Shown here one piece after another: positions 1-56,796 of a DNA stretch of 56,796 nt. Position numbers and translations under genes: made by a program. How positions within the stretch are numbered: position 1 is the first letter of the stretch; each line of letters begins with the position of its first letter. The stretch spans positions 1-56,796 of IMG/VR virus record IMGVR_UViG_3300025011_000055, one strand, 5' to 3'. The notes under the pieces were generated by a model. The model searched no databases. It worked only from the letters and a program-made list of their open reading frames with translations, and was not told the origin of the DNA. The DNA comes from a virus.

Positions 1-31
1 TGGCATCAAATACATAATCAGTTCTAAGCAT
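1..31 (-). CDS. 5' end of a structural-type protein running off the left edge
   Basis: An ATG preceded by GGAGC on the minus strand opens a frame reading MLRTDYVFDA before the window ends. It is the next gene in the late operon after the zinc-binding protein at 53-292. The gene cut at the right end (55921-56796) is also minus-strand and lacks its start, so the two may be parts of one gene across a circular junction. Direct joining is out of frame, so a few bases would have to be missing. Function unknown. Confidence 0.5.
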   Translation of the reverse strand, partial: MLRTDYVFDA

Positions 32-52
32 TAGAAGAGCTCCAATATTGTA

Positions 53-292
53 TTATAAATCATCAGGTGTAATTGGAACAGTTATAAAATTTTCTTCAGG
101 TTCAGGCCTATGCACAGGAACACTTTGCTTCTCACCTAACGGTTTTGGATCAGTATAATGTGGATGCTTTTCTTCCCAACAAGTATCAGCACAAACAAAC
201 AACTTATCCCAAGTCATCCTGCAGTCAGATGCATATCTTTGGAATCCACATTGATCACAGATTACTAAATAATCACCAGGTTTATATGACAT
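53..292 (-). CDS. small zinc-binding phage protein (79 aa)
   Basis: Seen: a CDQCG motif near residue 12, then two further cysteines around residues 34-38 (VCADTCWEEKHP), typical of a four-cysteine zinc site; the C-terminal half is proline- and glutamate-rich. Small proteins with the pattern CxxCG ... MTWD.L.VC..CWE.RHP occur in the late operons of many phages, usually without known function. It lies 3 bp downstream of the SleB-type hydrolase in the same direction. The family resemblance is from memory and was not searched. Confidence 0.75.
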   Translation of the reverse strand: MSYKPGDYLVICDQCGFQRYASDCRMTWDKLFVCADTCWEEKHPHYTDPKPLGEKQSVPVHRPEPEENFITVPITPDDL

Positions 293-295
293 AAT

Positions 296-697
296 TTATC
301 CTTCACGGTAAAAACGATGGCCTTTAATTTCAACAATGAATTTCATACCTTTAACCCAGTATGGCGGTTGGTGGTTCGGCATCCCGAGCAGGGCGTAATA
401 ATGTGTTGCACCATAAAGTGTGTCACCAGCCAACCATTCATTGAGTCCTGCCTGAGCATTTTCCAATACCTTTGCTGCAGTAACAACATTTCTAATCCAA
501 ACAGATGGATGATTGAGACCCAAGTTAAAACAACTAAATTGTTTCCGCGACAGTACAACATTCGATACCGGCCAGTTATTTTTCTTCGCTCGATTGAGAA
601 TAACTTTAGCAACTGCTTTCTGTCCAGCAACTGACTCTCCCCTAGCCTCATGGTAGATTGTCAAAGTTAGCCAAAACAAGGCTTGTGTTATATCCAT
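296..697 (-). CDS. cell wall hydrolase, SleB family (endolysin candidate)
   Basis: A 133-residue protein with the hallmark of SleB/CwlJ-type hydrolases: IYHEARGES near residues 14-22, with the conserved acidic residue, followed by AVAKVILNRAK and later a THYYA..G segment before a C-terminal GHRFY. The family cleaves peptidoglycan as lytic transglycosylase or amidase-like enzymes, so this is the most likely endolysin. The start is the ATG whose A is the last base of the upstream TAA (TAATG), giving MDITQALFWL. A longer frame with 10 extra residues is possible but overlaps the upstream gene. A holin-like protein is encoded two genes upstream. Confidence 0.85.
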   Translation of the reverse strand: MDITQALFWLTLTIYHEARGESVAGQKAVAKVILNRAKKNNWPVSNVVLSRKQFSCFNLGLNHPSVWIRNVVTAAKVLENAQAGLNEWLAGDTLYGATHYYALLGMPNHQPPYWVKGMKFIVEIKGHRFYREG

Positions 698-1422
698 TAA
701 CTCACCGCCTTCTGAGCAAATGCACACTCTCCACCGCGTTTCATAAATACTTCTGCAAAATCATCAAGGTCCATTACCCAGTATCCATTACGCAAAAGAT
801 TCCAGCCTGGCCAAGAATTTGGGCCTCCGATAATATTTTGATGCCGATTAATGAATGTACCAGCCGTACAGTGACCACCAACCACCTCACCACCAGGAGT
901 ACTTAATCCGTCTACTTCCCGAGGATACATCATACCCTCAGTCCATTCTAGCCCAAGTATTGCGGAACCATAATAAGCAATGCCACGAATAACTTCATCA
1001 ACGGTCCTAGCTCGACAATACGATTCAATCAAGCCTTCTTGCTTTGCAGTCTGCATCACCGCCGCAAGTGATGTTCCATAACTAATTGGTTTCGATCCAG
1101 GCCTTTCAGAACCTGGCCACTGATCATTATCTTGACATCTGAAATAAAACTCAAGAGCCCATTCATCACCAAGAGTTCTTATCCCAGGCTCATGTTCCAT
1201 AAAAGCAGCAAAGCCAAATCCACCACAAGCACTCCACTTATCTTGATTAAGCAAAGGCTCCTTGAATTTCTTTACACGATATTTGCTAATAAGTTCTCGA
1301 TATCGTAAGTCAATACCATCATCAATAGGAGGAACTGCAAGAATATTTGGTGCAAGTGGATCAGCTTGAAATATCAAGCCACAACGAGGATCTTGAGTTT
1401 CACTACCATCTTTAAGTATCAT
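697..1422 (-). CDS. papain-like cysteine peptidase-fold protein (241 aa)
   Basis: The order of motifs matches the C1/papain fold: Q60 then C66 in QDKWSACGGFGF (compare the family's Q..GSCWAF), H184 in VGGHC, and N202 in NSWPGWNLLRNGYW (compare the family's NSWG..WG..GY). All four catalytic-type residues are visible in the right order and spacing. It sits between a holin-like protein and the SleB hydrolase, overlapping the latter by one base. It could cut peptidoglycan peptides during lysis or entry, or process a virion protein; the sequence does not decide. No signal peptide is seen. Confidence 0.75.
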   Translation of the reverse strand: MILKDGSETQDPRCGLIFQADPLAPNILAVPPIDDGIDLRYRELISKYRVKKFKEPLLNQDKWSACGGFGFAAFMEHEPGIRTLGDEWALEFYFRCQDNDQWPGSERPGSKPISYGTSLAAVMQTAKQEGLIESYCRARTVDEVIRGIAYYGSAILGLEWTEGMMYPREVDGLSTPGGEVVGGHCTAGTFINRHQNIIGGPNSWPGWNLLRNGYWVMDLDDFAEVFMKRGGECAFAQKAVS

Positions 1423-1425
1423 ATA

Positions 1426-1779
1426 TCATCCGCCAGTAGTTACTTTTTTAACTGCATCAACAAACTTTGCCCAATATCCATATACCGTCGTTCCTGCTAC
1501 TCCAGTCAAAATAAGAACAAGAAAAAACCTTCTAACTACTGTTCTATTATCATCCATCATGAGAGTGAATTTCTTATGAGCATCTACCATTGCCTTGAGG
1601 TCCCCCGGCTGAATAGCCGCAAATCTGCATTGCTCATCAGTATGTTGCTGTTTATAAACTACAGCCTCGATAATAGCAGTGATTGCTTCAAGATCTTCAT
1701 TTGTAAGATTATATCTCCGTCTAGAGCCTGCTCGGTCCCCATAACTGTGTCCGGCATATATTTCAACTTCTTCAGTCAT
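1426..1779 (-). CDS. single-membrane-span protein, holin candidate (117 aa)
   Basis: The protein has a charged soluble N-terminal part, a predicted helix around residues 28-45, and one clear hydrophobic segment at about residues 84-103 (FFLVLILTGVAGTTVYGYW) followed by a short basic C-terminus. This topology, and its place directly before the papain-like protein and the SleB hydrolase, make a holin or other lysis membrane protein plausible. It is translationally coupled to the upstream gene by TAATG. The function is inferred from topology and neighbours only. Confidence 0.6.
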   Translation of the reverse strand: MTEEVEIYAGHSYGDRAGSRRRYNLTNEDLEAITAIIEAVVYKQQHTDEQCRFAAIQPGDLKAMVDAHKKFTLMMDDNRTVVRRFFLVLILTGVAGTTVYGYWAKFVDAVKKVTTGG

Positions 1780-2327
1780 TATATTGTCCTTTCATCATCT
1801 CTATAAAGCATATCTTCATTATCAGGTAACCGAGTATCAAGAATCTTCGCCCAGTGATTATTCCGCGCTGTAGCCAGTCTTCTCAACCTATCTCTTACAA
1901 TAGAATTCTGCAATGGATCAACATCTTCCTTTCGCTCCTTAGTAAACCAAGAAAAGAACAAGATTCCTATAGTGCTTACTGCCGTAAGATACAGTCCACT
2001 AACAAAAATCATGGTCTTTATCTTAGGCCATACTTCCATATCTGAAGCAAGAATAAGTGATACACAGTTCAAGAAGAACCTACCATTAGCCCCCAAAAAT
2101 ACACTCAAGTTCTTTGCTGAACAGGCCCATTCTACATCATGACAAAGTCCTGCAGGATTAAGCCTAGCCTTACCGAAATGATCAGGAACTATCTTATCTC
2201 CCCATCCTTGCCCAGCACCAAGAAATGAAGGCCACTTCTCGGGAGGCAAATCATGTGGCCAGAGAGGAACTAGAAACTCTGGAACAGTAAGATCAGCACC
2301 ATAATGAGACAGTTTAACAAAATTCAT
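1779..2327 (-). CDS. membrane-anchored protein with phospholipase A2-like HD motif
   Basis: Start chosen at MNFVKLSHYG because ATGA overlaps the stop of the upstream nuclease gene; the frame stays open 15 codons further upstream. Residues 58-70 read NPAGLCHDVEWAC, resembling the Ca-binding/catalytic P..CxxHD core of prokaryotic phospholipase A2-like and DUF1353-type phage proteins. A single hydrophobic helix lies at about 106-127, followed by a charged tail. Length is 182 residues. It could attack membranes or be a virion protein; the enzymatic call rests on one motif. Confidence 0.45.
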   Translation of the reverse strand: MNFVKLSHYGADLTVPEFLVPLWPHDLPPEKWPSFLGAGQGWGDKIVPDHFGKARLNPAGLCHDVEWACSAKNLSVFLGANGRFFLNCVSLILASDMEVWPKIKTMIFVSGLYLTAVSTIGILFFSWFTKERKEDVDPLQNSIVRDRLRRLATARNNHWAKILDTRLPDNEDMLYRDDERTI

Positions 2328-2791
2328 TTCTTCCTCCAAACCCAAGGTCGGACTGGAGCAGGACCAGACCACAATCCTACTCTATTACCAGCTGAAATTC
2401 CTTGTAGCTTTTCCCAAGCATGACAAAATGACTTCTTACAATACTGAGGATAAACCCAAGCATAACCAGCAAGCAAAAGCTGTTCCTGTACACATTGAGT
2501 TCCAAGCATAACAACAGCTACTGTCCGACCATAACGATCATAATGCTTAACATCAACAGGTGCAACATCAACAACTTTACCTTTAATCATAACTTCAACA
2601 AAATCTTTAGCTGCAAGACCAAATGCTTGTTTTTTCTCTGGAGAATCAACTCCATAAAGCCGAACAGTCGTTAATCCAGTCTCATCAACTACTTTGATTG
2701 TATCACCATCAGTAACACTAACAACTGTGACTGGTTTAGCCTGAGCAGTTGAAGCAATAAGCAAAAAGAATAAGATTATAATTTGACGCAT
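2324..2791 (-). CDS. secreted staphylococcal-nuclease-like (thermonuclease) protein
   Basis: A 155-residue protein with a typical signal peptide (residues 1-18, ending AQA) and a complete SNase/TNase domain: DGDTIKV at 28-34, R44 and E52 in VRLYGVDSPE, and RYGRTV at 86-91. The Arg-Glu spacing of eight matches the active site of staphylococcal nuclease, a Ca-dependent endonuclease for DNA and RNA. Export places it in the periplasm or outside, where it could degrade competing or host-released DNA. The stop overlaps the next start (ATGA). Confidence 0.9.
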   Translation of the reverse strand: MRQIIILFFLLIASTAQAKPVTVVSVTDGDTIKVVDETGLTTVRLYGVDSPEKKQAFGLAAKDFVEVMIKGKVVDVAPVDVKHYDRYGRTVAVVMLGTQCVQEQLLLAGYAWVYPQYCKKSFCHAWEKLQGISAGNRVGLWSGPAPVRPWVWRKK

Positions 2792-3057
2792 AATTTTACA
2801 CCTGTTGGTTGATAGCGAAAGCGATCACAACTTACGCCGGCTCTGCCATGATCGTCAAATGAGAAACATGGTCCAGGCTCTTTGCAATATCTATCCTTGA
2901 CAAAATGCAAACCCTCATCATTTTTCTTGAATAACTGCAAACTGTCTTCCGCAATCACCCGCATAACTTTCTCCTGAAAGTTGAGATAAGGTTCAATCAC
3001 AGTCTTCGTTTGGATAATTACATATTGGGCATCTTGAGCCAGTGTATTTATATCCAC
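2776..3057 (-). CDS. hypothetical protein, cysteine-rich C-terminus (93 aa)
   Basis: Not recognised. The N-terminal 50 residues look helical and the C-terminal part has four cysteines (YCKEPGPC, VSCDRF, KLCVKL). The last 16 bases overlap the start of the secreted nuclease, an arrangement suggesting translational coupling. No signal peptide or membrane segment is visible. Confidence 0.6.
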   Translation of the reverse strand: MDINTLAQDAQYVIIQTKTVIEPYLNFQEKVMRVIAEDSLQLFKKNDEGLHFVKDRYCKEPGPCFSFDDHGRAGVSCDRFRYQPTGVKLCVKL

Positions 3058-3069
3058 ACTGTTTACAAA

Positions 3070-3861
3070 TTACCATTGCATCATTACAGTTTTGCTACTA
3101 TCGCCAAAAGGAGCATGAAGATAAATACCTCCGTGTGAGGTTCCTGTATTATCATCTCCATCACCATTTGGGCCAATACCAGGTTTGTAAACAAAACCAT
3201 ACATATTGGCTCTCGAGTTCCGACTACAATTTTCCTGGTCCCGACAATTCTTCAGAGGATTCTTAACAATGAACGTCTTCCCTGAAGCAAAGGTAAACTT
3301 TATAGGACCTGCTCCAAGAGAGTCTCCGCGCTTGTTAATTCGCCAAGCTTGCCTTCCTTGATTACGAACCCCATAACTGTCATAGTTTGCTGAATGGCTG
3401 TACGATCCTGTTGAAGTTCCTGAATCTGTCGGTGTCGTTGCTGATCCACTCTTAGCAATACAAGTCTGTCCATCAGAAGTTTTGACACTAATTTGCAGCG
3501 GACGTAAATACTGCACATCAGAATTAGCCAGTAAATAAACCGGACATCCTTTATAAGGTACTCCTCGTCGAGCAACCTCACCATTTACAATCACAGAAAC
3601 AACTGCACTATCTTGAAGAGTACGAAGCAATACTGCTGGCTTGCCATTATTCTGATCAGCACCACGTTCAAAAGTTATAGGCATTGTACAGACTTTTGTT
3701 CCATCAGGCACTGGTATAATCGGATCAACTGAAGGTACTACAGTGCCCCCCGGAAAATACTGAGCACAGAGGGCGTTACACTCATTCAGGGACTGAGGAA
3801 TGGTCACTGCTCCTACTGGCACTGCCCAGAGCAAGGCAAGGACCAAGATAAGGCGAAACAT
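3070..3861 (-). CDS. exported hypothetical protein (263 aa)
   Basis: Residues 1-18 form a clear signal peptide (MFRLILVLALLWAVPVGA). The mature part has several cysteine pairs (NECNALC, CRDQENC), a Ser/Thr-rich linker at about 140-165 and a glycine-rich C-terminal third. It is part of a run of four exported proteins. TGATG couples it to the lipoprotein gene upstream. No family was recognised; a periplasmic or surface role is inferred only from the signal peptide. Confidence 0.65.
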   Translation of the reverse strand: MFRLILVLALLWAVPVGAVTIPQSLNECNALCAQYFPGGTVVPSVDPIIPVPDGTKVCTMPITFERGADQNNGKPAVLLRTLQDSAVVSVIVNGEVARRGVPYKGCPVYLLANSDVQYLRPLQISVKTSDGQTCIAKSGSATTPTDSGTSTGSYSHSANYDSYGVRNQGRQAWRINKRGDSLGAGPIKFTFASGKTFIVKNPLKNCRDQENCSRNSRANMYGFVYKPGIGPNGDGDDNTGTSHGGIYLHAPFGDSSKTVMMQW

Positions 3862-4340
3862 CAGTCTACCTCCTCGATCTGACCTTCAGGTTCGACAGGG
3901 TCAGCGATCTCTTCTGCAGGTGCTGCCGGCGGAGTAACGTCGGGAAAGACAGGAGCCGCTGGTTTAACCTCTTCCTTAACCTGAGTCGTTGTGGTGGTAG
4001 TCGTGGTCGCAGGATTGTTGGAGTCCGTCTGGCGCATGTCGTTCGTCCACTTGCTCAGGGCATCCTTAATCGCACCAGTTGCAGCAGTTCCACCGTATGC
4101 TCCGAGCGCACTGTCAGCATTGGAGTCCTGCTTGGAGTCCTCGAGGATGATGACCGTGTTCCCTGTACCACCAGAATTAGTCGATCCAGCACCAGTCTGA
4201 TTAGGACTTGCTCCATACTGGCCGGATACCTGTAGAGTGCAGTCGGAAGGAACCCCCTGATTGATTGTGTAAGTAGCGGTCTTGTTTGTGCATCCAGTCA
4301 GTAAGCCAATGGCCAAGGCTACTCCCAAAAGTCTTTTCAT
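3861..4340 (-). CDS. lipoprotein (159 aa)
   Basis: The start MKRLLGVALAIG is chosen because the preceding GGGGAGAGA is a good ribosome binding site; a start 15 bases further upstream would place that site inside the gene. The N-terminus is a lipoprotein signal with lipobox LLTGC, so the cysteine at about residue 17 should be lipidated. The body is Gly/Asn/Ser-rich, followed by a threonine run and a Pro/Ala/Glu-rich tail. Phage lipoproteins of this kind can be Rz1-like spanins or superinfection-exclusion proteins; nothing here decides between them. Confidence 0.7.
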   Translation of the reverse strand: MKRLLGVALAIGLLTGCTNKTATYTINQGVPSDCTLQVSGQYGASPNQTGAGSTNSGGTGNTVIILEDSKQDSNADSALGAYGGTAATGAIKDALSKWTNDMRQTDSNNPATTTTTTTTQVKEEVKPAAPVFPDVTPPAAPAEEIADPVEPEGQIEEVD

Positions 4341-4366
4341 TCTCTCCCCCCACATAAAGTTAAATT

Positions 4367-4735
4367 TTAATTTCTTCTGAATTTCGTAGGCGAAATCAGC
4401 AATCGGATCATATTCGACGCTCCGGACCGCTCAATAAGTGTCGGGTCTATCGGATCAACAGCCACAGCGCGGATAAACAATTTCTGAGTTTTTGCTGTAT
4501 CATAGGTAATAGACCCAGTTGCACCTCGTGCTGATTTCGGTATGTTGCCGATTACCACTGCTGCGCTTTCCTCCAAAGCTGTCCCGCTTGGAAACATGCA
4601 GATTTCAAAGCCAGTGATTTCCGCCTCCTCGATTGCATCGAATGTCCAAGAGAAAGACATGGTGCGCGTGATTGTCGCTGCGCTGGCAGCAGAAGCCATG
4701 CAGAGCATTACGATTACCAGTAAAAGCTTTTTCAT
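4367..4735 (-). CDS. exported small beta-rich protein (122 aa)
   Basis: A signal peptide occupies about residues 1-19 (MKKLLLVIVMLCMASAASA). The mature part alternates hydrophobic and polar residues as in a fibronectin type III-like beta sandwich, with ITGFEICMFPSG and KLFIRAVAVDP resembling strands of that fold. It precedes the lipoprotein in a run of exported proteins. The GC content here is visibly higher than in the early half of the window. Confidence 0.6.
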   Translation of the reverse strand: MKKLLLVIVMLCMASAASAATITRTMSFSWTFDAIEEAEITGFEICMFPSGTALEESAAVVIGNIPKSARGATGSITYDTAKTQKLFIRAVAVDPIDPTLIERSGASNMIRLLISPTKFRRN

Positions 4736-4811
4736 ATCGGTTTTTCCTCACTACATTTCCAGATATTCGGAATCTCAACCCCATCCACCATCGTCGGCTG
4801 CCAGATACTAC

Positions 4812-5486
4812 CTAACTCTGGTCTGTTATAAATTGCCTTATAGCTCTGCACCAGCCCGCATCCTCTGACCACTGCTCGACAGGACTGTTCCATAGCACGA
4901 TACCATTTACTCCTAGAGATTTTAGGTAGTTTAGCTCCATATAAAAATAATCGTAATCAAGGGCAGTTCCTGCTAGTACGGTCGAAGGATGAAAAGCATT
5001 CCAAACGAAAGGGAATATTGGTTTTCCTTTGGCAATTCTCCGCGCCTCGGCAATGTTGGCACTGGCGTATTTCCTCCACCCCTCTTGATCATCATAAAAC
5101 GTATATATAGATGGAAAAAGGATGTCTTGAGCGTCAAATACTCCAGATATCGCTTCGTTCGCTGCTTGCCATAACGCTATATCCTCCGCCAGTCCGGAAA
5201 CAGGAGACCAGTAATCCCGTAACGGCCCAATTCCGTAATACCCAAACAGGATATCAGGAGCACTATTTTTTAATGCTGTTATGTGGTTTATATAAAACCG
5301 GGCGCCCGCTTCTACGTCAGCAGTGCTGTCGATTCTTATGTCTATTGGGTATTCCTCAATATCCACGCAAACCATACTTTCACTGAGAGGGATGGTAGTT
5401 GACTCTCCATATATCATCCCTATTGATAATAGTTCCAGGACTGGCTTCCCCTGACAATCCATAGCATCATATGAAGCCACGCCCAA
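4812..5486 (-). CDS. glycoside-hydrolase-like (TIM-barrel-type) domain protein
   Basis: The frame has features of a polysaccharide-degrading barrel: VCVDIEEYP near residues 39-47 with clustered acids, then KGKPIFPFVWNAFHP and GVNGIVLWNSP, reminiscent of hyaluronidase-like and related glycosidases. The only plausible start is TTG at 5486, preceded by AAAGGGG at five bases. It lies in the same frame as the fibre-like gene upstream, separated from it only by a UGA stop and nine sense codons, so it may be the enzymatic C-terminus of that protein (readthrough or split gene). The enzyme class is tentative. Confidence 0.55.
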   Translation of the reverse strand: MGVASYDAMDCQGKPVLELLSIGMIYGESTTIPLSESMVCVDIEEYPIDIRIDSTADVEAGARFYINHITALKNSAPDILFGYYGIGPLRDYWSPVSGLAEDIALWQAANEAISGVFDAQDILFPSIYTFYDDQEGWRKYASANIAEARRIAKGKPIFPFVWNAFHPSTVLAGTALDYDYFYMELNYLKSLGVNGIVLWNSPVEQWSEDAGWCRAIRQFITDQS

Positions 5487-5513
5487 GGGGACCCCTTTGG
5501 TGCATCCAAACTC

Positions 5514-6665
5514 TCAGGCATAATTCGCCACCCTTAATATTCCGGCCTCGCTTGTCACCTTGCCCCAAAATTGCACCTGCTGTGCTCCGAATACGATAGT
5601 GCTGTCCAGTCCGATCCTCTCATGTGTCACCACATCCCAATCGCCATCTGCTCCGACAGCGACCGCCGTACCCCATGTGATTGCGGAGAAGGTATTCTTT
5701 GCGTAGCCGATTCTAAACTCAGAGCCATCGCATTGCACCACAGGGAGAAGTTTATCCGTCCTCGCCCATCCTCCAGCGACCGTAACCTCTGCGGTGTTGG
5801 TGCCGTCTGTGCATTTGAGTTTCCCGCCACTGTCTGCAAAGACCAGTCCTGCTGCAACGTCATTGCCGCTGAGAATGTTCGCCGGGGCTGTGATCTGTGC
5901 GCTGGATACTCCCATTTCCACCAATGCAGCAGCAGTAAACGCACCCCCGCTCAGGGCAGCGGTCATAGCTGCATTCAGCGGTATCGCCAGCCCGTTGCCG
6001 CCGCTGGTGGATGCTGTGGAGGTTACTGAGGTGGCTGGGGGTGCGTAAGGCATTACATATAACGATGCCGTTAAAATCGGCTTGGTAGGTGTAACCACCG
6101 TCTCCGCACCACTCTCGTTCCAAATATAAAAGGCAGTGCCAGCAGCTATCGTGGTTGCAGACACATCGTGCCTACCGACTGTAGCAATATCTCCGCTGGA
6201 ATATAAAGCATCTGAGTCATAAATTTTTAATTTAACCGTCCCGGATATTTGTGTAAAATCAACGCTGAAATTTTTCGCCCCTGCCGATAAAACCAGTCCC
6301 GCAGAGTGTCGAATGTATCCGCCGTTGGGGATTACTATTGCTCCTCCGACTGTTGCGGCACCTCCAAACAACGACCACCCAGTATCAAAAAAATCATCAT
6401 CCCCGGCATTAAAAAGATTGCTATACGCAGGCTGCACCATCACCCCTTTCCCAGGATGATTGACAGGCCACGGGACCATGTTGCCGTTAGCGTCGGGTTG
6501 GAGTCCGGCTACTGAGGTTTGGATCTGTGGGCCTACGGGGCAGGTGCTGGGGGCCTTGGCATTCCAGAGGGACAGGAGGCCGGGGATGCCGCCTTCACCA
6601 CCCCCGATTGCAGCCCGCGAATAACTCTTGAATATCGACTTGAAAATACTCTTTGCGACAGCCAT
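5514..6665 (-). CDS. fibre-like structural protein (383 aa)
   Basis: The N-terminus (MAVAKSIFKSIFKSYSRAA) is basic and helical. The rest is Gly/Ala/Thr/Ser-rich with beta-strand patterning and low cysteine content, as in tail fibre or LamG-like carbohydrate-binding proteins. Start chosen at the ATG in TGATG, overlapping the upstream stop. It ends in UGA and the frame continues into a glycosidase-like domain, so the pair resembles a depolymerase tailspike cut in two. The base composition is GC-richer than the rest of the window, which fits a recently exchanged host-recognition module. Confidence 0.6.
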   Translation of the reverse strand: MAVAKSIFKSIFKSYSRAAIGGGEGGIPGLLSLWNAKAPSTCPVGPQIQTSVAGLQPDANGNMVPWPVNHPGKGVMVQPAYSNLFNAGDDDFFDTGWSLFGGAATVGGAIVIPNGGYIRHSAGLVLSAGAKNFSVDFTQISGTVKLKIYDSDALYSSGDIATVGRHDVSATTIAAGTAFYIWNESGAETVVTPTKPILTASLYVMPYAPPATSVTSTASTSGGNGLAIPLNAAMTAALSGGAFTAAALVEMGVSSAQITAPANILSGNDVAAGLVFADSGGKLKCTDGTNTAEVTVAGGWARTDKLLPVVQCDGSEFRIGYAKNTFSAITWGTAVAVGADGDWDVVTHERIGLDSTIVFGAQQVQFWGKVTSEAGILRVANYA

Positions 6666-6949
6666 CAATCCACCAGTTGCACACCGACTGCGTTAGCGGT
6701 TACGCCCTTCACGAATTGCAGAGTAATAGGACTGTCAATCTTCAGCGGAGGCGAGGTTGCAGTCATAGTTACTGCTACGCCAAACTCATCATACAGAGCC
6801 AAAGCTACTCCAGCGTCATCAAGTACATTTACTGCAATAGTTTCAGCAACCAAAATGCCTGCAACTGTAACAGTCTTTGGCAGCGAATGTGCAGGAAAAT
6901 AATGCCGTTCAGTCATAGCTGCAGTTTGCTTAGGAATAATCATACTCAT
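6665..6949 (-). CDS. hypothetical small structural protein (94 aa)
   Basis: Not recognised. Residues 1-30 are polar; residues 30-94 alternate as beta strands (TVTVAGILVAETIAVNVL). Proteins of this size and pattern often sit between capsid and fibre genes. It is coupled to the fibre-like gene by TGATG. A good ribosome binding site (AGGAGAG) lies upstream of the ATG. Confidence 0.55.
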   Translation of the reverse strand: MSMIIPKQTAAMTERHYFPAHSLPKTVTVAGILVAETIAVNVLDDAGVALALYDEFGVAVTMTATSPPLKIDSPITLQFVKGVTANAVGVQLVD

Positions 6950-7005
6950 AATACTCTCCTATATGATAATCATTATTAGAAGTAAATTTATATTAACACA
7001 AAACC

Positions 7006-7035
7006 TGTAATAATAAAGGTTCCCTTATTATTACA
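7006..7035. terminator. strong hairpin in the gap between two late genes
   Basis: TGTAATAATAAAGG and CCTTATTATTACA form a stem of 12-13 pairs with a three-base loop, one base bulged. On the plus strand it is followed by TTCTTTTTT, on the minus strand by GGTTTTGTG. It lies ten bases past the stop of the repeat protein (7045-7983), so it may end or attenuate late transcription and could also stop antisense transcription. Confidence 0.6.
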
Positions 7036-7044
7036 AGTTCTTTT

Positions 7045-7983
7045 TTAATATGCCCGAAGCAACATATAGCTGAATGCATGAGCATTAGAAGGATCAGCCG
7101 AGCACGTAACTGTCATAGTATCAGCAGTCATCACAACCTTGAGAATGCTATCCGTATCATTCGTAGTATTATAAATAACGATAGGAATATCTGTGGCAAG
7201 CGCTCCAGAGATAGTAACTGCCTCCGCTGCTGCACCACCAACTGTCGTATGCGTTCCAGCATAAGCAATATAATGACTTGGCTTGAACGTACCGCGAGGT
7301 CTGATAACAACATAGTGAAGACTATGTACAGTGCTAGGATCAGCCGAGCAAGTAACCGTAATAGTATTAGCAGTGCAAACTATATCACTAATAGTATCAG
7401 TGTCATTTGTTGCACCATAATTAACAAAAGCCATATCAGTAGCCAAAACACCAGCAACCGTAATAGCTTCTGCAGCAGCACCACCAACCGTAACATGTGT
7501 ACCAGCTGCAACTATGTCCCATTCAGGAATACATCTATTCCTTAACAAGGCATAATCATATCCATGTGCTGTACTAGGATCTGCACTACCTACAATAGTA
7601 ATTGTATTATCAGTAGCTATAGCAGAAACTATCTGATCATTATCATCAGAAACTTCATGATTAACAATAGCTATGTCAGTGGAAAGAATCAGTCCACTTC
7701 GAGTAATAACCTCAGTCGTATCACCTCCGGCAGAAGTAACTGGACCTTCAGCCAGCTTAATGCCATAACCATAAGTTGGGCCAACAGGAACAAACAAGCA
7801 CGATGCAGCAGTGCCCATATTTATCCATTGAGCTGCCTGCCCAAGAGCTACATCAGTCTTAGTGAATGTACATCCAGGATTATATCCTGCAGAACCAGAT
7901 GCAGGAACCGTAGATCCTGAAGCCATAGATTTATTTCTGGAAGTATCAAGTGTGATACCGTTTGGAAAGTTTGTTACGCCCAT
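7045..7983 (-). CDS. structural protein with three tandem domains (312 aa)
   Basis: Start at MGVTNFPNG because GGAGAA lies just upstream. After an N-terminal segment of about 80 residues the protein holds three tandem repeats of about 65-80 residues, each with a (A/T)xxITxxGxLxTDxxIV core, a (N/D)DtD segment and ending SADPS.(A/V)H....Y..(L/I)R. The last two are closest (both begin AGTH.TVGGAAAEA). This points to an array of beta domains, as in head-decoration or head-fibre proteins. It lies immediately downstream of the major capsid gene. Confidence 0.65.
   Translation of the reverse strand: MGVTNFPNGITLDTSRNKSMASGSTVPASGSAGYNPGCTFTKTDVALGQAAQWINMGTAASCLFVPVGPTYGYGIKLAEGPVTSAGGDTTEVITRSGLILSTDIAIVNHEVSDDNDQIVSAIATDNTITIVGSADPSTAHGYDYALLRNRCIPEWDIVAAGTHVTVGGAAAEAITVAGVLATDMAFVNYGATNDTDTISDIVCTANTITVTCSADPSTVHSLHYVVIRPRGTFKPSHYIAYAGTHTTVGGAAAEAVTISGALATDIPIVIYNTTNDTDSILKVVMTADTMTVTCSADPSNAHAFSYMLLRAY
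7051..7745 (-). repeat. three tandem coding repeats of about 200-240 bp
   Basis: DNA encoding the three related protein domains of the gene at 7045-7983: approximately 7745-7545 (most diverged), 7508-7300 and 7262-7051. They share the phrase AGTGCTnGGATCnGC-type segment for the SADPS motif and the GGTGGTGCAGC-type segment for GGAAAEA. Boundaries are approximate. Confidence 0.6.
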
Positions 7984-8063
7984 AATTTTCTCCACTGGGA
8001 CAATTCTTCTTATCTCAAAGAACTGCCTGAAAGATTTTAACTTTCATTTACCCACTTTATTAA

Positions 8064-8137
8064 GACCGTTCTAAGCTCGTCACAAAGAACGGTCAGTTGA
8101 CATCTTTAGTCTTGGGCGTTCAATTATGAACACCAAG
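8064..8137 (-). promoter_or_regulatory. two hairpins downstream of the major capsid gene
   Basis: Hairpin one: GACCGTTCT at 8064-8072 pairs perfectly with AGAACGGTC at 8086-8094. Hairpin two: CTTGG (8111-8115) and CCAAG (8133-8137) close around the palindrome GTTCAATTATGAAC (8118-8131). They lie between the capsid stop and the next gene, without a long T tract, so mRNA stabilisation, processing or partial termination after the most highly expressed gene is more likely than a simple terminator. Confidence 0.5.
8118..8131. promoter_or_regulatory. GTTC-N6-GAAC palindrome, copy 1
   Basis: GTTCAATTATGAAC. One of six palindromes of this form in non-coding parts of the window. This copy is embedded in the hairpin downstream of the capsid gene, so it could be an RNA element rather than an operator. 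Confidence 0.45.
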
Positions 8138-8140
8138 TTA

Positions 8141-9064
8141 TCATGCAGCACCAGGCGAACCAAAAATACCTCGTGGATCAGACCAACCAAACGAACCACG
8201 AAAAGTCGCTTTGAACTTTGCATTCTCAGTATCAAAGTCATTCTCAGTACCAAAAGCATCCGGCCGACGTTCCATATACTTCAGACCATCGGGACAGTTG
8301 GTTTTAATAAACCATGCATCACTATCCGTCAGGTAATGATTTACAGCAATGCCTTGTGGAAACTTCTTCGAAGCCCGAATTGCATTGATATCATTATTCG
8401 CATTGCCTGATTGCCCAATAGATTCGAGAATCCGCATAGCGTCAAATTCAAGAGCAGTCGGGATGATCAACTTCTGGGGCATAATCGCAATCTTAAGTCC
8501 ACGATCAGTAGTGAATGCTGCAATATCAATGCATGCCTGCTCGAGAGCAGCTTCACTAAGATCTGCGGCAGTAGCAAGTTCATTACGCCAAGTACCACCA
8601 GACTTGTTCGGATGATCAGTAGCACAAAGCTCCTTGCCATCACTATTAGTTCCCATGGTATAAGCTGCAGTAAACGCCCGATTAAGTATGTTTGCCCCAA
8701 TGATCTCTTTGGTCTGACGAATGGAGAAGGCCAGCGCATTTGCACGACGCAGCGCAACAGTTACAGCTATACCGTCTTCGTACATCTCACGAGTAATAAT
8801 AAACCCAAGACCATACGTCACATGAGTGTAGCGACTAACAAAGCCCTGCTCCTGCTCGTCATATGCAATCCCTGCGCCCTCAGTCTTCACAGCCGCAAGA
8901 CCGAACCCAGTTACACCAGCTTCCTCTTCGAAAGCCTTTGTAGAGTTACCCTTCTCAAAAATGTCCAAATATTCAATCGGATATTCTTTATATTTCTGCC
9001 CGAACCAAGTCTTTACACCAGGCACAAGATCTTTTGCAAAATTACTAGTAGTAATAATACCCAT
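8141..9064 (-). CDS. major capsid protein
   Basis: A 307-residue protein with the organisation of HK97-fold capsid proteins related to Mu gpT-like families: an N-terminal arm (ITTSNFAKDLVPGVKTWFGQ), a central helix-rich region (REMYEDGIAVTVALRRANALAFSIRQ), the ATDHP segment, and a C-terminal part with WFIKTNCPDGLKYMERR and a glycine-rich FRGSFGWSDPRGIFGS end. It lies downstream of scaffold and head genes, as usual. Ribosome binding site AAAGGAGC precedes the ATG. The call rests on recognition of pattern and context. Confidence 0.85.
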   Translation of the reverse strand: MGIITTSNFAKDLVPGVKTWFGQKYKEYPIEYLDIFEKGNSTKAFEEEAGVTGFGLAAVKTEGAGIAYDEQEQGFVSRYTHVTYGLGFIITREMYEDGIAVTVALRRANALAFSIRQTKEIIGANILNRAFTAAYTMGTNSDGKELCATDHPNKSGGTWRNELATAADLSEAALEQACIDIAAFTTDRGLKIAIMPQKLIIPTALEFDAMRILESIGQSGNANNDINAIRASKKFPQGIAVNHYLTDSDAWFIKTNCPDGLKYMERRPDAFGTENDFDTENAKFKATFRGSFGWSDPRGIFGSPGAA

Positions 9065-9117
9065 TTGTAAGCTCCTTTAAAATGATGATTAATTATCCAA
9101 AGTTAATAAGCAACTAA

Positions 9118-9714
9118 TTAAACATCAGTTGAAATAGTCAGGCCCAGCTCATGCTCTCCGAAAAGAATTTCCCACTTGGCATAATCTCCAAGCTCATTAT
9201 CGTCACGATTCACAAGCCTCAAAATTCTGCAGTTACCACTAGTATCAGTGCCGGTGTCACTGGAGTCAAGTTCCATCGCAGACTTGCCAGTAGCAGTTGA
9301 ACCCGAGCCGACTACAAAGTTAGTAGAAAGTCCAACCATTGCAGCAGTAATAGAGTTGGCATCACTATCTTCCTGGACCTCAAAAATAACCTGAGGATCA
9401 TCAACTACCAGACAATACATTGCAGTAGCTGCCGGCCTATAGGCACGAAGCGGAGTATCAGCCTGAATCATCACATAAGGATTATCACCAAAACCAATTA
9501 CAACACCTCGTACAGCTGCTCCAGCAGTAGCTTGGGCAACAGTAGGATACTTGCCAGTTGCATCTGCAGATCCAGCACTTTTAACTGCATCACCCTTAAA
9601 AACTGCAGTATTATCAGTACTGGGAATGTAATAAACATTTGCCTGACCATTCCAGGGAGACCCGTTCAAATGTTTGACCGGCTTAAAGCCGAAAGGAGTA
9701 TCAAGATTTGCCAT
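9118..9714 (-). CDS. head decoration/stabilisation-type protein (198 aa)
   Basis: Begins MANLDTPFGFKPVKHLNGSPWNG, the typical start of a group of head proteins encoded next to Mu gpT-like capsid genes. The rest is beta-rich (VFKGDAVKSAG, AVRGVVIGFGDNPYVMIQADTPLRAYR, QVIFEVQED), like capsid decoration proteins. It lies directly upstream of the major capsid gene. No catalytic motif is seen. Confidence 0.7.
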   Translation of the reverse strand: MANLDTPFGFKPVKHLNGSPWNGQANVYYIPSTDNTAVFKGDAVKSAGSADATGKYPTVAQATAGAAVRGVVIGFGDNPYVMIQADTPLRAYRPAATAMYCLVVDDPQVIFEVQEDSDANSITAAMVGLSTNFVVGSGSTATGKSAMELDSSDTGTDTSGNCRILRLVNRDDNELGDYAKWEILFGEHELGLTISTDV

Positions 9715-9742
9715 ATTTTTTACCTCAACAAAAATTTAAATT

Positions 9743-10156
9743 TTACGAAATAGTCACACTTCCAGACAAGCCATCTCTACCCTCGCCACGAGAGTTCCGC
9801 TTAATTTGGTTTTCTACCTCACTAATCTTGGCTTGTGATTCGGCTCGGTCTGCCTCATAAATCTCTTCTGGGATCTCCATTAGAACAGCTCGCTGATTGT
9901 TACCCACACTAGGATTAGTGGCACTACCGATGTTGGTCGGTCTGCCAATCTTTGAATCCCCAACAGGTGAGCCATCATCAACAGTGTGCCATCCAGCGTC
10001 CTTGAACATCTGAAGGCGATCTCCAGTATCATTAACAAATCGGCGCACGAAACCGACCTTCTTCGGTGCAGTCAAGATATTCCTCGACCCTAAAGGTATT
10101 CTTTTTCGCGGTTGCTCGCTTTTAACACTCTCTGTATTTTTTGCCTGCTCTGTCAT
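9743..10156 (-). CDS. hypothetical head-region protein (137 aa)
   Basis: Not recognised. Residues 1-40 are basic (KRIPLGSRNILTAPK), followed by GFVRRFVNDTGDRLQMFKDAGWHTVDD, a segment often seen in small phage head-operon proteins, then a helical acidic-basic region at about 95-125. It sits between scaffold and decoration-type genes, so a role in head assembly is likely. Confidence 0.6.
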   Translation of the reverse strand: MTEQAKNTESVKSEQPRKRIPLGSRNILTAPKKVGFVRRFVNDTGDRLQMFKDAGWHTVDDGSPVGDSKIGRPTNIGSATNPSVGNNQRAVLMEIPEEIYEADRAESQAKISEVENQIKRNSRGEGRDGLSGSVTIS

Positions 10157-10171
10157 AACATAATCCTCTTA

Positions 10172-11119
10172 TTATTCTTGCATACTTGCAATATCTTTAA
10201 TATATTGTTCTTCGGACATTATGCCCCCGCGAACAAATTGATTCATGATACTAACTTGGTCAGGCGTAAGATCAGCCTTACTAAAACTAGTTGTAGCACC
10301 TTTATTGTTTGAGCCTTTATCAACAGGAGAAACAGGTCCGATTGGTTTCGTTGCAACATTGGCAACAGTTGCAGATTTAACAGTAGTAAACTTTTCTGGA
10401 AAAACTTCCTGAACTTTCTGCCGTACCAGTGCATAAATCCTCGGCAGTGGCGCTCCAACATAATTCTGCGCTACACTATCAGCAAACTGTGCCATCTCGT
10501 TGTCTTCTAAATACCATTGATTATCCTGAATCCATTCATCATATACAGGATTTTCAACAGCACCAGCCTTGCTACTATCGTTAATTTTTGGTGCAACAAG
10601 ATCATTTTTCTTTGCTTCAATTTGTGCATCCAGTTCCTCTACTTTATCAACATCAGCAAGCTCAATTGCAGACTTGCGTTCCTTCTTAAGAGTTTCTATT
10701 TCAGCAGTTAACTTCTTAACTTCAGTCTGATAAACTTTCTCATTGTGCTCTTTCAAAGCATTAACGGAGGCCTGAACTGCACTAAGATTCTCCTTTAAGT
10801 CTTTGTTGTGCTTACTCATTGCCTTCTGAATGTCTTTTGATCTCAGAATGTAGGTGACTGCATCAACTGCGTCTTCACCTACATGATCAGCACGCCAGCC
10901 AAGTTGTGCAGCAAGTTCTTCTACAGAAGGCTCAATCTTGGTTTGATCAGAATCAGCATTACCATTAGGGGTTTTAGTTTGATTGGAAGATCGATCATCA
11001 CCAGAGTTAGTTGCCACAACAGACTTGCTGATATCATCAGTAGTTTCTGTTGCTTCTGTAGAAGAACCATCAGTTGCTTCGGCTGCCATAATAATGTCTT
11101 GCACAAATTCTTCTGCCAT
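10172..11119 (-). CDS. scaffolding protein candidate (315 aa)
   Basis: An acidic low-complexity N-terminus (about residues 1-65), a segment LAAQLGWRADHVGEDAVDAVTYI, a long charged coiled coil at about 95-175 (KALKEHN, KLTAEIETLKKERK, VDKVEELDAQIEAKKNDL) and a polar C-terminus. Charged coiled-coil proteins just upstream of the capsid genes are typically internal scaffolds. Neighbouring genes are a GroES-like protein upstream and head proteins downstream. Confidence 0.7.
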   Translation of the reverse strand: MAEEFVQDIIMAAEATDGSSTEATETTDDISKSVVATNSGDDRSSNQTKTPNGNADSDQTKIEPSVEELAAQLGWRADHVGEDAVDAVTYILRSKDIQKAMSKHNKDLKENLSAVQASVNALKEHNEKVYQTEVKKLTAEIETLKKERKSAIELADVDKVEELDAQIEAKKNDLVAPKINDSSKAGAVENPVYDEWIQDNQWYLEDNEMAQFADSVAQNYVGAPLPRIYALVRQKVQEVFPEKFTTVKSATVANVATKPIGPVSPVDKGSNNKGATTSFSKADLTPDQVSIMNQFVRGGIMSEEQYIKDIASMQE

Positions 11120-11131
11120 AATAACACCTAT

Positions 11132-11467
11132 TTAAAAGAGTAACCGAGCCAAAACATCATTATCATTAATCAATACATAAGAGTCGTCATCCTTCCCGCT
11201 CATAGAGACACCAGCATATCGGGAGTAACTAATCTTATCGCCAACTTCTGCCCAGGCAATACCATCATCAAGGTCTTTCCAGGCAGTAGGTCCGATGGCA
11301 ACCAAAGTTCCAACTGTTGCTGCTTGCTGTTCTTTTTCCCGAATTGTTTCAGGCAAATAGATTCCGCCCTTAGTCTTTTCTTCAACCTTCTCAGGAAGTA
11401 CCAACAAATGCCCGCCAGTCGGTAAGATGCCAGATTGATTAATATCACTAATGTTTTCTGTGCTCAT
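11132..11467 (-). CDS. GroES-like co-chaperonin (Cpn10)
   Basis: A 111-residue protein with the Cpn10 layout: an N-terminal strand GGHLLVLPEKVEEKTKGGIYLPET containing the mobile-loop region, GTLVAIGPTAWK, then GDKISYSRYAGVSM and a C-terminal YVLINDNDVLARL (compare GroES Y.I..E.DILA). Phage co-chaperonins such as T4 Gp31 replace host GroES so that GroEL can fold the large capsid protein. Its place between portal and scaffold/capsid genes fits that job. About ten residues longer at the N-terminus than bacterial GroES. Confidence 0.88.
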   Translation of the reverse strand: MSTENISDINQSGILPTGGHLLVLPEKVEEKTKGGIYLPETIREKEQQAATVGTLVAIGPTAWKDLDDGIAWAEVGDKISYSRYAGVSMSGKDDDSYVLINDNDVLARLLF

Positions 11468-11514
11468 AATTATTACCCTTTTAAATAATTGTTATTCTTA
11501 ATAACTGCGTATGC

Positions 11515-11769
11515 TTAGTAACCGCTTACTTCGTCAACTTCATTATCTACAGCATCACCTTCAAAAGAAATATTCAATATTTGATCAAGCCCTTCAATAT
11601 TTCCAACAACCCTATTTGTCATGCCATGAGTCTCATAAGCATTTTGACCAATAGTATTTCCATTACTTAACTTACTTTCCATAATCTTACGAACTTTTCT
11701 AAGTTCTGTAAGGATCTCTGTTGTGACGGCATTAGTTTTCCACTCTTGGAATTGTTCACTAGTTAGCAT
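11515..11769 (-). CDS. hypothetical protein (84 aa)
   Basis: The start MLTSEQFQEWKTN is preferred; the frame is open for 13 more codons upstream from a TTG that overlaps the Tad2-like gene. The sequence is helical with the phrase MLTSEQFQEW...TTEILTELRK, seen in small phage proteins of unknown function next to portal or capsid genes. No membrane segment. Confidence 0.55.
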   Translation of the reverse strand: MLTSEQFQEWKTNAVTTEILTELRKVRKIMESKLSNGNTIGQNAYETHGMTNRVVGNIEGLDQILNISFEGDAVDNEVDEVSGY

Positions 11770-11789
11770 CTTGATACCATAAGTATAGG

Positions 11790-12044
11790 TTATTCTACAA
11801 TAATCCAATCTTCTGCAAGCATATCTGTCTGACTAGCTAGCCAAGGAACTCTTGCATTAATATGATTTTTAGGGGCAGTTTTACTTGCTGGTGTAGATGG
11901 ATAATTCATATAAATGTATGGAAGAGTCATTTTGCTAAAAGAATCTGGCACCTGCAATTCAAGACTTAAGCCTTTTCCATTCCATCCTTCACGAGCTACT
12001 TTTCCCCTAAGCTTTAGTGCCCTTATAGCATCTCCAAAGTCCAT
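11790..12044 (-). CDS. Tad2-like anti-Thoeris protein (DUF2829 family)
   Basis: Residues from the start read MDFGDAIRALKLRGKVAREGWNG, then a variable middle and a C-terminus VPWLASQTDMLAEDW, the signature of DUF2829/Tad2. Characterised Tad2 proteins bind the cyclic ADP-ribose-type signal made by Thoeris ThsB TIR proteins and so block that defence. Length (84 aa) fits. The start is the ATG eight bases after GAGGAGAA; five codons upstream remain open. The location in the virion-gene operon is unusual for an anti-defence gene, which is usually expressed early. Ligand binding is inferred from the family. Confidence 0.85.
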   Translation of the reverse strand: MDFGDAIRALKLRGKVAREGWNGKGLSLELQVPDSFSKMTLPYIYMNYPSTPASKTAPKNHINARVPWLASQTDMLAEDWIIVE

Positions 12045-12055
12045 CTGAGTTCTCC

Positions 12056-12223
12056 TCAATTCTGATTAACCTTCTCCAACTCTTTCTTTCGCTTATTTGC
12101 AGCAGTTGTTACATTCCCAGCATAAAAAACATTCTTGTCAGCAGTGTCACTTTTATTTTTACCAAGGCCAAGTGCACGTAAAAAAGAAAACGTACCTTTC
12201 TTCTTCTTGCTTAATTCATCCAT
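12056..12223 (-). CDS. small basic protein (55 aa)
   Basis: Starts MDELSKKKKGTFSFLRALGL, preceded by AAGGAGAT at a good distance. Lysine-rich at both ends, with NVFYAGNVTTAANKRKK in the middle. It ends 12 bases before the start of the Tad2-like gene and shares its transcription unit. Not recognised. The strong ribosome binding site and lack of overlap support a real gene. Confidence 0.6.
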   Translation of the reverse strand: MDELSKKKKGTFSFLRALGLGKNKSDTADKNVFYAGNVTTAANKRKKELEKVNQN

Positions 12224-12277
12224 ATTATCTCCTTAACTATATTCACGTTTCACCGTGCTTTCTTTTAATCCTAACTA

Positions 12278-12493
12278 TTATTCTTCTTTTGTTGCCACGA
12301 TCTTATTGCTGCAAGCCAAGGTTATTGTACCAGCACCCAAATGACCTACACCAAATGACATCTGATGGATTGCAGAGATAGCGCCATGCAAAACATGTCT
12401 ATCCGTGCAGATGTCTTTCTTGATGCAATCTCCCTGACCTTCAGGTGTTGCTGATGGATAATTACAACATGGTGTTACAAGTGAATATGACAT
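12278..12493 (-). CDS. hypothetical cysteine-containing protein (71 aa)
   Basis: The start MSYSLVTPCCN is preceded by CAAGGAGAATAAT; a longer in-frame start would overlap the portal gene. Six cysteines (PCCN, GDC, DIC, ACSN) and a glycine-rich C-terminal half. It follows the portal gene by one base. Function unknown. Confidence 0.6.
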   Translation of the reverse strand: MSYSLVTPCCNYPSATPEGQGDCIKKDICTDRHVLHGAISAIHQMSFGVGHLGAGTITLACSNKIVATKEE

Positions 12494-12494
12494 A

Positions 12495-14729
12495 TTATTC
12501 TCCTTGATTGTTATTCTCTGAAACATACTCTCGCTTCATTGTACTTTCTTTTAATCCACCAGGTGCTTTGCCTAAACTTTGCTGACTTCGCCCGAGTTCT
12601 AATTGACCAGAAATTTGCTTATCCTTAAGAGCTAAATCTGTAGCATCATTATCCATGTCTGCAATTGTCTTCTCTTGTTCAAGTTGTTTACCAGGAATCT
12701 CTGTCATAATCTTCTGAGTTTCCGCATTCAACTTGGCGACCTTTGCACTTAGTTCTGTAATCTCAGCCTGGAGTTTCTGCATCGCGAGTTGTTCAGCTGG
12801 ATCAGTCTGGTCTTCTGCAGGAAAGAACCTCTCAACATCTTCGATATCAAGTGCAAGTAAATACTGTCGCAAGATTTCCTGATCATTCAAACCTTGGCCT
12901 CGCAGCTCTAGCATGGCCTTCGCCTTGAGAAGCCGCTGCATCATTGTCGTGCTGTTCGGATCACTAACCGGAACAACATCGAAATCTGCACTAGAGAAGT
13001 CAGCCTGAACAATTGCCTGCTGATCATCCAGGACAACACTATATGTCATCTGATCTAAATAAAGAGCATTCAGTCTTCGTAACTTTATGAACTCCTTATA
13101 TTGACTTCGGTACAATCGCTTGTGAATTGCACTGTAGACTTGCAGCCCCTGTTCAATAAGGGCAAGTACAGACTCAGCCGGAACATTCGCACCAGGAGAA
13201 TTACCAGCAAGAATCTCTGTCATGCCGGCAAGTTCTTTACCACTCTCGATTAGCAAGCCGAGCAATTGAAAGAGAACATTACTTGGCTCACGCACTGGCA
13301 TTGGGAAGATGTTCTTGCGAAGATCGTCGCCTGTTGCATCTACTGGCTTCCACTCGCCTGACTTGACCTGAATTGATTTGCCCCTGCCAAGCTTAAGGCC
13401 TCTCCCTAGGAAACCAGACTGACGATTTGATAACGTCCCTGCATCAAGCAATTGATTAATAACTGTGTTTATGGCTGAGTTACTGCTCATCAACAGTGAG
13501 CCAAACCCCATGCCATAAAAGCCTCCATCAATCGCTGGCATGAAAATAAAGCGAGTAAAGTATTGCTCTGGGAGGATCTTAACAATTGGTCCGTCTAGAT
13601 CAACTACGCCAGATTCATCAGACTTGCGAATAATCCCATCCGTGGCAAACCGAGGAGATATGCGAACTAACTTCTGTGATTGTTCATGAACAGTTACTAC
13701 ATACGGCTCTTGATAGCCATCATTATCTAAGTCATACCAACGATGTTGTTCAAGAAACAAATGTGGAGTATCTTCATCTACATCAGCAGTCTTATCACTG
13801 GTTGCCTGACCAAGTTCAGCTACATCAAACTTGATAAAAATCCCAGAATTGATGCGCTCAACAATTTCATTATGGTACAAATAGATTCTATGAGTTACTC
13901 GTGGAGCCCTCTCCAATGATTCGGCAAAGTAATTTACAACCAAATCATCAGCAAAGACTATCTGAGATACGGACTTCCTCTCAATCGAATCGAAGTAACT
14001 CTTTTTGAATACACAACCGATTGCGGGCAAGGTAAAAAGTAGCTGGTCAACTCCTTCTTCCCAATCTTCCATTAGGGACAGAAGCTGGAAAGACATAAAC
14101 TGAGAAATTCGGTTGGCCTTATCAAACTTACGATTGTCTGGATCAGTTCCTATGACCTTACCTTTGACAACTTCATTACCTTTAATAAGCTCAGGATATG
14201 CCCTAGCAGCAAACTGGATGCAAGCATTAATTATTAATGGGTACTTAACATTAGCAACAACTTCGCCTGCATAGACTTTCTTCTTTACGAGCAGCTTAGC
14301 CAGGTCGATGATCTGCACATTGAGTGCTTCCCATTCAGTTCGGCTAGCCAAATCTAGCTTGTAGCCTTCCAGGACTTTAGTCGTAATATCTGCTAAGGTT
14401 TCCTTATTTTGTTTATCAGCAAGATTAGTGATAAGTACAACTGCTTCAGCTCTGAGAGCTTCTTTTTCCACAAGAGCAGTCGTGGTAGGATCAACTTGAA
14501 TTGGCGCTATAATATCCTCGATAGGTTCCTCAGTTGCCCAAAATGGAACTTGGCCCATGAGACTAGCTTGCTCGTCATCTGGAAGGTTTGTGCCTGTGTT
14601 CAAGGTTGAGTTGGTTCGTGTAGGCAGCTTTGCTGCTTGACCAGCTATAATTGCATTCGCCATCGGAGTCGCTGGATTGCCTGGATCAACAAGTTCCTCT
14701 ACAGGAAATTCAAAACCATTATTAGCCAT
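12495..14729 (-). CDS. portal protein
   Basis: A 744-residue protein immediately downstream of the large terminase. The N-terminal 60 residues are low-complexity; then a long helical region, the core AIGCVFKKSYFDS, VVNYFAESLERAPRVTHRIYL and YRSQYKEFIKLRRLNALYLDQM, and a C-terminal coiled coil at about 640-690 (QKLQAEITELSAKVAKLNAET), as in the large portal proteins of podoviruses. Portals form the dodecameric DNA channel and terminase dock. A late-gene position and size both fit. Confidence 0.82.
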   Translation of the reverse strand: MANNGFEFPVEELVDPGNPATPMANAIIAGQAAKLPTRTNSTLNTGTNLPDDEQASLMGQVPFWATEEPIEDIIAPIQVDPTTTALVEKEALRAEAVVLITNLADKQNKETLADITTKVLEGYKLDLASRTEWEALNVQIIDLAKLLVKKKVYAGEVVANVKYPLIINACIQFAARAYPELIKGNEVVKGKVIGTDPDNRKFDKANRISQFMSFQLLSLMEDWEEGVDQLLFTLPAIGCVFKKSYFDSIERKSVSQIVFADDLVVNYFAESLERAPRVTHRIYLYHNEIVERINSGIFIKFDVAELGQATSDKTADVDEDTPHLFLEQHRWYDLDNDGYQEPYVVTVHEQSQKLVRISPRFATDGIIRKSDESGVVDLDGPIVKILPEQYFTRFIFMPAIDGGFYGMGFGSLLMSSNSAINTVINQLLDAGTLSNRQSGFLGRGLKLGRGKSIQVKSGEWKPVDATGDDLRKNIFPMPVREPSNVLFQLLGLLIESGKELAGMTEILAGNSPGANVPAESVLALIEQGLQVYSAIHKRLYRSQYKEFIKLRRLNALYLDQMTYSVVLDDQQAIVQADFSSADFDVVPVSDPNSTTMMQRLLKAKAMLELRGQGLNDQEILRQYLLALDIEDVERFFPAEDQTDPAEQLAMQKLQAEITELSAKVAKLNAETQKIMTEIPGKQLEQEKTIADMDNDATDLALKDKQISGQLELGRSQQSLGKAPGGLKESTMKREYVSENNNQGE

Positions 14730-14746
14730 TATTAATTTCCTGATAT

Positions 14747-14929
14747 CTAATTTTCTTCTTGATGTACAATAAGTCTTACACCATCTATGATACTATTAAC
14801 TTTTGGACAGCATATACATATAGTATCAATAATATGTGGTGTGATAGGTTTAAAAAATGTTTTAGATACAATAATAGTTGGTATTACATGTAATTCTCCA
14901 GGAATCTTATATACAGACCAACAACTCAT
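14747..14929 (-). CDS. small hypothetical protein (60 aa)
   Basis: An AT-rich frame between the terminase and portal genes, starting three bases after the terminase stop. Sequence MSCWSVYKIPGELHVIPTII then a CICC pair. The ribosome binding site is weak (CAGGATAC). Codon use is more AT-rich than its neighbours, so it may be an inserted small gene, or not translated. Confidence 0.4.
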   Translation of the reverse strand: MSCWSVYKIPGELHVIPTIIVSKTFFKPITPHIIDTICICCPKVNSIIDGVRLIVHQEEN

Positions 14930-14932
14930 GAT

Positions 14933-16402
14933 CTAGTATCCTGTAACCAGACTTGCTTCCTGGTGATTGTAAAGTTCGCTTTCTTCCCACGCCTGAAACT
15001 CCCAATATGGTTTCGCAATTGCTCGTTTGAGTCCAGACATAATCAAGTACCGAGTGCAGTCCATCAAATGGTCGCGGTCTTTAACTATCTGACCGTTCTC
15101 ATCCCGGCGATAAATACGAAACTCGCTAAACCAATTAACCAGCGAACCAAATACTTTCAGGCGATTAGTACTGAGCATTTGCCACACAGCATACAAGCCA
15201 GCCTCGATTGATTTGTTCGCATTCTCAAGGTCAAGACCTAACCCAAAGTATTGTTCAAAAAGTTGCTTTCCGTCATCTTGCGAACGACCATGTGCAGCTG
15301 AGTCAACCACGCCTGGAATCCAATTTCCCCGAGCCTTGATTGCATCCGCATGGATCAGTGGTAACTGTTGGCCCTGGTAATATTCGGAATATAAATAAGT
15401 TATGTTGCTGGTCGGATCTGTAGCTGCCCAAACAGTTGCAGTCTTCTTCCAGCCTACATCCAACGCATAGCAGCGAAGCCAATGATCTGGAATAGCAAAA
15501 TCTTCTACGGTGATATTACTTTCGAGGATTGGATAAATTGCACCAGCCCCAAGTTGAGGTACGCCCTTCGACCTGGCGTCTCGTTGGTGCGGAGGTAAGG
15601 CTGCCCAGAGTTTATCTTTCTGTTCTTTGGTAAGGTGTGGAGCATCGTCCCAGGTTGCCTGGATTAAGAACTTACTACCTTCTTGATTGTCTTCTATTTT
15701 GCCGTTTGGCATAAACTGAAGAACAGTATCAGTTAAGCCTTCAAGAGGAGTGAAGGTAAGCATAATTAGACCATTAGTTGTCATGGTCCGAGTTATACAT
15801 TCAGTATAGATTGGAAGTGGACATTCTTCATCCAGCCAGATTAAATCTTGCTCAGTTCCTTCAAAAGACTTTCTGCCTTCAGCATAAGACTTGATCTTAA
15901 TCCGAGATATGCCACCAGAGATATGCTTGACTAAGATCATGTCGATGGCATTAGCAACTCCGCCAGCCTTAGGACTGGTCTTTATAATATACTTTTCTGG
16001 AATCAATCCAGTCCCATACTCTTCAGGATTACCAATGAGTTTATATTGAACGATATCCCTGGCAGTGGTGCTGGTAGTTCCACATGCCCAGATGGAAACT
16101 GGTTTAGTAAATCTCTTGCCAGTCCACCAACCTGGATAGCGCCCGGTTGCATGTAGAGTTGTTTCGTACGCACCAATTCCCTCGGACTTTCCTATGCGGT
16201 TTGCAGCCATGATACAGCGTTCACTAAATGTGGAACCGGCTGCAAAGAATTGCATGTGCTTAGGATAGTTATTTCGACTCAGCTCGCCGTCATCTGGATA
16301 ATACTGGGTAATCTTATTTTGCCTGATCCGGATGTTTTTGGCTTGCAATAGTTTGAGGTATTGCTCTTTGCGGTCTCTATCAAGGTGGGAAAGATCCATC
16401 AT
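14933..16402 (-). CDS. terL: terminase large subunit
   Basis: A 489-residue packaging motor. The ATPase has Walker A AANRIGKS at 66-73 and Walker B DLIWLDEE around 186-193. The RNase-H-fold nuclease has YALDVGWKK near 313, the acid in GVVDSAAHG, and a C-terminal DHLMDCTRYL aspartate. It cuts and pumps DNA into the prohead through the portal. Coupled to the small subunit by TAATG. Confidence 0.92.
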   Translation of the reverse strand: MMDLSHLDRDRKEQYLKLLQAKNIRIRQNKITQYYPDDGELSRNNYPKHMQFFAAGSTFSERCIMAANRIGKSEGIGAYETTLHATGRYPGWWTGKRFTKPVSIWACGTTSTTARDIVQYKLIGNPEEYGTGLIPEKYIIKTSPKAGGVANAIDMILVKHISGGISRIKIKSYAEGRKSFEGTEQDLIWLDEECPLPIYTECITRTMTTNGLIMLTFTPLEGLTDTVLQFMPNGKIEDNQEGSKFLIQATWDDAPHLTKEQKDKLWAALPPHQRDARSKGVPQLGAGAIYPILESNITVEDFAIPDHWLRCYALDVGWKKTATVWAATDPTSNITYLYSEYYQGQQLPLIHADAIKARGNWIPGVVDSAAHGRSQDDGKQLFEQYFGLGLDLENANKSIEAGLYAVWQMLSTNRLKVFGSLVNWFSEFRIYRRDENGQIVKDRDHLMDCTRYLIMSGLKRAIAKPYWEFQAWEESELYNHQEASLVTGY

Positions 16403-17088
16403 TATGACCTATTAATATTATGAAAGGGATCAAATGATAGGTCTTCTAAAATTGAGGTGTCTTCCATCAGGAGGGGTTCTTCAAAATCTTCGTCAGGAAT
16501 AAATAGGCCAGCTTGTTCTTCAGCACAGAATAAATCTTCCAGAGATAAATCATCCTCGTTAGCAGACGCAGGGACAACAGCTTGGCATGACGCAAGAGGA
16601 ATGGTTGCAAATGATAAGTTGTGATGTAAGGACTTTTTAATCTCTGGAAGATTTTTACCACCAGTGCGATTGATTGCTTCTTCGATTGCAGCGATCTCAG
16701 CATCGAGTTCTTCATCAGTTTTGGTTTGCAGCGTCATGTCAATGTTCAACCGATCAGGAGCTTTATACCCATTTCGGTCGAGAACATCTTTAGCTGCATT
16801 AAATTGTACAGATGCTGGAACAGATTTGCGGGAATTAGAGTTGAGAAGGTGCTCGAATGTTGCAAGTGCTTCTTTATTGAGGCTAACCAACTTCTTTCTG
16901 ACATCTAAAGTTGCTTCGTGTGCCCTGTCTTGAAGGCCATTCAAGTAGGCTTGCCCAAGAGGTGAGCGAAGGATTGTAGATACGGATGATTGTGCCATAC
17001 CAAGACGCTCAGCAATCTCTTGGTTTTTGTACCCGTTGAACGCCATCTGGATAATGTTGCGGTGCTGAGATTTTAGCTCTTTCAACAT
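16402..17088 (-). CDS. terS: terminase small subunit
   Basis: A 228-residue protein with an N-terminal helix-turn-helix (NIIQMAFNGYKNQEIAERLGMAQSSVSTIL split over about residues 12-40), a helical middle and an acidic C-terminus. Small terminase subunits recognise the packaging site with such a domain and recruit the large subunit, encoded directly downstream. It is the first gene of the late operon, next to the divergent promoter region. Confidence 0.8.
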   Translation of the reverse strand: MLKELKSQHRNIIQMAFNGYKNQEIAERLGMAQSSVSTILRSPLGQAYLNGLQDRAHEATLDVRKKLVSLNKEALATFEHLLNSNSRKSVPASVQFNAAKDVLDRNGYKAPDRLNIDMTLQTKTDEELDAEIAAIEEAINRTGGKNLPEIKKSLHHNLSFATIPLASCQAVVPASANEDDLSLEDLFCAEEQAGLFIPDEDFEEPLLMEDTSILEDLSFDPFHNINRS

Positions 17089-17348
17089 GGCTGGCAGCTT
17101 TACAGGTAAGATAGGTTAAATGGATGTTGTGAACCTTTTGGAATTGTCCTATTTTATGTTGACATATTATGGTAGAAAGGTCAATATAAAAATGCATAAG
17201 GACTTAATTTTCCTGCTTTTTCCATAATGACGGCAATCATATTGAGCCTACTATAATATTATAAGGGCTGCCTGTTTGTTACTGTTCACAGTTCTGCTAA
17301 TAGTGACAAGTTGAATAGCTGAATGATTAGAATTGTTCCCGACTTTAG

Positions 17349-17362
17349 GTTCATTTGTGAAC
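17349..17362. promoter_or_regulatory. GTTC-N6-GAAC palindrome, copy 2
   Basis: GTTCATTTGTGAAC in the divergent control region. A two-fold symmetric 14-mer of the same form as five other intergenic sites; the location between early and late transcription units is where a regulator would be expected to bind. Confidence 0.5.
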
Positions 17363-17642
17363 ACTGGATGGATAGGTGTCGATTGACGGCAATGTAAAAT
17401 TGCTTGTTTCCGCAACTCTATATAGAAACCCTAATCCACTACAGAGGGATCGAGGCATCTACATGCGGGCAGGTCACACACAAGAAAGATTGTTCCCTCC
17501 GCTACGCGGACACACGATTAACAGGTACAGGTCATGAGCAGGGATTCCTGGCAAACTGTGGAATATTTCAATGTGGAAATATTTTAATATGATGGTCCTG
17601 GCAGAATGACAAGCACTATATAAATGGTGAATAGAATAACTC

Positions 17643-17671
17643 TTGACAACCTGGACATGGGGAAGTATTGT
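17643..17671 (+). promoter_or_regulatory. sigma70-type early promoter, upstream copy
   Basis: TTGACA at 17643-17648, a 17-base spacer and TATTGT at 17666-17671. The -35 box is perfect and the spacing ideal. It drives rightward transcription toward 17817 and is followed 80 bp later by a second promoter with the same cttgacaa context. Confidence 0.75.
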
Positions 17672-17722
17672 AATTGGGAAAGGCAGGACAAGTGGAAAAT
17701 GAATCAAGGTGGAAAATAATTC

Positions 17723-17751
17723 TTGACAAAGCTTTCCACAAGTGATATACA
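17723..17751 (+). promoter_or_regulatory. sigma70-type early promoter, downstream copy
   Basis: TTGACA at 17723-17728, a 17-base spacer and TATACA at 17746-17751. It is the stronger-looking member of the tandem pair and lies 66 bp upstream of the first early gene, leaving a leader with AAAGGAG before the ATG. Confidence 0.85.
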
Positions 17752-17816
17752 GTAATTGACAGGCTGGAAATGGTTCTAGCCACAAGTAGTTAAACCCATT
17801 ATAAAGGAGTTTTATC

Positions 17817-18227
17817 ATGGCACAATCAATCTTCGTTACATTGGATACCCTTAAGACAGAGACTTCAGTCCCGGCGGTTGGAACGATGGTACAGCACACT
17901 TTGCCACGGAGCATCTTCCCGACCAGTGAACAGTTTGCAGATGAACAGAAATTGGTTGCCTGGGCAACTGAAGCTGGATGTCTGCATGCCTGTTTGCAAA
18001 AAGGTATTCAGGCAAAGTTGATAGATGCACGTGCAACCTTTAAAGCAACGAAGAAAGGTGCGGAATGGTCGCCTGAACTTGGTCAAAGCAATGTAGACGG
18101 TATGAAATGGGAAGCCGCCGAACGTCCGGCAAGCGCAAAGAGTGACGAGCAAAAAGCGATTGAGGCAATGTCCAAATTGACGCCGGAACAACTGGCTGCG
18201 ATTATTGCAGGTATGTCGGCTAACTAA
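17817..18227 (+). CDS. first early protein, hypothetical (136 aa)
   Basis: Not recognised. It is preceded by two strong promoters and the ribosome binding site AAAGGAGTTTTATC, so it should be among the most highly expressed early genes. The N-terminal half is mixed beta/alpha; residues about 35-65 are helical with cysteine pair CLHAC. The C-terminus AIEAMSKLTPEQLAAIIAGM matches a motif found at the C-termini of three other early proteins here. GC content is higher than in the small AT-rich genes. Confidence 0.75.
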   Translation: MAQSIFVTLDTLKTETSVPAVGTMVQHTLPRSIFPTSEQFADEQKLVAWATEAGCLHACLQKGIQAKLIDARATFKATKKGAEWSPELGQSNVDGMKWEAAERPASAKSDEQKAIEAMSKLTPEQLAAIIAGMSAN

Positions 18228-18287
18228 CCATATTAACCTTGCCGGATATATTCGCTTTGAGTATGTCCGGCATACTATGAGGATATT

Positions 18288-18503
18288 ATGAAAATCTCCA
18301 GATTGAAAAAAGATATTATCAAAGGGATAAATATGGCCAAAGATATTAAAATGGCAACAACAAAGGACGATATGAAAATCGTTCGTTGCATACTTGGTCA
18401 GGATGAAAGAAATGTAATACAAGTTATAAAATTTCTTGGGCTTTTCCCACCTGAATGGAACAAAGTGATTAGACTTGGGATGTGGTTAGAATTGACAAAG
18501 TAA
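18288..18503 (+). CDS. small early protein (71 aa)
   Basis: Not recognised. Lysine-rich and helical at the N-terminus (MKISRLKKDIIKG), then MKIVRCILGQDERNVIQVIKFLGLFPPEWN. The ribosome binding site GAGGAT precedes the ATG. Upstream, GCCGGATAT/ATGTCCGGC at 18237-18268 forms a hairpin that could attenuate read-through from the first gene. An Rho-independent terminator follows at 18535. Confidence 0.6.
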   Translation: MKISRLKKDIIKGINMAKDIKMATTKDDMKIVRCILGQDERNVIQVIKFLGLFPPEWNKVIRLGMWLELTK

Positions 18504-18534
18504 TATATTGACTAACAATCTTGCTTTAACCTTT

Positions 18535-18570
18535 GCCCGATTTAGTCCTTGTGACTATTTCGGGCTTTTC
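18535..18570 (+). terminator. Rho-independent terminator
   Basis: GCCCGA (18535-18540) with an inner TAGTC arm pairs with GACTA and TCGGGC (ending 18565), followed by TTTTC. It closes the first early transcription unit (17817-18503) just before the repeat-rich region. Confidence 0.75.
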
Positions 18571-18578
18571 TTATTGCT

Positions 18579-18616
18579 AATGCCTGACAACCTGAATAAT
18601 GCCTGACAACCTGAAT
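18579..18616. repeat. perfect 19-bp tandem direct repeat
   Basis: The unit AATGCCTGACAACCTGAAT occurs twice without a gap (18579-18597 and 18598-18616). It lies at the left edge of the candidate origin, where iteron-like initiator binding sites would be expected. Confidence 0.85.
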
Positions 18617-18651
18617 TGCATGGATAGTGATTAGATGATGGTTGTATGGGC

Positions 18652-18665
18652 GTTCGATACTGAAC
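18652..18665. promoter_or_regulatory. GTTC-N6-GAAC palindrome, variant copy 3
   Basis: GTTCGATACTGAAC. It keeps GTTC-N6-GAAC but loses one symmetric base compared with the other copies. It lies at the left part of the candidate origin, close to the 19-bp tandem repeat. Confidence 0.35.
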
Positions 18666-18926
18666 AGGAATAACACGACCAACCGTAACCATGTGGTGCC
18701 AAACGTAACCAAACGTAACCAAAGGTGGACACTTGGGCACACATAATTGGCACCAAACGGACACTAAACATAACCACCTGGCATCAGTAGGCACCGGCTG
18801 GACACGTATAATTGGCACCATCTGGCACCGCATTAACATCAACTGGCACCAGATGGTTACAGGTAAGCTAAAAAAAGGTAATCATTTCAAAGAGTTACAA
18901 TCCTGTGTGTCCAAAAGTGGCCAATA

Positions 18927-19054
18927 GTGTCCAACCGTACACCTCCCCCCTGTGTCGTGAGTGTTGAAAGGGTAGTCTGTTTTAGTATTTAATTTTTTTA
19001 TTAAATACTTAAATACCAGGTCCAGAGAGGGTGGGGAGGTGTACGCACGGACAC
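18927..19054. repeat. long inverted repeat around an AT-rich hairpin
   Basis: Left arm 18927-18948 reads GTGTCC, three bases, CGTACACCTCCCC. Right arm 19033-19054 is its inverse with only the three middle bases different. The arms are 84 bp apart. Centred between them is the hairpin AGTATTTAAT, six T, ATTAAATACT (18984-19009). CCAACCGTACAC of the left arm recurs at 19063-19074 as a direct repeat. Confidence 0.85.
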
Positions 19055-19197
19055 TTTTGACGCCAACCGTACACAGCCCTAAAATTCTCCAACAATATCA
19101 ACCACTTACCCAAGCAACCTGTCACCAACCGGACACCACCTGTCACCACAAGGCACCAGCTGGACACCAAAAACCGTCACCAGCCGTCACCAAACCA

Positions 19198-19227
19198 TTG
19201 ACAACCGGCACCAAACCATGCTATACT
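19198..19227 (+). promoter_or_regulatory. sigma70-type promoter inside the origin-like region
   Basis: TTGACA at 19198-19203, an 18-base spacer and TATACT at 19222-19227. It lies 68 bp upstream of the gene at 19295 and is itself embedded in GGCACC/GTCACC repeats, so a protein bound to the repeats could control it. Confidence 0.75.
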
Positions 19228-19294
19228 GTCACCAACCGGACACCCTTGCAAGCCACCTATGCTTGCTAAACAACCATTCATAAGGAGTCACAAT

Positions 19295-19873
19295 ATGTCA
19301 AGCCCTCACATGTCCTTTCGCCTAAACCATTACCAACTCGCCAAAGCATTAAGAATCCTAGTAACCTTGGAACCAGATCAACCAATACCATCATTATCCC
19401 AGGCAGCCAAGCTAATAATCATCGACTGGATATCAAAGCATTCCATACACACATCGTTAGAGTGTGCTCAAGCAGACATAAAAGCCATTGAGACAATCAT
19501 TGCATTACCAATTGATCGAATCGACCCATACACAACCATTCGGCAGATTATGGCCCAAGCAAAGGCGCAATCTCAACCATTCCAGGCACAACAAGAATTT
19601 CAGATAAAAGAACAGGCAAAGAAGTCAGCCCAGCAGATACAAAGAGATATCGAAGATGCCAGACTCTTTGAACAGCTCAGACGTGAACATGCATTAAAAG
19701 AAGCACAAGAAGCAAAAGATAAAGATATTGAGGCACAAATAGAGTTATCTTTAAACACAAGAAAACCACTTCCCAAGCCATCAGACTTCCATGATCCAAA
19801 CATCACCGAATCAGAAATATCAACAATAACTGACTTCAGTCCTCCGAAAGATTGGATTGATAGCGAGGAATAA
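19295..19873 (+). CDS. ribbon-helix-helix-like DNA-binding candidate (192 aa)
   Basis: Start at MSSPHMSFRLNHYQLAKAL because AAGGAG precedes it. The N-terminal 50 residues (SFRLNHYQLAKALRIL...SLSQAAKLIIIDW) have the strand-helix-helix look of ribbon-helix-helix or CopG-like domains and closely match the N-terminus of the protein at 23015. The rest is a long charged helical region at about 95-155 (KEQAKKSAQQIQRDIEDARLF) and an acidic tail. Encoded inside the repeat-rich region, it could bind the repeats as repressor or initiator. The fold is inferred by eye. Confidence 0.65.
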   Translation: MSSPHMSFRLNHYQLAKALRILVTLEPDQPIPSLSQAAKLIIIDWISKHSIHTSLECAQADIKAIETIIALPIDRIDPYTTIRQIMAQAKAQSQPFQAQQEFQIKEQAKKSAQQIQRDIEDARLFEQLRREHALKEAQEAKDKDIEAQIELSLNTRKPLPKPSDFHDPNITESEISTITDFSPPKDWIDSEE

Positions 19874-19885
19874 GCACAACGAATG

Positions 19886-19934
19886 AACGGGCATAACGTG
19901 GTGGAATTACACGGTTTTTTCCGTTATGCCCGTT
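19886..19934 (+). terminator. 13-bp dyad downstream of the origin-associated gene
   Basis: AACGGGCATAACG (19886-19898) and CGTTATGCCCGTT (19922-19934) are perfectly inverted around a 23-base loop that itself contains ACGG-TTTTTT-CCGT. The two hairpins are mutually exclusive. It could be a terminator with an internal T tract or a protein-binding site of the origin. Confidence 0.5.
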
Positions 19935-20219
19935 ACAACGGCCACCACACGCTACACGCCACGTTTCCAACCGTCCATGCAACCATACCCGTTGCCCCGT
20001 TCCGGCCAGCCACAGCGATCCTACGCCATTCTAGCCGCTATTCCGCCCAACCGCCATACTATATACACGCCACCGACCAACTACCACAACGTAGCACACG
20101 GCACAACCGTAAACCGCCTACGTGTTTTTCTGTTGACAAACCCTCTTGTATACGGTACACTATACCTATAATATACCTATACTTTTTCACCAGACAGCCA
20201 ACCATCACCTGGAGCTATC
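19935..20219. other. C/A-rich non-coding stretch with a promoter
   Basis: 285 bp with very few G on the plus strand and repeats of CGCCAC, AACCGT and CCGTT, resembling the other side of the repeat-rich region. No supported gene; frames that exist are low in complexity and lack ribosome binding sites. A promoter at 20133 ends the region. Confidence 0.6.
20133..20161 (+). promoter_or_regulatory. sigma70-type promoter for the next early operon
   Basis: TTGACA at 20133-20138, a 17-base spacer and TACACT at 20156-20161, 59 bp upstream of the small gene at 20220. It probably starts the long run of small early genes. Confidence 0.75.
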
Positions 20220-20396
20220 ATGCGACTCATGCAGGCAAACTATTATCTTGTAATTCGCCGACTGGAAAATACCACCAGCAGAGGAACAATCGTTGCAGGA
20301 TATAAAACCAAAGAACAGGCAGAGCAAGACAAAATTGACTATCTAAAGCGGATGCCAAATCATAACGTCTGGGTAATAGCCAGAGAAGATTATTAA
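20220..20396 (+). CDS. small protein, first of the long early operon (58 aa)
   Basis: ATG preceded by CTGGAGCTATC and a promoter 60 bp upstream. The product starts MRLMQANYYLVIRRLENTTS and continues with GYKTKEQAEQDKIDYLKRMPN, a pattern seen in small phage proteins that look like single beta-alpha-beta domains. An in-frame ATG three codons later is an alternative start. Function unknown. Confidence 0.65.
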   Translation: MRLMQANYYLVIRRLENTTSRGTIVAGYKTKEQAEQDKIDYLKRMPNHNVWVIAREDY

Positions 20397-20419
20397 TCAC
20401 ATCAAAATAGGAGAACATC

Positions 20420-20686
20420 ATGGAAACTGGCTGTGCATGGAACATGATAGGAAATAAGGAAAGAATTGAACAGGAATTTAAGATTAAGTTTAAAGGCCCA
20501 GGTTTCTACCTTTCCAATACTGACACTCTCTTAATTATACCATTAAACACAGAATTTAAAAAGATCTGGCATCAAACACAGCCTGAAAATACACAATATT
20601 ATGTAGAAGTATGGAACACGGATTTTTATAATACAATCTATGCTGTAATTGCTACTGCACCTGTTAGATTAGATGATCGAGAGTAA
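20420..20686 (+). CDS. hypothetical early protein (88 aa)
   Basis: Not recognised. Mixed alpha/beta sequence with no motif, preceded by AGGAGAACATC and followed after three bases by the next gene. Confidence 0.6.
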   Translation: METGCAWNMIGNKERIEQEFKIKFKGPGFYLSNTDTLLIIPLNTEFKKIWHQTQPENTQYYVEVWNTDFYNTIYAVIATAPVRLDDRE

Positions 20687-20689
20687 CTT

Positions 20690-20977
20690 ATGAACACAAC
20701 ATTCTATTATGCCCTTATTCCAAGTGAACTCTTCCACCTGCAGGAACAATGCACAATCTGGATGCCTGAAACCCAGCCACTTGACCAAGCAATCTGGAAG
20801 ATATCCCAGATCATTGCAACCTGTAATCTGAGCTACTTATTCCAGATTTCAGAAATGATCAAGATCGGAGCCATCACACCAAGTGATGTCATTTGGATTG
20901 AAGTCAAGCACAAAACAGCGACAGGTTACACATTTAGCAATGACGGCAAGATTGCAAACTTTTTCAGAATTGTCTAG
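20690..20977 (+). CDS. hypothetical early protein (95 aa)
   Basis: Not recognised. Begins MNTTFYYALIPSELFHLQEQC. It starts three bases after the preceding stop, with the ribosome binding site GAGAGTAACTT overlapping that stop. It contains no membrane span or metal site. Confidence 0.6.
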   Translation: MNTTFYYALIPSELFHLQEQCTIWMPETQPLDQAIWKISQIIATCNLSYLFQISEMIKIGAITPSDVIWIEVKHKTATGYTFSNDGKIANFFRIV

Positions 20978-21034
20978 CCAACCCAAGCAACGAAGTCGCC
21001 CGCCTGTAACCACCAGCCATAAGGAGAACAAATC

Positions 21035-21367
21035 ATGAAGATTGTAATAAACACTTGTTACGGCGGTTTTGGATTGTCAGATAAAGCCATTTTAAAAATT
21101 GCAGAATTGAAGGAAATTACCTTATACCGTAAAAGCGAAGATTCTTTTTATAGCTCACCAGATTTTGACGATGAATCGTACTTTTCCGAATATGATATTG
21201 AAAGAGATTCTTTAGAGCTTGTCCAGGCAGTAGAAGAACTTAAAGAAGAATCAAATGGAGATCATGCAAACCTCAAAGTAGTTGAAGTTCCCGATGATGT
21301 TGATTGGTATATTGAAGAATATGATGGCCTCGAGCATGTAGCCGAAGTACATCGAACCTGGAGCTAA
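21035..21367 (+). CDS. conserved hypothetical phage protein (110 aa)
   Basis: Begins MKIVINTCYGGFGLSDKAI, a start I recall from a protein common in phages of diverse bacteria, with no known function. The middle is acidic and tyrosine/serine-rich and the C-terminus reads VEVPDDVDWYIEEYDGLEHVAEVHR. AAGGAGAAC precedes the ATG. Confidence 0.7.
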   Translation: MKIVINTCYGGFGLSDKAILKIAELKEITLYRKSEDSFYSSPDFDDESYFSEYDIERDSLELVQAVEELKEESNGDHANLKVVEVPDDVDWYIEEYDGLEHVAEVHRTWS

Positions 21368-21413
21368 ATTGTACAGTTTTTAGATTAATATTCCTATCTA
21401 AGGAGAACAACTA

Positions 21414-21608
21414 ATGAATAAGCAAAGCTACGAAATTCAGTCCATTTATTCCTGCAAATGTGGCAAACCAATCAAAATGAACCTATGTAGTAAGAAAAAT
21501 AGCAAATCTCTTCTCTGCTACAAGTGCCACAGAATTTCAATTGGAAAGCCAGCCCAGCATGTACCGCGAAGAAAAAGGCTTGATGCAGGACTGCCAGTGC
21601 ATAACTAA
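21414..21608 (+). CDS. small zinc-ribbon protein (64 aa)
   Basis: Two CxxC-type knuckles (SCKCG near residue 13 and CYKCH near 37) in a 64-residue basic protein. The ribosome binding site AAGGAGAAC precedes the ATG. Such proteins may bind nucleic acid or a host factor; nothing more can be said. Confidence 0.65.
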   Translation: MNKQSYEIQSIYSCKCGKPIKMNLCSKKNSKSLLCYKCHRISIGKPAQHVPRRKRLDAGLPVHN

Positions 21609-21681
21609 ATTGATTGCCTAATCACCAGGTCAAAGCCCTTTCAATCTTAATGTTTTGACCTGGTTATGAGTTAATCAATTT
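21607..21681. promoter_or_regulatory. nested inverted repeat between genes
   Basis: AAATTGATT (21607-21615) pairs with AATCAATTT (21673-21681), and inside it ACCAGGTCAAA (21624-21634) pairs with TTTGACCTGGT (21654-21664). Both arms are perfect. There is no T tract after the stem, so an RNA processing or regulatory hairpin is as likely as a terminator. Confidence 0.6.
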
Positions 21682-21706
21682 AATAATCTCAACAATGGAG
21701 CCAGCC

Positions 21707-21907
21707 ATGAAAACTAAACCACGCAGCAATAAAGATCATTTCACACCTTTTGAAGCCATGCATATAGAAGCTATTTGCCTTGGGATTCTTTGGACATTTG
21801 GAGCAATAGTCACAGTTTCCTTGTTAGTCTTCTTTGGCATCCACGAAGTAAAGGAAGTATTTCAACCAATTGTTGATGCTTTGCAAGTTCAGTCAACCAT
21901 TCAGTAA
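21707..21907 (+). CDS. small single-span membrane protein (66 aa)
   Basis: Start MKTKPRSNKDHF preceded by GGAGCCAGCC; a start four codons upstream would overlap that site. One hydrophobic helix at about residues 22-46 (AICLGILWTFGAIVTVSLLVFFG). Basic N-terminus inside and a short acidic C-terminus. A role in modifying the host membrane is possible. Confidence 0.6.
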   Translation: MKTKPRSNKDHFTPFEAMHIEAICLGILWTFGAIVTVSLLVFFGIHEVKEVFQPIVDALQVQSTIQ

Positions 21908-21941
21908 AAGTAAACTATATTGCCAAACAATTAGTTTAGCT

Positions 21942-21955
21942 GTTCACTTGTGAAC
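21942..21955. promoter_or_regulatory. GTTC-N6-GAAC palindrome, copy 4
   Basis: GTTCACTTGTGAAC, 43 bp upstream of the gene at 21998. In this position it could be an operator or, if transcribed, a small hairpin. Confidence 0.5.
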
Positions 21956-21997
21956 GCCCATTACAAAAACTTCGCACTTAAGGAGGCCACAGCCATT

Positions 21998-22186
21998 ATG
22001 AAGGGCAAAACAATTCGTTTCTATAACAGATTTGGAACCCATATGGGATGGAAATATCTTGCCAATGTGACATACTTTGAACTTATTAACTGGCTCAAAG
22101 CTGGCAACACCTTGAAAGTCCAAAAGCAAACACTTACTAAGGAATCTCACAGTAATGAAATCTTCAAAATATTACGGAGATCTTAG
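21998..22186 (+). CDS. hypothetical early protein (62 aa)
   Basis: Start MKGKTIRFYNRFGTHMGW preceded by AAGGAGG at 21980. An open extension to 21950 would run across the palindrome and is not used. A short beta-rich basic protein; not recognised. Confidence 0.55.
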   Translation: MKGKTIRFYNRFGTHMGWKYLANVTYFELINWLKAGNTLKVQKQTLTKESHSNEIFKILRRS

Positions 22187-22188
22187 CC

Positions 22189-22635
22189 ATGAAAAAACTC
22201 TGTCCAGTTTGCAACACCATCAATGAAGCAATCGGCTTCAATTTAACGGAAAAAGAAATTCATAACATTAGCAAAATTGGTTTGTCTGAGCAGCTTTGCA
22301 AGACTTGCTACCAGAAAGAACTTTCCACCAGGTTAGAGTCAACAAAATCTGAACTCATCCCACTGAACAAAGAGAAAGAAATTACTCAGACAGCTTACCA
22401 TAAAGCATACGAAGCCTGGAAAGATATTGCCAGCATTTATCAAGCTATCGATTACAATCTCAACATGAATAAACATGCAATCAAAATGAAAGAATCAACC
22501 AAAATTAGGGTGCCAAAAACTAGTGAGCCAGTCAACATTGAGCTTCTTTGTCAGCAGATTCTTTCCACTCTAAGTAAAGAACAACAACAGGCTATCATTC
22601 AAACCTTTAAAGCAACTCAAACTATTGGTAACTAA
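22189..22635 (+). CDS. zinc-finger coiled-coil protein with shared C-terminal motif (148 aa)
   Basis: N-terminal zinc site CPVCNT with partner CKTCYQ near residue 37, then a helical charged middle, and a C-terminus ILSTLSKEQQQAIIQTF that resembles the C-termini of three other early proteins. Its last 22 bases (six codons, stop and one preceding base) recur exactly 355 bp downstream, after the gene at 22637, showing that this 3' end has been duplicated. Confidence 0.65.
   Translation: MKKLCPVCNTINEAIGFNLTEKEIHNISKIGLSEQLCKTCYQKELSTRLESTKSELIPLNKEKEITQTAYHKAYEAWKDIASIYQAIDYNLNMNKHAIKMKESTKIRVPKTSEPVNIELLCQQILSTLSKEQQQAIIQTFKATQTIGN
22614..22635 (+). repeat. 22-bp direct repeat, left copy (end of the zinc-finger gene)
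   Basis: Begins AACTCAAACTATTGG and ends GGTAACTAA. It encodes the last residues TQTIGN and stop of the gene at 22189. An identical copy lies at 22991-23012. Confidence 0.9.
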
Positions 22636-22636
22636 A

Positions 22637-22987
22637 ATGACAATCAAAGACTTAGTTGTTGATCATCCATACTATTGCTCAGATAATAATTATTGCTCAA
22701 GAGAAGCTAGTCAAAATTGGGATACAATGACTGCCTTCTTAGATGAAATGGAAGATGCAGATATTGATATGAATTTAGTTTTTAGATGGGATATAAAAGA
22801 AAAGAGGGCTGAAGAAACAGATAATGTAACTGGTGAATATTATGCTGAGATATTCATAATGCATCAGCGTAAAGGATTATTTTGTCCCCACTTTGTTAAA
22901 ACCATTACTGAAGATGAAGTAGCCAGATTTATTAGTTATTTACAGAAACATAAAGAAAGATTAGATGAAATTTGGAAACCATTATAA
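22637..22987 (+). CDS. inserted AT-rich phage gene, unknown function (116 aa)
   Basis: Start MTIKDLVVDHPYYCSDNNY, overlapping nothing; the frame is open four codons upstream only through the preceding gene's stop. The acidic sequence includes DADIDMNLVFRWDIK and FIMHQRKG, which I recall from a small protein found in many unrelated phages. Codons are much more AT-rich than in the genes on either side. It is flanked by an exact 22-bp direct repeat copied from the end of the upstream gene, so it looks like a recently inserted cassette. Confidence 0.7.
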   Translation: MTIKDLVVDHPYYCSDNNYCSREASQNWDTMTAFLDEMEDADIDMNLVFRWDIKEKRAEETDNVTGEYYAEIFIMHQRKGLFCPHFVKTITEDEVARFISYLQKHKERLDEIWKPL

Positions 22988-22990
22988 AAT

Positions 22991-23012
22991 AACTCAAACT
23001 ATTGGTAACTAA
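22991..23012 (+). repeat. 22-bp direct repeat, right copy (relic 3' end)
   Basis: Identical to 22614-22635, including the stop codon. It now lies between genes and serves no coding role, although its last bases precede the ATG at 23015. Confidence 0.9.
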
Positions 23013-23014
23013 TT

Positions 23015-23320
23015 ATGTCAAGTCCAATCATAACATTCCGTCTCACTACCTATCAGCTTGCTCGCGGCCTACAGATTGTTCGTAGCCTGGAACCGAACTT
23101 CCAACTTAATAGCCTATCGCAGCTAGTTAAGATCATCTATACTGATTACCTGGCAAAAATGACCCTCGGCCAGTCAGATGAAGTTGACCAAGACATCATG
23201 CAAGAAATCCAAGTCTTTATCATCAATCCCAGAAAGAGAGAAATCAACTTGGCCTCCCTAGCGGATGAGGAAAACTTCACTCCATCAGTTAGATCTAAAA
23301 TAGGAGTTAACCATGAGTAA
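23015..23320 (+). CDS. ribbon-helix-helix-like protein, paralogue of 19295 (101 aa)
   Basis: MSSPIITFRLTTYQLARGLQIV...SLSQLVKIIYTDYL closely parallels the N-terminus of the protein at 19295, including MSSP, FRL, YQLA, LEP and SLSQ. The two are therefore paralogues sharing a DNA-binding-type domain, here with a short acidic tail instead of the long helix. It overlaps the next RHH-like gene by eight bases. A regulator is likely; its target is unknown. Confidence 0.65.
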   Translation: MSSPIITFRLTTYQLARGLQIVRSLEPNFQLNSLSQLVKIIYTDYLAKMTLGQSDEVDQDIMQEIQVFIINPRKREINLASLADEENFTPSVRSKIGVNHE

Positions 23321-23573
23321 AGCCCGTGTAGTTTCAACCCGCATGACCATTGATGACCTTGCCAAAGCTAGAGATGGCCTACTTGCTAAAGGCATCGAAC
23401 CAGCTGACTTAACAACAACTAGTCAGATCATCAAACTTACCTTCTACTACGGAATTATTTATCTCTGCCAAGATCCAAAATCTCCACCCAGTCAAGAATC
23501 CACAGACTTTGTAAGCCAGAAATTCAGCCAGACAAAAGTAACCAGAGGACTTAACTTAACCGATTTGGAGTAA
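23313..23573 (+). CDS. ribbon-helix-helix-like protein (86 aa)
   Basis: MSKARVVSTRMTIDDLAKARDGL...TTSQIIKLTFYYGI has the same strand-helix-helix pattern as its neighbour at 23015 but is more distant. The overlap (ATGAGTAA) indicates translational coupling, so the two may form a hetero-oligomer or a regulator pair. Fold assigned by eye. Confidence 0.6.
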   Translation: MSKARVVSTRMTIDDLAKARDGLLAKGIEPADLTTTSQIIKLTFYYGIIYLCQDPKSPPSQESTDFVSQKFSQTKVTRGLNLTDLE

Positions 23574-23591
23574 CTATTAAAGGAGTTTATT

Positions 23592-23885
23592 ATGGCAACT
23601 CTAACAATTACTACTTGTGATAGATGCAAAGCTGATGATTATACAAATCCAAATATTCAATTTTGGAAAATAGGTATAGCTGTAGGACATCATGGTACTT
23701 ATAGCTCATCTCCAAATATGGTAAAAGAAACTGAAAAACTATGGTGTAAAAAATGTATGCTTGAAAATGGAATAATATTTTCAGAGGCTGAAAGATCTAA
23801 AGAGTTAGATAATCCTTCTAAAGCACCTACATTTGAAGATATTCTTAAAGAATTTATAATTGAAATTATAGAAGAAAATAAATAA
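23592..23885 (+). CDS. AT-rich hypothetical zinc-binding protein (97 aa)
   Basis: CDRCKAD near residue 9 and CKKCML near residue 53 form a likely zinc ribbon. AAAGGAG precedes the ATG. Codon use is strongly AT-rich (many ATA, AGA, TTA), unlike the RHH-like genes upstream. Not recognised. Confidence 0.6.
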   Translation: MATLTITTCDRCKADDYTNPNIQFWKIGIAVGHHGTYSSSPNMVKETEKLWCKKCMLENGIIFSEAERSKELDNPSKAPTFEDILKEFIIEIIEENK

Positions 23886-23912
23886 ATAAGCTCAATTCAT
23901 TAGGAACCTACT

Positions 23913-24143
23913 ATGAAAAACCTTCCTTCCTACAAAACCCCAATTAACTTTCTATGTCCAGCCTGCAATCAGCCATGTTGCATAATTGCCTTAGACAGTT
24001 CATTTAGCTATTCTGGCACTCATTGCACTCATGGCCAAGCTGGTATTCACTATCCATCTGATTATGGATCGCCTGTAACTGATTGCTGCGAGGCAGATGT
24101 ACCAGATGCTGAGCTGGATGAACCAGATTATTATGATTATTAA
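23913..24143 (+). CDS. small zinc-finger acidic protein (76 aa)
   Basis: CPACNQPCC near residue 14 and a CCEADV further on, with an acidic end DELDEPDYYDY. AGGAACC precedes the ATG. The sequence FSYSGTHCTHGQAGIHYPSDYG resembles small phage proteins with a zinc site. Function unknown. Confidence 0.6.
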   Translation: MKNLPSYKTPINFLCPACNQPCCIIALDSSFSYSGTHCTHGQAGIHYPSDYGSPVTDCCEADVPDAELDEPDYYDY

Positions 24144-24155
24144 AGGATCTTAATT

Positions 24156-24404
24156 ATGAAAATACGAAGAGAAACTTATGAAGGGCATAAAGACACAGAA
24201 GTAAAAGATTATATAATTAACTGCTTAGATGGAAATGATTATGATAGAGGCGCATTGGAAGCTACTAGAAAGACTGCTGATAATGCTTGTGAAGCAATTG
24301 GAAAATTAATAAATATACTTGCAAACAAAGGATTATTGACTGCAACAGAGATTAAAGATATAGCAGGAGATTTTATGTCTGATAGTATTGAATTTGTAAA
24401 ATAA
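24156..24404 (+). CDS. AT-rich hypothetical protein (82 aa)
   Basis: Helical, charged: RETYEGHKDTEVKDYIINCL and ALEATRKTADNACEAIGKLI. AAGGATC precedes the ATG. I recall similar small phage proteins next to each other in AT-rich gene clusters. Function unknown. Confidence 0.6.
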   Translation: MKIRRETYEGHKDTEVKDYIINCLDGNDYDRGALEATRKTADNACEAIGKLINILANKGLLTATEIKDIAGDFMSDSIEFVK

Positions 24405-24417
24405 AATGAGGTAATCC

Positions 24418-25914
24418 ATGGTAATGAAATACAAAGGTAAAACTCTTACCACCGAACAAGAAGCGCACGTAAACACAATTCTTGATGGCAACAATTATGC
24501 AATCCAAGCTCCACCAGGTTCTGGTAAAACCTTCTTGTTGCTTGCAATGGCTCGCAAAATGTCAGGATATGGCTTGTCAATCTCATTCAACAAACTCCTA
24601 GCCCAGGAAGCAGCAACCAAGTTTTCCAGCAACATAATGTGTAAAACCGGTCATGCCTTAGCTTACGGAGCAGTTGGCTACAAATACAAGAAGAAGCTCA
24701 GCAAATTGACAGGCAAACAACTAGCGGATACTTTCGACATTGGAGAATGGCAATTATACAATAGTCCAGCCAATAAAGGATATCTCATCCTCAATACGAT
24801 CCGCAAATACTGCTACTCTAGTGACGAAGTTATTCAGTACAAGCATTTGCCAAGACTTACAATCTTGCAAGACAGTGACTTGGACATTATGCGTGAAGAT
24901 CTTGTACATTATGCCAATTTGGTGTTTAACGAAATGACAGACACAAACAAGCCTATGCCAATTACCCATGATGTTTATTTAAAAATCTGGGCACTCACAA
25001 ATCCAATCATTAACAAAGACTTTATCTTCTTTGACGAATACCAGGATAGCAATCCAGTAATTGCACAGGTAGTCAAGAATCAAAATTGTCAAAAGATTTT
25101 TGTTGGCGACTGTTTCCAGCAAATCTACAGTTGGCGTGGGGCAGTCAATGCCTTGCAGGATGACAATCTGGCAAAGCTATACATTACTAGAAGTTTCCGT
25201 TTTGGAGAGAATATAGCCAGTATGGCAAACAACATAATCACCGGTTACTATCCATATCAGTTTGATTATGTACCATTCCATGGCAATGACGACGTTACAT
25301 CCTCTATTCATTATGAACACTTACCAAGTGTAGATGCCATCCTATGCCGAACAAACAAAGGCATTATTGCAGAAACAATCGAGGCTCTTGGCAAGAATCT
25401 TTCTGTCCACATCCTCGGTGGAACGCAACAACTTACTTACCTTATCAACTCTATAATCCAGCTCAAGCTCCAGGGATATTCAAAGCATCCAGACCTCTTC
25501 CTATTTAAGAACTTCGTAGATTTAAAAGAATATGCAGATTCTCCTATGGGCGGAGACATTAAGCCTATCCTCAAATTGATCGAACTCTATGGTAGAGAAC
25601 GCTTACTATCTATTCTTGAATCCACTGTAGAAGATCCAAACGAAGCCGATGTAACCATAACTACAGCCCATAAAGCAAAAGGTTTGGAATGGCCTAGAGT
25701 GAGGCTGGCAAATGATTTTAAGGTTCCCAGTGATAATGGCAACCCCACTACTGAAGAAACCAACATATTATATGTAGCTGCATCCAGGGCACTTCATCAA
25801 CTCGATGTGAGCAAATGTGAAGCCTGCTGGCCTCATACTTTTGACAAGGCCCGAAAGGTTGCCTACGAACAATGGCAAGTAGATCAAATGAGTGAACGAG
25901 AAGAAAATGCATAA
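24418..25914 (+). CDS. UvrD/Rep-like SF1 DNA helicase
   Basis: A 498-residue helicase with motif I APPGSGKT at 31-38, motif II FFDEYQDSN near 205, motif III VGDCFQQIYSWRG, motif V TTAHKAKGLEWPRV and motif VI YVAASRALHQL. It is shorter than bacterial UvrD and lacks large 1B/2B insertions. Such helicases act in phage replication or recombination-dependent fork restart. GAGG precedes the ATG. The last bases overlap the next gene. Confidence 0.9.
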   Translation: MVMKYKGKTLTTEQEAHVNTILDGNNYAIQAPPGSGKTFLLLAMARKMSGYGLSISFNKLLAQEAATKFSSNIMCKTGHALAYGAVGYKYKKKLSKLTGKQLADTFDIGEWQLYNSPANKGYLILNTIRKYCYSSDEVIQYKHLPRLTILQDSDLDIMREDLVHYANLVFNEMTDTNKPMPITHDVYLKIWALTNPIINKDFIFFDEYQDSNPVIAQVVKNQNCQKIFVGDCFQQIYSWRGAVNALQDDNLAKLYITRSFRFGENIASMANNIITGYYPYQFDYVPFHGNDDVTSSIHYEHLPSVDAILCRTNKGIIAETIEALGKNLSVHILGGTQQLTYLINSIIQLKLQGYSKHPDLFLFKNFVDLKEYADSPMGGDIKPILKLIELYGRERLLSILESTVEDPNEADVTITTAHKAKGLEWPRVRLANDFKVPSDNGNPTTEETNILYVAASRALHQLDVSKCEACWPHTFDKARKVAYEQWQVDQMSEREENA

Positions 25915-26221
25915 ATGTCAAGCATGTCAACATGAATTTCTTCGTGGACCAGTTTATAATAGAATTACTCTGGGAAATAATAAATCCTTTAAATTTAGAT
26001 ATTGTCCAAAATGTCATACAGAAATTCCAGTAGAAAAGAAAACTGTTTCTTTATGGATAGATATTAATAAAGGGCAGCCAAAAGATCCGATGAAAATGAT
26101 TTTAGCTTATGATAATGATATGGGACAGCCAAGATTAGTATTAGGAGGGCATTTAAGTTGTATAAATGCTACTTATTGGATGAATATTCCTAAACTTCCA
26201 GATGGAGATTCTAACCTATGA
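25907..26221 (+). CDS. AT-rich zinc-ribbon protein (104 aa)
   Basis: Starts MHKCQACQHEFLRGPVYN, with CxxC near residue 4 and CPKCH near 38. The ATG overlaps the helicase stop; a GTG five codons upstream is an alternative. The middle (LWIDINKGQPKDPMKMILAYDND) is not recognised. Codon use is AT-rich compared with the helicase. Confidence 0.55.
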   Translation: MHKCQACQHEFLRGPVYNRITLGNNKSFKFRYCPKCHTEIPVEKKTVSLWIDINKGQPKDPMKMILAYDNDMGQPRLVLGGHLSCINATYWMNIPKLPDGDSNL

Positions 26222-26433
26222 ACAAACGACAACTTAAGAAAATAATCACTCTCTATAAAGAAGGCGTATCAGCTGAAGTTTGCATAGCAGCTATTCTAGA
26301 TCTTCTTGGCAAGAATGCTAGTTCATTAGAGAAGGGAACTGCTATTCATGAATTCTATGAGAAAAATATAAAATTAAAAATAGAAAATTATGGAAAATGC
26401 TATAAAGTCCCAGCTAAGGAGGTCAATCTGTGA
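26218..26433 (+). CDS. hypothetical early protein (71 aa)
   Basis: MNKRQLKKIITLYKEGVSAEVCIAA is helical and could be a small DNA-binding or adaptor domain. ATGA overlap with the gene before it; its own end overlaps a GTG-start gene (GTGA). Not recognised. Confidence 0.55.
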   Translation: MNKRQLKKIITLYKEGVSAEVCIAAILDLLGKNASSLEKGTAIHEFYEKNIKLKIENYGKCYKVPAKEVNL

Positions 26434-26600
26434 TCAAGCGCAAATTCTTGCCAGAACTCCTTGGAATGAACCTTTACCAGACTTCTCGTGGCGAAACTTT
26501 TTATGCCTGGAATCATAAACATGCCATTAATAAAAGGCCAAACGAATTGATTTACTTTGTTACAGATGTTGAGAAAAGAATATTAATTATTAATAAATAA
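26430..26600 (+). CDS. small protein with GTG start (56 aa)
   Basis: A GTG start overlapping the previous stop, with an excellent ribosome binding site AAGGAGG eight bases upstream. The product begins VIKRKFLPELLGMNLYQTSR and ends in an AT-rich, Ile/Asn/Lys-rich tail. Not recognised. Confidence 0.6.
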   Translation: MIKRKFLPELLGMNLYQTSRGETFYAWNHKHAINKRPNELIYFVTDVEKRILIINK

Positions 26601-26619
26601 ATTAAAGGGAGGGATTAAA

Positions 26620-26919
26620 ATGTTTGAAGGAAAGAGAATTAAATACATTAGTCCAAGTGGTAAGGAATATAATGCTATGGTTGTTTCTTGTGTAAAAGAT
26701 ATTGGAGTAACAATAGTAAATGCGGATGATTCTTCACAATATCTTCGATGTTTAGTGATGAAAAATGCTCCAAATTTCTGGCCTGGAAAAGGTGAAATAA
26801 CAAAAACAAGAAAAATGTTTACAATACTTAGAAAAGGTATAATAAATGGTATTGTAGATAGATCTCTTGAATATATAGGAGGATTTGCTTCCTCTGATAC
26901 TTGTCCATTTGGACAATAG
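26620..26919 (+). CDS. AT-rich hypothetical protein (99 aa)
   Basis: MFEGKRIKYISPSGKEYNAMVV reads like a small beta-barrel. AGGGAGG precedes the ATG. Not recognised; typical AT-rich codon use for the cassette-like small genes of this window. Confidence 0.55.
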   Translation: MFEGKRIKYISPSGKEYNAMVVSCVKDIGVTIVNADDSSQYLRCLVMKNAPNFWPGKGEITKTRKMFTILRKGIINGIVDRSLEYIGGFASSDTCPFGQ

Positions 26920-26931
26920 AGGAGCATAGAC

Positions 26932-27198
26932 ATGAACTTTGACAAAACAATAGCCTTTATTGTTGGTATAACTCTTGGAACTGGTGGAATGTTTTATACT
27001 GTTAAGAGTGACTTAATAGAACGTGATAAGATAATAGCTGAACTTGAAAATAAAACAAACCTTGTGCCTGTCGTAACTGTTGACGCCTTAGGAATTTGTA
27101 AAGTAACCCAAGGAGGCAAAACCTACATGTTGATTGATGTCACTAATGAAACGAAAGCACTTGATAAAGTCGTACAAAAAGTTAATAAGGAGAAATAA
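26932..27198 (+). CDS. membrane-anchored protein (88 aa)
   Basis: An N-terminal hydrophobic helix at about residues 6-25 (TIAFIVGITLGTGGMFYTV) then a charged helix and a small beta domain (CKVTQGGKTYMLIDVTNE). First of three consecutive small membrane proteins. TAATG couples it to the next. Confidence 0.6.
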   Translation: MNFDKTIAFIVGITLGTGGMFYTVKSDLIERDKIIAELENKTNLVPVVTVDALGICKVTQGGKTYMLIDVTNETKALDKVVQKVNKEK

Positions 27199-27308
27199 TG
27201 TGCAAAAGATTACTCGAATACTTCATGCTCTTCTTACTCGCTTGTGTAACATTCAGTCTTTTTTTATGCGAAAAAGTAAAAGCTCTTATGATCAGGATAG
27301 AAAAATAA
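27198..27308 (+). CDS. tiny membrane protein with lipobox-like motif (36 aa)
   Basis: Starts MCKRLLEYFMLFLLACVTFS. The hydrophobic stretch includes LLAC, which fits a lipobox, though the signal would be short. ATG overlaps the previous stop and follows AAGGAGAAA. It could be a tiny spanin-like or antiholin-like product; the size makes any call weak. Confidence 0.45.
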   Translation: MCKRLLEYFMLFLLACVTFSLFLCEKVKALMIRIEK

Positions 27309-27342
27309 TGCGAATAGCCAGACTACATATTTGGAGGGTAAA

Positions 27343-27501
27343 ATGAGGACTTTAAAAAATACTTTGTTCTTCTTAGCCTCTTTTATAGGTGTAGGATTAT
27401 TTGTCCTTCTCATTGATAAATTGTATCCCACACCTCCGATTAATCAAGCAGCTTTGCAACCGTTTTCTAATAGAAACATTCTTACCAGTTTGGATAAATA
27501 A
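27343..27501 (+). CDS. small single-span membrane protein (52 aa)
   Basis: MRTLKNTLFFLASFIGVGLF continues hydrophobic to about residue 26, then a Pro-rich, polar tail (YPTPPINQAALQP). GGAGGGTAAA precedes the ATG. The third of three adjacent small membrane proteins. Not recognised. Confidence 0.5.
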   Translation: MRTLKNTLFFLASFIGVGLFVLLIDKLYPTPPINQAALQPFSNRNILTSLDK

Positions 27502-27581
27502 CTTGGCTTTATCTATAGATTGCGTAAGTATTTAAGGATTTTATGAAATAGTAAAAAGGCTAAAAAAGGTGAATTTTTTTG

Positions 27582-27610
27582 TTGACAGGGGGACGGTTTT
27601 CGGTTATTGT
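27582..27610 (+). promoter_or_regulatory. sigma70-type promoter with TATTGT -10
   Basis: TTGACA at 27582-27587, a 17-base spacer and TATTGT at 27605-27610, the same box pair and spacing as the early promoter at 17643. The leader contains GGAGAC and GTCTCC as inverted arms. It originally may have served the gene at 28348, since an HNH gene now lies between. Confidence 0.75.
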
Positions 27611-27671
27611 GTGGAGACATTTGACGGTGTTTAAAAATTCCTTAAAGCCCTAAAGGGTCTCCATCAATATA

Positions 27672-28283
27672 ATGATTAAAGAATTAACATACGATGATCT
27701 CCATAAAAGATTTAAATACTTTCCAGATTCAGGAATCTTGATAGATAAAGAAAATGATTCTTTAATTGGAAAGATAAATTATGCTGGATATTTAAACGTT
27801 TTTTTAAATGGAAGACTTTATGGAGTTCATCGTATAGTTTATTTTATGTATTATGGCTATATGCCAAAAGGGCAGATTGATCATATTAATAGAATTAGAA
27901 ATGATAATAGAATAGAAAATTTACGTGAAGTTTTTGCTTCGGAAAATGCTAAAAATAAAGGTAATGGAAAGACAAATAAATCTGGAATTATTGGTATAAG
28001 ATGGCTTGGGCATGTAAAACGTTGGAAAGTCTATATTACTTTTAAAGGAAAATTAATTCATATAGGAAACTTTAAGTTTTTTATTAATGCTGCAAAAGCT
28101 AGATTATATGCAGAAAATATATTTAATTATACTCAGCATACTATTGAGAGTCCAGCAGCAAAATTTTTAAAAAGTATAAACTTTGCTAAATTTTTAGATG
28201 GAGAATCAAATAGTGTTTCATCCGAATGGAGATTTTTTTGTCTTGATCGCAAGAAGATTCTTGATCAACTTGCAAATAGCTAA
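27672..28283 (+). CDS. HNH homing-type endonuclease with AP2 domain
   Basis: 203 residues. An HNH core at about 50-95 (GVHRIVYFMYYG, then QIDHINRIRNDNRIENLREV) is followed by an AP2-type DNA-binding domain at about 105-155 (SGIIGIRWLGHVKRWKVYI). This is the standard layout of phage homing endonucleases. It is very AT-rich, except for its last 25 codons, and stands between a promoter and the gene at 28348, so it is probably a mobile insertion. Confidence 0.88.
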   Translation: MIKELTYDDLHKRFKYFPDSGILIDKENDSLIGKINYAGYLNVFLNGRLYGVHRIVYFMYYGYMPKGQIDHINRIRNDNRIENLREVFASENAKNKGNGKTNKSGIIGIRWLGHVKRWKVYITFKGKLIHIGNFKFFINAAKARLYAENIFNYTQHTIESPAAKFLKSINFAKFLDGESNSVSSEWRFFCLDRKKILDQLANS

Positions 28284-28347
28284 AAATCTTTATTCACCAA
28301 TCTGGGCATGTCGCCCATTCTACAAACCCCTAATTAGGAGAATCAAA

Positions 28348-28710
28348 ATGAGCATGATCAAAGTAGTTAGCAACCAGGCCAGCAGGGAAATTACCGTAAC
28401 TGAACCGGCAGTCCTGAACCTCGGAACTATCGAGGAAATGGTACAGGCTCTCGGTGAGGATCTTACAGTCAACATGGTAAAGAACCAGCTGAAGGTTTCT
28501 TTCCGCGCAGTTATTCGTCGTAAGCTGGAAGAAAAAGATGACAATAACGAGTTCAGCAATACCGACGAAGCCATCACTGCTGAAGATTTCAGCGACTGGA
28601 AGCCGACCCTGCGCATTACTAAAACTCCCGAGGAGAAAGCTCTGGAAGCACTTGGCAATCTGCCTCCGGAAATTCGTGATGCAGTTCTGGCCCAGTTCAA
28701 CAATCGGTAA
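28348..28710 (+). CDS. early protein with shared C-terminal motif (120 aa)
   Basis: Start MSMIKVVSNQASREITV with AGGAGAATC upstream. An N-terminal mixed beta/alpha domain, an acidic linker (KDDNNEFSNTDEAITAEDF) and the C-terminus ALEALGNLPPEIRDAVLAQF, which matches the end motif of the proteins at 17817, 22189 and 36034. It is GC-richer than the preceding HNH gene and precedes the structured RNAs. Not recognised. Confidence 0.65.
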   Translation: MSMIKVVSNQASREITVTEPAVLNLGTIEEMVQALGEDLTVNMVKNQLKVSFRAVIRRKLEEKDDNNEFSNTDEAITAEDFSDWKPTLRITKTPEEKALEALGNLPPEIRDAVLAQFNNR

Positions 28711-28719
28711 TTAATTATT

Positions 28720-28820
28720 TGGTGAGTGGCGGAATTGGTAGACGCTATGACATGAGAACCCGACCGATGGTTAGACCAGGTTGTTTCCCAGGGATGCAGG
28801 TTCGAATCCTGCCTCACCAA
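28720..28820 (+). tRNA. leucine-tRNA-like gene with enlarged anticodon loop
   Basis: Acceptor TGGTGAG (28720-28726) pairs fully with CTCACCA (28813-28819). The D arm GCGGAATTGGTAGACGC (28729-28745) and T arm GCAGG-TTCGAAT-CCTGC (28796-28812) are typical of bacterial tRNA-Leu. At the canonical place ATGAC is followed by ATGAGAA, with U33 and anticodon GAG (Leu). The partner strand GTTGT lies at 28780-28784, leaving a 28-base loop instead of 7. The variable arm TTCCCAGGGAT follows. No encoded CCA. It may be an intron-like insertion, a degraded tRNA or a tRNA mimic. Confidence 0.6.
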
Positions 28821-28840
28821 GATATTAAAGCTTTTAACTC

Positions 28841-28941
28841 TTACTGCCGGAAACGCATTGGATAGCAAGTCCATGCGCACCATTCGACCTGAATTGACAG
28901 GTATCGCCAGCATGACGATGTTGGAATCGGCTTCTTAGTAA
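28841..28941 (+). ncRNA. cloverleaf-like structured RNA upstream of the Cas4-like gene
   Basis: Three consecutive hairpins lie within a closing stem. Closing: TTACT and GCCG (28841-28849) with CGGC (28928-28931) and AGTAA (28937-28941). Hairpin 1: CGCATTGGA/TCCATGCG (28854-28877) with a 7-base loop. Hairpin 2: ACCTG/CAGGT (28887-28902). Hairpin 3: CCAGCAT/ATGTTGG (28907-28924) with loop GACG. It has no tRNA consensus. It ends 23 bases before the nuclease start, so it could be a leader element or a separate RNA. Confidence 0.5.
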
Positions 28942-28964
28942 AGTTCAACGAGAGGATTTCTCAA

Positions 28965-29936
28965 ATGAATTTTTACGAAAAAATAGACTATTCTGCATTA
29001 TCTACCTATCTTACGTGTCCACGCAGGTTTCTGTTTCAATATGTAATGCACCTCAAACCTGCCGGACAATCCATTCATCTTGTATTCGGAAGCTGCTGGC
29101 ATTACGGCCTTGAAACCACGTATAACATCTTAATTAAGGATTCTTCACCATCTGTTCTTGATGCAACTGAAACTTCCATCAAAGCCTTCCATAAACTCTG
29201 GAAGCTCGATGGCGAACCATTTTGGAAGAATGAAGATGCAATTTTCCCTAAGTCCCCTGGACATGCAGCCAATATGTATAAGGGTTATTGGGATCGCTTT
29301 CTTGTAAGTGATGTAAAAAATCGCTCAATCCTGGCTGTTGAAGCACCATTTTCTATCGACCTATCTGTAAATGGCTTAAAGCTGCCAAATTATATCGGCC
29401 GCATCGACCTTATCTTTTCCTCTGGTGAGAATGGTATCGATATTCTCGACCACAAAACCGCTAAAGCTATCTACTCTACAACACCACAAACATTTGAAAT
29501 GTCATTCCAGTCAGACGGTTATCTAACCGCTGGCAGAATTTTTTATGATAAAATCCCCACAATTACTTATCGAGTTGCTCTTTGTCAGAAAAGCAAGATT
29601 GACTTCGTACCAATCACAATCAACAAACGCTCCGCTGCAATCGAACACTTCCTGTCTGACCTTTGTCATTATGCAAATGAGATTCAGCAAAACTTAAACC
29701 TTCTTGAAGAAGATAAGATTAACTGCCGGGAACGCTCGGATGTATTGCAATCGTTCCATAGGAATCCAGGCTATGCTTGCACAACATTCAGCTCAGTTTG
29801 TCCTTATTATGATCTTTGCCGGCTTCGAAATAATCCGTTACATTGGATGGAAAAAGCACCGCAAGGATTTATTCATTCTGAATGGGACCCCGAACTTCAT
29901 GAAGCTAAGACGAAACAAAGGTTGAGTGAGGTATAA
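28965..29936 (+). CDS. Cas4/RecB-like PD-(D/E)XK nuclease
   Basis: 323 residues. The N-terminus LSTYLTCPRRFLFQYV contains the first cysteine of an iron-sulphur-type site; the rest are in the C-terminal CTTFSSVCPYYDLC. Between them lie the PD-(D/E)XK elements: a helix with FGSCWHYGLE, GRIDLIF near 146, DILDHKTAK with the D-x-K near 162, and QSDGYL. Such exonucleases make 3' overhangs for single-strand annealing. It is encoded with a Sak4-like ATPase and a DUF669-like protein, forming a recombination module. Confidence 0.85.
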   Translation: MNFYEKIDYSALSTYLTCPRRFLFQYVMHLKPAGQSIHLVFGSCWHYGLETTYNILIKDSSPSVLDATETSIKAFHKLWKLDGEPFWKNEDAIFPKSPGHAANMYKGYWDRFLVSDVKNRSILAVEAPFSIDLSVNGLKLPNYIGRIDLIFSSGENGIDILDHKTAKAIYSTTPQTFEMSFQSDGYLTAGRIFYDKIPTITYRVALCQKSKIDFVPITINKRSAAIEHFLSDLCHYANEIQQNLNLLEEDKINCRERSDVLQSFHRNPGYACTTFSSVCPYYDLCRLRNNPLHWMEKAPQGFIHSEWDPELHEAKTKQRLSEV

Positions 29937-29938
29937 TC

Positions 29939-30205
29939 ATGAGCCATTATTCAAATGATCCTGCAATGGTAAGAGTTGATTTCTGGAAACCTTCAGGTAA
30001 GTGGTACACTACTGAAGCTGTAAGATGGACTGCTGGATGGCAAAGAGAATCATGTTTAATTCATGCTGGCTTTGCAAAATCTTTGCGGGGGCATTTTAAA
30101 GATAATCCAGATAGATTATCTGATATGGATGCAACTTGTCTGGAACCTTATCACGAAAATTCACATCCAATTCAACTTAAAGCGGGTAGTTGGAATAAAG
30201 ATTAA
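29939..30205 (+). CDS. hypothetical protein (88 aa)
   Basis: MSHYSNDPAMVRVDFWKPSG then WYTTEAVRWT..., a small protein of possible beta structure. It starts two bases after the nuclease stop. The same kind of short frame (VDFW.PSGKWYTTEAV) is, as I recall, seen in other phages. Function unknown. Confidence 0.6.
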   Translation: MSHYSNDPAMVRVDFWKPSGKWYTTEAVRWTAGWQRESCLIHAGFAKSLRGHFKDNPDRLSDMDATCLEPYHENSHPIQLKAGSWNKD

Positions 30206-30210
30206 TCAAT

Positions 30211-30365
30211 TAGGCTGTGGCGGAATTGGTAGACGCCTCTTGAAGTGCTGCAAATAGATATGGAGGTGCCATAAATGGTAACTAAAGGTTGCAGCAACTT
30301 TAGAACTGATCAGCTAGAGTGTACGAACCAGACCTATCATGCAGGTTCGAATCCTGCCAGCCTAT
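30211..30365 (+). tRNA. leucine-tRNA-like gene with 104-base central insertion
   Basis: Acceptor TAGGCTG (30211-30217) pairs perfectly with CAGCCTA (30358-30364). The D arm (30220-30236) and T arm (30341-30357) are identical to those of the first tRNA-like gene. Between them 104 bases replace the usual 31-35. They fold into a long stem AAGTGCTGCAA/TTGCAGCAACTT (30242-30301, one bulge) capped by CCAT/ATGG, and CTCT (30237-30240) can pair with AGAG (30316-30319). No canonical anticodon loop is apparent and no CCA is encoded. Confidence 0.5.
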
Positions 30366-30397
30366 TCATTACTAACAATCATTTAAAGGAGTTTTAA

Positions 30398-31204
30398 ATG
30401 AACCCACAAGCAGCTTCAGTACCAAATTTCAATAAAACAAAGCTAGTTGAGAAGAAACGATATTTTGATCTCAAATTCTTGCTGACTGGAAACTCAGGCT
30501 CTGGTAAAACTCATTTTACAGCAACATATACTAAAGGCCCACTTCATTATTATCTTTTTGATAAGGGAGGTGAAAAAACAGTTGAAAAAATCATGGGCAG
30601 CAGGAATGACATTACTATTGATAACTTTTCAGCCAACTCTTTACTCTTCTCTGATTTTTGGCGAACATTCCAGGAGGATGAAAAAAATGGTTTGTTCCAA
30701 TGGTTGAAGGAACAGTCAGGCATGTTAGTGCTGGACTCTCTGACGAATGCAAACAAGAAAGCAATTCATGAAATTGAAAAAAAATCTGGTATTACTCCAA
30801 GCGGCATCGGTAAAAAGATCGACATGAAGATGGGCATGGCGCCTGCGCATTGGGGCCAACTGCTTAATTGGATGAGCACTTTGGTAAGTTCACTCCAGGA
30901 ACTTCCTTGTGCAGTTGCAGTAACAGTTCATCTTCATACTCTTATGAATTCTGATCAAGAAGTAGTAGCAAGGTATCCTGCAGTTAATGGTCAGTTCAGG
31001 CAATTACTTGCTGCTGATTTTGATGAAGCATACTTGCTGACAACACAAGGAACGAAACGGCAAATCTTCTTTACTGAAAAACTTGCATTTGAAGCAAAAT
31101 CTCGTGTATTTGATATGCCAAAGGTTGAAGGAATATCAATGGATCAATTAGCAAACGCATATTTGGCAGGAAAAACAGTTATTCCACAATCCATCTCAGC
31201 GTAA
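30398..31204 (+). CDS. Sak4-like RecA-family ATPase (recombinase)
   Basis: 268 residues with Walker A TGNSGSGKTH at about 31-40 and Walker B MLVLDS near 108. The LFDKGGEKTVEKI and VAVTVHLHTLMNS segments match the single-domain RecA-like phage proteins of the Sak4 type, which promote single-strand annealing. AAAGGAGTTTTAA precedes the ATG. Its neighbours, a Cas4-like nuclease and a DUF669-like protein, are the usual partners. Confidence 0.8.
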   Translation: MNPQAASVPNFNKTKLVEKKRYFDLKFLLTGNSGSGKTHFTATYTKGPLHYYLFDKGGEKTVEKIMGSRNDITIDNFSANSLLFSDFWRTFQEDEKNGLFQWLKEQSGMLVLDSLTNANKKAIHEIEKKSGITPSGIGKKIDMKMGMAPAHWGQLLNWMSTLVSSLQELPCAVAVTVHLHTLMNSDQEVVARYPAVNGQFRQLLAADFDEAYLLTTQGTKRQIFFTEKLAFEAKSRVFDMPKVEGISMDQLANAYLAGKTVIPQSISA

Positions 31205-31235
31205 CTAATTTAGATTAATTAAAGGAGTTTTAATT

Positions 31236-31436
31236 ATGAAAATTGGATTCAAACCAAAAAGTTATAACGATGTAATTTGTTTTGACATTCCTGATAAAGA
31301 GAATGAGCAATTTATAGATGATATTTTTAATTCTATTTCAGTAAGCTCAGAAGGAGAGCTTGACTTTGTAGTAACGGTTACAGGTAAAAAGCCTAATGAG
31401 GATGACTACGTTAACCCAAAAGATGAAAATAAATAA
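31236..31436 (+). CDS. AT-rich hypothetical protein (66 aa)
   Basis: MKIGFKPKSYNDVICFDIPD, then an acidic C-terminus. AAAGGAGTTTTAATT precedes the ATG. Inserted between the Sak4-like and DUF669-like genes. Not recognised. It is followed by a 114-bp non-coding gap with an orphan AAAAGGAGA. Confidence 0.55.
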   Translation: MKIGFKPKSYNDVICFDIPDKENEQFIDDIFNSISVSSEGELDFVVTVTGKKPNEDDYVNPKDENK

Positions 31437-31550
31437 AAAGGAGAAAACAAGACACTCAAAACAAAACTAACAATTAACTAAAAGCAACCAATCTTTGATC
31501 GAAGAATAGTTCTTTGGTCACGCAACAAACAATCTAAAGGAGTATTAACT

Positions 31551-31973
31551 ATGTCTATGATTCCTAATCTGTCCGAAATTCCTGACAAAGCTCCCGTTGA
31601 AGCTGGCGAATATGACTTGACCATCTCTAAGGTTAAAGAAACCAAGTCTCAACGTACAGGCAGGTATGGTTGTCAACTCATTATTAATGTCGACGGAGAA
31701 GATAATGCATCAACTATTTTTCACACTCTCTGGTATGGTAATTACAAAGATTATCAGGGCGATGATGAGGAAAAGAATAACCTCATGTGGAGGATGGTTA
31801 AAGATTTCCTTCGGGCACTTGGGCTTGATCCCGACCAGGAAACTGACGAATCTGATTTGGTCGGCCTCAATTTTACGGCTGAACTCAGTTTTAATGATGG
31901 CATGAGTACAGACGATGATGGTAATCCGATCAAGGTTGGCCAGCCACGGAATGAAATTGCAAGAGTTGTTTAA
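31551..31973 (+). CDS. DUF669-like single-strand-DNA-binding candidate
   Basis: 140 residues beginning MSMIPNLSEIPDKAPVEAGEY, with KVKETKSQRTGRYGCQLIINV and a WYGNYKDYQGDDEEKNNLMWRMVKDFLRALGL segment. This is the pattern of DUF669-type proteins often encoded beside Sak4 recombinases and thought to be SSB-like OB-fold proteins. The acidic tail is less pronounced than in host SSB. AAAGGAGTATT precedes the ATG. DNA binding is inferred from family context. Confidence 0.75.
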   Translation: MSMIPNLSEIPDKAPVEAGEYDLTISKVKETKSQRTGRYGCQLIINVDGEDNASTIFHTLWYGNYKDYQGDDEEKNNLMWRMVKDFLRALGLDPDQETDESDLVGLNFTAELSFNDGMSTDDDGNPIKVGQPRNEIARVV

Positions 31974-31999
31974 TAACGGAGCTTTATGACCAAGTTTAA

Positions 32000-32105
32000 T
32001 TCGATATTAGAGTCTAGTTACCACTTTCAGTTAGCTAGGTCTGACATTGCTGGAACAGTGTCATTCTGAACGAGGCGTTGATGTGACGCCTACAAGATAT
32101 CGGAA
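32000..32105 (+). ncRNA. second cloverleaf-like structured RNA
   Basis: Closing stem TTC-GATAT (32000-32007) with ATATC-g-GAA (32097-32105). Inside, three hairpins: CTAGTTA/TAGCTAG (32014-32038, one G-U), GACATTG/CAGTGTC (32043-32062, one G-U) with a 6-base loop, and AGGCGT/ACGCCT (32073-32091) with a 7-base loop. No coding frame spans it. The layout of three stems inside a closing stem is shared with 28841-28941, but sequence identity is not evident. Confidence 0.45.
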
Positions 32106-32116
32106 TAAATAATAAC

Positions 32117-32174
32117 TTGTCGTTCAAATATGAACGTAACTTTTTAATTAGTTTCGCAAGTATTTGAACGACAA
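32117..32174 (+). repeat. 14-bp perfect inverted repeat carrying a GTTCA palindrome
   Basis: TTGTCGTTCAAATA (32117-32130) and TATTTGAACGACAA (32161-32174) are exact inverses around a 30-base loop. On the plus strand CTTTTTATTTTTATTT follows, so the element works as a terminator-like hairpin. The left arm also forms the compact palindrome at 32122-32135, so two alternative structures compete. Confidence 0.75.
32122..32135. promoter_or_regulatory. GTTC-N6-GAAC palindrome, copy 5
   Basis: GTTCAAATATGAAC. It lies in the 290-bp gap between the DUF669-like gene and the small gene at 32264, inside the longer inverted repeat. Confidence 0.5.
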
Positions 32175-32263
32175 CTTTTTATTTTTATTTATCTTTACTA
32201 AGAATTAATCTGCTAAAATATTAATGTTTAGCAAAGATAAATATCTTACAAAGGAGAATCATT

Positions 32264-32449
32264 ATGTTAATTAAAGAATTAAAAGAAGTTATAAAAGATT
32301 TTCCAGACGATGCTGATATTCTTATACAAAAAAGAATTACTGGTAAGCAGACAATTGTTGCGCCTGTATTAAAAATTAGAACATCTAAAACAGAAACTGG
32401 AAAATCAAGATTAATATTAATTAATGATAAAGAAATAATTATAAAATAA
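32264..32449 (+). CDS. AT-rich small hypothetical protein (61 aa)
   Basis: MLIKELKEVIKDFPDDADIL followed by short strands; the pattern LI.EL...LKD.P.DA.I is common in small phage and bacterial proteins of unknown role. AAAGGAGAATC precedes the ATG. Confidence 0.6.
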   Translation: MLIKELKEVIKDFPDDADILIQKRITGKQTIVAPVLKIRTSKTETGKSRLILINDKEIIIK

Positions 32450-32484
32450 TTCCTAAAAGTAAAATACTTTAAAGGAGATTTGTA

Positions 32485-32823
32485 ATGAGTGAGCAATCTG
32501 ATTATGAAAAATATCGTGGTAAATGTAAAGAATTTTCAGAAGTTTTAATTAAAAAAGATCCAAGTCTTAGATTAGTTAGAGGGCATTACTATTGTCCAAT
32601 ATGGGGTGAGCAAGAACATTGGTGGTGTGAAGATAAGACTGGAAATATAATAGATCCAACGAAAGATCAATTTCCCTCAAAAGGGAGTGGAGAATATATA
32701 GAATTTGATGGAATATGTATTTGTGCTGAATGTGGTACTGAAGTTAAAGAAGAAGATGCTATATTTATGTCAAGGTATCCTGTTTGTTCAGATCGTTGTG
32801 CTAGATCTTTAGTTGGACTATAA
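32485..32823 (+). CDS. AT-rich protein with HWW motif and zinc knuckles (112 aa)
   Basis: GHYYCPIWGEQEHWWCED then NIIDPTKDQFP, a phrase I recall from uncharacterised proteins (H.W...DG.IIDPT..QF), followed by a C-terminal zinc-type site CICAECG ... PVCSDRC. AAAGGAGAT precedes the ATG. No activity is assigned. Confidence 0.6.
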   Translation: MSEQSDYEKYRGKCKEFSEVLIKKDPSLRLVRGHYYCPIWGEQEHWWCEDKTGNIIDPTKDQFPSKGSGEYIEFDGICICAECGTEVKEEDAIFMSRYPVCSDRCARSLVGL

Positions 32824-32837
32824 TAGAGGAGCTATCA

Positions 32838-33089
32838 ATGGGATCATTTGATACAGTTAATTTTTATTGCCCAGCTTGTGGATCATCAATTCATGTTCAA
32901 TCTAAAGCTGATGAATGTAAAATGAAAGAGTATGATCGTTCTGAAGTTCCATCAAGAATAGCTGTTGATCTATATGGTGAAAAAATTACTTGTTCTTATT
33001 GCAAATCTCTCTTAGAGGTTTCTAATAATATCGGAAAGTTTGTTCCAATGTATTTAAATGTAATAACTTTTGGTGATTATGATGAATAA
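32838..33089 (+). CDS. AT-rich zinc-ribbon protein (83 aa)
   Basis: CPACGSS near residue 11 and CSYCKS near residue 52 form a two-knuckle zinc ribbon. AGGAGCTATCA precedes the ATG. The final codons overlap the start of the DNA ligase. Not recognised. Confidence 0.6.
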   Translation: MGSFDTVNFYCPACGSSIHVQSKADECKMKEYDRSEVPSRIAVDLYGEKITCSYCKSLLEVSNNIGKFVPMYLNVITFGDYDE

Positions 33090-34848
33090 AGATCAGCTCA
33101 TAAAAGAAATCTCCCAAGCAAACATGGCTTATGCATCTGGCATACCATTCATGACAGACTCTGAATATGATCTGTTGTGGCAACAACTTCATGCAATAGA
33201 CCCACATAATAATATCCTCTACCATACCGCACAAGGCAGAACAGCTCTGACAGGCAAAACCTGGCACAAACATCCAATCTATGGAACTAACAAAGCATTC
33301 AACATGCTCGACCTCAAGCCATTCCTCACAAGGTTTGGCAGTTACAAACTTCGAATTGAACCCAAATACGATGGATGTGCAGCAGTTATAACCCTCACAG
33401 ATACTGGAATTAACATAACTCTCGAAGGTGACGGCAGATGTGGACGAGACATAACTCATTTAATGCCATACATTACGTTTCCATTTCAGCTTAGGCATTT
33501 TCAGCCAGTTGAGATTCTCATCCCACTGAACGAGTGGAATCCAGATTATGGAGCCAATCCTCGTAATGTAGTTGCAGGCTGGTTAGAACGCAAGTATGAC
33601 AAGCCTTCTGCCCTGATGACAGCGATTCCCCATAATCATGGTAACCTATTTGAAGAATATACCTACTCCGGTAGCTTAGAAGCTATGGGAGATTTTCTGC
33701 TTGAGACATATAACAAATGGTCAAAAATCTATCCGATGGATGGCTTGATGATCAAGGTGGCAGATGAAAAAGTTCGGCTAGTCGCCGGTAATAATGGCCA
33801 AACCAATAACTGGTCGATAGCTTGGAAACCTCCAATCCAAGTTAAAGAAACAAAAGTTGTTAATATAGAATGGAACATTAGTCGCCTAGGTCGGGCAATT
33901 CCAACAGTTGTCTATGAACCAATTGAACTTTGTGGCACTACCAATAACCGCGTAACAGGCAATAATGCAGCTTGGATAATAAATAAAGGAATTACATTTA
34001 ATTCAATTATAACTGTAGGAAAAGCTGGAGAGATAATTCCTAAAATAATTACTGTTAAAGAGCCATCTGAACATGATGCACATTTACAACTTCCAACTGT
34101 TTGCCCAAAATGTAATAATGTATTATCTTGGGATGGTGTACATCTTGTCTGTAATGGTGAAAAATGTATAGCAAAATCAATTGTCTCCATTGCTTACTTC
34201 TACTCTCAGAAAGGAATAAAAATCGACGGAGTTGGTGAAGGCATTATAGAAAAGTTACTATCGAATGAAAAATGTTATTCAGTTCTTAGTACCAAGCCTT
34301 GGGCCTTACTTGATCCACTTAGCTATGATCTTGTACCAGACATAATAAATACAATCGGTGTAACAATTTATAGCAACATCGCTGAACAAGTGTTTTCAAT
34401 GAACAATCAATGCACAATGGCACACTTTGTAGCAGGATTGGGATTGCCCGGACTTGCATATAAGTCCTCTTTGCGGCTTTGTCAATATTTGAAAACTGGT
34501 CAGATTAATATTCACATAACTGATAATGCCAAACGCAGCTTTGTTGAAGCAGCTACTATTTATACTGAAGCAATTAAGGAAATGAAAAACTTTTCATTCG
34601 CCCCATTACCAAGTGAGGCGAAAGCAATTTATTGCATTACCGGATCATTAAGCCAGTCACGAGAAACTATGATTGAAATTTTGAACGGATACGGATTTGA
34701 ATTTTCATCTGGAGTAACTAGAGAAACAAATTATTTAGTTGTCGGAGACGATCCAGGCAGAACTAAGATAGAAAAGGCAACTCGTTACAATATCCCTCAG
34801 ATAACTGAGGAACAACTTTTTACATTACTGCAAAAGGAGCAAAATTAA
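33079..34848 (+). CDS. ligA: NAD-dependent DNA ligase
   Basis: 589 residues. The N-terminal subdomain (LIKEISQANMAYASG...MTDSEYDLLWQQL) binds NAD, the catalytic lysine lies in EPKYDG near 95, followed by the OB fold, a four-cysteine zinc site CPKC ... CNGEKC near 342-363, helix-hairpin-helix segments and a C-terminal BRCT domain from about 514. Compared with bacterial LigA (about 670 aa) it is somewhat short. It seals nicks in replication. Two adjacent ATGs are possible starts. Confidence 0.93.
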   Translation: MMNKDQLIKEISQANMAYASGIPFMTDSEYDLLWQQLHAIDPHNNILYHTAQGRTALTGKTWHKHPIYGTNKAFNMLDLKPFLTRFGSYKLRIEPKYDGCAAVITLTDTGINITLEGDGRCGRDITHLMPYITFPFQLRHFQPVEILIPLNEWNPDYGANPRNVVAGWLERKYDKPSALMTAIPHNHGNLFEEYTYSGSLEAMGDFLLETYNKWSKIYPMDGLMIKVADEKVRLVAGNNGQTNNWSIAWKPPIQVKETKVVNIEWNISRLGRAIPTVVYEPIELCGTTNNRVTGNNAAWIINKGITFNSIITVGKAGEIIPKIITVKEPSEHDAHLQLPTVCPKCNNVLSWDGVHLVCNGEKCIAKSIVSIAYFYSQKGIKIDGVGEGIIEKLLSNEKCYSVLSTKPWALLDPLSYDLVPDIINTIGVTIYSNIAEQVFSMNNQCTMAHFVAGLGLPGLAYKSSLRLCQYLKTGQINIHITDNAKRSFVEAATIYTEAIKEMKNFSFAPLPSEAKAIYCITGSLSQSRETMIEILNGYGFEFSSGVTRETNYLVVGDDPGRTKIEKATRYNIPQITEEQLFTLLQKEQN

Positions 34849-34849
34849 A

Positions 34850-35059
34850 ATGGAAAATCAGAAGCAATTTAAAAATTATAGAAAAAAGAATGTTCAGCCT
34901 ATGCGGCCATATATACCTGGAGAAGATTTAGCAGGTATTTCAATTAGTCCTGAAGATAATCCAGAGGAAGGAGGAATGATTGCAATTAATCCGAATAATC
35001 CAAATGATAAATGGTATGTTGCAAAGAAGTTTTTTGAAGATAACTATATAGAAGTTTAA
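34850..35059 (+). CDS. AT-rich small hypothetical protein (69 aa)
   Basis: MENQKQFKNYRKKNVQPMRP, then PEEGGMIAINPNNPNDKWYV, a pattern of small phage proteins. AAAGGAGCAAAATTAAA, at the end of the ligase gene, serves as its ribosome binding site. Codon use is more AT-rich than in the ligase. A possible relic of the ligase 3' end lies just after it. Confidence 0.6.
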   Translation: MENQKQFKNYRKKNVQPMRPYIPGEDLAGISISPEDNPEEGGMIAINPNNPNDKWYVAKKFFEDNYIEV

Positions 35060-35087
35060 TTCTTTTTAACCTTTTATGGGGAACAAA

Positions 35088-35297
35088 ATGCTCAAAGAAG
35101 AATGTAAAGTAACTGCACGAATAGATAAAGACTTGTACGAACAAGTCCAGGAACACTTCCATCATGGACAGCAAACAAAACTGTTCAGGCAAATATTCCT
35201 TTCGCTGAAAAGCATAATTAATGGTGGAAAGCTGAATGAGGTTCTTGATTATATGTATAAGGGTAAGGCATTAACTTTGCCCGGTATAGAGGAGTAA
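35088..35297 (+). CDS. small ribbon-helix-helix-like protein (69 aa)
   Basis: Start MLKEECKVTARIDKDLY with GGGGAAC upstream; a start four codons upstream would include that site. The strand VTARID, then YEQVQEHF and TKLFRQIFLSLKSII helices, fit a small RHH fold. A DNA-binding regulator is possible. Confidence 0.55.
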   Translation: MLKEECKVTARIDKDLYEQVQEHFHHGQQTKLFRQIFLSLKSIINGGKLNEVLDYMYKGKALTLPGIEE

Positions 35298-35300
35298 GTG

Positions 35301-35405
35301 ATGAATCTTATGAGAGAATACTTAATACTTCAATTTACTATTCAACTTTGTGTTCATGGTGCTTTACTTGTCTATTTTATTCTTTATAAATTGGGATTAT
35401 TATGA
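35301..35405 (+). CDS. tiny membrane protein (34 aa)
   Basis: MNLMREYLILQFTIQLCVHG continues hydrophobic to the end (ALLVYFILYKLGLL). AGGAGTAAGTG precedes the ATG, and its stop overlaps the ATG of the MazG-like gene. The good ribosome binding site and coupling support translation. Confidence 0.45.
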   Translation: MNLMREYLILQFTIQLCVHGALLVYFILYKLGLL

Positions 35406-35728
35406 CCTTTAATGAATATCAAGCCTTAGCAAATTCAACTGACATTTATCCACCAGACAAAGCTCTTGATTGTCACATTCTTGGGCTTGCTAATGAAGCT
35501 GGTGAAGTAGCAGGTAAGCTCAAGAAGATTTATCGTGACAAAGATGGACTTATTTCACCAACTGATGTACTTGAAATATCTAAAGAGCTTGGAGATGTTT
35601 TGTGGTATCTATCTTGTGCAGCCTATGATCTTGAAATAGCACTTGAAGATATAGCAATAATGAATATTAACAAACTTGCTGATCGTAAAGAACGCAACAA
35701 GTTAGGTGGTTCTGGAGATCATAGATAA
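35402..35728 (+). CDS. MazG-like nucleotide pyrophosphohydrolase
   Basis: 108 residues with the MazG/all-alpha NTP pyrophosphatase pattern: LGLANEAGEVAGKLKKIY at about 28-45 (metal-binding E..E), then ISKELGDVLWYLSCAAYDL near 60-80 (E..D). The C-terminus NKLADRKERNKL is typical. It hydrolyses nucleoside triphosphates, perhaps limiting (p)ppGpp or damaged dNTPs during infection. It couples to the tiny membrane protein upstream. Confidence 0.85.
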   Translation: MTFNEYQALANSTDIYPPDKALDCHILGLANEAGEVAGKLKKIYRDKDGLISPTDVLEISKELGDVLWYLSCAAYDLEIALEDIAIMNINKLADRKERNKLGGSGDHR

Positions 35729-35740
35729 GGAAAAGACTCA

Positions 35741-36031
35741 ATGAAACTAACAATCGAAATTACAGAAGAATCAATTCAGCAAGAACTTGAACGTATTGTT
35801 AAAAGAGGTTCAGGTTGTTATCAAGTACAAAGTATTATAAGTAAATCAATACAAACTGCATTAGAGGATAAAATTAAGGCTGATTTTAAACAAGTTCTTT
35901 CTCCTATTGTGGATAATTTTATCCACGAAGAACTTGTAAAAGCTTGTGAGCAAAAAGTTCCTGGATGGGTAAAGAGAAGAGTTAAAGAAATGCTTGAAGT
36001 TGTACGTAAGTCAGACGTTATTGGAGAATAA
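35741..36031 (+). CDS. helical hypothetical protein (96 aa)
   Basis: MKLTIEITEESIQQELERIV with helices throughout (KADFKQVLSPIVDNFIHEELV, WVKRRVKEMLEVV). AAGGAAAAGACTCA precedes the ATG. Not recognised. Confidence 0.6.
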   Translation: MKLTIEITEESIQQELERIVKRGSGCYQVQSIISKSIQTALEDKIKADFKQVLSPIVDNFIHEELVKACEQKVPGWVKRRVKEMLEVVRKSDVIGE

Positions 36032-36033
36032 TC

Positions 36034-36324
36034 ATGTCACTAATGGATCGTATTTACTGCCGGTCATTTTTAGAAATGTCTTATCCAGAGCAAGCCAGAC
36101 TAATTGAAAAAGTCAGGACTATGCGAACATCTGCACTGAACGCAGCATTTGTTAAGTCTCAAAAGATCACAAAGTCTGCCATGAAGAACATTTCTAAGAA
36201 CTCTGGAACAAAGCGCGGCAAGAAGATGATGGCTGATCCTACCAAGAATGCAACAGACTTGCTTGGTAAACTTTCAGCAGATCAAATAGAGTTAATCAAA
36301 AGGCAGTTTCAAAATTTAAACTAG
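36034..36324 (+). CDS. basic protein with shared C-terminal motif (96 aa)
   Basis: The lysine-rich middle (KSQKITKSAMKNISKNSGTK) and the C-terminus DLLGKLSADQIELIKRQF, similar to three other early proteins. It starts two bases after the previous stop. Nucleic-acid binding with a protein-docking tail is a reasonable guess. Confidence 0.6.
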   Translation: MSLMDRIYCRSFLEMSYPEQARLIEKVRTMRTSALNAAFVKSQKITKSAMKNISKNSGTKRGKKMMADPTKNATDLLGKLSADQIELIKRQFQNLN

Positions 36325-36333
36325 GTTAAAGCT

Positions 36334-37764
36334 ATGCAATTATTTCAAATAGAAGAACGTAATATTTCAGACATTATAATTAAGGATCGCGCACGATCAG
36401 CAGTAGGCGACATCTCCAGTCTAGCCGATTCAATCTCTATGGTCGGCCAACTTCATGCGATCCTTATAGATTCAAATAACGTCTTAATTGATGGCCTGCA
36501 TCGTATCGAAGCCTTTAAGAAACTCGGCAGAGAAACAATAGAAGTTCGAGTCTTCGACGGCATTACTGAAGACGATCACTTTTTGATTGAACTCCTCAGT
36601 AATATGGATCGAAAGGAATTTCTGTGGCATGAGGAAATAGACCTCAAATATAAGCTGCACAACTATTGGGTAGAGGCCGCAGGCAAGGAAAACAAATCTT
36701 GGGGCTATAGAGAAACAGCCAAGAGACTTAAGTGCAGTCTTGGTGGCTTATCTACCGACCTTGCTTTCGCTGAAGCTCTCAAAGTATTTCCAATCCTCAA
36801 AGAACAGTCTACTAAAGGTCGAGCCAAGGAAGCATACAAAGCTCTTGGAGAACAAGCTAAGGCACTTCAGCGAATGGGGAGTTTCACCGATGCTGAAAAA
36901 GGGCGTTTAGTTGCGCTGCAAAACGGAACCATGACTGCTCCGATAAAGAACACGGTAACTCAGAATGTGTTTGAGAAAACCAAGCAAGCCAAAGAAAGAC
37001 TTGCTGAGTTTGATGAAGATGATGAAGACCTTAATGATGAACAAGAACCAATCAGATCTAATATCCAAGTAATTTATGTCGCTGAAAACTATAAAACATT
37101 CCTCGATAAGATTCCAAACAATTCTGTAGGGATGGTAGAACTTGATCCACCATATGCAATTGATTTCAATGACAACTATGGTAAGACAAACAAGATCGAA
37201 TGTAAAGCTCAAGATTGGGATGAAAAAGAACTTTATGACTTCTACTTCAATTATCTTCCACTTGTATATGAAAAGATGCTTGACTGTAGTTGGGCTTTAG
37301 TCTGGACAGGCAAAGAACATTTTATACAGATCAACAATATTGCAAGAGAAATAGGATTTGGAACTCAGTCTCCTGGTTCATGGAACAAAGTTGGTGGCAG
37401 TACCAATAAACCTAAAACAAACATGGTGAGCAATTGGGAAATGTTCCTCCTACTGCGTAAGGGAAATGCACAGTTTAATACTCCTAGCTTGTCATCTTCA
37501 ATTAACATAAGTACAGTCAGTTCATCTCAACGAATTCACCAATGGGAAAAGCCTATAGAGCTTTATGATCATTTCTTAAAAGCCCTAGGAAAACCTGGCA
37601 CTTTATTTATGAGCCTCTTTGTTGGTTCTGGTAACTGCTTGATCAGCGCGGCCAAAGAAAAAATGATGCCAGTTGGCTGTGATAAGAGCCAGAAGTATAT
37701 TCCAGAGTTTTATCAGAGGCTTGAGAATTATCTTGGGATAACTGCTGAAGTGGAGGGACTTTAA
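36334..37764 (+). CDS. ParB-like domain fused to DNA methyltransferase
   Basis: 476 residues. The N-terminal 100 residues are a ParB/Srx-like domain (SISMVGQLHAILID and LIDGLHRIEAFKKLG). A helical linker follows, with an acidic stretch DEDDEDLNDEQE near 225. The C-terminal part is an amino-methyltransferase with catalytic DPPY near 270 and the AdoMet site LFVGSGN near 429, i.e. catalytic motif before the cofactor motif. It may protect phage DNA from restriction by N6-adenine or N4-cytosine methylation. Confidence 0.85.
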   Translation: MQLFQIEERNISDIIIKDRARSAVGDISSLADSISMVGQLHAILIDSNNVLIDGLHRIEAFKKLGRETIEVRVFDGITEDDHFLIELLSNMDRKEFLWHEEIDLKYKLHNYWVEAAGKENKSWGYRETAKRLKCSLGGLSTDLAFAEALKVFPILKEQSTKGRAKEAYKALGEQAKALQRMGSFTDAEKGRLVALQNGTMTAPIKNTVTQNVFEKTKQAKERLAEFDEDDEDLNDEQEPIRSNIQVIYVAENYKTFLDKIPNNSVGMVELDPPYAIDFNDNYGKTNKIECKAQDWDEKELYDFYFNYLPLVYEKMLDCSWALVWTGKEHFIQINNIAREIGFGTQSPGSWNKVGGSTNKPKTNMVSNWEMFLLLRKGNAQFNTPSLSSSINISTVSSSQRIHQWEKPIELYDHFLKALGKPGTLFMSLFVGSGNCLISAAKEKMMPVGCDKSQKYIPEFYQRLENYLGITAEVEGL

Positions 37765-37765
37765 T

Positions 37766-37978
37766 ATGAGAAAAGATAATAGATATGTTATTGAATTACT
37801 AAGTGGAATACTTAAAAATCCACAATTACATATTGCTGGAGATGATTTTGATGTAAATGATGTTGTATGGTTAGATGGTGATACTGTAATGCCAGTATAT
37901 GATAGAACAAAAGAAATATATGGAGTTATTGCTGCAAAAGGTATAAAAGGAAAACCTGTTTTAGTTGCTGCAAAATAA
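37766..37978 (+). CDS. AT-rich hypothetical protein (70 aa)
   Basis: MRKDNRYVIELLSGILKNPQ then DFDVNDVVWLDGDTVMPVYD. It starts one base after the methyltransferase stop. The codon use is AT-rich compared with it, so it is another cassette candidate. Not recognised. Confidence 0.55.
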   Translation: MRKDNRYVIELLSGILKNPQLHIAGDDFDVNDVVWLDGDTVMPVYDRTKEIYGVIAAKGIKGKPVLVAAK

Positions 37979-37999
37979 AATTAGTTCATGGATTTTATT

Positions 38000-38269
38000 A
38001 TGACAAAATATAAAGTAGGCCAACTATCAGAACAGAAAGCTCCCATCACGCCTGGCTCTAACTGTTGCCTACACAAAAACATCGTGCCACTCGAAATAGG
38101 TTTTGCCTCCAAGAGCTGGCCAAACGGCTATAAGAATGAGCCAAACTATAACTTTGCTGTCAGCATGATAAGTGCAAATGTTATACGAGTTCGTTCTTAC
38201 CTTTGCTTGGATTGCAAACAAGAAATAAAGGCTCCTAATCCAGGAGCATTGACAAAGGATAGAATATAA
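38000..38269 (+). CDS. hypothetical zinc-binding protein (89 aa)
   Basis: Start MTKYKVGQLSEQKAP; a start four codons upstream is open but has no ribosome binding site. CCLH near 23 and CLDCK near 72 could bind zinc. Not recognised. Confidence 0.55.
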   Translation: MTKYKVGQLSEQKAPITPGSNCCLHKNIVPLEIGFASKSWPNGYKNEPNYNFAVSMISANVIRVRSYLCLDCKQEIKAPNPGALTKDRI

Positions 38270-38271
38270 AA

Positions 38272-38448
38272 ATGAAATTAAGAATTTTAAGAAAATATTC
38301 TAAACAATTAGATTGCCATCCTATGGATGTTAGGTATGGTGGACCAAATCCAATGAAAATAGTAAATTATGATACATTACAATATTTTAATGAAGCAACT
38401 TCTGAATGGATAGATGTTCCTATAATAGAAGAAAAAGAATTAAATTAA
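38272..38448 (+). CDS. AT-rich small protein (58 aa)
   Basis: MKLRILRKYSKQLDCHPMD then LQYFNEATSEWIDVPIIEEK. Its start lies two bases after the previous stop. The frame is short but well formed, with the ribosome binding site AAAGGAT upstream. Not recognised. Confidence 0.5.
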   Translation: MKLRILRKYSKQLDCHPMDVRYGGPNPMKIVNYDTLQYFNEATSEWIDVPIIEEKELN

Positions 38449-38460
38449 AAGGAACTTACA

Positions 38461-40986
38461 ATGATAATTCCTAGCATATCAACTACAGCAACTCCGCAGA
38501 AAGAAGGTTCTTTCGATTGCTTGGCTGTAGAGTGCGCTCCAACTGATAACATACTCACGTCTGAGATTGCTATGGTTGGCGAAGCTCCAGGTGAAATTGA
38601 AGTCCTGAAGAACGAACCATTCGTTGGACCAACAGGTTCTCAGCTTAATCGCATCTGTGCAGCCGTCAGACTAGCTAGATATAAAATCTATCTCACTAAT
38701 GCTTGCAAAGCTAAGTTTCCCAAAAACAATACTGCTGTCTTATGGACAGATAAGGGCTATCGCCATCCAGACTGGTCTAAATTGCAGGCAGCACTAATTA
38801 ATGAGCTTGCACAATTTCCAGGCAAAGTCATAATGTTGCTTGGTGCAACTCCAATGAGACTTTTGCTGGATGAGCCACGCTATGATTCAATCACAAAATA
38901 TCGTGGATCATTCTACCATGCAGAAGACTTTCCACATTTGAAAGAAAAACTGGCTGGAAAGATAATAGGTTTGTCTTATCATCCATCTTTCACCCTCCCA
39001 TATGGTCAGCCCATCCACTTTTATACAATGATCGCAGACTTTACGAAAGCCCTACGAATCATTGAAGATCCAGAATTGCTTACCGATAATGTGGAAATAA
39101 AAATCAAGCCTAGCTTTGAAGAAATCATGCAGTTCTATGCATTGATTAAGACAAAACAATATGTGGCATTTGACATTGAAGCTACGCCAGAATTTATTAC
39201 CTGCTACTCATTGGCAGTATATCACGATAATAAGATCCTGTCCATGTCTGTTCCTCTAATGAACAACCAGGGCAACTATTGGGCAACAGCAGAAGAGATA
39301 AAAATATGGACTGGCTTAGCTGAAATACTTAATGATGAAGCCATAGGTAAGATTTGTCAAAATGGAATGTTCGATATCATGTTTACTTTCCGTACCATGA
39401 TGATTAAAACAGATAACTTTTATTTTGATACAATGCTTGCGCAGCATATATGTTATACAGAACTTCCAAAGGGACTTGATTATCTAACTTCAACTTACAC
39501 TTACTATCCCTATTACAAAGACGAAGGAAAGCAATCACACCTTAAGGCCATCAAGAACTGGCCACAATACTGGACTTATAATGCCAAAGACTCAGCTTAC
39601 TTATTACCCATCACGGAGAAACTCCTTGAAGAATTAGGTGAATTCGATTCTATGGATGCTATGGATTATACAATGAATCTTCATAAGCCACTCATGGAAA
39701 TGGAATTCAATGGCATTCTGACTGATACAGATGGAATTGAAAAGATCAAATCTGAGTATGGAGTCAAGCTGATTGAGCTTCAAGCAGATCTGAATAAACT
39801 CGCAGGCAAGGAAATCAATCCTGGTTCAGCGAAACAAATGGTTGCATACTTCTACGGAACTTGTATGATTAAACCATATGTGAATCGCAAAACTGGATCA
39901 GTTACATGCGATACTGTAGCTTTGCACAGAATTGCAAAGAAAGATATTAAAGGTTCTGAAGAAGCTAGGATCATCATAAAGATTCGTAAGTATCAAAAGA
40001 TGGTATCTACTTACTTTAATATTCAAGTGGATGATGATAAGCGATTACGATGTAATCATAAAATATCTGGAACAGTCTCTGGCAGGATTGCTACTGAAAA
40101 GACTTATTTCGGTACTGGATCGAATCTTCAGAATCAGCCTTATGTTTTTAAATATTATCTCATTGCTGATGAAGATTGGATTCTCTGTGAATGTGATCTT
40201 GCCAAGGCAGAGGCTCATGTAGTTGCATACCTTACTCAAGATGCCAACATGATCCAGTCGTTTGAATCTGGTATTGATGTGCATAGTTTTAATGCAAGTA
40301 AGATATTCAATGTTCCGATTGAAGAAGTAATTCATGAAGCAAAAACTAAAAAGGCTGATCAGAAATCTACCATGCGTTATATGGGAAAAAAGGTAGTTCA
40401 TGCCTCGAACTATGCAATGGGTCCACAGACATTCTCTGACAATCTAGCGGCTGAGGAAATCTTCAAGTCACAGTCAGAGTGTAAGAGATTACTTGATATG
40501 TACTCTGACCGTTTTCCTGGACTGAAACGCTGGCATAGATCAATCGAAGAAGAAGTCCAGAAAAATCGAGTTCTCTATAACTTATTTGGCCGGCCTCGCA
40601 GGTTCTTAGGTGAAATGAATGCAGCATTATTCAGAAATGCTTATAGCTACAAGCCTCAGTCAACCGTTGCAGAGTTGCTCAATCGTGGAATGATTAAAGT
40701 AGTGACTGATCCTAGGCTAGGCAAAGATGGCTTTGACATTCGATGTATGACAACTGTTCATGATTCGTTTGTATTCAGGTTTCATAAGAGTCAGATTCCA
40801 AACCTATTACAAATCTTGTTAATTATCAAAGATCATTTGACACATACATTCACATATAAGGGAAAGAGTTTTACCATTGGTCTGGATGCTAAGGTGGGTA
40901 CCCAATGGGCCGGCAACACAGCTGATATAAGTAATTTCAATCAAGAAAGTATAGATCAAGCAATAAATAAAATAGGAGTTTTATAA
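38461..40986 (+). CDS. uracil-DNA-glycosylase-like/DNA polymerase A fusion
   Basis: 841 residues. The N-terminal 200 form a family-4-like uracil-DNA glycosylase domain (MVGEAPGEIE at 38-47, EPFVGPTG, LLGATP, then GLSYHPSF). A DEDD-type 3'-5' exonuclease follows (VAFDIEATPE near 233). The PolA-type polymerase has motif A ECDLAKAEAH near 577, motif B KKVVHASNYAMG near 643 and motif C TVHDSF near 764. It is the replicative polymerase. Its last 20 codons are AT-rich and differ from a relic end found behind the next gene. Confidence 0.9.
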   Translation: MIIPSISTTATPQKEGSFDCLAVECAPTDNILTSEIAMVGEAPGEIEVLKNEPFVGPTGSQLNRICAAVRLARYKIYLTNACKAKFPKNNTAVLWTDKGYRHPDWSKLQAALINELAQFPGKVIMLLGATPMRLLLDEPRYDSITKYRGSFYHAEDFPHLKEKLAGKIIGLSYHPSFTLPYGQPIHFYTMIADFTKALRIIEDPELLTDNVEIKIKPSFEEIMQFYALIKTKQYVAFDIEATPEFITCYSLAVYHDNKILSMSVPLMNNQGNYWATAEEIKIWTGLAEILNDEAIGKICQNGMFDIMFTFRTMMIKTDNFYFDTMLAQHICYTELPKGLDYLTSTYTYYPYYKDEGKQSHLKAIKNWPQYWTYNAKDSAYLLPITEKLLEELGEFDSMDAMDYTMNLHKPLMEMEFNGILTDTDGIEKIKSEYGVKLIELQADLNKLAGKEINPGSAKQMVAYFYGTCMIKPYVNRKTGSVTCDTVALHRIAKKDIKGSEEARIIIKIRKYQKMVSTYFNIQVDDDKRLRCNHKISGTVSGRIATEKTYFGTGSNLQNQPYVFKYYLIADEDWILCECDLAKAEAHVVAYLTQDANMIQSFESGIDVHSFNASKIFNVPIEEVIHEAKTKKADQKSTMRYMGKKVVHASNYAMGPQTFSDNLAAEEIFKSQSECKRLLDMYSDRFPGLKRWHRSIEEEVQKNRVLYNLFGRPRRFLGEMNAALFRNAYSYKPQSTVAELLNRGMIKVVTDPRLGKDGFDIRCMTTVHDSFVFRFHKSQIPNLLQILLIIKDHLTHTFTYKGKSFTIGLDAKVGTQWAGNTADISNFNQESIDQAINKIGVL

Positions 40987-41480
40987 TGCAAGATAAAATA
41001 GACCTTATAGACTTTAAAGCTTTTTCAAACTTTGAAAAAAGATTTTTATCTCTTATGCCTGAAAACTCTTTTAATGATTATGATAGTTGTTGGTTATGGC
41101 AAGGTAAATTGGAGACTACAGGTTATGGAAGAATAGTATGTGGAAATAAACGTTATGGAGTACACCAACTTGCTTATATGATATTTAATGGGGATATTCC
41201 ACAAGGAAAAATAGTTAGGCATACTTGTGATAATAAAAATTGTATGAATCCTAAACATTTAGTCTTAGGTAATCATCAGGATAATGCTTTAGATTTAATG
41301 CAAAGAAAATCACCAATATTTGCACAGCTTAATGAAGAAGCAGTTAAGGTTATTAAATGGATGTTAAAGTATAAAAATCATCATGGATTATCTAGAAAAC
41401 TAGCTTCAGTATATAATGTTCATTTTACAACAATATCTGATATTAAAAGAAATAAAACTTGGTATTGGGTAAATGTATAG
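40986..41480 (+). CDS. HNH endonuclease inserted at the polymerase 3' end
   Basis: 164 residues: a GYGRIVCGNKRYGVHQLAYM strand/helix, then RHTCDNKNCMNPKHL with HNH metal residues, and a C-terminal helix-turn-helix (LSRKLASVYNVHFTTISDIKR). The ATG overlaps the polymerase stop (TAATG). It is very AT-rich. Immediately after its stop lies a remnant of the polymerase C-terminus, so it entered there as a mobile element. Confidence 0.9.
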   Translation: MQDKIDLIDFKAFSNFEKRFLSLMPENSFNDYDSCWLWQGKLETTGYGRIVCGNKRYGVHQLAYMIFNGDIPQGKIVRHTCDNKNCMNPKHLVLGNHQDNALDLMQRKSPIFAQLNEEAVKVIKWMLKYKNHHGLSRKLASVYNVHFTTISDIKRNKTWYWVNV

Positions 41481-41537
41481 ATCAGTAAGTTCACTCAGGA
41501 AGATTGTGATAAAGCTATTGAAAAGATAGGATTCTAA
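41481..41537 (+). pseudogene. relic 3' end of the DNA polymerase gene
   Basis: Nineteen codons in frame, ISKFTQEDCDKAIEKIGF and stop, without a start. The current polymerase ends ISNFNQESIDQAINKIGVL; twelve of the 18 residues match. The relic uses codons such as AAG, TTC and CAG where the current end uses AT-rich ones. It is best explained as the original polymerase end, displaced when the HNH cassette brought in its own copy. Confidence 0.8.
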
Positions 41538-41539
41538 TT

Positions 41540-41713
41540 ATGATAACTCAAAGATATCAAAAGAAAGAATTTTGTATTGCAATGAATTGTCCAAGACTAA
41601 TGAAAAGAAGTTTAAAATGTAAAACTAAATCTTGTATCTATTCTGCAAAACAGTTTCATCATTGGTTAAATGAAAATGATTTTTGTATAGCTAAGTGTAT
41701 TAAATCAATTTAA
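41540..41713 (+). CDS. cysteine-rich small protein (57 aa)
   Basis: MITQRYQKKEFCIAMNCPRL, then CKTKSCIY and CIAKCIKSI; seven cysteines in 57 residues suggest a metal site. AT-rich codons. Located between the polymerase relic and the primase/helicase. Its ribosome binding site is poor (GATTCTAATT). Confidence 0.45.
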   Translation: MITQRYQKKEFCIAMNCPRLMKRSLKCKTKSCIYSAKQFHHWLNENDFCIAKCIKSI

Positions 41714-41723
41714 GAGATAACTA

Positions 41724-41792
41724 ATGGCGAGGCCATTCAACAATCGTATGTCGCTATTCAAGGAACCTTTTCATGTCGAGGCAATTAGATAA
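41724..41792 (+). CDS. possible leader ORF overlapping the primase/helicase start (22 aa)
   Basis: ATG preceded by AAGAGATAACTA opens MARPFNNRMSLFKEPFHVEA and stops 20 bases inside the next gene. Its first seven codons resemble the start of that gene (MSRQLDN), so it may be a diverged duplicate of the 5' end rather than a translated leader. Confidence 0.3.
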   Translation: MARPFNNRMSLFKEPFHVEAIR

Positions 41793-43044
41793 TTGGTTGG
41801 CACATTATATGAAGTACACACAGCGAACAGAGCCTCCAGAACTTTATCATCTTTGGAGCGGACTAACAGCCATTAGTTCTGCCTTGCGAAGAAAGTGCTA
41901 TTGTAACTGGGGCGCATTGCGAGGTCATGTCTATCCTAATTTATTCGTATCTCTTGTCGGTCCACCTGGGGGACGGAAAGGCACAGCCATGAAAATTGCA
42001 AAAAGCTTTGTGCAAAAACTAGACGTTAATATCGGCGCAGATTCGCTAGGCTCAACCCAGGCATTGTATAGAGAACTCATGGACAGCGAAGATACTTATG
42101 TTGATCATGCTGGGTTTACTCGTAAGCATAAGAGTGTATCAATCTGGTCAGAAGAATTTCAAGTCTTCTTAAACGACAGAGACCAAATGCTCCTAGCATC
42201 CCTGACTGACCTGTTTGATTGTGCAGATACTTGGAAGTATAAAACTTTAGCAAGAAAGACTGAAGACATATCCAATTGCTGGCTAACGCTCTTTGGCTGC
42301 ATAACTCCTAGTCTCTTGCAATCTAAACTGAGTCAAGACGCTGTTGGTGGTGGCCTAATCTCCCGGATCATTTTCGTAGTTGGCCAGGGTCCCAAGCAAA
42401 GAAGAGCCTTGCAGTTTTTAACTGAAGAAGAGGAAGAGACACAAAAGAATTTAGAAAACGACCTGCAAGAAATTGCAAACTTATCCGGACAGTTCACCCT
42501 AAGTAAGGATTTTCTTAAAACTTATGTGCGTTGGTATGAGCAAGATTATGACGAGTCAGGTGTACCAAGTGAGCGATTCTTAGGCTATAATCATAGAAGA
42601 CCACTGCATTTGAATAAGGTCTGTATGTTGGTTTGTGCTGCCGAGTCTGACGACATGATAATTACAGCTGAACACTTCGAGCAAGCCTTAGCAATAATGC
42701 AAGCAACAGAACTTGAAATGCCAAACGCGTTCTATGGACTTGGTTTATCCAGTCAGGCTAACATCTATGCAAAGATACTTTCATTCATTGATAATCACGA
42801 ATCTTTTGAATGGACAGAACTGGTTAGAAACTTTCACCTAGATGTAGATAACATTCCTCAGCTACGAGGTTATGTTGAAATGGCTGAGCAGTCTGGAATA
42901 CTCAAAGCCGAGAATTCTGCCACTACTTGCATGTATACCACAATTCGTAAGCAACACAAAGTTCGTGATCCAACATATCTTGACAGAACAGTATTTAGGT
43001 TGATGGATAGGAATGTTATTAAAAATCAAATGGAGAAAAACTAA
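41773..43044 (+). CDS. DUF3987-like primase/helicase-type ATPase
   Basis: 423 residues. LWSGLTAISSALRRKCY then LVGPPGGRKGTAMKIA at about 60-75 with a Walker A variant (GPPGGRKG), KSVSIWSEEFQVFL, and GGLISRIIFV with a sensor-like arginine. This matches the DUF3987/replicative-helicase-like group seen in phages that lack a DnaB helicase. No primase domain is present. A role in fork unwinding with the adjacent polymerase is inferred. Confidence 0.75.
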   Translation: MSRQLDNWLAHYMKYTQRTEPPELYHLWSGLTAISSALRRKCYCNWGALRGHVYPNLFVSLVGPPGGRKGTAMKIAKSFVQKLDVNIGADSLGSTQALYRELMDSEDTYVDHAGFTRKHKSVSIWSEEFQVFLNDRDQMLLASLTDLFDCADTWKYKTLARKTEDISNCWLTLFGCITPSLLQSKLSQDAVGGGLISRIIFVVGQGPKQRRALQFLTEEEEETQKNLENDLQEIANLSGQFTLSKDFLKTYVRWYEQDYDESGVPSERFLGYNHRRPLHLNKVCMLVCAAESDDMIITAEHFEQALAIMQATELEMPNAFYGLGLSSQANIYAKILSFIDNHESFEWTELVRNFHLDVDNIPQLRGYVEMAEQSGILKAENSATTCMYTTIRKQHKVRDPTYLDRTVFRLMDRNVIKNQMEKN

Positions 43045-43045
43045 A

Positions 43046-43261
43046 ATGACTGATAATCAATTAGGTGTAATAGTAGATAAATTAGAAGAAATTAGATGTT
43101 GTCTTATTGACATAGAAGAGGCTATAGATAAAAAGAGTAATTCAAAAACAGCTTTTATAGAAATTAAAGAATTTAAAAAATTATTTTTTGAAAGATTAGA
43201 GTTAAAAACTGGTTGGGGAAGAAATGAAATTAAATCAATTGTTGAAGAAATTTTAAATTAA
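43046..43261 (+). CDS. AT-rich helical small protein (71 aa)
   Basis: MTDNQLGVIVDKLEEIRCCLID with a coiled-coil pattern, then a KKLFFERLELKTGW segment. Start follows the primase/helicase stop by one base, with ATGGAGAAA as the ribosome binding site. Behind its end a short stretch resembles the last codons of the primase/helicase gene, so it may be an inserted cassette. Confidence 0.55.
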   Translation: MTDNQLGVIVDKLEEIRCCLIDIEEAIDKKSNSKTAFIEIKEFKKLFFERLELKTGWGRNEIKSIVEEILN

Positions 43262-43273
43262 TTGGAGAACTAA

Positions 43274-43897
43274 ATGACACCAGCTACAAAAGTACTATTC
43301 TTTGACACTGAAACTTCTGACTTTATTAAAAAAGCTCTGCCTGCTAATGATCCCGAGCAGGCCTGGACAGTACAGATCGGAGCAATTCTTGCCAGCCAAG
43401 AAGAAGAATTTGATCAAATGAATGTCATCATCAAAAGTAATGGCCGGTCAATGAATTATTATGCACAAGAAGTGCATGGCATTACCATTGAACGAGCCGA
43501 CCAAGAAGGAATAGATGAACTAATTGCTGCTGAACAATTTGGCCTAATGCTCCGACAGGCAGATTTGGTTGTATGTCATAACTTTGCCTTTGATTGGAAC
43601 TACGTTTACCAGATGATGGAACGCAACTTGGAAGAGTTGTCAGACCTGGCGAGAAGTGCATTTTATCTTGACCTGCCAAACCATTGTACCATGAAAGATA
43701 AGGCTGTGGTAAAAATGTGTGGATTGAAAAACAAGGCTGGACGTGCAAAATGGCCCAAGCTAACCGAGTTGCATGAACACTTATTTGGTGAAAGATTTGA
43801 TGGAGCACATGACGCGCATGCAGATATCAGTGCAACTAAGAGATGCTTTTTTGAATTGGTGAATCGAGGAATTGTTACTCCGAACCTGGAGGATTGA
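43274..43897 (+). CDS. DnaQ-like 3'-5' exonuclease (DEDDh)
   Basis: 207 residues with FFDTETSD near 11-18 (first acids), VQIGAIL, CHNFAFDWNYV near 100-112, and HDAHADISATKRCF near 178-191 (H and D of the DEDDh type). This is the RNase T/DnaQ family. It may process DNA ends or proofread for the polymerase. GGAGAACTAA precedes the ATG. Confidence 0.88.
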   Translation: MTPATKVLFFDTETSDFIKKALPANDPEQAWTVQIGAILASQEEEFDQMNVIIKSNGRSMNYYAQEVHGITIERADQEGIDELIAAEQFGLMLRQADLVVCHNFAFDWNYVYQMMERNLEELSDLARSAFYLDLPNHCTMKDKAVVKMCGLKNKAGRAKWPKLTELHEHLFGERFDGAHDAHADISATKRCFFELVNRGIVTPNLED

Positions 43898-43898
43898 A

Positions 43899-44096
43899 AT
43901 GACTATGGATAAAATGGTAATGATATCTTACTTGCGAAGCCCATACGGTATTGACGAAAATGAATTACGTGCAGCAAGATTACAAGCTGCTGATGAACTT
44001 GAAAGACTTTATAAGATTGAAAAAGGCTTGAAAGATCTTGTATCAAAAATAGAAAAACATAAAGATGATTTAAAAGGAGAAAACTATGTTGGATAA
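43899..44096 (+). CDS. hypothetical protein (65 aa)
   Basis: Start MTMDKMVMISYLRSPYG preceded by GGAGG at 43889; a longer frame overlaps the exonuclease. The rest is helical and charged, AARLQAADELERLYKIEKGL. It overlaps the next gene. Not recognised. Confidence 0.6.
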   Translation: MTMDKMVMISYLRSPYGIDENELRAARLQAADELERLYKIEKGLKDLVSKIEKHKDDLKGENYVG

Positions 44097-44358
44097 TAAT
44101 GAAGCTGCAATGGCAAAAGGAATGACATGTAAAGAATCATTAGAAGATATAGCTGCTAGGATAAAGAAACAGCTTGATATACATAAAAATTTATACATAC
44201 CACTTGTTAAATATTTAGAATCAGATCAAGGATATAATTTTAATTCTGAAGAAAGAAAAACTTTATATGCTCTTGTAGGAAGAATATCTATGAAAGTGCC
44301 AAGACTTGAAGCTGAATATCAAGCTTATCTAGCTAGGATTGAGGCAAGTGAAAAGTAG
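44086..44358 (+). CDS. AT-rich helical protein (90 aa)
   Basis: MLDNNEAAMAKGMTCKESLE then helical throughout, ending EYQAYLARIEASEK. AAAGGAGAAAAC precedes the ATG. An 11-base overlap with the previous gene indicates coupling. Not recognised. Confidence 0.6.
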   Translation: MLDNNEAAMAKGMTCKESLEDIAARIKKQLDIHKNLYIPLVKYLESDQGYNFNSEERKTLYALVGRISMKVPRLEAEYQAYLARIEASEK

Positions 44359-44376
44359 AATATAAACAAATAATAT

Positions 44377-44411
44377 AAAAGCCATTACTAAATCTAATGG
44401 AATGGCTTTTA
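44377..44411 (+). terminator. Rho-independent terminator
   Basis: AAAAGCCATT (44377-44386) and AATGGCTTTT (44401-44410) form a perfect 10-bp stem with its T tract inside the arm. It ends the unit that includes the polymerase, helicase and exonuclease genes, although partial read-through is possible because no promoter is evident just after it. Confidence 0.75.
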
Positions 44412-44438
44412 GTATATAATTATCAATGGAGCTTAACT

Positions 44439-44771
44439 ATGCAAATTGATCCTTGTCCATCAGAAGAAGATTACGAATCTGGTCCTTCATTACGAGCAGC
44501 TGAATGGCAAAACTTTGCTACTAGAGTCTTCAATCATATTGAATCCTACACAGTGCCACAATACGGAGATAAGGGTAACGATCAATGTTCAGAATTTAGC
44601 GAAGCTGACTTTATCACTCAAATGAAAAAGTATCTAAATCGTTATGGAAAGAACTCTCGTGAAGGCCAACAGAGGCTTGACCTGCTAAAGATTGCACACT
44701 ATGCAGGGATGCTTTATACAAAACTAGCTGAAGAAACCCAAGAGCTTGATAAAATAATCATGCATGAATAA
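44439..44771 (+). CDS. MazG-like or hypothetical helical protein (110 aa)
   Basis: Start MQIDPCPSEEDYESGPSLRA with GGAGC upstream. The sequence HIESYTVPQYGDKGNDQCSEF and KKYLNRYGKNSREGQQRLDLLKIAHYAGM resembles a helical protein I have seen described only as hypothetical in phages. Not assigned an activity. Confidence 0.6.
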   Translation: MQIDPCPSEEDYESGPSLRAAEWQNFATRVFNHIESYTVPQYGDKGNDQCSEFSEADFITQMKKYLNRYGKNSREGQQRLDLLKIAHYAGMLYTKLAEETQELDKIIMHE

Positions 44772-44779
44772 GGATATTT

Positions 44780-44977
44780 ATGGAAATCCAAAAATTCATA
44801 ATCACTATCCAGTGGGGAAAAGGCCTCCATTATGTTGCATCTACTTGTGCAACTGAAAAACGTGCATCAGAATTAGTTGCTTTCCATACTGGAAGATGTG
44901 ATAAATTAAAACTTAAAACCAGACGTGGAGCTAAAGCAACTGTTCGATCATGGCAATTAGTAACAGAGTCTAAGTGA
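44780..44977 (+). CDS. small hypothetical protein (65 aa)
   Basis: MEIQKFIITIQWGKGLHYVA, a small beta-alpha-type protein with a basic end (KLKTRRGAKATVRSW). AAGGATATTT precedes the ATG. Not recognised. Confidence 0.55.
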   Translation: MEIQKFIITIQWGKGLHYVASTCATEKRASELVAFHTGRCDKLKLKTRRGAKATVRSWQLVTESK

Positions 44978-45225
44978 ATAATTTTATGAAGAAACTAACT
45001 GAACTAGATCTACAAAATGCTCTAGACGAATGCGAATTATTACAGTTCAAATCTCATGGAGATTGGCTGGCTGGCATGATTAAAAGATTGAATGCAACAC
45101 TAATGTTTAATGATTGTACTGAATTAATTGGAAATGCATTGCTAAAGAAAAAAGTTATTCCACCAATAAAGACTGTAGTAAAGACTGGCAATTCTGTTGA
45201 ACCAGAAGTTCCATGCAAAACCTGA
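44974..45225 (+). CDS. hypothetical protein (83 aa)
   Basis: A GTG start overlapping the previous stop (GTGA), or an ATG four codons later giving MKKLTELDLQNALDEC. Helical. It lacks a strong ribosome binding site, so translation may depend on coupling. Not recognised. Confidence 0.5.
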   Translation: MNNFMKKLTELDLQNALDECELLQFKSHGDWLAGMIKRLNATLMFNDCTELIGNALLKKKVIPPIKTVVKTGNSVEPEVPCKT

Positions 45226-45258
45226 AGTGATTAAATACACCTGGAGGGTGTAATAAAA

Positions 45259-45453
45259 ATGATCTCATTCAAATCTACAGTGTTACAAAAACTTCAAACT
45301 TATTTACTTTCTCGGGAAGCAGAACCAACTAGGGATGCAGCTAACATAATAATTCCTAATGGAGTTACAGCAGCAGCAACCATACAGGCAATTAAAGATT
45401 GTATTAAAATAGTTGAGGGATGCAATAATGAATGGGCAAAATACGTTGACTAA
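45259..45453 (+). CDS. small hypothetical protein (64 aa)
   Basis: MISFKSTVLQKLQTYLLSRE, a small helical protein. GGAGG lies upstream at 45242-45246. Not recognised. Confidence 0.55.
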   Translation: MISFKSTVLQKLQTYLLSREAEPTRDAANIIIPNGVTAAATIQAIKDCIKIVEGCNNEWAKYVD

Positions 45454-45462
45454 GGAGAGCAT

Positions 45463-45681
45463 ATGAGCGGAAATTATTTTGAATATAATCAAGTTATGAA
45501 TCGGATGCAAGTTATGTGTGAAGAAAGCCTTTGCCCAGATCATTATGAAATATGGGAAATTATCAAGAAGGCACTTTATGAAACACGAAGCAGTTTAAAA
45601 GAATCAACCTGTACAATTGATCCAAGAGAAGATTTGCCTAATGATTTGATAGCAGCTTTAGCTCATGAGGATGGAGAATGA
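45463..45681 (+). CDS. small hypothetical protein (72 aa)
   Basis: MSGNYFEYNQVMNRMQVMCEES, acidic and helical. AAGGAGAGC precedes the ATG. It ends three bases before thyX. Not recognised. Confidence 0.55.
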   Translation: MSGNYFEYNQVMNRMQVMCEESLCPDHYEIWEIIKKALYETRSSLKESTCTIDPREDLPNDLIAALAHEDGE

Positions 45682-45684
45682 AAT

Positions 45685-46641
45685 ATGAAAATAATCAAAC
45701 CAAGCGTACAATTTTATGGCGCAGTACCGACAGAATATAATGCAGCACTTAAGTTCATCGAGATGGCTGGCAGAACATGCTACAAGTCAGAAGACAAGAT
45801 CACTGAAGATAGTGCAGAAGGCTTCGTCCGGAAACTGATCAAGGCAGGTCATCTAGCTATGGTCGAGCACTCGAATTTTGTAGTGCGAGCACAAAGAATG
45901 GACTATCCACTAGTTTGGTTACAAGGACAGGTTGGTAAATATCTAACTGCTTTAAATGATTCTGAGCACACATACATAGGAGGAAGTCTTACTGCATGGT
46001 ATCAGCATACTGTGAAGGAAGGAATCCCTGACTACTGCGATTGTTTTGTAAAAGGTTATGGAAGTTTATTTTCTATAGATATTGAAACCGGTACTAGAGG
46101 TTGGCAAGTCTGCCCTCACAATGAAGTCCCCAAGGAACTCCACAGGTTTGCTGTCAAGTTTATCTGTGATCGCGGAGTCAGTCATGAGTTGGTACGACAC
46201 AGGCCTTGCTCTTTTGCTCAGGAATCAACCCGGTACGTAAACTATGCTGGCAAGGATATGGAGTTTATTGAACCGGAAGACCTTGAGAGCTGGCCCGATG
46301 ATACTTACCGTCAGTTTATGTTGGCTTGCGAAGACGCCGAGACTGCGTATCATTACATGGTAAAGCCTGAAGGACCTTTGTCACCCCAACAAGCCCGGGC
46401 CGTCCTGCCTAATGCCTTGAAGACTGAGATCGTAGTCACGGCAGATTCATCCGAATGGACGCATATCAGAAAGCTCCGTACAGCTAAATCTGCTCATCCC
46501 GATATGCAGCGAGTAATGAATATGATGCCTTGGGAGGAGTTCTTAGACAATCAAATTGAAGAAAATAAAATTCATCGTTGTGAAAAACATCATAAAGACT
46601 TTACTGGTAAAGTTTGTCCTGAATGTGAGCAAGAGAGCTAA
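45685..46641 (+). CDS. thyX: flavin-dependent thymidylate synthase ThyX, with zinc-type tail
   Basis: 318 residues. The ThyX signature RHRPCSFAQESTRY (RHRxxSxxxxSxRY) lies at about 171-184, with AGRTCYKS and MVEHSNFV upstream. ThyX makes dTMP from dUMP using FAD and methylenetetrahydrofolate. The C-terminal 30 residues are an extra, with CEKHH and CPECE that could bind metal; they are encoded by AT-rich codons unlike the rest of the gene. Confidence 0.93.
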   Translation: MKIIKPSVQFYGAVPTEYNAALKFIEMAGRTCYKSEDKITEDSAEGFVRKLIKAGHLAMVEHSNFVVRAQRMDYPLVWLQGQVGKYLTALNDSEHTYIGGSLTAWYQHTVKEGIPDYCDCFVKGYGSLFSIDIETGTRGWQVCPHNEVPKELHRFAVKFICDRGVSHELVRHRPCSFAQESTRYVNYAGKDMEFIEPEDLESWPDDTYRQFMLACEDAETAYHYMVKPEGPLSPQQARAVLPNALKTEIVVTADSSEWTHIRKLRTAKSAHPDMQRVMNMMPWEEFLDNQIEENKIHRCEKHHKDFTGKVCPECEQES

Positions 46642-46679
46642 TTAGTTGTGGAACTTAAGTTAATGTTTGACAACTGGTT

Positions 46680-46693
46680 GTTCATTTATGAAC
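46680..46693. promoter_or_regulatory. GTTC-N6-GAAC palindrome, copy 6
   Basis: GTTCATTTATGAAC, between thyX and the last early gene. A TTGACA lies just upstream at 46668-46673 but no -10 box is at a good distance, so the palindrome may mark a regulated or non-standard promoter. Confidence 0.5.
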
Positions 46694-46724
46694 GGTCACT
46701 CATTATCTAATAAGAGGTATATTT

Positions 46725-47342
46725 ATGCCAAATGTTGTATGTATGCAGGATGGGAATGGTAATGTTTATGCTACATATATGAAAGAAGAAAGCATAAATA
46801 AATTAGATAAAGTAATTGAGAAGAAAGAAATTACTTTAAAAGAATTAAGAAAGATGTTTATTTATAATCCTGAAACGGGTGATTTAATATATCGTGATCC
46901 TCCAAGAAAGAAAAAAATTTATTTTCCTAATGCTGATGGAAAAGCTGGATATGCTAATTCTAAAGGTTATAAACATGTTTCTATTAGAGGAAAAGTATAT
47001 TCAGTACATAGATTAATATGGTATATTTATTATGGTAAGAAACCAAATAAAGATATTGATCATATTAATAGAGATCCATCTGACAATAGAATAATAAATC
47101 TTAGACTTGTTACTAAACAACAAAACTGTTTAAATAGAAGTGTAAGTAAAAATAGTGTTTCAGGTGTTATTGGAGTTAGTTGGAATAAACAAAGAAATAA
47201 ATGGCAGGCAGGAATTACTATTAATAAAAAATATATATTATTAGGAATATTCTTAAATTTTGAAGATGCCGTAAAAGCTAGAAAATCTGCTGAAGATTTT
47301 GCAGGCATAACAAAATTTAAATTTCCTTTAAACAAAGTATAA
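46725..47342 (+). CDS. HNH homing-type endonuclease with AP2 domain
   Basis: 205 residues. An N-terminal 35-residue extension is followed by an NUMOD-like segment (FIYNPETGDLIYRDPPR), an HNH core with KDIDHINRDPSDNRIINLRLV at about 109-130, and an AP2 domain (SGVIGVSWNKQRNKWQAGI). Related to the enzyme at 27672. Very AT-rich. It is the last early gene, just before the convergent terminator. Confidence 0.88.
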   Translation: MPNVVCMQDGNGNVYATYMKEESINKLDKVIEKKEITLKELRKMFIYNPETGDLIYRDPPRKKKIYFPNADGKAGYANSKGYKHVSIRGKVYSVHRLIWYIYYGKKPNKDIDHINRDPSDNRIINLRLVTKQQNCLNRSVSKNSVSGVIGVSWNKQRNKWQAGITINKKYILLGIFLNFEDAVKARKSAEDFAGITKFKFPLNKV

Positions 47343-47347
47343 ACAAA

Positions 47348-47381
47348 AGCCAGAACTCACGAAACAGTATGAGTTCTGGCT
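47348..47381. terminator. bidirectional terminator between converging early and late genes
   Basis: AGCCAGAACTCA (47348-47359) and TGAGTTCTGGCT (47370-47381) form a perfect 12-bp stem with a 10-base loop. ATTTTTATT follows on the plus strand and TTTTGTTT on the minus strand. It lies between stops at 47342 and 47390, the only convergent point in the window. Confidence 0.9.
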
Positions 47382-47389
47382 ATTCATTT

Positions 47390-50300
47390 TTATTGCATCG
47401 TATCTACAACTTCAAAATATCTTTTTAATATTACCTCTCGTTGATGCTGCAACTGTCCAAGCCTTTCTCTAACATTTGTTGTCTGCTCAATCTTTTTCAA
47501 CTTATTAATTACTGCCTGGTTCCGATTGAGAGCACTCTGAAAGTTTTCATGCAACTTCATTTGTTTGAAGCCATCCAGGTTTGAATTCAAGAAGGTTCGT
47601 TTGTCTTCCGAGTTTTCAAGTTGCTTCTTGAAGATATCGACTTCCTTACTGACCTTACTAAACTCTTGTTCGTTACTACTCTTTTTGTAGTCCTCTCCCC
47701 TTCCGTAATGCCAATAATAAATCTTCCCACCAATTGGAATGGACTCTACAATTCTTGCATGATCAAAATCAATTGTATCTCCTGTAATGTAAGACCCATA
47801 CAATTGGTTAAGGTCCTTACTGATGGAGTTTACAAACCTGAATGGTGGCAAAATCTGCCCGATCAATCCAGATCCTAAACCTTCCCGAGCTGTTTGCATC
47901 CTTACAAACTTTGATGCTCCACCCATAGTTAAGAAGTTTTCAATCACGTTATCTTCAAACTTAGTTTCTTTCCCCAACATCCAATCCTTCAACTCATCTG
48001 CGCCTGCATTAGCCAGTGTAAGTAAACTCACCAGCTTAATCATGTTACCAATTCCTTCAATAACCTGATCCCGTTCGCCAGTCTTAATTTTGTGCCATGC
48101 TTCATTTCTGAAAACATCAAACTGTTTGAGTGTGTATGTCTTGAGCATATAAAACACTCGGCCATTTCCACTCTTGAGATATTGCTCTGACATTTCAGAA
48201 AGCGCTACAGGTTGGAAATCAAGCAAGCGATGGTACAGCAACATCTTTACGTTGTCTGTCGGATTTCCTGCGAGCAAATCATTTATTACACTCTCAGACT
48301 GTGTTCCAAAGATTGGCTTGATTTGCTTTAGCAGTTCTGTTCGTCCAGCCTCAGTGCTGGCCATAACCTTGTAGTTACTAAACGCATTGTTGATCAAAGT
48401 CTCTTTGCCGATCGAATCTATTCTTTCAAGTCCAACTTTTTTGAATACCCAACTTACTGCATTCCCTAGTGTCGTTCCGTCTGCAAACTCCTGGGCGATC
48501 CTCTCAATCCCTAAGTCTTCCTTAGTTATTTCAGACTTCTTAGTTATGGCTTTACCAACATTCTTAATCGTATCAGCTAGTCCACGTGGTGTCCATACTT
48601 TGCCTACATACATCGCCCAAGCCAAATCTCCAATCTGAGTCAGCGCTGATATAGGCGATCCCATAACATCGATGTATGACATATTTTTGTAAGCATTAAC
48701 TATTCCTGTAGCTCCATGCTCGTGGAATCTAGCATCAAGAATATCCCTTACTACTTTTTGATCATCATCTTGAATTCTTCCACTCAATCTGAGGTCATTA
48801 ATATAGGCTCCGATATTCTCAGTGTAATCTCTTTGCAGTTTGTACTTATCCAATTCTTGTTCAATCCTAATTAGGTCGCCAGAAACATCTTCTATGCGTG
48901 CAGTATTATTAGCCTTTGTATACTCTTCTAGCATTACCTGCTTTCGTTTCTTCTCAGCTTTCAGGGTTGCTATTCTTTCTGGAACCTTACCAAAGAATCG
49001 TCTTGCTTCTATTTTCTTTGTCATACTATAGATGTATTGCATCAATGCGGCATCACTATCCATGTAGAATTTATTCAATTCTGGTGGAACAGTTTCATAT
49101 TGCCTGGCTTGAATATTGCCTGGTCCACCAATACCGAGGTTCCTGCCAAGTATTGTATTGCTTGCAATATCTGCTGCTTGCTCAGGATATTCAATTTCAA
49201 ACTTTTCAACTGTCATACCCAGTTTGTCTGCATAAACTTTGATTGCATCAGTAATAACTGGTCGTTGAGAAATTCCTTTGGTTGCCTGCAAGAATCCCTC
49301 TTGATCTTTAATTATGCGGGGCCAGTATTCTTCAATGAAACCCACATCATAACCAACATCAATTGCATCCTGACGAATGTGATCCAAGACTGCTCGCAGC
49401 TTTTCTTGATCATTGGTCATGTTGTACTTTGCTGCAATTTCTTTGATCTTAATTTCGTCTGAGTTTCTCCTAGCTGCATCCCAAACAAATTTGTCTTGCG
49501 GACTCATTTGCTTAGTCTTCTCAAGGAGTGGGTGTGCAATTCGTAATGCAGTTACAATCTTTTGTGCAGTCCGAAAGTCGAGGTTTCTAATCTCTGCACG
49601 AAGCATTGGATCTACATTTTTAAGTCTAGTTGATATAGACCCCAATCCCTTGTCGATAAGTTGCTTAATTTCATGTCCTCTCATTCGCAAGGTCTGGCCG
49701 ATTGTACGAACCAAACTATTTCGCTCGGTAAACATTTGATGATAAACATCATCACTAATCTTCTGCGCTGGAGTTTCACGAACCTCGAACATCGGCATAC
49801 CTTCACGGAGTGCCTTAGATTTCATACGGTTAGTGATTGGCAGAGAAAGTTGCTGCCTTGCTTCAGCTTCATATCCATCTTTATAAAACTTTTTTGTTAA
49901 TGGATTATATTCTCCTTGAGGAATGTTTGTTACTTCAACTTTCGCATTCCCCCACTTGTTCTTATTGAACTCTGCATTAAAAGTATTCGGAAGTATTTTA
50001 TCATAAAACTCCTGCATTCCATGAAGTCTTTTAGCTTTTTCTTCTTCAGTGCCTTGAGCATAACGATCAAACTGTTGCTGCCCAGTCGTCCATGCAATTT
50101 TATCAAAACCATTTTCAGCAGCATACCTGACCATCCGCTTCATGACAAGGAGAGACCACTGAGTAGAGTTCTTGAATGGTGCATTTGGAACACTATCAAC
50201 TAAATCAGCTTCTCTAGGTAATTCGGAAAAACCTAACATTATATCTTTAAAAACTTCAAAATCTTCATCAGATATTCCTTGTTCTTTTAAGCTCCATCCT

Positions 50301-53300
50301 GGAGTAAGTCCAGATGGCCCAGAATAAAAATTTATATTTGGATATTTATCTTCAATCCGTTTAATTTCCATTTCTCTGGTAATTATATTCGGATTTTCAT
50401 AACCTTTCTTTTTTCCTTCTTGATGCCAATCACTTTGAATCTCTTCAAGGAAAAGAACTTTATTTCCATCTGCATCAGTCCGTTCATTGAACCGAATGTG
50501 AACTAAAGGATTTACAACACCTGGCCAATGAACTTCATGAGTATAAGTCTTTTTATCTTGCTCTGAGGGTAAAGTTAATATTAATTCTTTATAATTCTTT
50601 CCATCTGGAAGTTGATAATGTGAATGTTTAGTATTGCTACTATCGGGAAAGTTATTATATATAGCTTCTTGAAGATCTTCTGATAATTCATTAAACTCTA
50701 TATCATTTCCTAAAGAATTTGTAAAATAATGTCTATTCGTTTGTGGATCATATTCAGCAGATATTCCTTCAGCAGAAAACATTTTTTGAATTTCAGATGA
50801 TAATTTTAATTCTTCTTTAACTACTTCTTCCAGACTCACATTATTTTCTTGAACAAATTTCAACAAGTCTGCCTGAGTAACTTTTCCTTCCTGCTTATCA
50901 AGCCAATCATTCACACCAACCCAATCAAGTTCATCCTGCTTAAGTCCTGGAAAGTTCTTAATCATTCCTTTCCATTGATCAGGTGTTGCTTGCTTCTGAT
51001 TAAATCCAGCAACCGCATTCTCAAGTGCGGAGTACCATTGCTTTGCAGCTTCTTCAGCTTGAGGAACAGTAACTTGAACAGTCTGTCCATTTACTTGCCT
51101 CTCATAAATCTTTCCACTTTCTACTTCACGAGCCAACCCTGAGACTGTTTGTTTACCAAAGCTTAACAACTGCTGGAAGAAGTCCATTACTCGTTGAATG
51201 ACTTTACCAAACGAAGTGTTTCTATATTCAGCTCTGTTGACCATAATCTGAGCAAACATGTTCGCACGATTCTCAACCATCCTTTGCTTTGGATCTTCAT
51301 GAGTACTAAGAGCAAATTCAAGCTTACCTGCTTTACGAAGTTTATTAAACTCACGATTCAAAGCGCTATCATCTGCTTCTGTAATCAATCCCAAGTTGTC
51401 AAGTACATGCTTGTTCTCATGCCAAAGAGTCTTATTGTCTGCAAAGTTTTCATCAAGAAGAATTTCATTCCCGATCGTAATGCCAAGAATCTTTCCATTC
51501 TTTGACATCTGCCCAGTTTCAATTGCTAACTTAACAAAGCCTTGGCCAGCATTTTGAATACTATTGATTGTTAAGCCTTGACCATTTTTAAACTTAACTG
51601 ATATTGTTCCATCAGGAGATTGATTTATTTCTTGTCCTGGAAAAGCTCCCTTAATATCATCAAGATTTACTTTGCCTAATGTTTCTTGATTTTCACGTAC
51701 TTCAAATGCCTCTTCATTTTTTGTTACCATTCTTGCTATAGAATCAAGTGACAGCGGTCCATTTACCGATTCTCCACCAGCAAAATAAGCAATTTCAACA
51801 GGAATTGTTTTAAGTCCTGCGAGTTTTGCTGCACGAACTCGATGATTTCCTTCGTTGATTAATGCAGTGCCATCATATCCTACATTAATAAAAATAGCTT
51901 TATCTGGAAGATATCCATTTTCAGAGATACTTCGTCGTATTTTCATTATTGTTCTAGTGTCTTGAAAATCTTGTAAATGATCAAGCCTTACATCTTCACC
52001 TTCCATTCCCCTTAAAAATACAACAGAGTCTATGGGAAGTTCTATTCTATTAATTTTTGCTGTGACAGAACCATGCCTGAAACCAGTTCTTTCATCTTTT
52101 GCTTTAGCTTTCTTACGCTGCTCTTCTAACCAACTACCACCAGGATTATCAAGAATAACTCTTCCACCTGCTTCTTTTATTATTTTTTTGCTATCTGTTT
52201 CACCGACTTGAAACTGTGGAGCACTACCTACTTGCCGTTCATTAGTGAACCAACTCTGCAAACCTCCTGGCAAGTTTCTAGGAATCTCAGTTTCAACTGC
52301 CTGACTATTTGGTGTCGGAACATCACCAAGATCTTTAGCAATTTGTTGAAACCATTCCTGGCGCTTATTCTGCTCAGCTAAAGACGAAACGACATTTTGT
52401 TTTGCTTCACTTTGTGCTGTCGTATCACTTTTGACATTACCTTCAATATTAGCAAGTTGTGTCTCAAAGAACTTCTTCCGCATAAATGCTTCCGTTCCAG
52501 GAGTCATTTCTTCATGAATAAGATTTAATTCTTTTTTAACACCCTGCCAATAATCCTCTATAACAGCTTTTTCTCTTTCAGTAAATTTCTGTGTTAAAAA
52601 TACTTCAGCAGATTCCTGAGCATTCTTAACTCCAGGCTGCTCAAACATCTGATTGTAAAGTTTCTGCCTGATTGCCGGATCACTCTCTTGAGTAATCGAA
52701 GACATTACCTTTTGAAGTTCTTGCTTTCTAAACTGAGTGTCGGCATCTTCACCTTGAGTAGCAAACACTTCAGCAGAATCAGCAGCATCTTTAACACCAG
52801 GCTGCATGAACATCTTCTCATAAAGTGTTTGCCTGGCTTGAGGATCAGGCTCAACCACTATAGATTCAAGAACCTTGTTAAGACGTTCCTGATCTTTAGC
52901 TTTAACAAGTTGATCAAACTGACTTAAGTCTGCATTCGCAATAGTTTCTGCAGATTCCTGAGCATCTCTTTCAAAAGTTTGAAATAATCCATCATAAACT
53001 TTCTGCAATTCTTGTTTCTTTTGCTGACTTTGTGTGTTTGCAATTTGAGTCGAAAGTCTATCTAGGATATCTTGCTGCTCAGTAGATTTTTCACCAAAGA
53101 CTTGTGCTGACTCATTTGCATCTTTATTAACTCCACCAAGCCAAAGCTGGTTATAAAAGTTTTCCTTTTCTTGACGAATTTCATCAGCTTTTTTCGGCCC
53201 TTCAAAGTCACTAACTTGATTAGTTTTCTGCTGCAGCTGTCTGTCAAGAAGAGTATTTTTCTCCTTCTTCAGATTAAAAATCCTGTCAGCAATTGATGCC

Positions 53301-54760
53301 TTCTTTGTAGGATCAGTTTCATCCTTATATTGTTTAAGAGCTATTTCTTCTCTCTTATTAATTGTATCAAGATCATCATTAATTTTCTGTGCATCAGTAA
53401 TTCTTTTCTCAGATAATTTATTTTCAATTTCTTTTGCTTCCTTCTCTTCAGGAGAAAGTGCTTCATATTCCTTCTTAGCAAGTTCTTCTTTCTTCTGTAT
53501 TCCAGAATTAATCCGATCTAGAAGGCTCTGATTATTTTTATTATCCTCAACAGTCTTTCTGATTAATTCAGCCTGATCAACATTTAACTCTCTTGCTTTC
53601 TGATCAAGCTTATAAGGATCATCAAGAATTTCTTTATTCAACTTAAGAGTTTCATTTAAAGTTTGGATGCTCTTACCAAGTTCATCTTCTTTCAAATTAA
53701 GAATATTTGCAGCCCTTCTATCAAGCTCAACCTCTGCATCAGTCTTTCCAGGCCCAGGATCTTTTGCTTGTGCGGAGAATCCTGCATTAACTGCTGCACC
53801 AGCTCCACCACCAATTGCTCCAGCAGCCATACTTTCAATAATGCGTTCAACATTATCAGCAGTCAATAACTTCTCATCAGTATTTGCTACAGTATTAAGA
53901 ACACTAAGCAGTTCCTGTCCACCTTCCTGCAAAGCTTCTTGCGGAATATTTGTAAGCAATTCCTTTGCAGACTTTTTAATCGTGCCAGTTGAACCCTTAC
54001 TCAAGGCATCTACAAAAGTATCTACCAACTTACTATTACCACCAGCAAATTCTAATGAAGTTGCCAGAGCACCAAACAACAGTGCCGTCTCAGGAGCATC
54101 AATGCCTTTTTCCTGCAGCAACTCTGCATACATTCCACCAGACTCTAGTGGCATAACTGATCCGGCAATACCAACCTTTCCGCCAAACTTCTTCAATGCT
54201 TGTCCAGTAAGTTGCTTCCTTACCTGAGTTTCTGTCAAATCTCCAATCCCACGTTTAACTGACTGCTTTACAGCTTCATCAATTCCTTTTTTAAGAATTG
54301 TTCTACCTGCCAAACCGCCGGCAACAGTACCTGCACCAGGAGCAATAGCAGATCCAGCAATCGCACCAACAGCAGCCTCAGCCATACTTGGGACAAGTTC
54401 ACCTAAAGTTCCTTGAGCCCAGTCAACAGCACCACCTACTCCTGCTTCGCCAATATAGATATCTTTAAAGGAATTCTTCTTAGGATACTGTTTGGCTTCT
54501 TCAATATTCCTGTTATATCCTTCCATACCAAAATCTTGCAAATTCTGGCCAGTCGATTCCATTCCGAACTTTTTCAATCCAGAGCCTGCAAGTGCAGTAG
54601 CACCATAAGCAGACGCCTGAAGATTCTGCAAGCCTCTCTTCACTCCAGGTATAAAATCAGAATCAGTTGGAACAGGAGTATTAATTTCTTCTGTATCATC
54701 AAAAAAACTTTTTACTACTGGCGAAGTAGTTTCTTCTGTATCATCAAAAAATCCAGCCAT
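47390..54760 (-). CDS. giant polyvalent protein with ParB-like and metallopeptidase-type domains
   Basis: 2456 residues. The start repeats FFDDTEE, a glycine/alanine-rich hydrophobic stretch lies near 120-155, coiled coils from 330 to 520, then three related segments at about 535, 655 and 705 (YNQMFEQPGVKNAQESAEVF type). A ParB/Srx-like domain lies at about 895-990 (HGSVTAKINRIELPI, EGNHRVRAAKLAG), an HExxH motif (LWHENKHVL) near 1115, and large-polyvalent-protein domains at about 1275-1570 (ELDWVGVNDWLD, LFLEEIQSDWHQEGKK). Proteins of this class are packaged in virions and injected with the DNA. Confidence 0.8.
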   Translation of the reverse strand: MAGFFDDTEETTSPVVKSFFDDTEEINTPVPTDSDFIPGVKRGLQNLQASAYGATALAGSGLKKFGMESTGQNLQDFGMEGYNRNIEEAKQYPKKNSFKDIYIGEAGVGGAVDWAQGTLGELVPSMAEAAVGAIAGSAIAPGAGTVAGGLAGRTILKKGIDEAVKQSVKRGIGDLTETQVRKQLTGQALKKFGGKVGIAGSVMPLESGGMYAELLQEKGIDAPETALLFGALATSLEFAGGNSKLVDTFVDALSKGSTGTIKKSAKELLTNIPQEALQEGGQELLSVLNTVANTDEKLLTADNVERIIESMAAGAIGGGAGAAVNAGFSAQAKDPGPGKTDAEVELDRRAANILNLKEDELGKSIQTLNETLKLNKEILDDPYKLDQKARELNVDQAELIRKTVEDNKNNQSLLDRINSGIQKKEELAKKEYEALSPEEKEAKEIENKLSEKRITDAQKINDDLDTINKREEIALKQYKDETDPTKKASIADRIFNLKKEKNTLLDRQLQQKTNQVSDFEGPKKADEIRQEKENFYNQLWLGGVNKDANESAQVFGEKSTEQQDILDRLSTQIANTQSQQKKQELQKVYDGLFQTFERDAQESAETIANADLSQFDQLVKAKDQERLNKVLESIVVEPDPQARQTLYEKMFMQPGVKDAADSAEVFATQGEDADTQFRKQELQKVMSSITQESDPAIRQKLYNQMFEQPGVKNAQESAEVFLTQKFTEREKAVIEDYWQGVKKELNLIHEEMTPGTEAFMRKKFFETQLANIEGNVKSDTTAQSEAKQNVVSSLAEQNKRQEWFQQIAKDLGDVPTPNSQAVETEIPRNLPGGLQSWFTNERQVGSAPQFQVGETDSKKIIKEAGGRVILDNPGGSWLEEQRKKAKAKDERTGFRHGSVTAKINRIELPIDSVVFLRGMEGEDVRLDHLQDFQDTRTIMKIRRSISENGYLPDKAIFINVGYDGTALINEGNHRVRAAKLAGLKTIPVEIAYFAGGESVNGPLSLDSIARMVTKNEEAFEVRENQETLGKVNLDDIKGAFPGQEINQSPDGTISVKFKNGQGLTINSIQNAGQGFVKLAIETGQMSKNGKILGITIGNEILLDENFADNKTLWHENKHVLDNLGLITEADDSALNREFNKLRKAGKLEFALSTHEDPKQRMVENRANMFAQIMVNRAEYRNTSFGKVIQRVMDFFQQLLSFGKQTVSGLAREVESGKIYERQVNGQTVQVTVPQAEEAAKQWYSALENAVAGFNQKQATPDQWKGMIKNFPGLKQDELDWVGVNDWLDKQEGKVTQADLLKFVQENNVSLEEVVKEELKLSSEIQKMFSAEGISAEYDPQTNRHYFTNSLGNDIEFNELSEDLQEAIYNNFPDSSNTKHSHYQLPDGKNYKELILTLPSEQDKKTYTHEVHWPGVVNPLVHIRFNERTDADGNKVLFLEEIQSDWHQEGKKKGYENPNIITREMEIKRIEDKYPNINFYSGPSGLTPGWSLKEQGISDEDFEVFKDIMLGFSELPREADLVDSVPNAPFKNSTQWSLLVMKRMVRYAAENGFDKIAWTTGQQQFDRYAQGTEEEKAKRLHGMQEFYDKILPNTFNAEFNKNKWGNAKVEVTNIPQGEYNPLTKKFYKDGYEAEARQQLSLPITNRMKSKALREGMPMFEVRETPAQKISDDVYHQMFTERNSLVRTIGQTLRMRGHEIKQLIDKGLGSISTRLKNVDPMLRAEIRNLDFRTAQKIVTALRIAHPLLEKTKQMSPQDKFVWDAARRNSDEIKIKEIAAKYNMTNDQEKLRAVLDHIRQDAIDVGYDVGFIEEYWPRIIKDQEGFLQATKGISQRPVITDAIKVYADKLGMTVEKFEIEYPEQAADIASNTILGRNLGIGGPGNIQARQYETVPPELNKFYMDSDAALMQYIYSMTKKIEARRFFGKVPERIATLKAEKKRKQVMLEEYTKANNTARIEDVSGDLIRIEQELDKYKLQRDYTENIGAYINDLRLSGRIQDDDQKVVRDILDARFHEHGATGIVNAYKNMSYIDVMGSPISALTQIGDLAWAMYVGKVWTPRGLADTIKNVGKAITKKSEITKEDLGIERIAQEFADGTTLGNAVSWVFKKVGLERIDSIGKETLINNAFSNYKVMASTEAGRTELLKQIKPIFGTQSESVINDLLAGNPTDNVKMLLYHRLLDFQPVALSEMSEQYLKSGNGRVFYMLKTYTLKQFDVFRNEAWHKIKTGERDQVIEGIGNMIKLVSLLTLANAGADELKDWMLGKETKFEDNVIENFLTMGGASKFVRMQTAREGLGSGLIGQILPPFRFVNSISKDLNQLYGSYITGDTIDFDHARIVESIPIGGKIYYWHYGRGEDYKKSSNEQEFSKVSKEVDIFKKQLENSEDKRTFLNSNLDGFKQMKLHENFQSALNRNQAVINKLKKIEQTTNVRERLGQLQHQREVILKRYFEVVDTMQ

Positions 54761-54784
54761 TTTATATCCTTATAAGTTAATTTA

Positions 54785-55897
54785 TTAATACGGAAGACTT
54801 CCAAAATGTGCTTTATATTTAGCTTCAGCAGCAGCAAGTTTAGGATCTTTAGATTCGCGCATTTGGTTTAATCTTTTTATAATATCTGGTTGAGACTCTG
54901 CAAACGTTGTTCGACCTGATGTGTCATCAACATATCCAGTACCTTCAGCGTTTGGCATTTTAATTACTTGTCTCTTAGTCATCCCACTAGGATCATTCGG
55001 ATCTGGTTCTTCAATTACCAAAGGCTTTAATGGGTTTTCTTTAATCGGAGGATTTTGCAATACCTGTCCTTGAATATTGCGTAATTTATTTTCTGCAATA
55101 ACTCCTTGCTCATCTATTCGATTCTTATCTACATCAAGAGAAAGTTGATCTCTTGCAATTTGATTACGATCTAAAGTAGAAAGGAAATTTGCACGATTCA
55201 TATCTCGATCTGCTTCAGCATTCATTATTTGTGCATCAGCTCTAGCCTGCCTATTCTGAAGGCCTCGCACAAACATTCCACCAATGCTATCATCTACAGG
55301 TTGCTCTGTAGTTATTGGAGTAACACCATAGAATCCGCCGCGAGGAGAATCTCTTCTTGCTGCTTGCTGCTCAAAATAATCATTCCAAGTTGGTTGATGC
55401 TTACCTGATTGATTTATATTTCTTAAGTTAATCTTACCTTTATCTCCTTCAAATGAAAGAGTATTTCCACCAATATCATAAGTAGTTGTATTTCCTTCAG
55501 TCGATACATTCAGCTTGCCTAACTCTGCATTTCGTTGTGCATTAGAAATTTCATTGATTTTTGGCAAGTTTAAACTTGTTGGAGCCTCATATAATTTTGC
55601 TACCTTTGGCTCACTAAGTGGAGAAGTTTGTCTTGTTGGAGTTTGAATATTTTGCAAAGTTGTTCCTGGCTCATTAGTCGAAGCTTCTGCACTAAAGGCT
55701 TTTGTAGGATCATTAATACTTTTTCTATAATCTGCTGTATTTTTTAAACTATCAATTACCTTAATTATACGAGGAGTTTGATCCAGAGTTATTGGCTTAC
55801 CCTCTTCATTATATGTACTCATAGGATTACTTCTATTAAGCCAAGGCGCGGATTTCAACTTTCTTTTCTTCTCTTCTTCAATTTGATTCAAAGCCAT
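54785..55897 (-). CDS. structural/internal-virion candidate (370 aa)
   Basis: A polar, Asn/Gln/Pro-rich protein with MALNQIEEEKKRKLKSAPWL at the start and a coiled coil at about 210-270 (RGLQNRQARADAQIMNAEADRDMNRANFL). It lies just upstream of the giant polyvalent protein, where internal virion or tail-tube-end proteins are usual. Not recognised by family. Confidence 0.6.
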   Translation of the reverse strand: MALNQIEEEKKRKLKSAPWLNRSNPMSTYNEEGKPITLDQTPRIIKVIDSLKNTADYRKSINDPTKAFSAEASTNEPGTTLQNIQTPTRQTSPLSEPKVAKLYEAPTSLNLPKINEISNAQRNAELGKLNVSTEGNTTTYDIGGNTLSFEGDKGKINLRNINQSGKHQPTWNDYFEQQAARRDSPRGGFYGVTPITTEQPVDDSIGGMFVRGLQNRQARADAQIMNAEADRDMNRANFLSTLDRNQIARDQLSLDVDKNRIDEQGVIAENKLRNIQGQVLQNPPIKENPLKPLVIEEPDPNDPSGMTKRQVIKMPNAEGTGYVDDTSGRTTFAESQPDIIKRLNQMRESKDPKLAAAEAKYKAHFGSLPY

Positions 55898-55920
55898 TTT
55901 AGCCTCGCAGATTAATTTTA

Positions 55921-56796
55921 TTATTCAAACGCACTAACAGATTGAGAAACAATACTGTTCAAAGACATCAACGCAGCCTGTGCAGTCTTAGCAAAAACAT
56001 CCGCCGCAGCAGCAAGTGCTTGAACATCAACTTGACTATTCTGAGTAGCATTATCTCTTCTATGTTTATAAACATCCACTCCTGCACCAAGCTCAGCAAG
56101 TTTTGATTGCAAAATCATTTGATCCCTATTTTGCCTTGCCCTGTACCAATCCGCAGCAGCACTCATCATCTTAGCTTTTATATCAGTATTCAATGCTGCA
56201 ATTCTTGCTGCTGCATCAGGAGCTACAGCCAAGGCTCGAATATAATCTATTGCTGCCTGCATTGCTGCCAGCCTAGATTCAATAGCCTTACCAATTGCAA
56301 ACTTAATAGTTTCGATGGCTATCTCAATTTGTTTCACCGCAACTGTAGTTGTAGCAACGCCGATCCTGCCTGCCTGTTCAAATGTGGCCTGGTTAAGATC
56401 ATAAATCATTGGACCCTGTACAAGCGAAAATCCTCTCGCAGCATACCCAGCAGCTATACCATTAGAAACTCTCTGACCATCCCTAATAATTCTATCTCGT
56501 TCTCGCTGAATTATTTGATCCTCAAGTGCGGCAGGTATTCCTGTTCCACCATTAGTAATAGTATTGACTAACCAATTCGTTGCTTCATCAAAAGCATCAC
56601 TTGCCAACGGATAATAGGTGGCAAAAAAGTTTGCCAGTTGAGCAGATAAAAGTGCAATTAATGCATCACGTTCTGCTTCATAATTATATGTGGCATCATC
56701 TACTGTTGGTATTTCTGGCTCTACTGCATCAACAGTAAATCCTGTAGTAGTTGCTGGTGGAGTAACATAAAAACCCGCATTACTGTTAATAAGATC
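55921..56796 (-). CDS. structural-type protein, 5' end outside the window
   Basis: The frame is open from 56796 to the stop at 55921 (291 codons); a TTG at 56607 has been used as a start by simple ORF calling, but sense codons continue to the window edge. The visible N-terminal part is Pro/Thr-rich (NAGFYVTPPATTTGFTVDAV). The rest is alanine-rich and helical (QIEIAIETIKFAIGKAIESRL), like phage internal virion proteins. It heads the right-hand group and may join the fragment at 1-31. Confidence 0.65.
   Translation of the reverse strand, partial: DLINSNAGFYVTPPATTTGFTVDAVEPEIPTVDDATYNYEAERDALIALLSAQLANFFATYYPLASDAFDEATNWLVNTITNGGTGIPAALEDQIIQRERDRIIRDGQRVSNGIAAGYAARGFSLVQGPMIYDLNQATFEQAGRIGVATTTVAVKQIEIAIETIKFAIGKAIESRLAAMQAAIDYIRALAVAPDAAARIAALNTDIKAKMMSAAADWYRARQNRDQMILQSKLAELGAGVDVYKHRRDNATQNSQVDVQALAAAADVFAKTAQAALMSLNSIVSQSVSAFE

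What the first reader, a model, noticed from the sequence alone, without database searches (positions are those of the whole stretch)
40925..41537. HNH cassette replaced the 3' end of the polymerase gene and left the old end behind it
Seen: after the HNH stop at 41480 there are 18 codons plus stop reading ISKFTQEDCDKAIEKIGF, which match the present polymerase C-terminus ISNFNQESIDQAINKIGVL at 12 positions. The relic has codon use like the bulk of the polymerase, while the present C-terminus is AT-rich like the HNH gene. The simplest reading is that the element carries its own recoded copy of the target's C-terminus, so that insertion keeps the polymerase functional. That recoding would also make the host gene resistant to re-cutting. 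Self-contained 3'-end replacement by a free-standing HNH gene is a distinctive mode of homing.
Basis: partly seen in the sequence, partly recalled or inferred. Interest (0 to 1): 0.8.

Follow-up and report, generated by a model that had tools for sequence, protein, structure and literature searches.

The report
Phage homing gene replaces polymerase tail
A selfish DNA-cutting gene in a phage has inserted itself into the last codons of the phage's DNA polymerase gene, bringing a substitute gene end so that the polymerase stays whole and leaving the old end stranded behind it; a sister element has moved this way between phage lineages, much like an engineered 'home-and-rescue' gene drive.

Summary
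After the HNH stop (41480) lie 18 codons plus stop. They match the polymerase (pol) C-terminus of unoccupied relatives at up to 52/54 nt, against 36-38/54 for the window's present tail. Two contigs (L008/L030) are empty sites: native tail, then the same 57-aa ORF, no HNH. A second, different HNH gene (44% identical) sits at nearly the same point in L017/L018/L035, again with a substitute tail and a relic. It is 99% identical between two pol clades that are 81% identical. The tail and about 70 nt upstream are shared too, but the relics are each recipient's own, so HNH and tail move as a unit. A third HNH has done the same to the Sak4-like ATPase (L040), and a fourth to ninB in an unrelated phage (L112). 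Best reading: a free-standing HNH homing gene carrying a rescue 3' end. The design is known from fungal mitochondria (LAGLIDADG/GIY-YIG mobile ORFs); I found no phage report in eight literature searches. Corrections: identity is 11/18, not 12; deliberate 'recoding' is not shown; cleavage is untested. The same scar also flanks small non-HNH ORFs, once in this window (portal gene), so it may reflect a broader route of gene gain.

The parts
38461..40986 (+). DNA polymerase (UDG-like domain + 3'-5' exonuclease + DNA_pol_A), the target gene; DNA_pol_A match ends at aa 816, before the tail
   Evidence: Pfam UDG, DNA_pol_A_exo1, DNA_pol_A; PHROG DNA polymerase
40760..40926 (+). probable co-imported stretch left of the tail (approximate left edge)
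   Evidence: identity to empty relatives falls from 0.86-0.91 background to 0.735-0.86 only in this stretch
40927..40983 (+). substitute 3' end of the polymerase gene (ISNFNQESIDQAINKIGVL), GC 0.22, stop 40984-40986
   Evidence: 36-38/54 nt to native tails; closest to the tail of the second HNH element, 43/54 nt
40986..41480 (+). free-standing HNH endonuclease gene (164 aa), start codon overlaps the pol stop (TAATG)
   Evidence: HNH_3 1.6e-13; H79 and N100 align with the HNH residues of I-PpoI and are invariant in 9 relatives; predicted fold nearest I-HmuI
41481..41537 (+). relic: displaced native 3' end of the polymerase gene (ISKFTQEDCDKAIEKIGF*), in frame behind the HNH stop; also holds a likely ribosome-binding site (AGGA) of the next ORF
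   Evidence: up to 52/54 nt to empty alleles; sequence
41540..41713 (+). 57-aa AT-rich ORF, older insertion present in the empty-site relatives L008/L030 too
41773..43044 (+). next core gene (DUF3987 primase/helicase-like), right-hand anchor of the site
30398..31204 (+). uninterrupted Sak4-like AAA_24 ATPase; in relative L040 its 3' end is invaded by a third HNH with substitute tail and relic
   Evidence: window C-terminus AYLAGKTVIPQSISA equals the end of the L040 relic; families
12233..12526 (-). same scar without HNH: small ORF (12278-12526) inserted at the 3' end of the portal-like gene (12495-14729), relic GLKESTVKREYS* at 12233-12271
   Evidence: relatives L161-L165 lack the ORF and end in the relic form

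Best explanation
The segment from about 40927 to 41480 is a mobile cassette: a substitute 3' end of the polymerase gene followed by a free-standing HNH homing endonuclease gene. It entered an allele like L008/L030 at the codon boundary before the last 18 codons (around GAA^ATCAGTAAG). Shown: the unoccupied alleles, the relic, the substitute tail, the left stretch of altered identity, and (for the sister element HNH2) movement of HNH plus tail as one unit between polymerase clades with the relic staying local. Inferred: the HNH enzyme nicks or cuts unoccupied alleles near this point. The left end of the break then pairs with the conserved polymerase sequence of an occupied genome and copies tail plus HNH gene. 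The right end (the native 3' end) is rejoined behind it and becomes the relic. The substitute tail keeps the polymerase complete, and because tail and split site no longer match the target, the occupied allele would escape re-cutting. Original source of the tail: probably a divergent relative's 3' end that has long travelled with the HNH gene.
For: Empty alleles match the relic and not the tail. L008/L030 are empty sites with the same downstream ORF. A second HNH (44% identical) has the same anatomy, its right junction 4 nt away. L017 vs L035: HNH 3/460 and tail 1/57 differences, against 219/1163 in the upstream pol (Fisher 4e-35) and 41/536 in spacer, relic and downstream (3e-9); clade B vs clade A in the tree. 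A third HNH repeats it at the ATPase gene, a fourth at ninB in an unrelated phage. Co-import stretch on the left in the window. The native tail is under purifying selection: 2 nonsynonymous vs 12 synonymous variable codons, so a substitute is needed. HNH motif intact; HNH2 copies differ by 1 residue. No intron; tail homologous to the relic, so not an intron product. Precedents: fungal mORFs; one-sided illegitimate break repair in T4 homing.
Against: No cleavage data. Five insertions with the same scar carry no HNH (L015, L159, window portal gene, L199, L228), so an endonuclease in cis is not needed for the scar. Among 83 distinct HNH relatives only 5 (4 independent) show a relic, and 0 of 15 in named phages. 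HNH1 itself is known only from one phage genotype, so its own mobility is inferred from HNH2. The ninB case has no empty-site relative examined.
Confidence: 0.78

Rival explanations
1. General 3'-end invasion: any foreign gene can enter these phages by one-sided homologous recombination, bringing the 3' end of its upstream neighbour from a donor phage and leaving the recipient's end as a relic. The HNH gene is only one such passenger and does not drive the event.
For: Small non-HNH ORFs show the same scar at pol (L015), ATPase (L159), portal (window), exonuclease (L199) and ligase (L228). The pol 3' end carries at least nine different AT-rich inserts, most without a relic.
Against: At the pol site both HNH inserts have a relic but only one of the other inserts does. 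Two 44%-identical HNH genes have right junctions 4 nt apart. HNH2 spread between clades with only a short left co-converted stretch, as expected of homing.
Confidence: 0.2
2. Duplication at insertion: the original insertion duplicated the gene's own last codons (staggered nicks or a copying error), and the upstream copy then drifted into the present AT-rich tail. The tail is thus an old duplicate, not a foreign 3' end.
For: L228 and L199 show near-exact short repeats of the gene end around small ORFs. Both HNH-linked tails are the most AT-rich and closest to each other, as if drifting with the element. HNH enzymes are often nickases (I-HmuI, nearest structure; nickase property from general knowledge).
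Against: Present tail and relic differ at 17 of 54 nt while the native tail is under strong purifying selection. The altered stretch extends upstream of the tail in the window, which a local duplication does not explain. The last codons (KIGVL, TTTTATAATG) match a natural tail in a divergent relative, L179.
Confidence: 0.2
3. The segment is a group I intron or intein, and the relic is the true last exon.
For: Relatives do carry intein-like insertions in this polymerase gene (L031, L036).
Against: No group I intron match. Tail and relic are homologous to each other. The HNH ORF has its own start and stop. The pol ORF ends complete before the HNH gene.
Confidence: 0.02
4. Assembly chimera of co-existing strains.
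For: The sample holds many related strains.
Against: Identical in three assemblies (window, L001, L002). The HNH2 allele recurs in three samples (L017, L018, L035).
Confidence: 0.01

Closest known systems
Fungal mitochondrial mobile ORFs that carry a foreign C-terminus (Allomyces macrogynus atp6; Glomus sp. atp6, atp9, cox2, nad3; PMC3630166)
   Same: Endonuclease ORF inserted in the 3' part of a gene; an inserted in-frame substitute C-terminus; the native C-terminus left downstream and closer to the relative's gene; tail ascribed to horizontal transfer.
   Different: Those are LAGLIDADG or GIY-YIG enzymes in organelles; here HNH_3 enzymes in tailed phages, replication and recombination genes as targets, and population evidence that HNH plus tail move together.
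Free-standing mob/seg homing endonucleases of T4 (PMC2988022)
   Same: Free-standing phage HNH genes next to replication genes; lateral spread with co-conversion; one-sided illegitimate break repair documented for T4 introns.
   Different: T4 genes lie between intact genes and cut at a distance; here the gene sits inside the target's coding sequence and supplies the missing end.
Genes split by homing endonucleases (mobE in Aeh1 nrdA, mobA in T4 gene 60, seg in phage 25 gene 43; PMC2988022)
   Same: HNH genes inside coding sequences; relatives of this HNH split ligase (L045, L046, L050) and pol (L049) in the same phage group.
   Different: There both halves stay in use; here the distal part is replaced and abandoned.
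I-HmuI (PDB 1u3e), HNH endonuclease of the SPO1 DNA polymerase intron
   Same: Nearest solved fold to the predicted model (Foldseek probability 0.99, E 0.012).
   Different: Intron-encoded; low TM-score (0.37); low sequence identity.
HomeR home-and-rescue gene drive on Drosophila PolG2 (PMC7968924)
   Same: Nuclease cassette homes into the 3' coding end of a DNA polymerase subunit gene and carries a re-coded 22-27 residue 3' end as rescue.
   Different: Engineered, Cas9/gRNA, tail protein sequence kept exactly; here natural, HNH, tail protein diverged.

Membership tests
Free-standing HNH (His-Me finger) homing endonuclease | HNH_3 domain with catalytic His and metal-binding Asn | tested here: met
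   HNH_3 1.6e-13; H79, N100 align with I-PpoI and are invariant in 9 relatives
Free-standing HNH (His-Me finger) homing endonuclease | Not inside an intron or intein | tested here: met
   No Rfam intron; own start and stop
Free-standing HNH (His-Me finger) homing endonuclease | Occupied and empty alleles coexist; the gene moves laterally with co-conversion | tested here: met
   Sample 3300025010 holds empty (L006, L010), HNH1 (L001) and HNH2 (L017) alleles; HNH2 moved between clades
Free-standing HNH (His-Me finger) homing endonuclease | Cuts unoccupied alleles at or near the insertion site, not occupied ones | not testable with these tools
   No protein assay
Mobile ORF with substitute C-terminus (fungal mORF type) | Order: gene 5' part, in-frame foreign C-terminus, endonuclease ORF, displaced native C-terminus | tested here: met
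Mobile ORF with substitute C-terminus (fungal mORF type) | LAGLIDADG or GIY-YIG enzyme in a mitochondrial genome | tested here: not met
   HNH_3 enzyme in a virus record with tailed-phage genes; it works like an mORF but is not a member of that lineage
T4 mob/seg-type intergenic HEG | Lies between intact neighbouring genes | tested here: not met
   Inserted 18 codons before the native stop
Group I intron | Self-splicing RNA core | tested here: not met
   No intron match at E<=10

The most novel reading that the evidence does not exclude
In this phage group, gene gain at the 3' ends of core genes is a general mobile-element strategy. Cassettes of 'substitute tail + gene' home into the last codons of replication, recombination and structural genes. 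Some carry an HNH endonuclease; others are small cargo genes that use the same break points in trans (one cargo ORF recurs behind both the polymerase and the exonuclease gene, L014 and L199). These would be natural home-and-rescue drives with non-autonomous cargo.
Probability: 0.3. Interest if true: 0.8.

Novelty: new variant of a known kind. Interest (0 to 1): 0.62.

Why it matters
It shows how a homing gene can live inside the coding sequence of a conserved gene without an intron, an intein or gene splitting: it brings a rescue tail. That is the logic of engineered home-and-rescue gene drives, found in a natural phage population where empty, HNH1 and HNH2 alleles coexist. If small non-HNH genes use the same route, it would also explain how accessory genes accumulate at the ends of core phage genes, and the relics give a searchable signature of such events.

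Tried and rejected
Group I intron: no Rfam match at the site. Intein at this site: no; intein-like insertions exist elsewhere in relatives' pol. Assembly chimera: excluded by identical independent contigs. Relic as chance similarity: excluded. Generality in named phages: 9 relatives in T7-like, Friunavirus, Corynebacterium and halovirus records and 6 in Vibrio, Myxococcus, Streptomyces and Gordonia records showed no relic, although HNH genes follow DNA pol I directly in Acinetobacter AS12 and Corynebacterium phi674. Weak hits of the C-terminal scan near the shuffle maximum (score 38-43) were not counted, except L199 (40), which was confirmed by reading the DNA, as was L228 (44). L236 shows the HNH2 3' part behind bacterial-looking sequence, probably a chimeric contig; not used. 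Profile search of solved structures with the HNH alignment gave nothing significant. Eight literature searches found no phage report of this design, but most papers of subscription journals are not held.

Full report
WHAT IS THERE. The window is a 56.8-kb virus record. The polymerase gene 38461-40986 encodes UDG-like, 3'-5' exonuclease and family-A polymerase domains and ends ...GNTAD-ISNFNQESIDQAINKIGVL*. Its stop overlaps the start of a 164-aa HNH_3 gene, 40986-41480. Directly behind the HNH stop, in the same frame, 41481-41537 reads ISKFTQEDCDKAIEKIGF*. Identity to the present end is 11/18; none of 100,000 shuffles reaches that.

EMPTY SITES. A scan of IMG/VR gave 37 loci with close polymerase relatives, most of full length at 74-100% identity. 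Alleles without the HNH gene end EISKFTQE(E/D)CDKAIEKIGF or close variants. The relic matches them at up to 52/54 nt; the window's present tail matches the same alleles at 36-38/54. L008 and L030 are true empty sites: native tail followed directly by the same 57-aa ORF that follows the relic in the window. The native tail is under purifying selection: 12 codons vary synonymously and 2 nonsynonymously in 26 alleles, although it lies just outside the Pfam polymerase domain, which ends at residue 816.

A SECOND ELEMENT AT THE SAME SITE. L017, L018 and L035 carry a different HNH gene (153 aa, 44% identical) behind a substitute tail ISNFNQESIDKAINKIGF. After it comes a relic GKFTQEECDK(A/E)IEKIGF whose left edge is 4 nt from that in the window. 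L017 and L035 lie in different polymerase clades (tree and identity; 81% identical). Yet their HNH genes differ at 3 of 460 nt, the tails at 1 of 57, and about 70 nt upstream at 1. Further upstream 219 of 1163 nt differ, and in spacer, relic and downstream 41 of 536 (Fisher 4e-35 and 3e-9). So HNH gene and tail moved as a unit, with a short co-converted stretch on the left, and each relic is the recipient's own end. L035's relic has already lost a conserved residue (DKAI to DKEI). In the window, too, identity to empty relatives drops only from about 100 nt before codon 800 onward, consistent with import of a short left flank with the tail. The tails of HNH1 and HNH2 are each other's nearest (43/54 nt) and the most AT-rich of 45 tails (0.19-0.22), but related natural tails without an HNH gene behind them exist (L031, L034, L174, L179).

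OTHER TARGETS. In L040 an HNH 49% identical follows the Sak4-like ATPase gene, whose present end is LAKAYLAGKTIIPQGI. Behind the HNH gene lies LATAYLAGKTVIPQSISA*, the end form of uninterrupted relatives including the window's own ATPase. In L112, an unrelated phage, an HNH gene follows ninB with a substitute end and a relic (GFADYLEQIYAYGASNGVMFS); no empty site was examined there. Close HNH relatives in the same phage group instead split genes: DNA ligase (L045, L046, L050) and polymerase (L049).

NOT ONLY HNH. A systematic search for C-terminal copies downstream of genes (few and weak hits in shuffled controls) also found relics behind small non-HNH ORFs: pol in L015/L016, ATPase in L159, portal gene in the window itself (12233-12526, minus strand; five relatives lack the ORF and end in the relic form), exonuclease in L199 and ligase in L228. 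In L228 the copies are identical over about 23 nt, which looks like a duplication. The 3' end of pol is an insertion hotspot with at least nine different inserts. So the scar is a general product of insertion near gene ends, and the HNH elements are its clearest mobile users.

MECHANISM. Shown: empty and occupied alleles, relic, substitute tail, joint movement of tail and HNH2, short left co-conversion, intact HNH motif (H79, N100) and a predicted fold nearest I-HmuI. Inferred: cleavage near the native GAAATCAGTAAG; repair that copies tail and HNH gene from an occupied genome using homology on the left, with the native end rejoined on the right; immunity of the occupied allele; function of the tail as rescue. 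One-sided illegitimate repair of this sort is documented for T4 intron homing (PMC2988022). The origin of the tail, a divergent relative's end or an old duplicate, is open; I favour the former.

PLACE AMONG KNOWN THINGS. Fungal mitochondrial mobile ORFs show the same order of parts (PMC3630166), so the design is not categorically new. For tailed phages with HNH enzymes I found no report in eight searches of the open library. The parallel with HomeR (re-coded 22-27-residue end of a polymerase subunit gene, PMC7968924) is one of logic, not descent.

VERDICT.

Noticed in passing
window 12233-14729, minus strand: The portal-like gene has a replaced C-terminus (MKREYVSENNNQGE), a small ORF behind it and a relic GLKESTVKREYS*; five close relatives lack the ORF and end in the relic form.
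   Followed up: yes
L015 8430-8790; L159 3180-3600; L199 (reverse complement) 7000-7480; L228 10780-11080: Small AT-rich non-HNH ORFs at the 3' ends of pol, ATPase, exonuclease and ligase genes, each followed by a copy of the host gene's end; the ORF in L199 is homologous to one behind pol in L014.
   Followed up: partly
L031 7669-8592; L036 7969-8370: In-frame intein-like insertions (308 and 134 aa, ending ...GN) at two different points of the same polymerase gene in relatives; not recognised by Pfam.
   Followed up: partly
L045, L046, L050 (2700-3700); L049 (2800-3700): HNH genes about 50% identical to the window's split the NAD-dependent ligase gene (after GKAGEIIPK) and the polymerase gene (between the UDG-like and exonuclease domains) into separate ORFs.
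   Followed up: partly
window 27672-28283: A second, distant HNH_3 gene (203 aa); no relic of a neighbouring gene was seen by the C-terminal scan.
   Followed up: partly
L184 (Acinetobacter phage AS12) and L186 (Corynebacterium phage phi674): HNH_3 genes also lie directly behind DNA polymerase I in these named phages, without a relic: possible isolates for cleavage tests.
   Followed up: partly
L122 6950-7300: A gene ending WTECAAELKL (it looks like a tyrosine recombinase) is followed by a short ORF and a copy WTECAAELKI of its end.
   Followed up: no
L236 1-490: The 3' part of the second HNH gene lies behind bacterial-looking sequence in a contig from another sample; probably a chimeric contig.
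   Followed up: no
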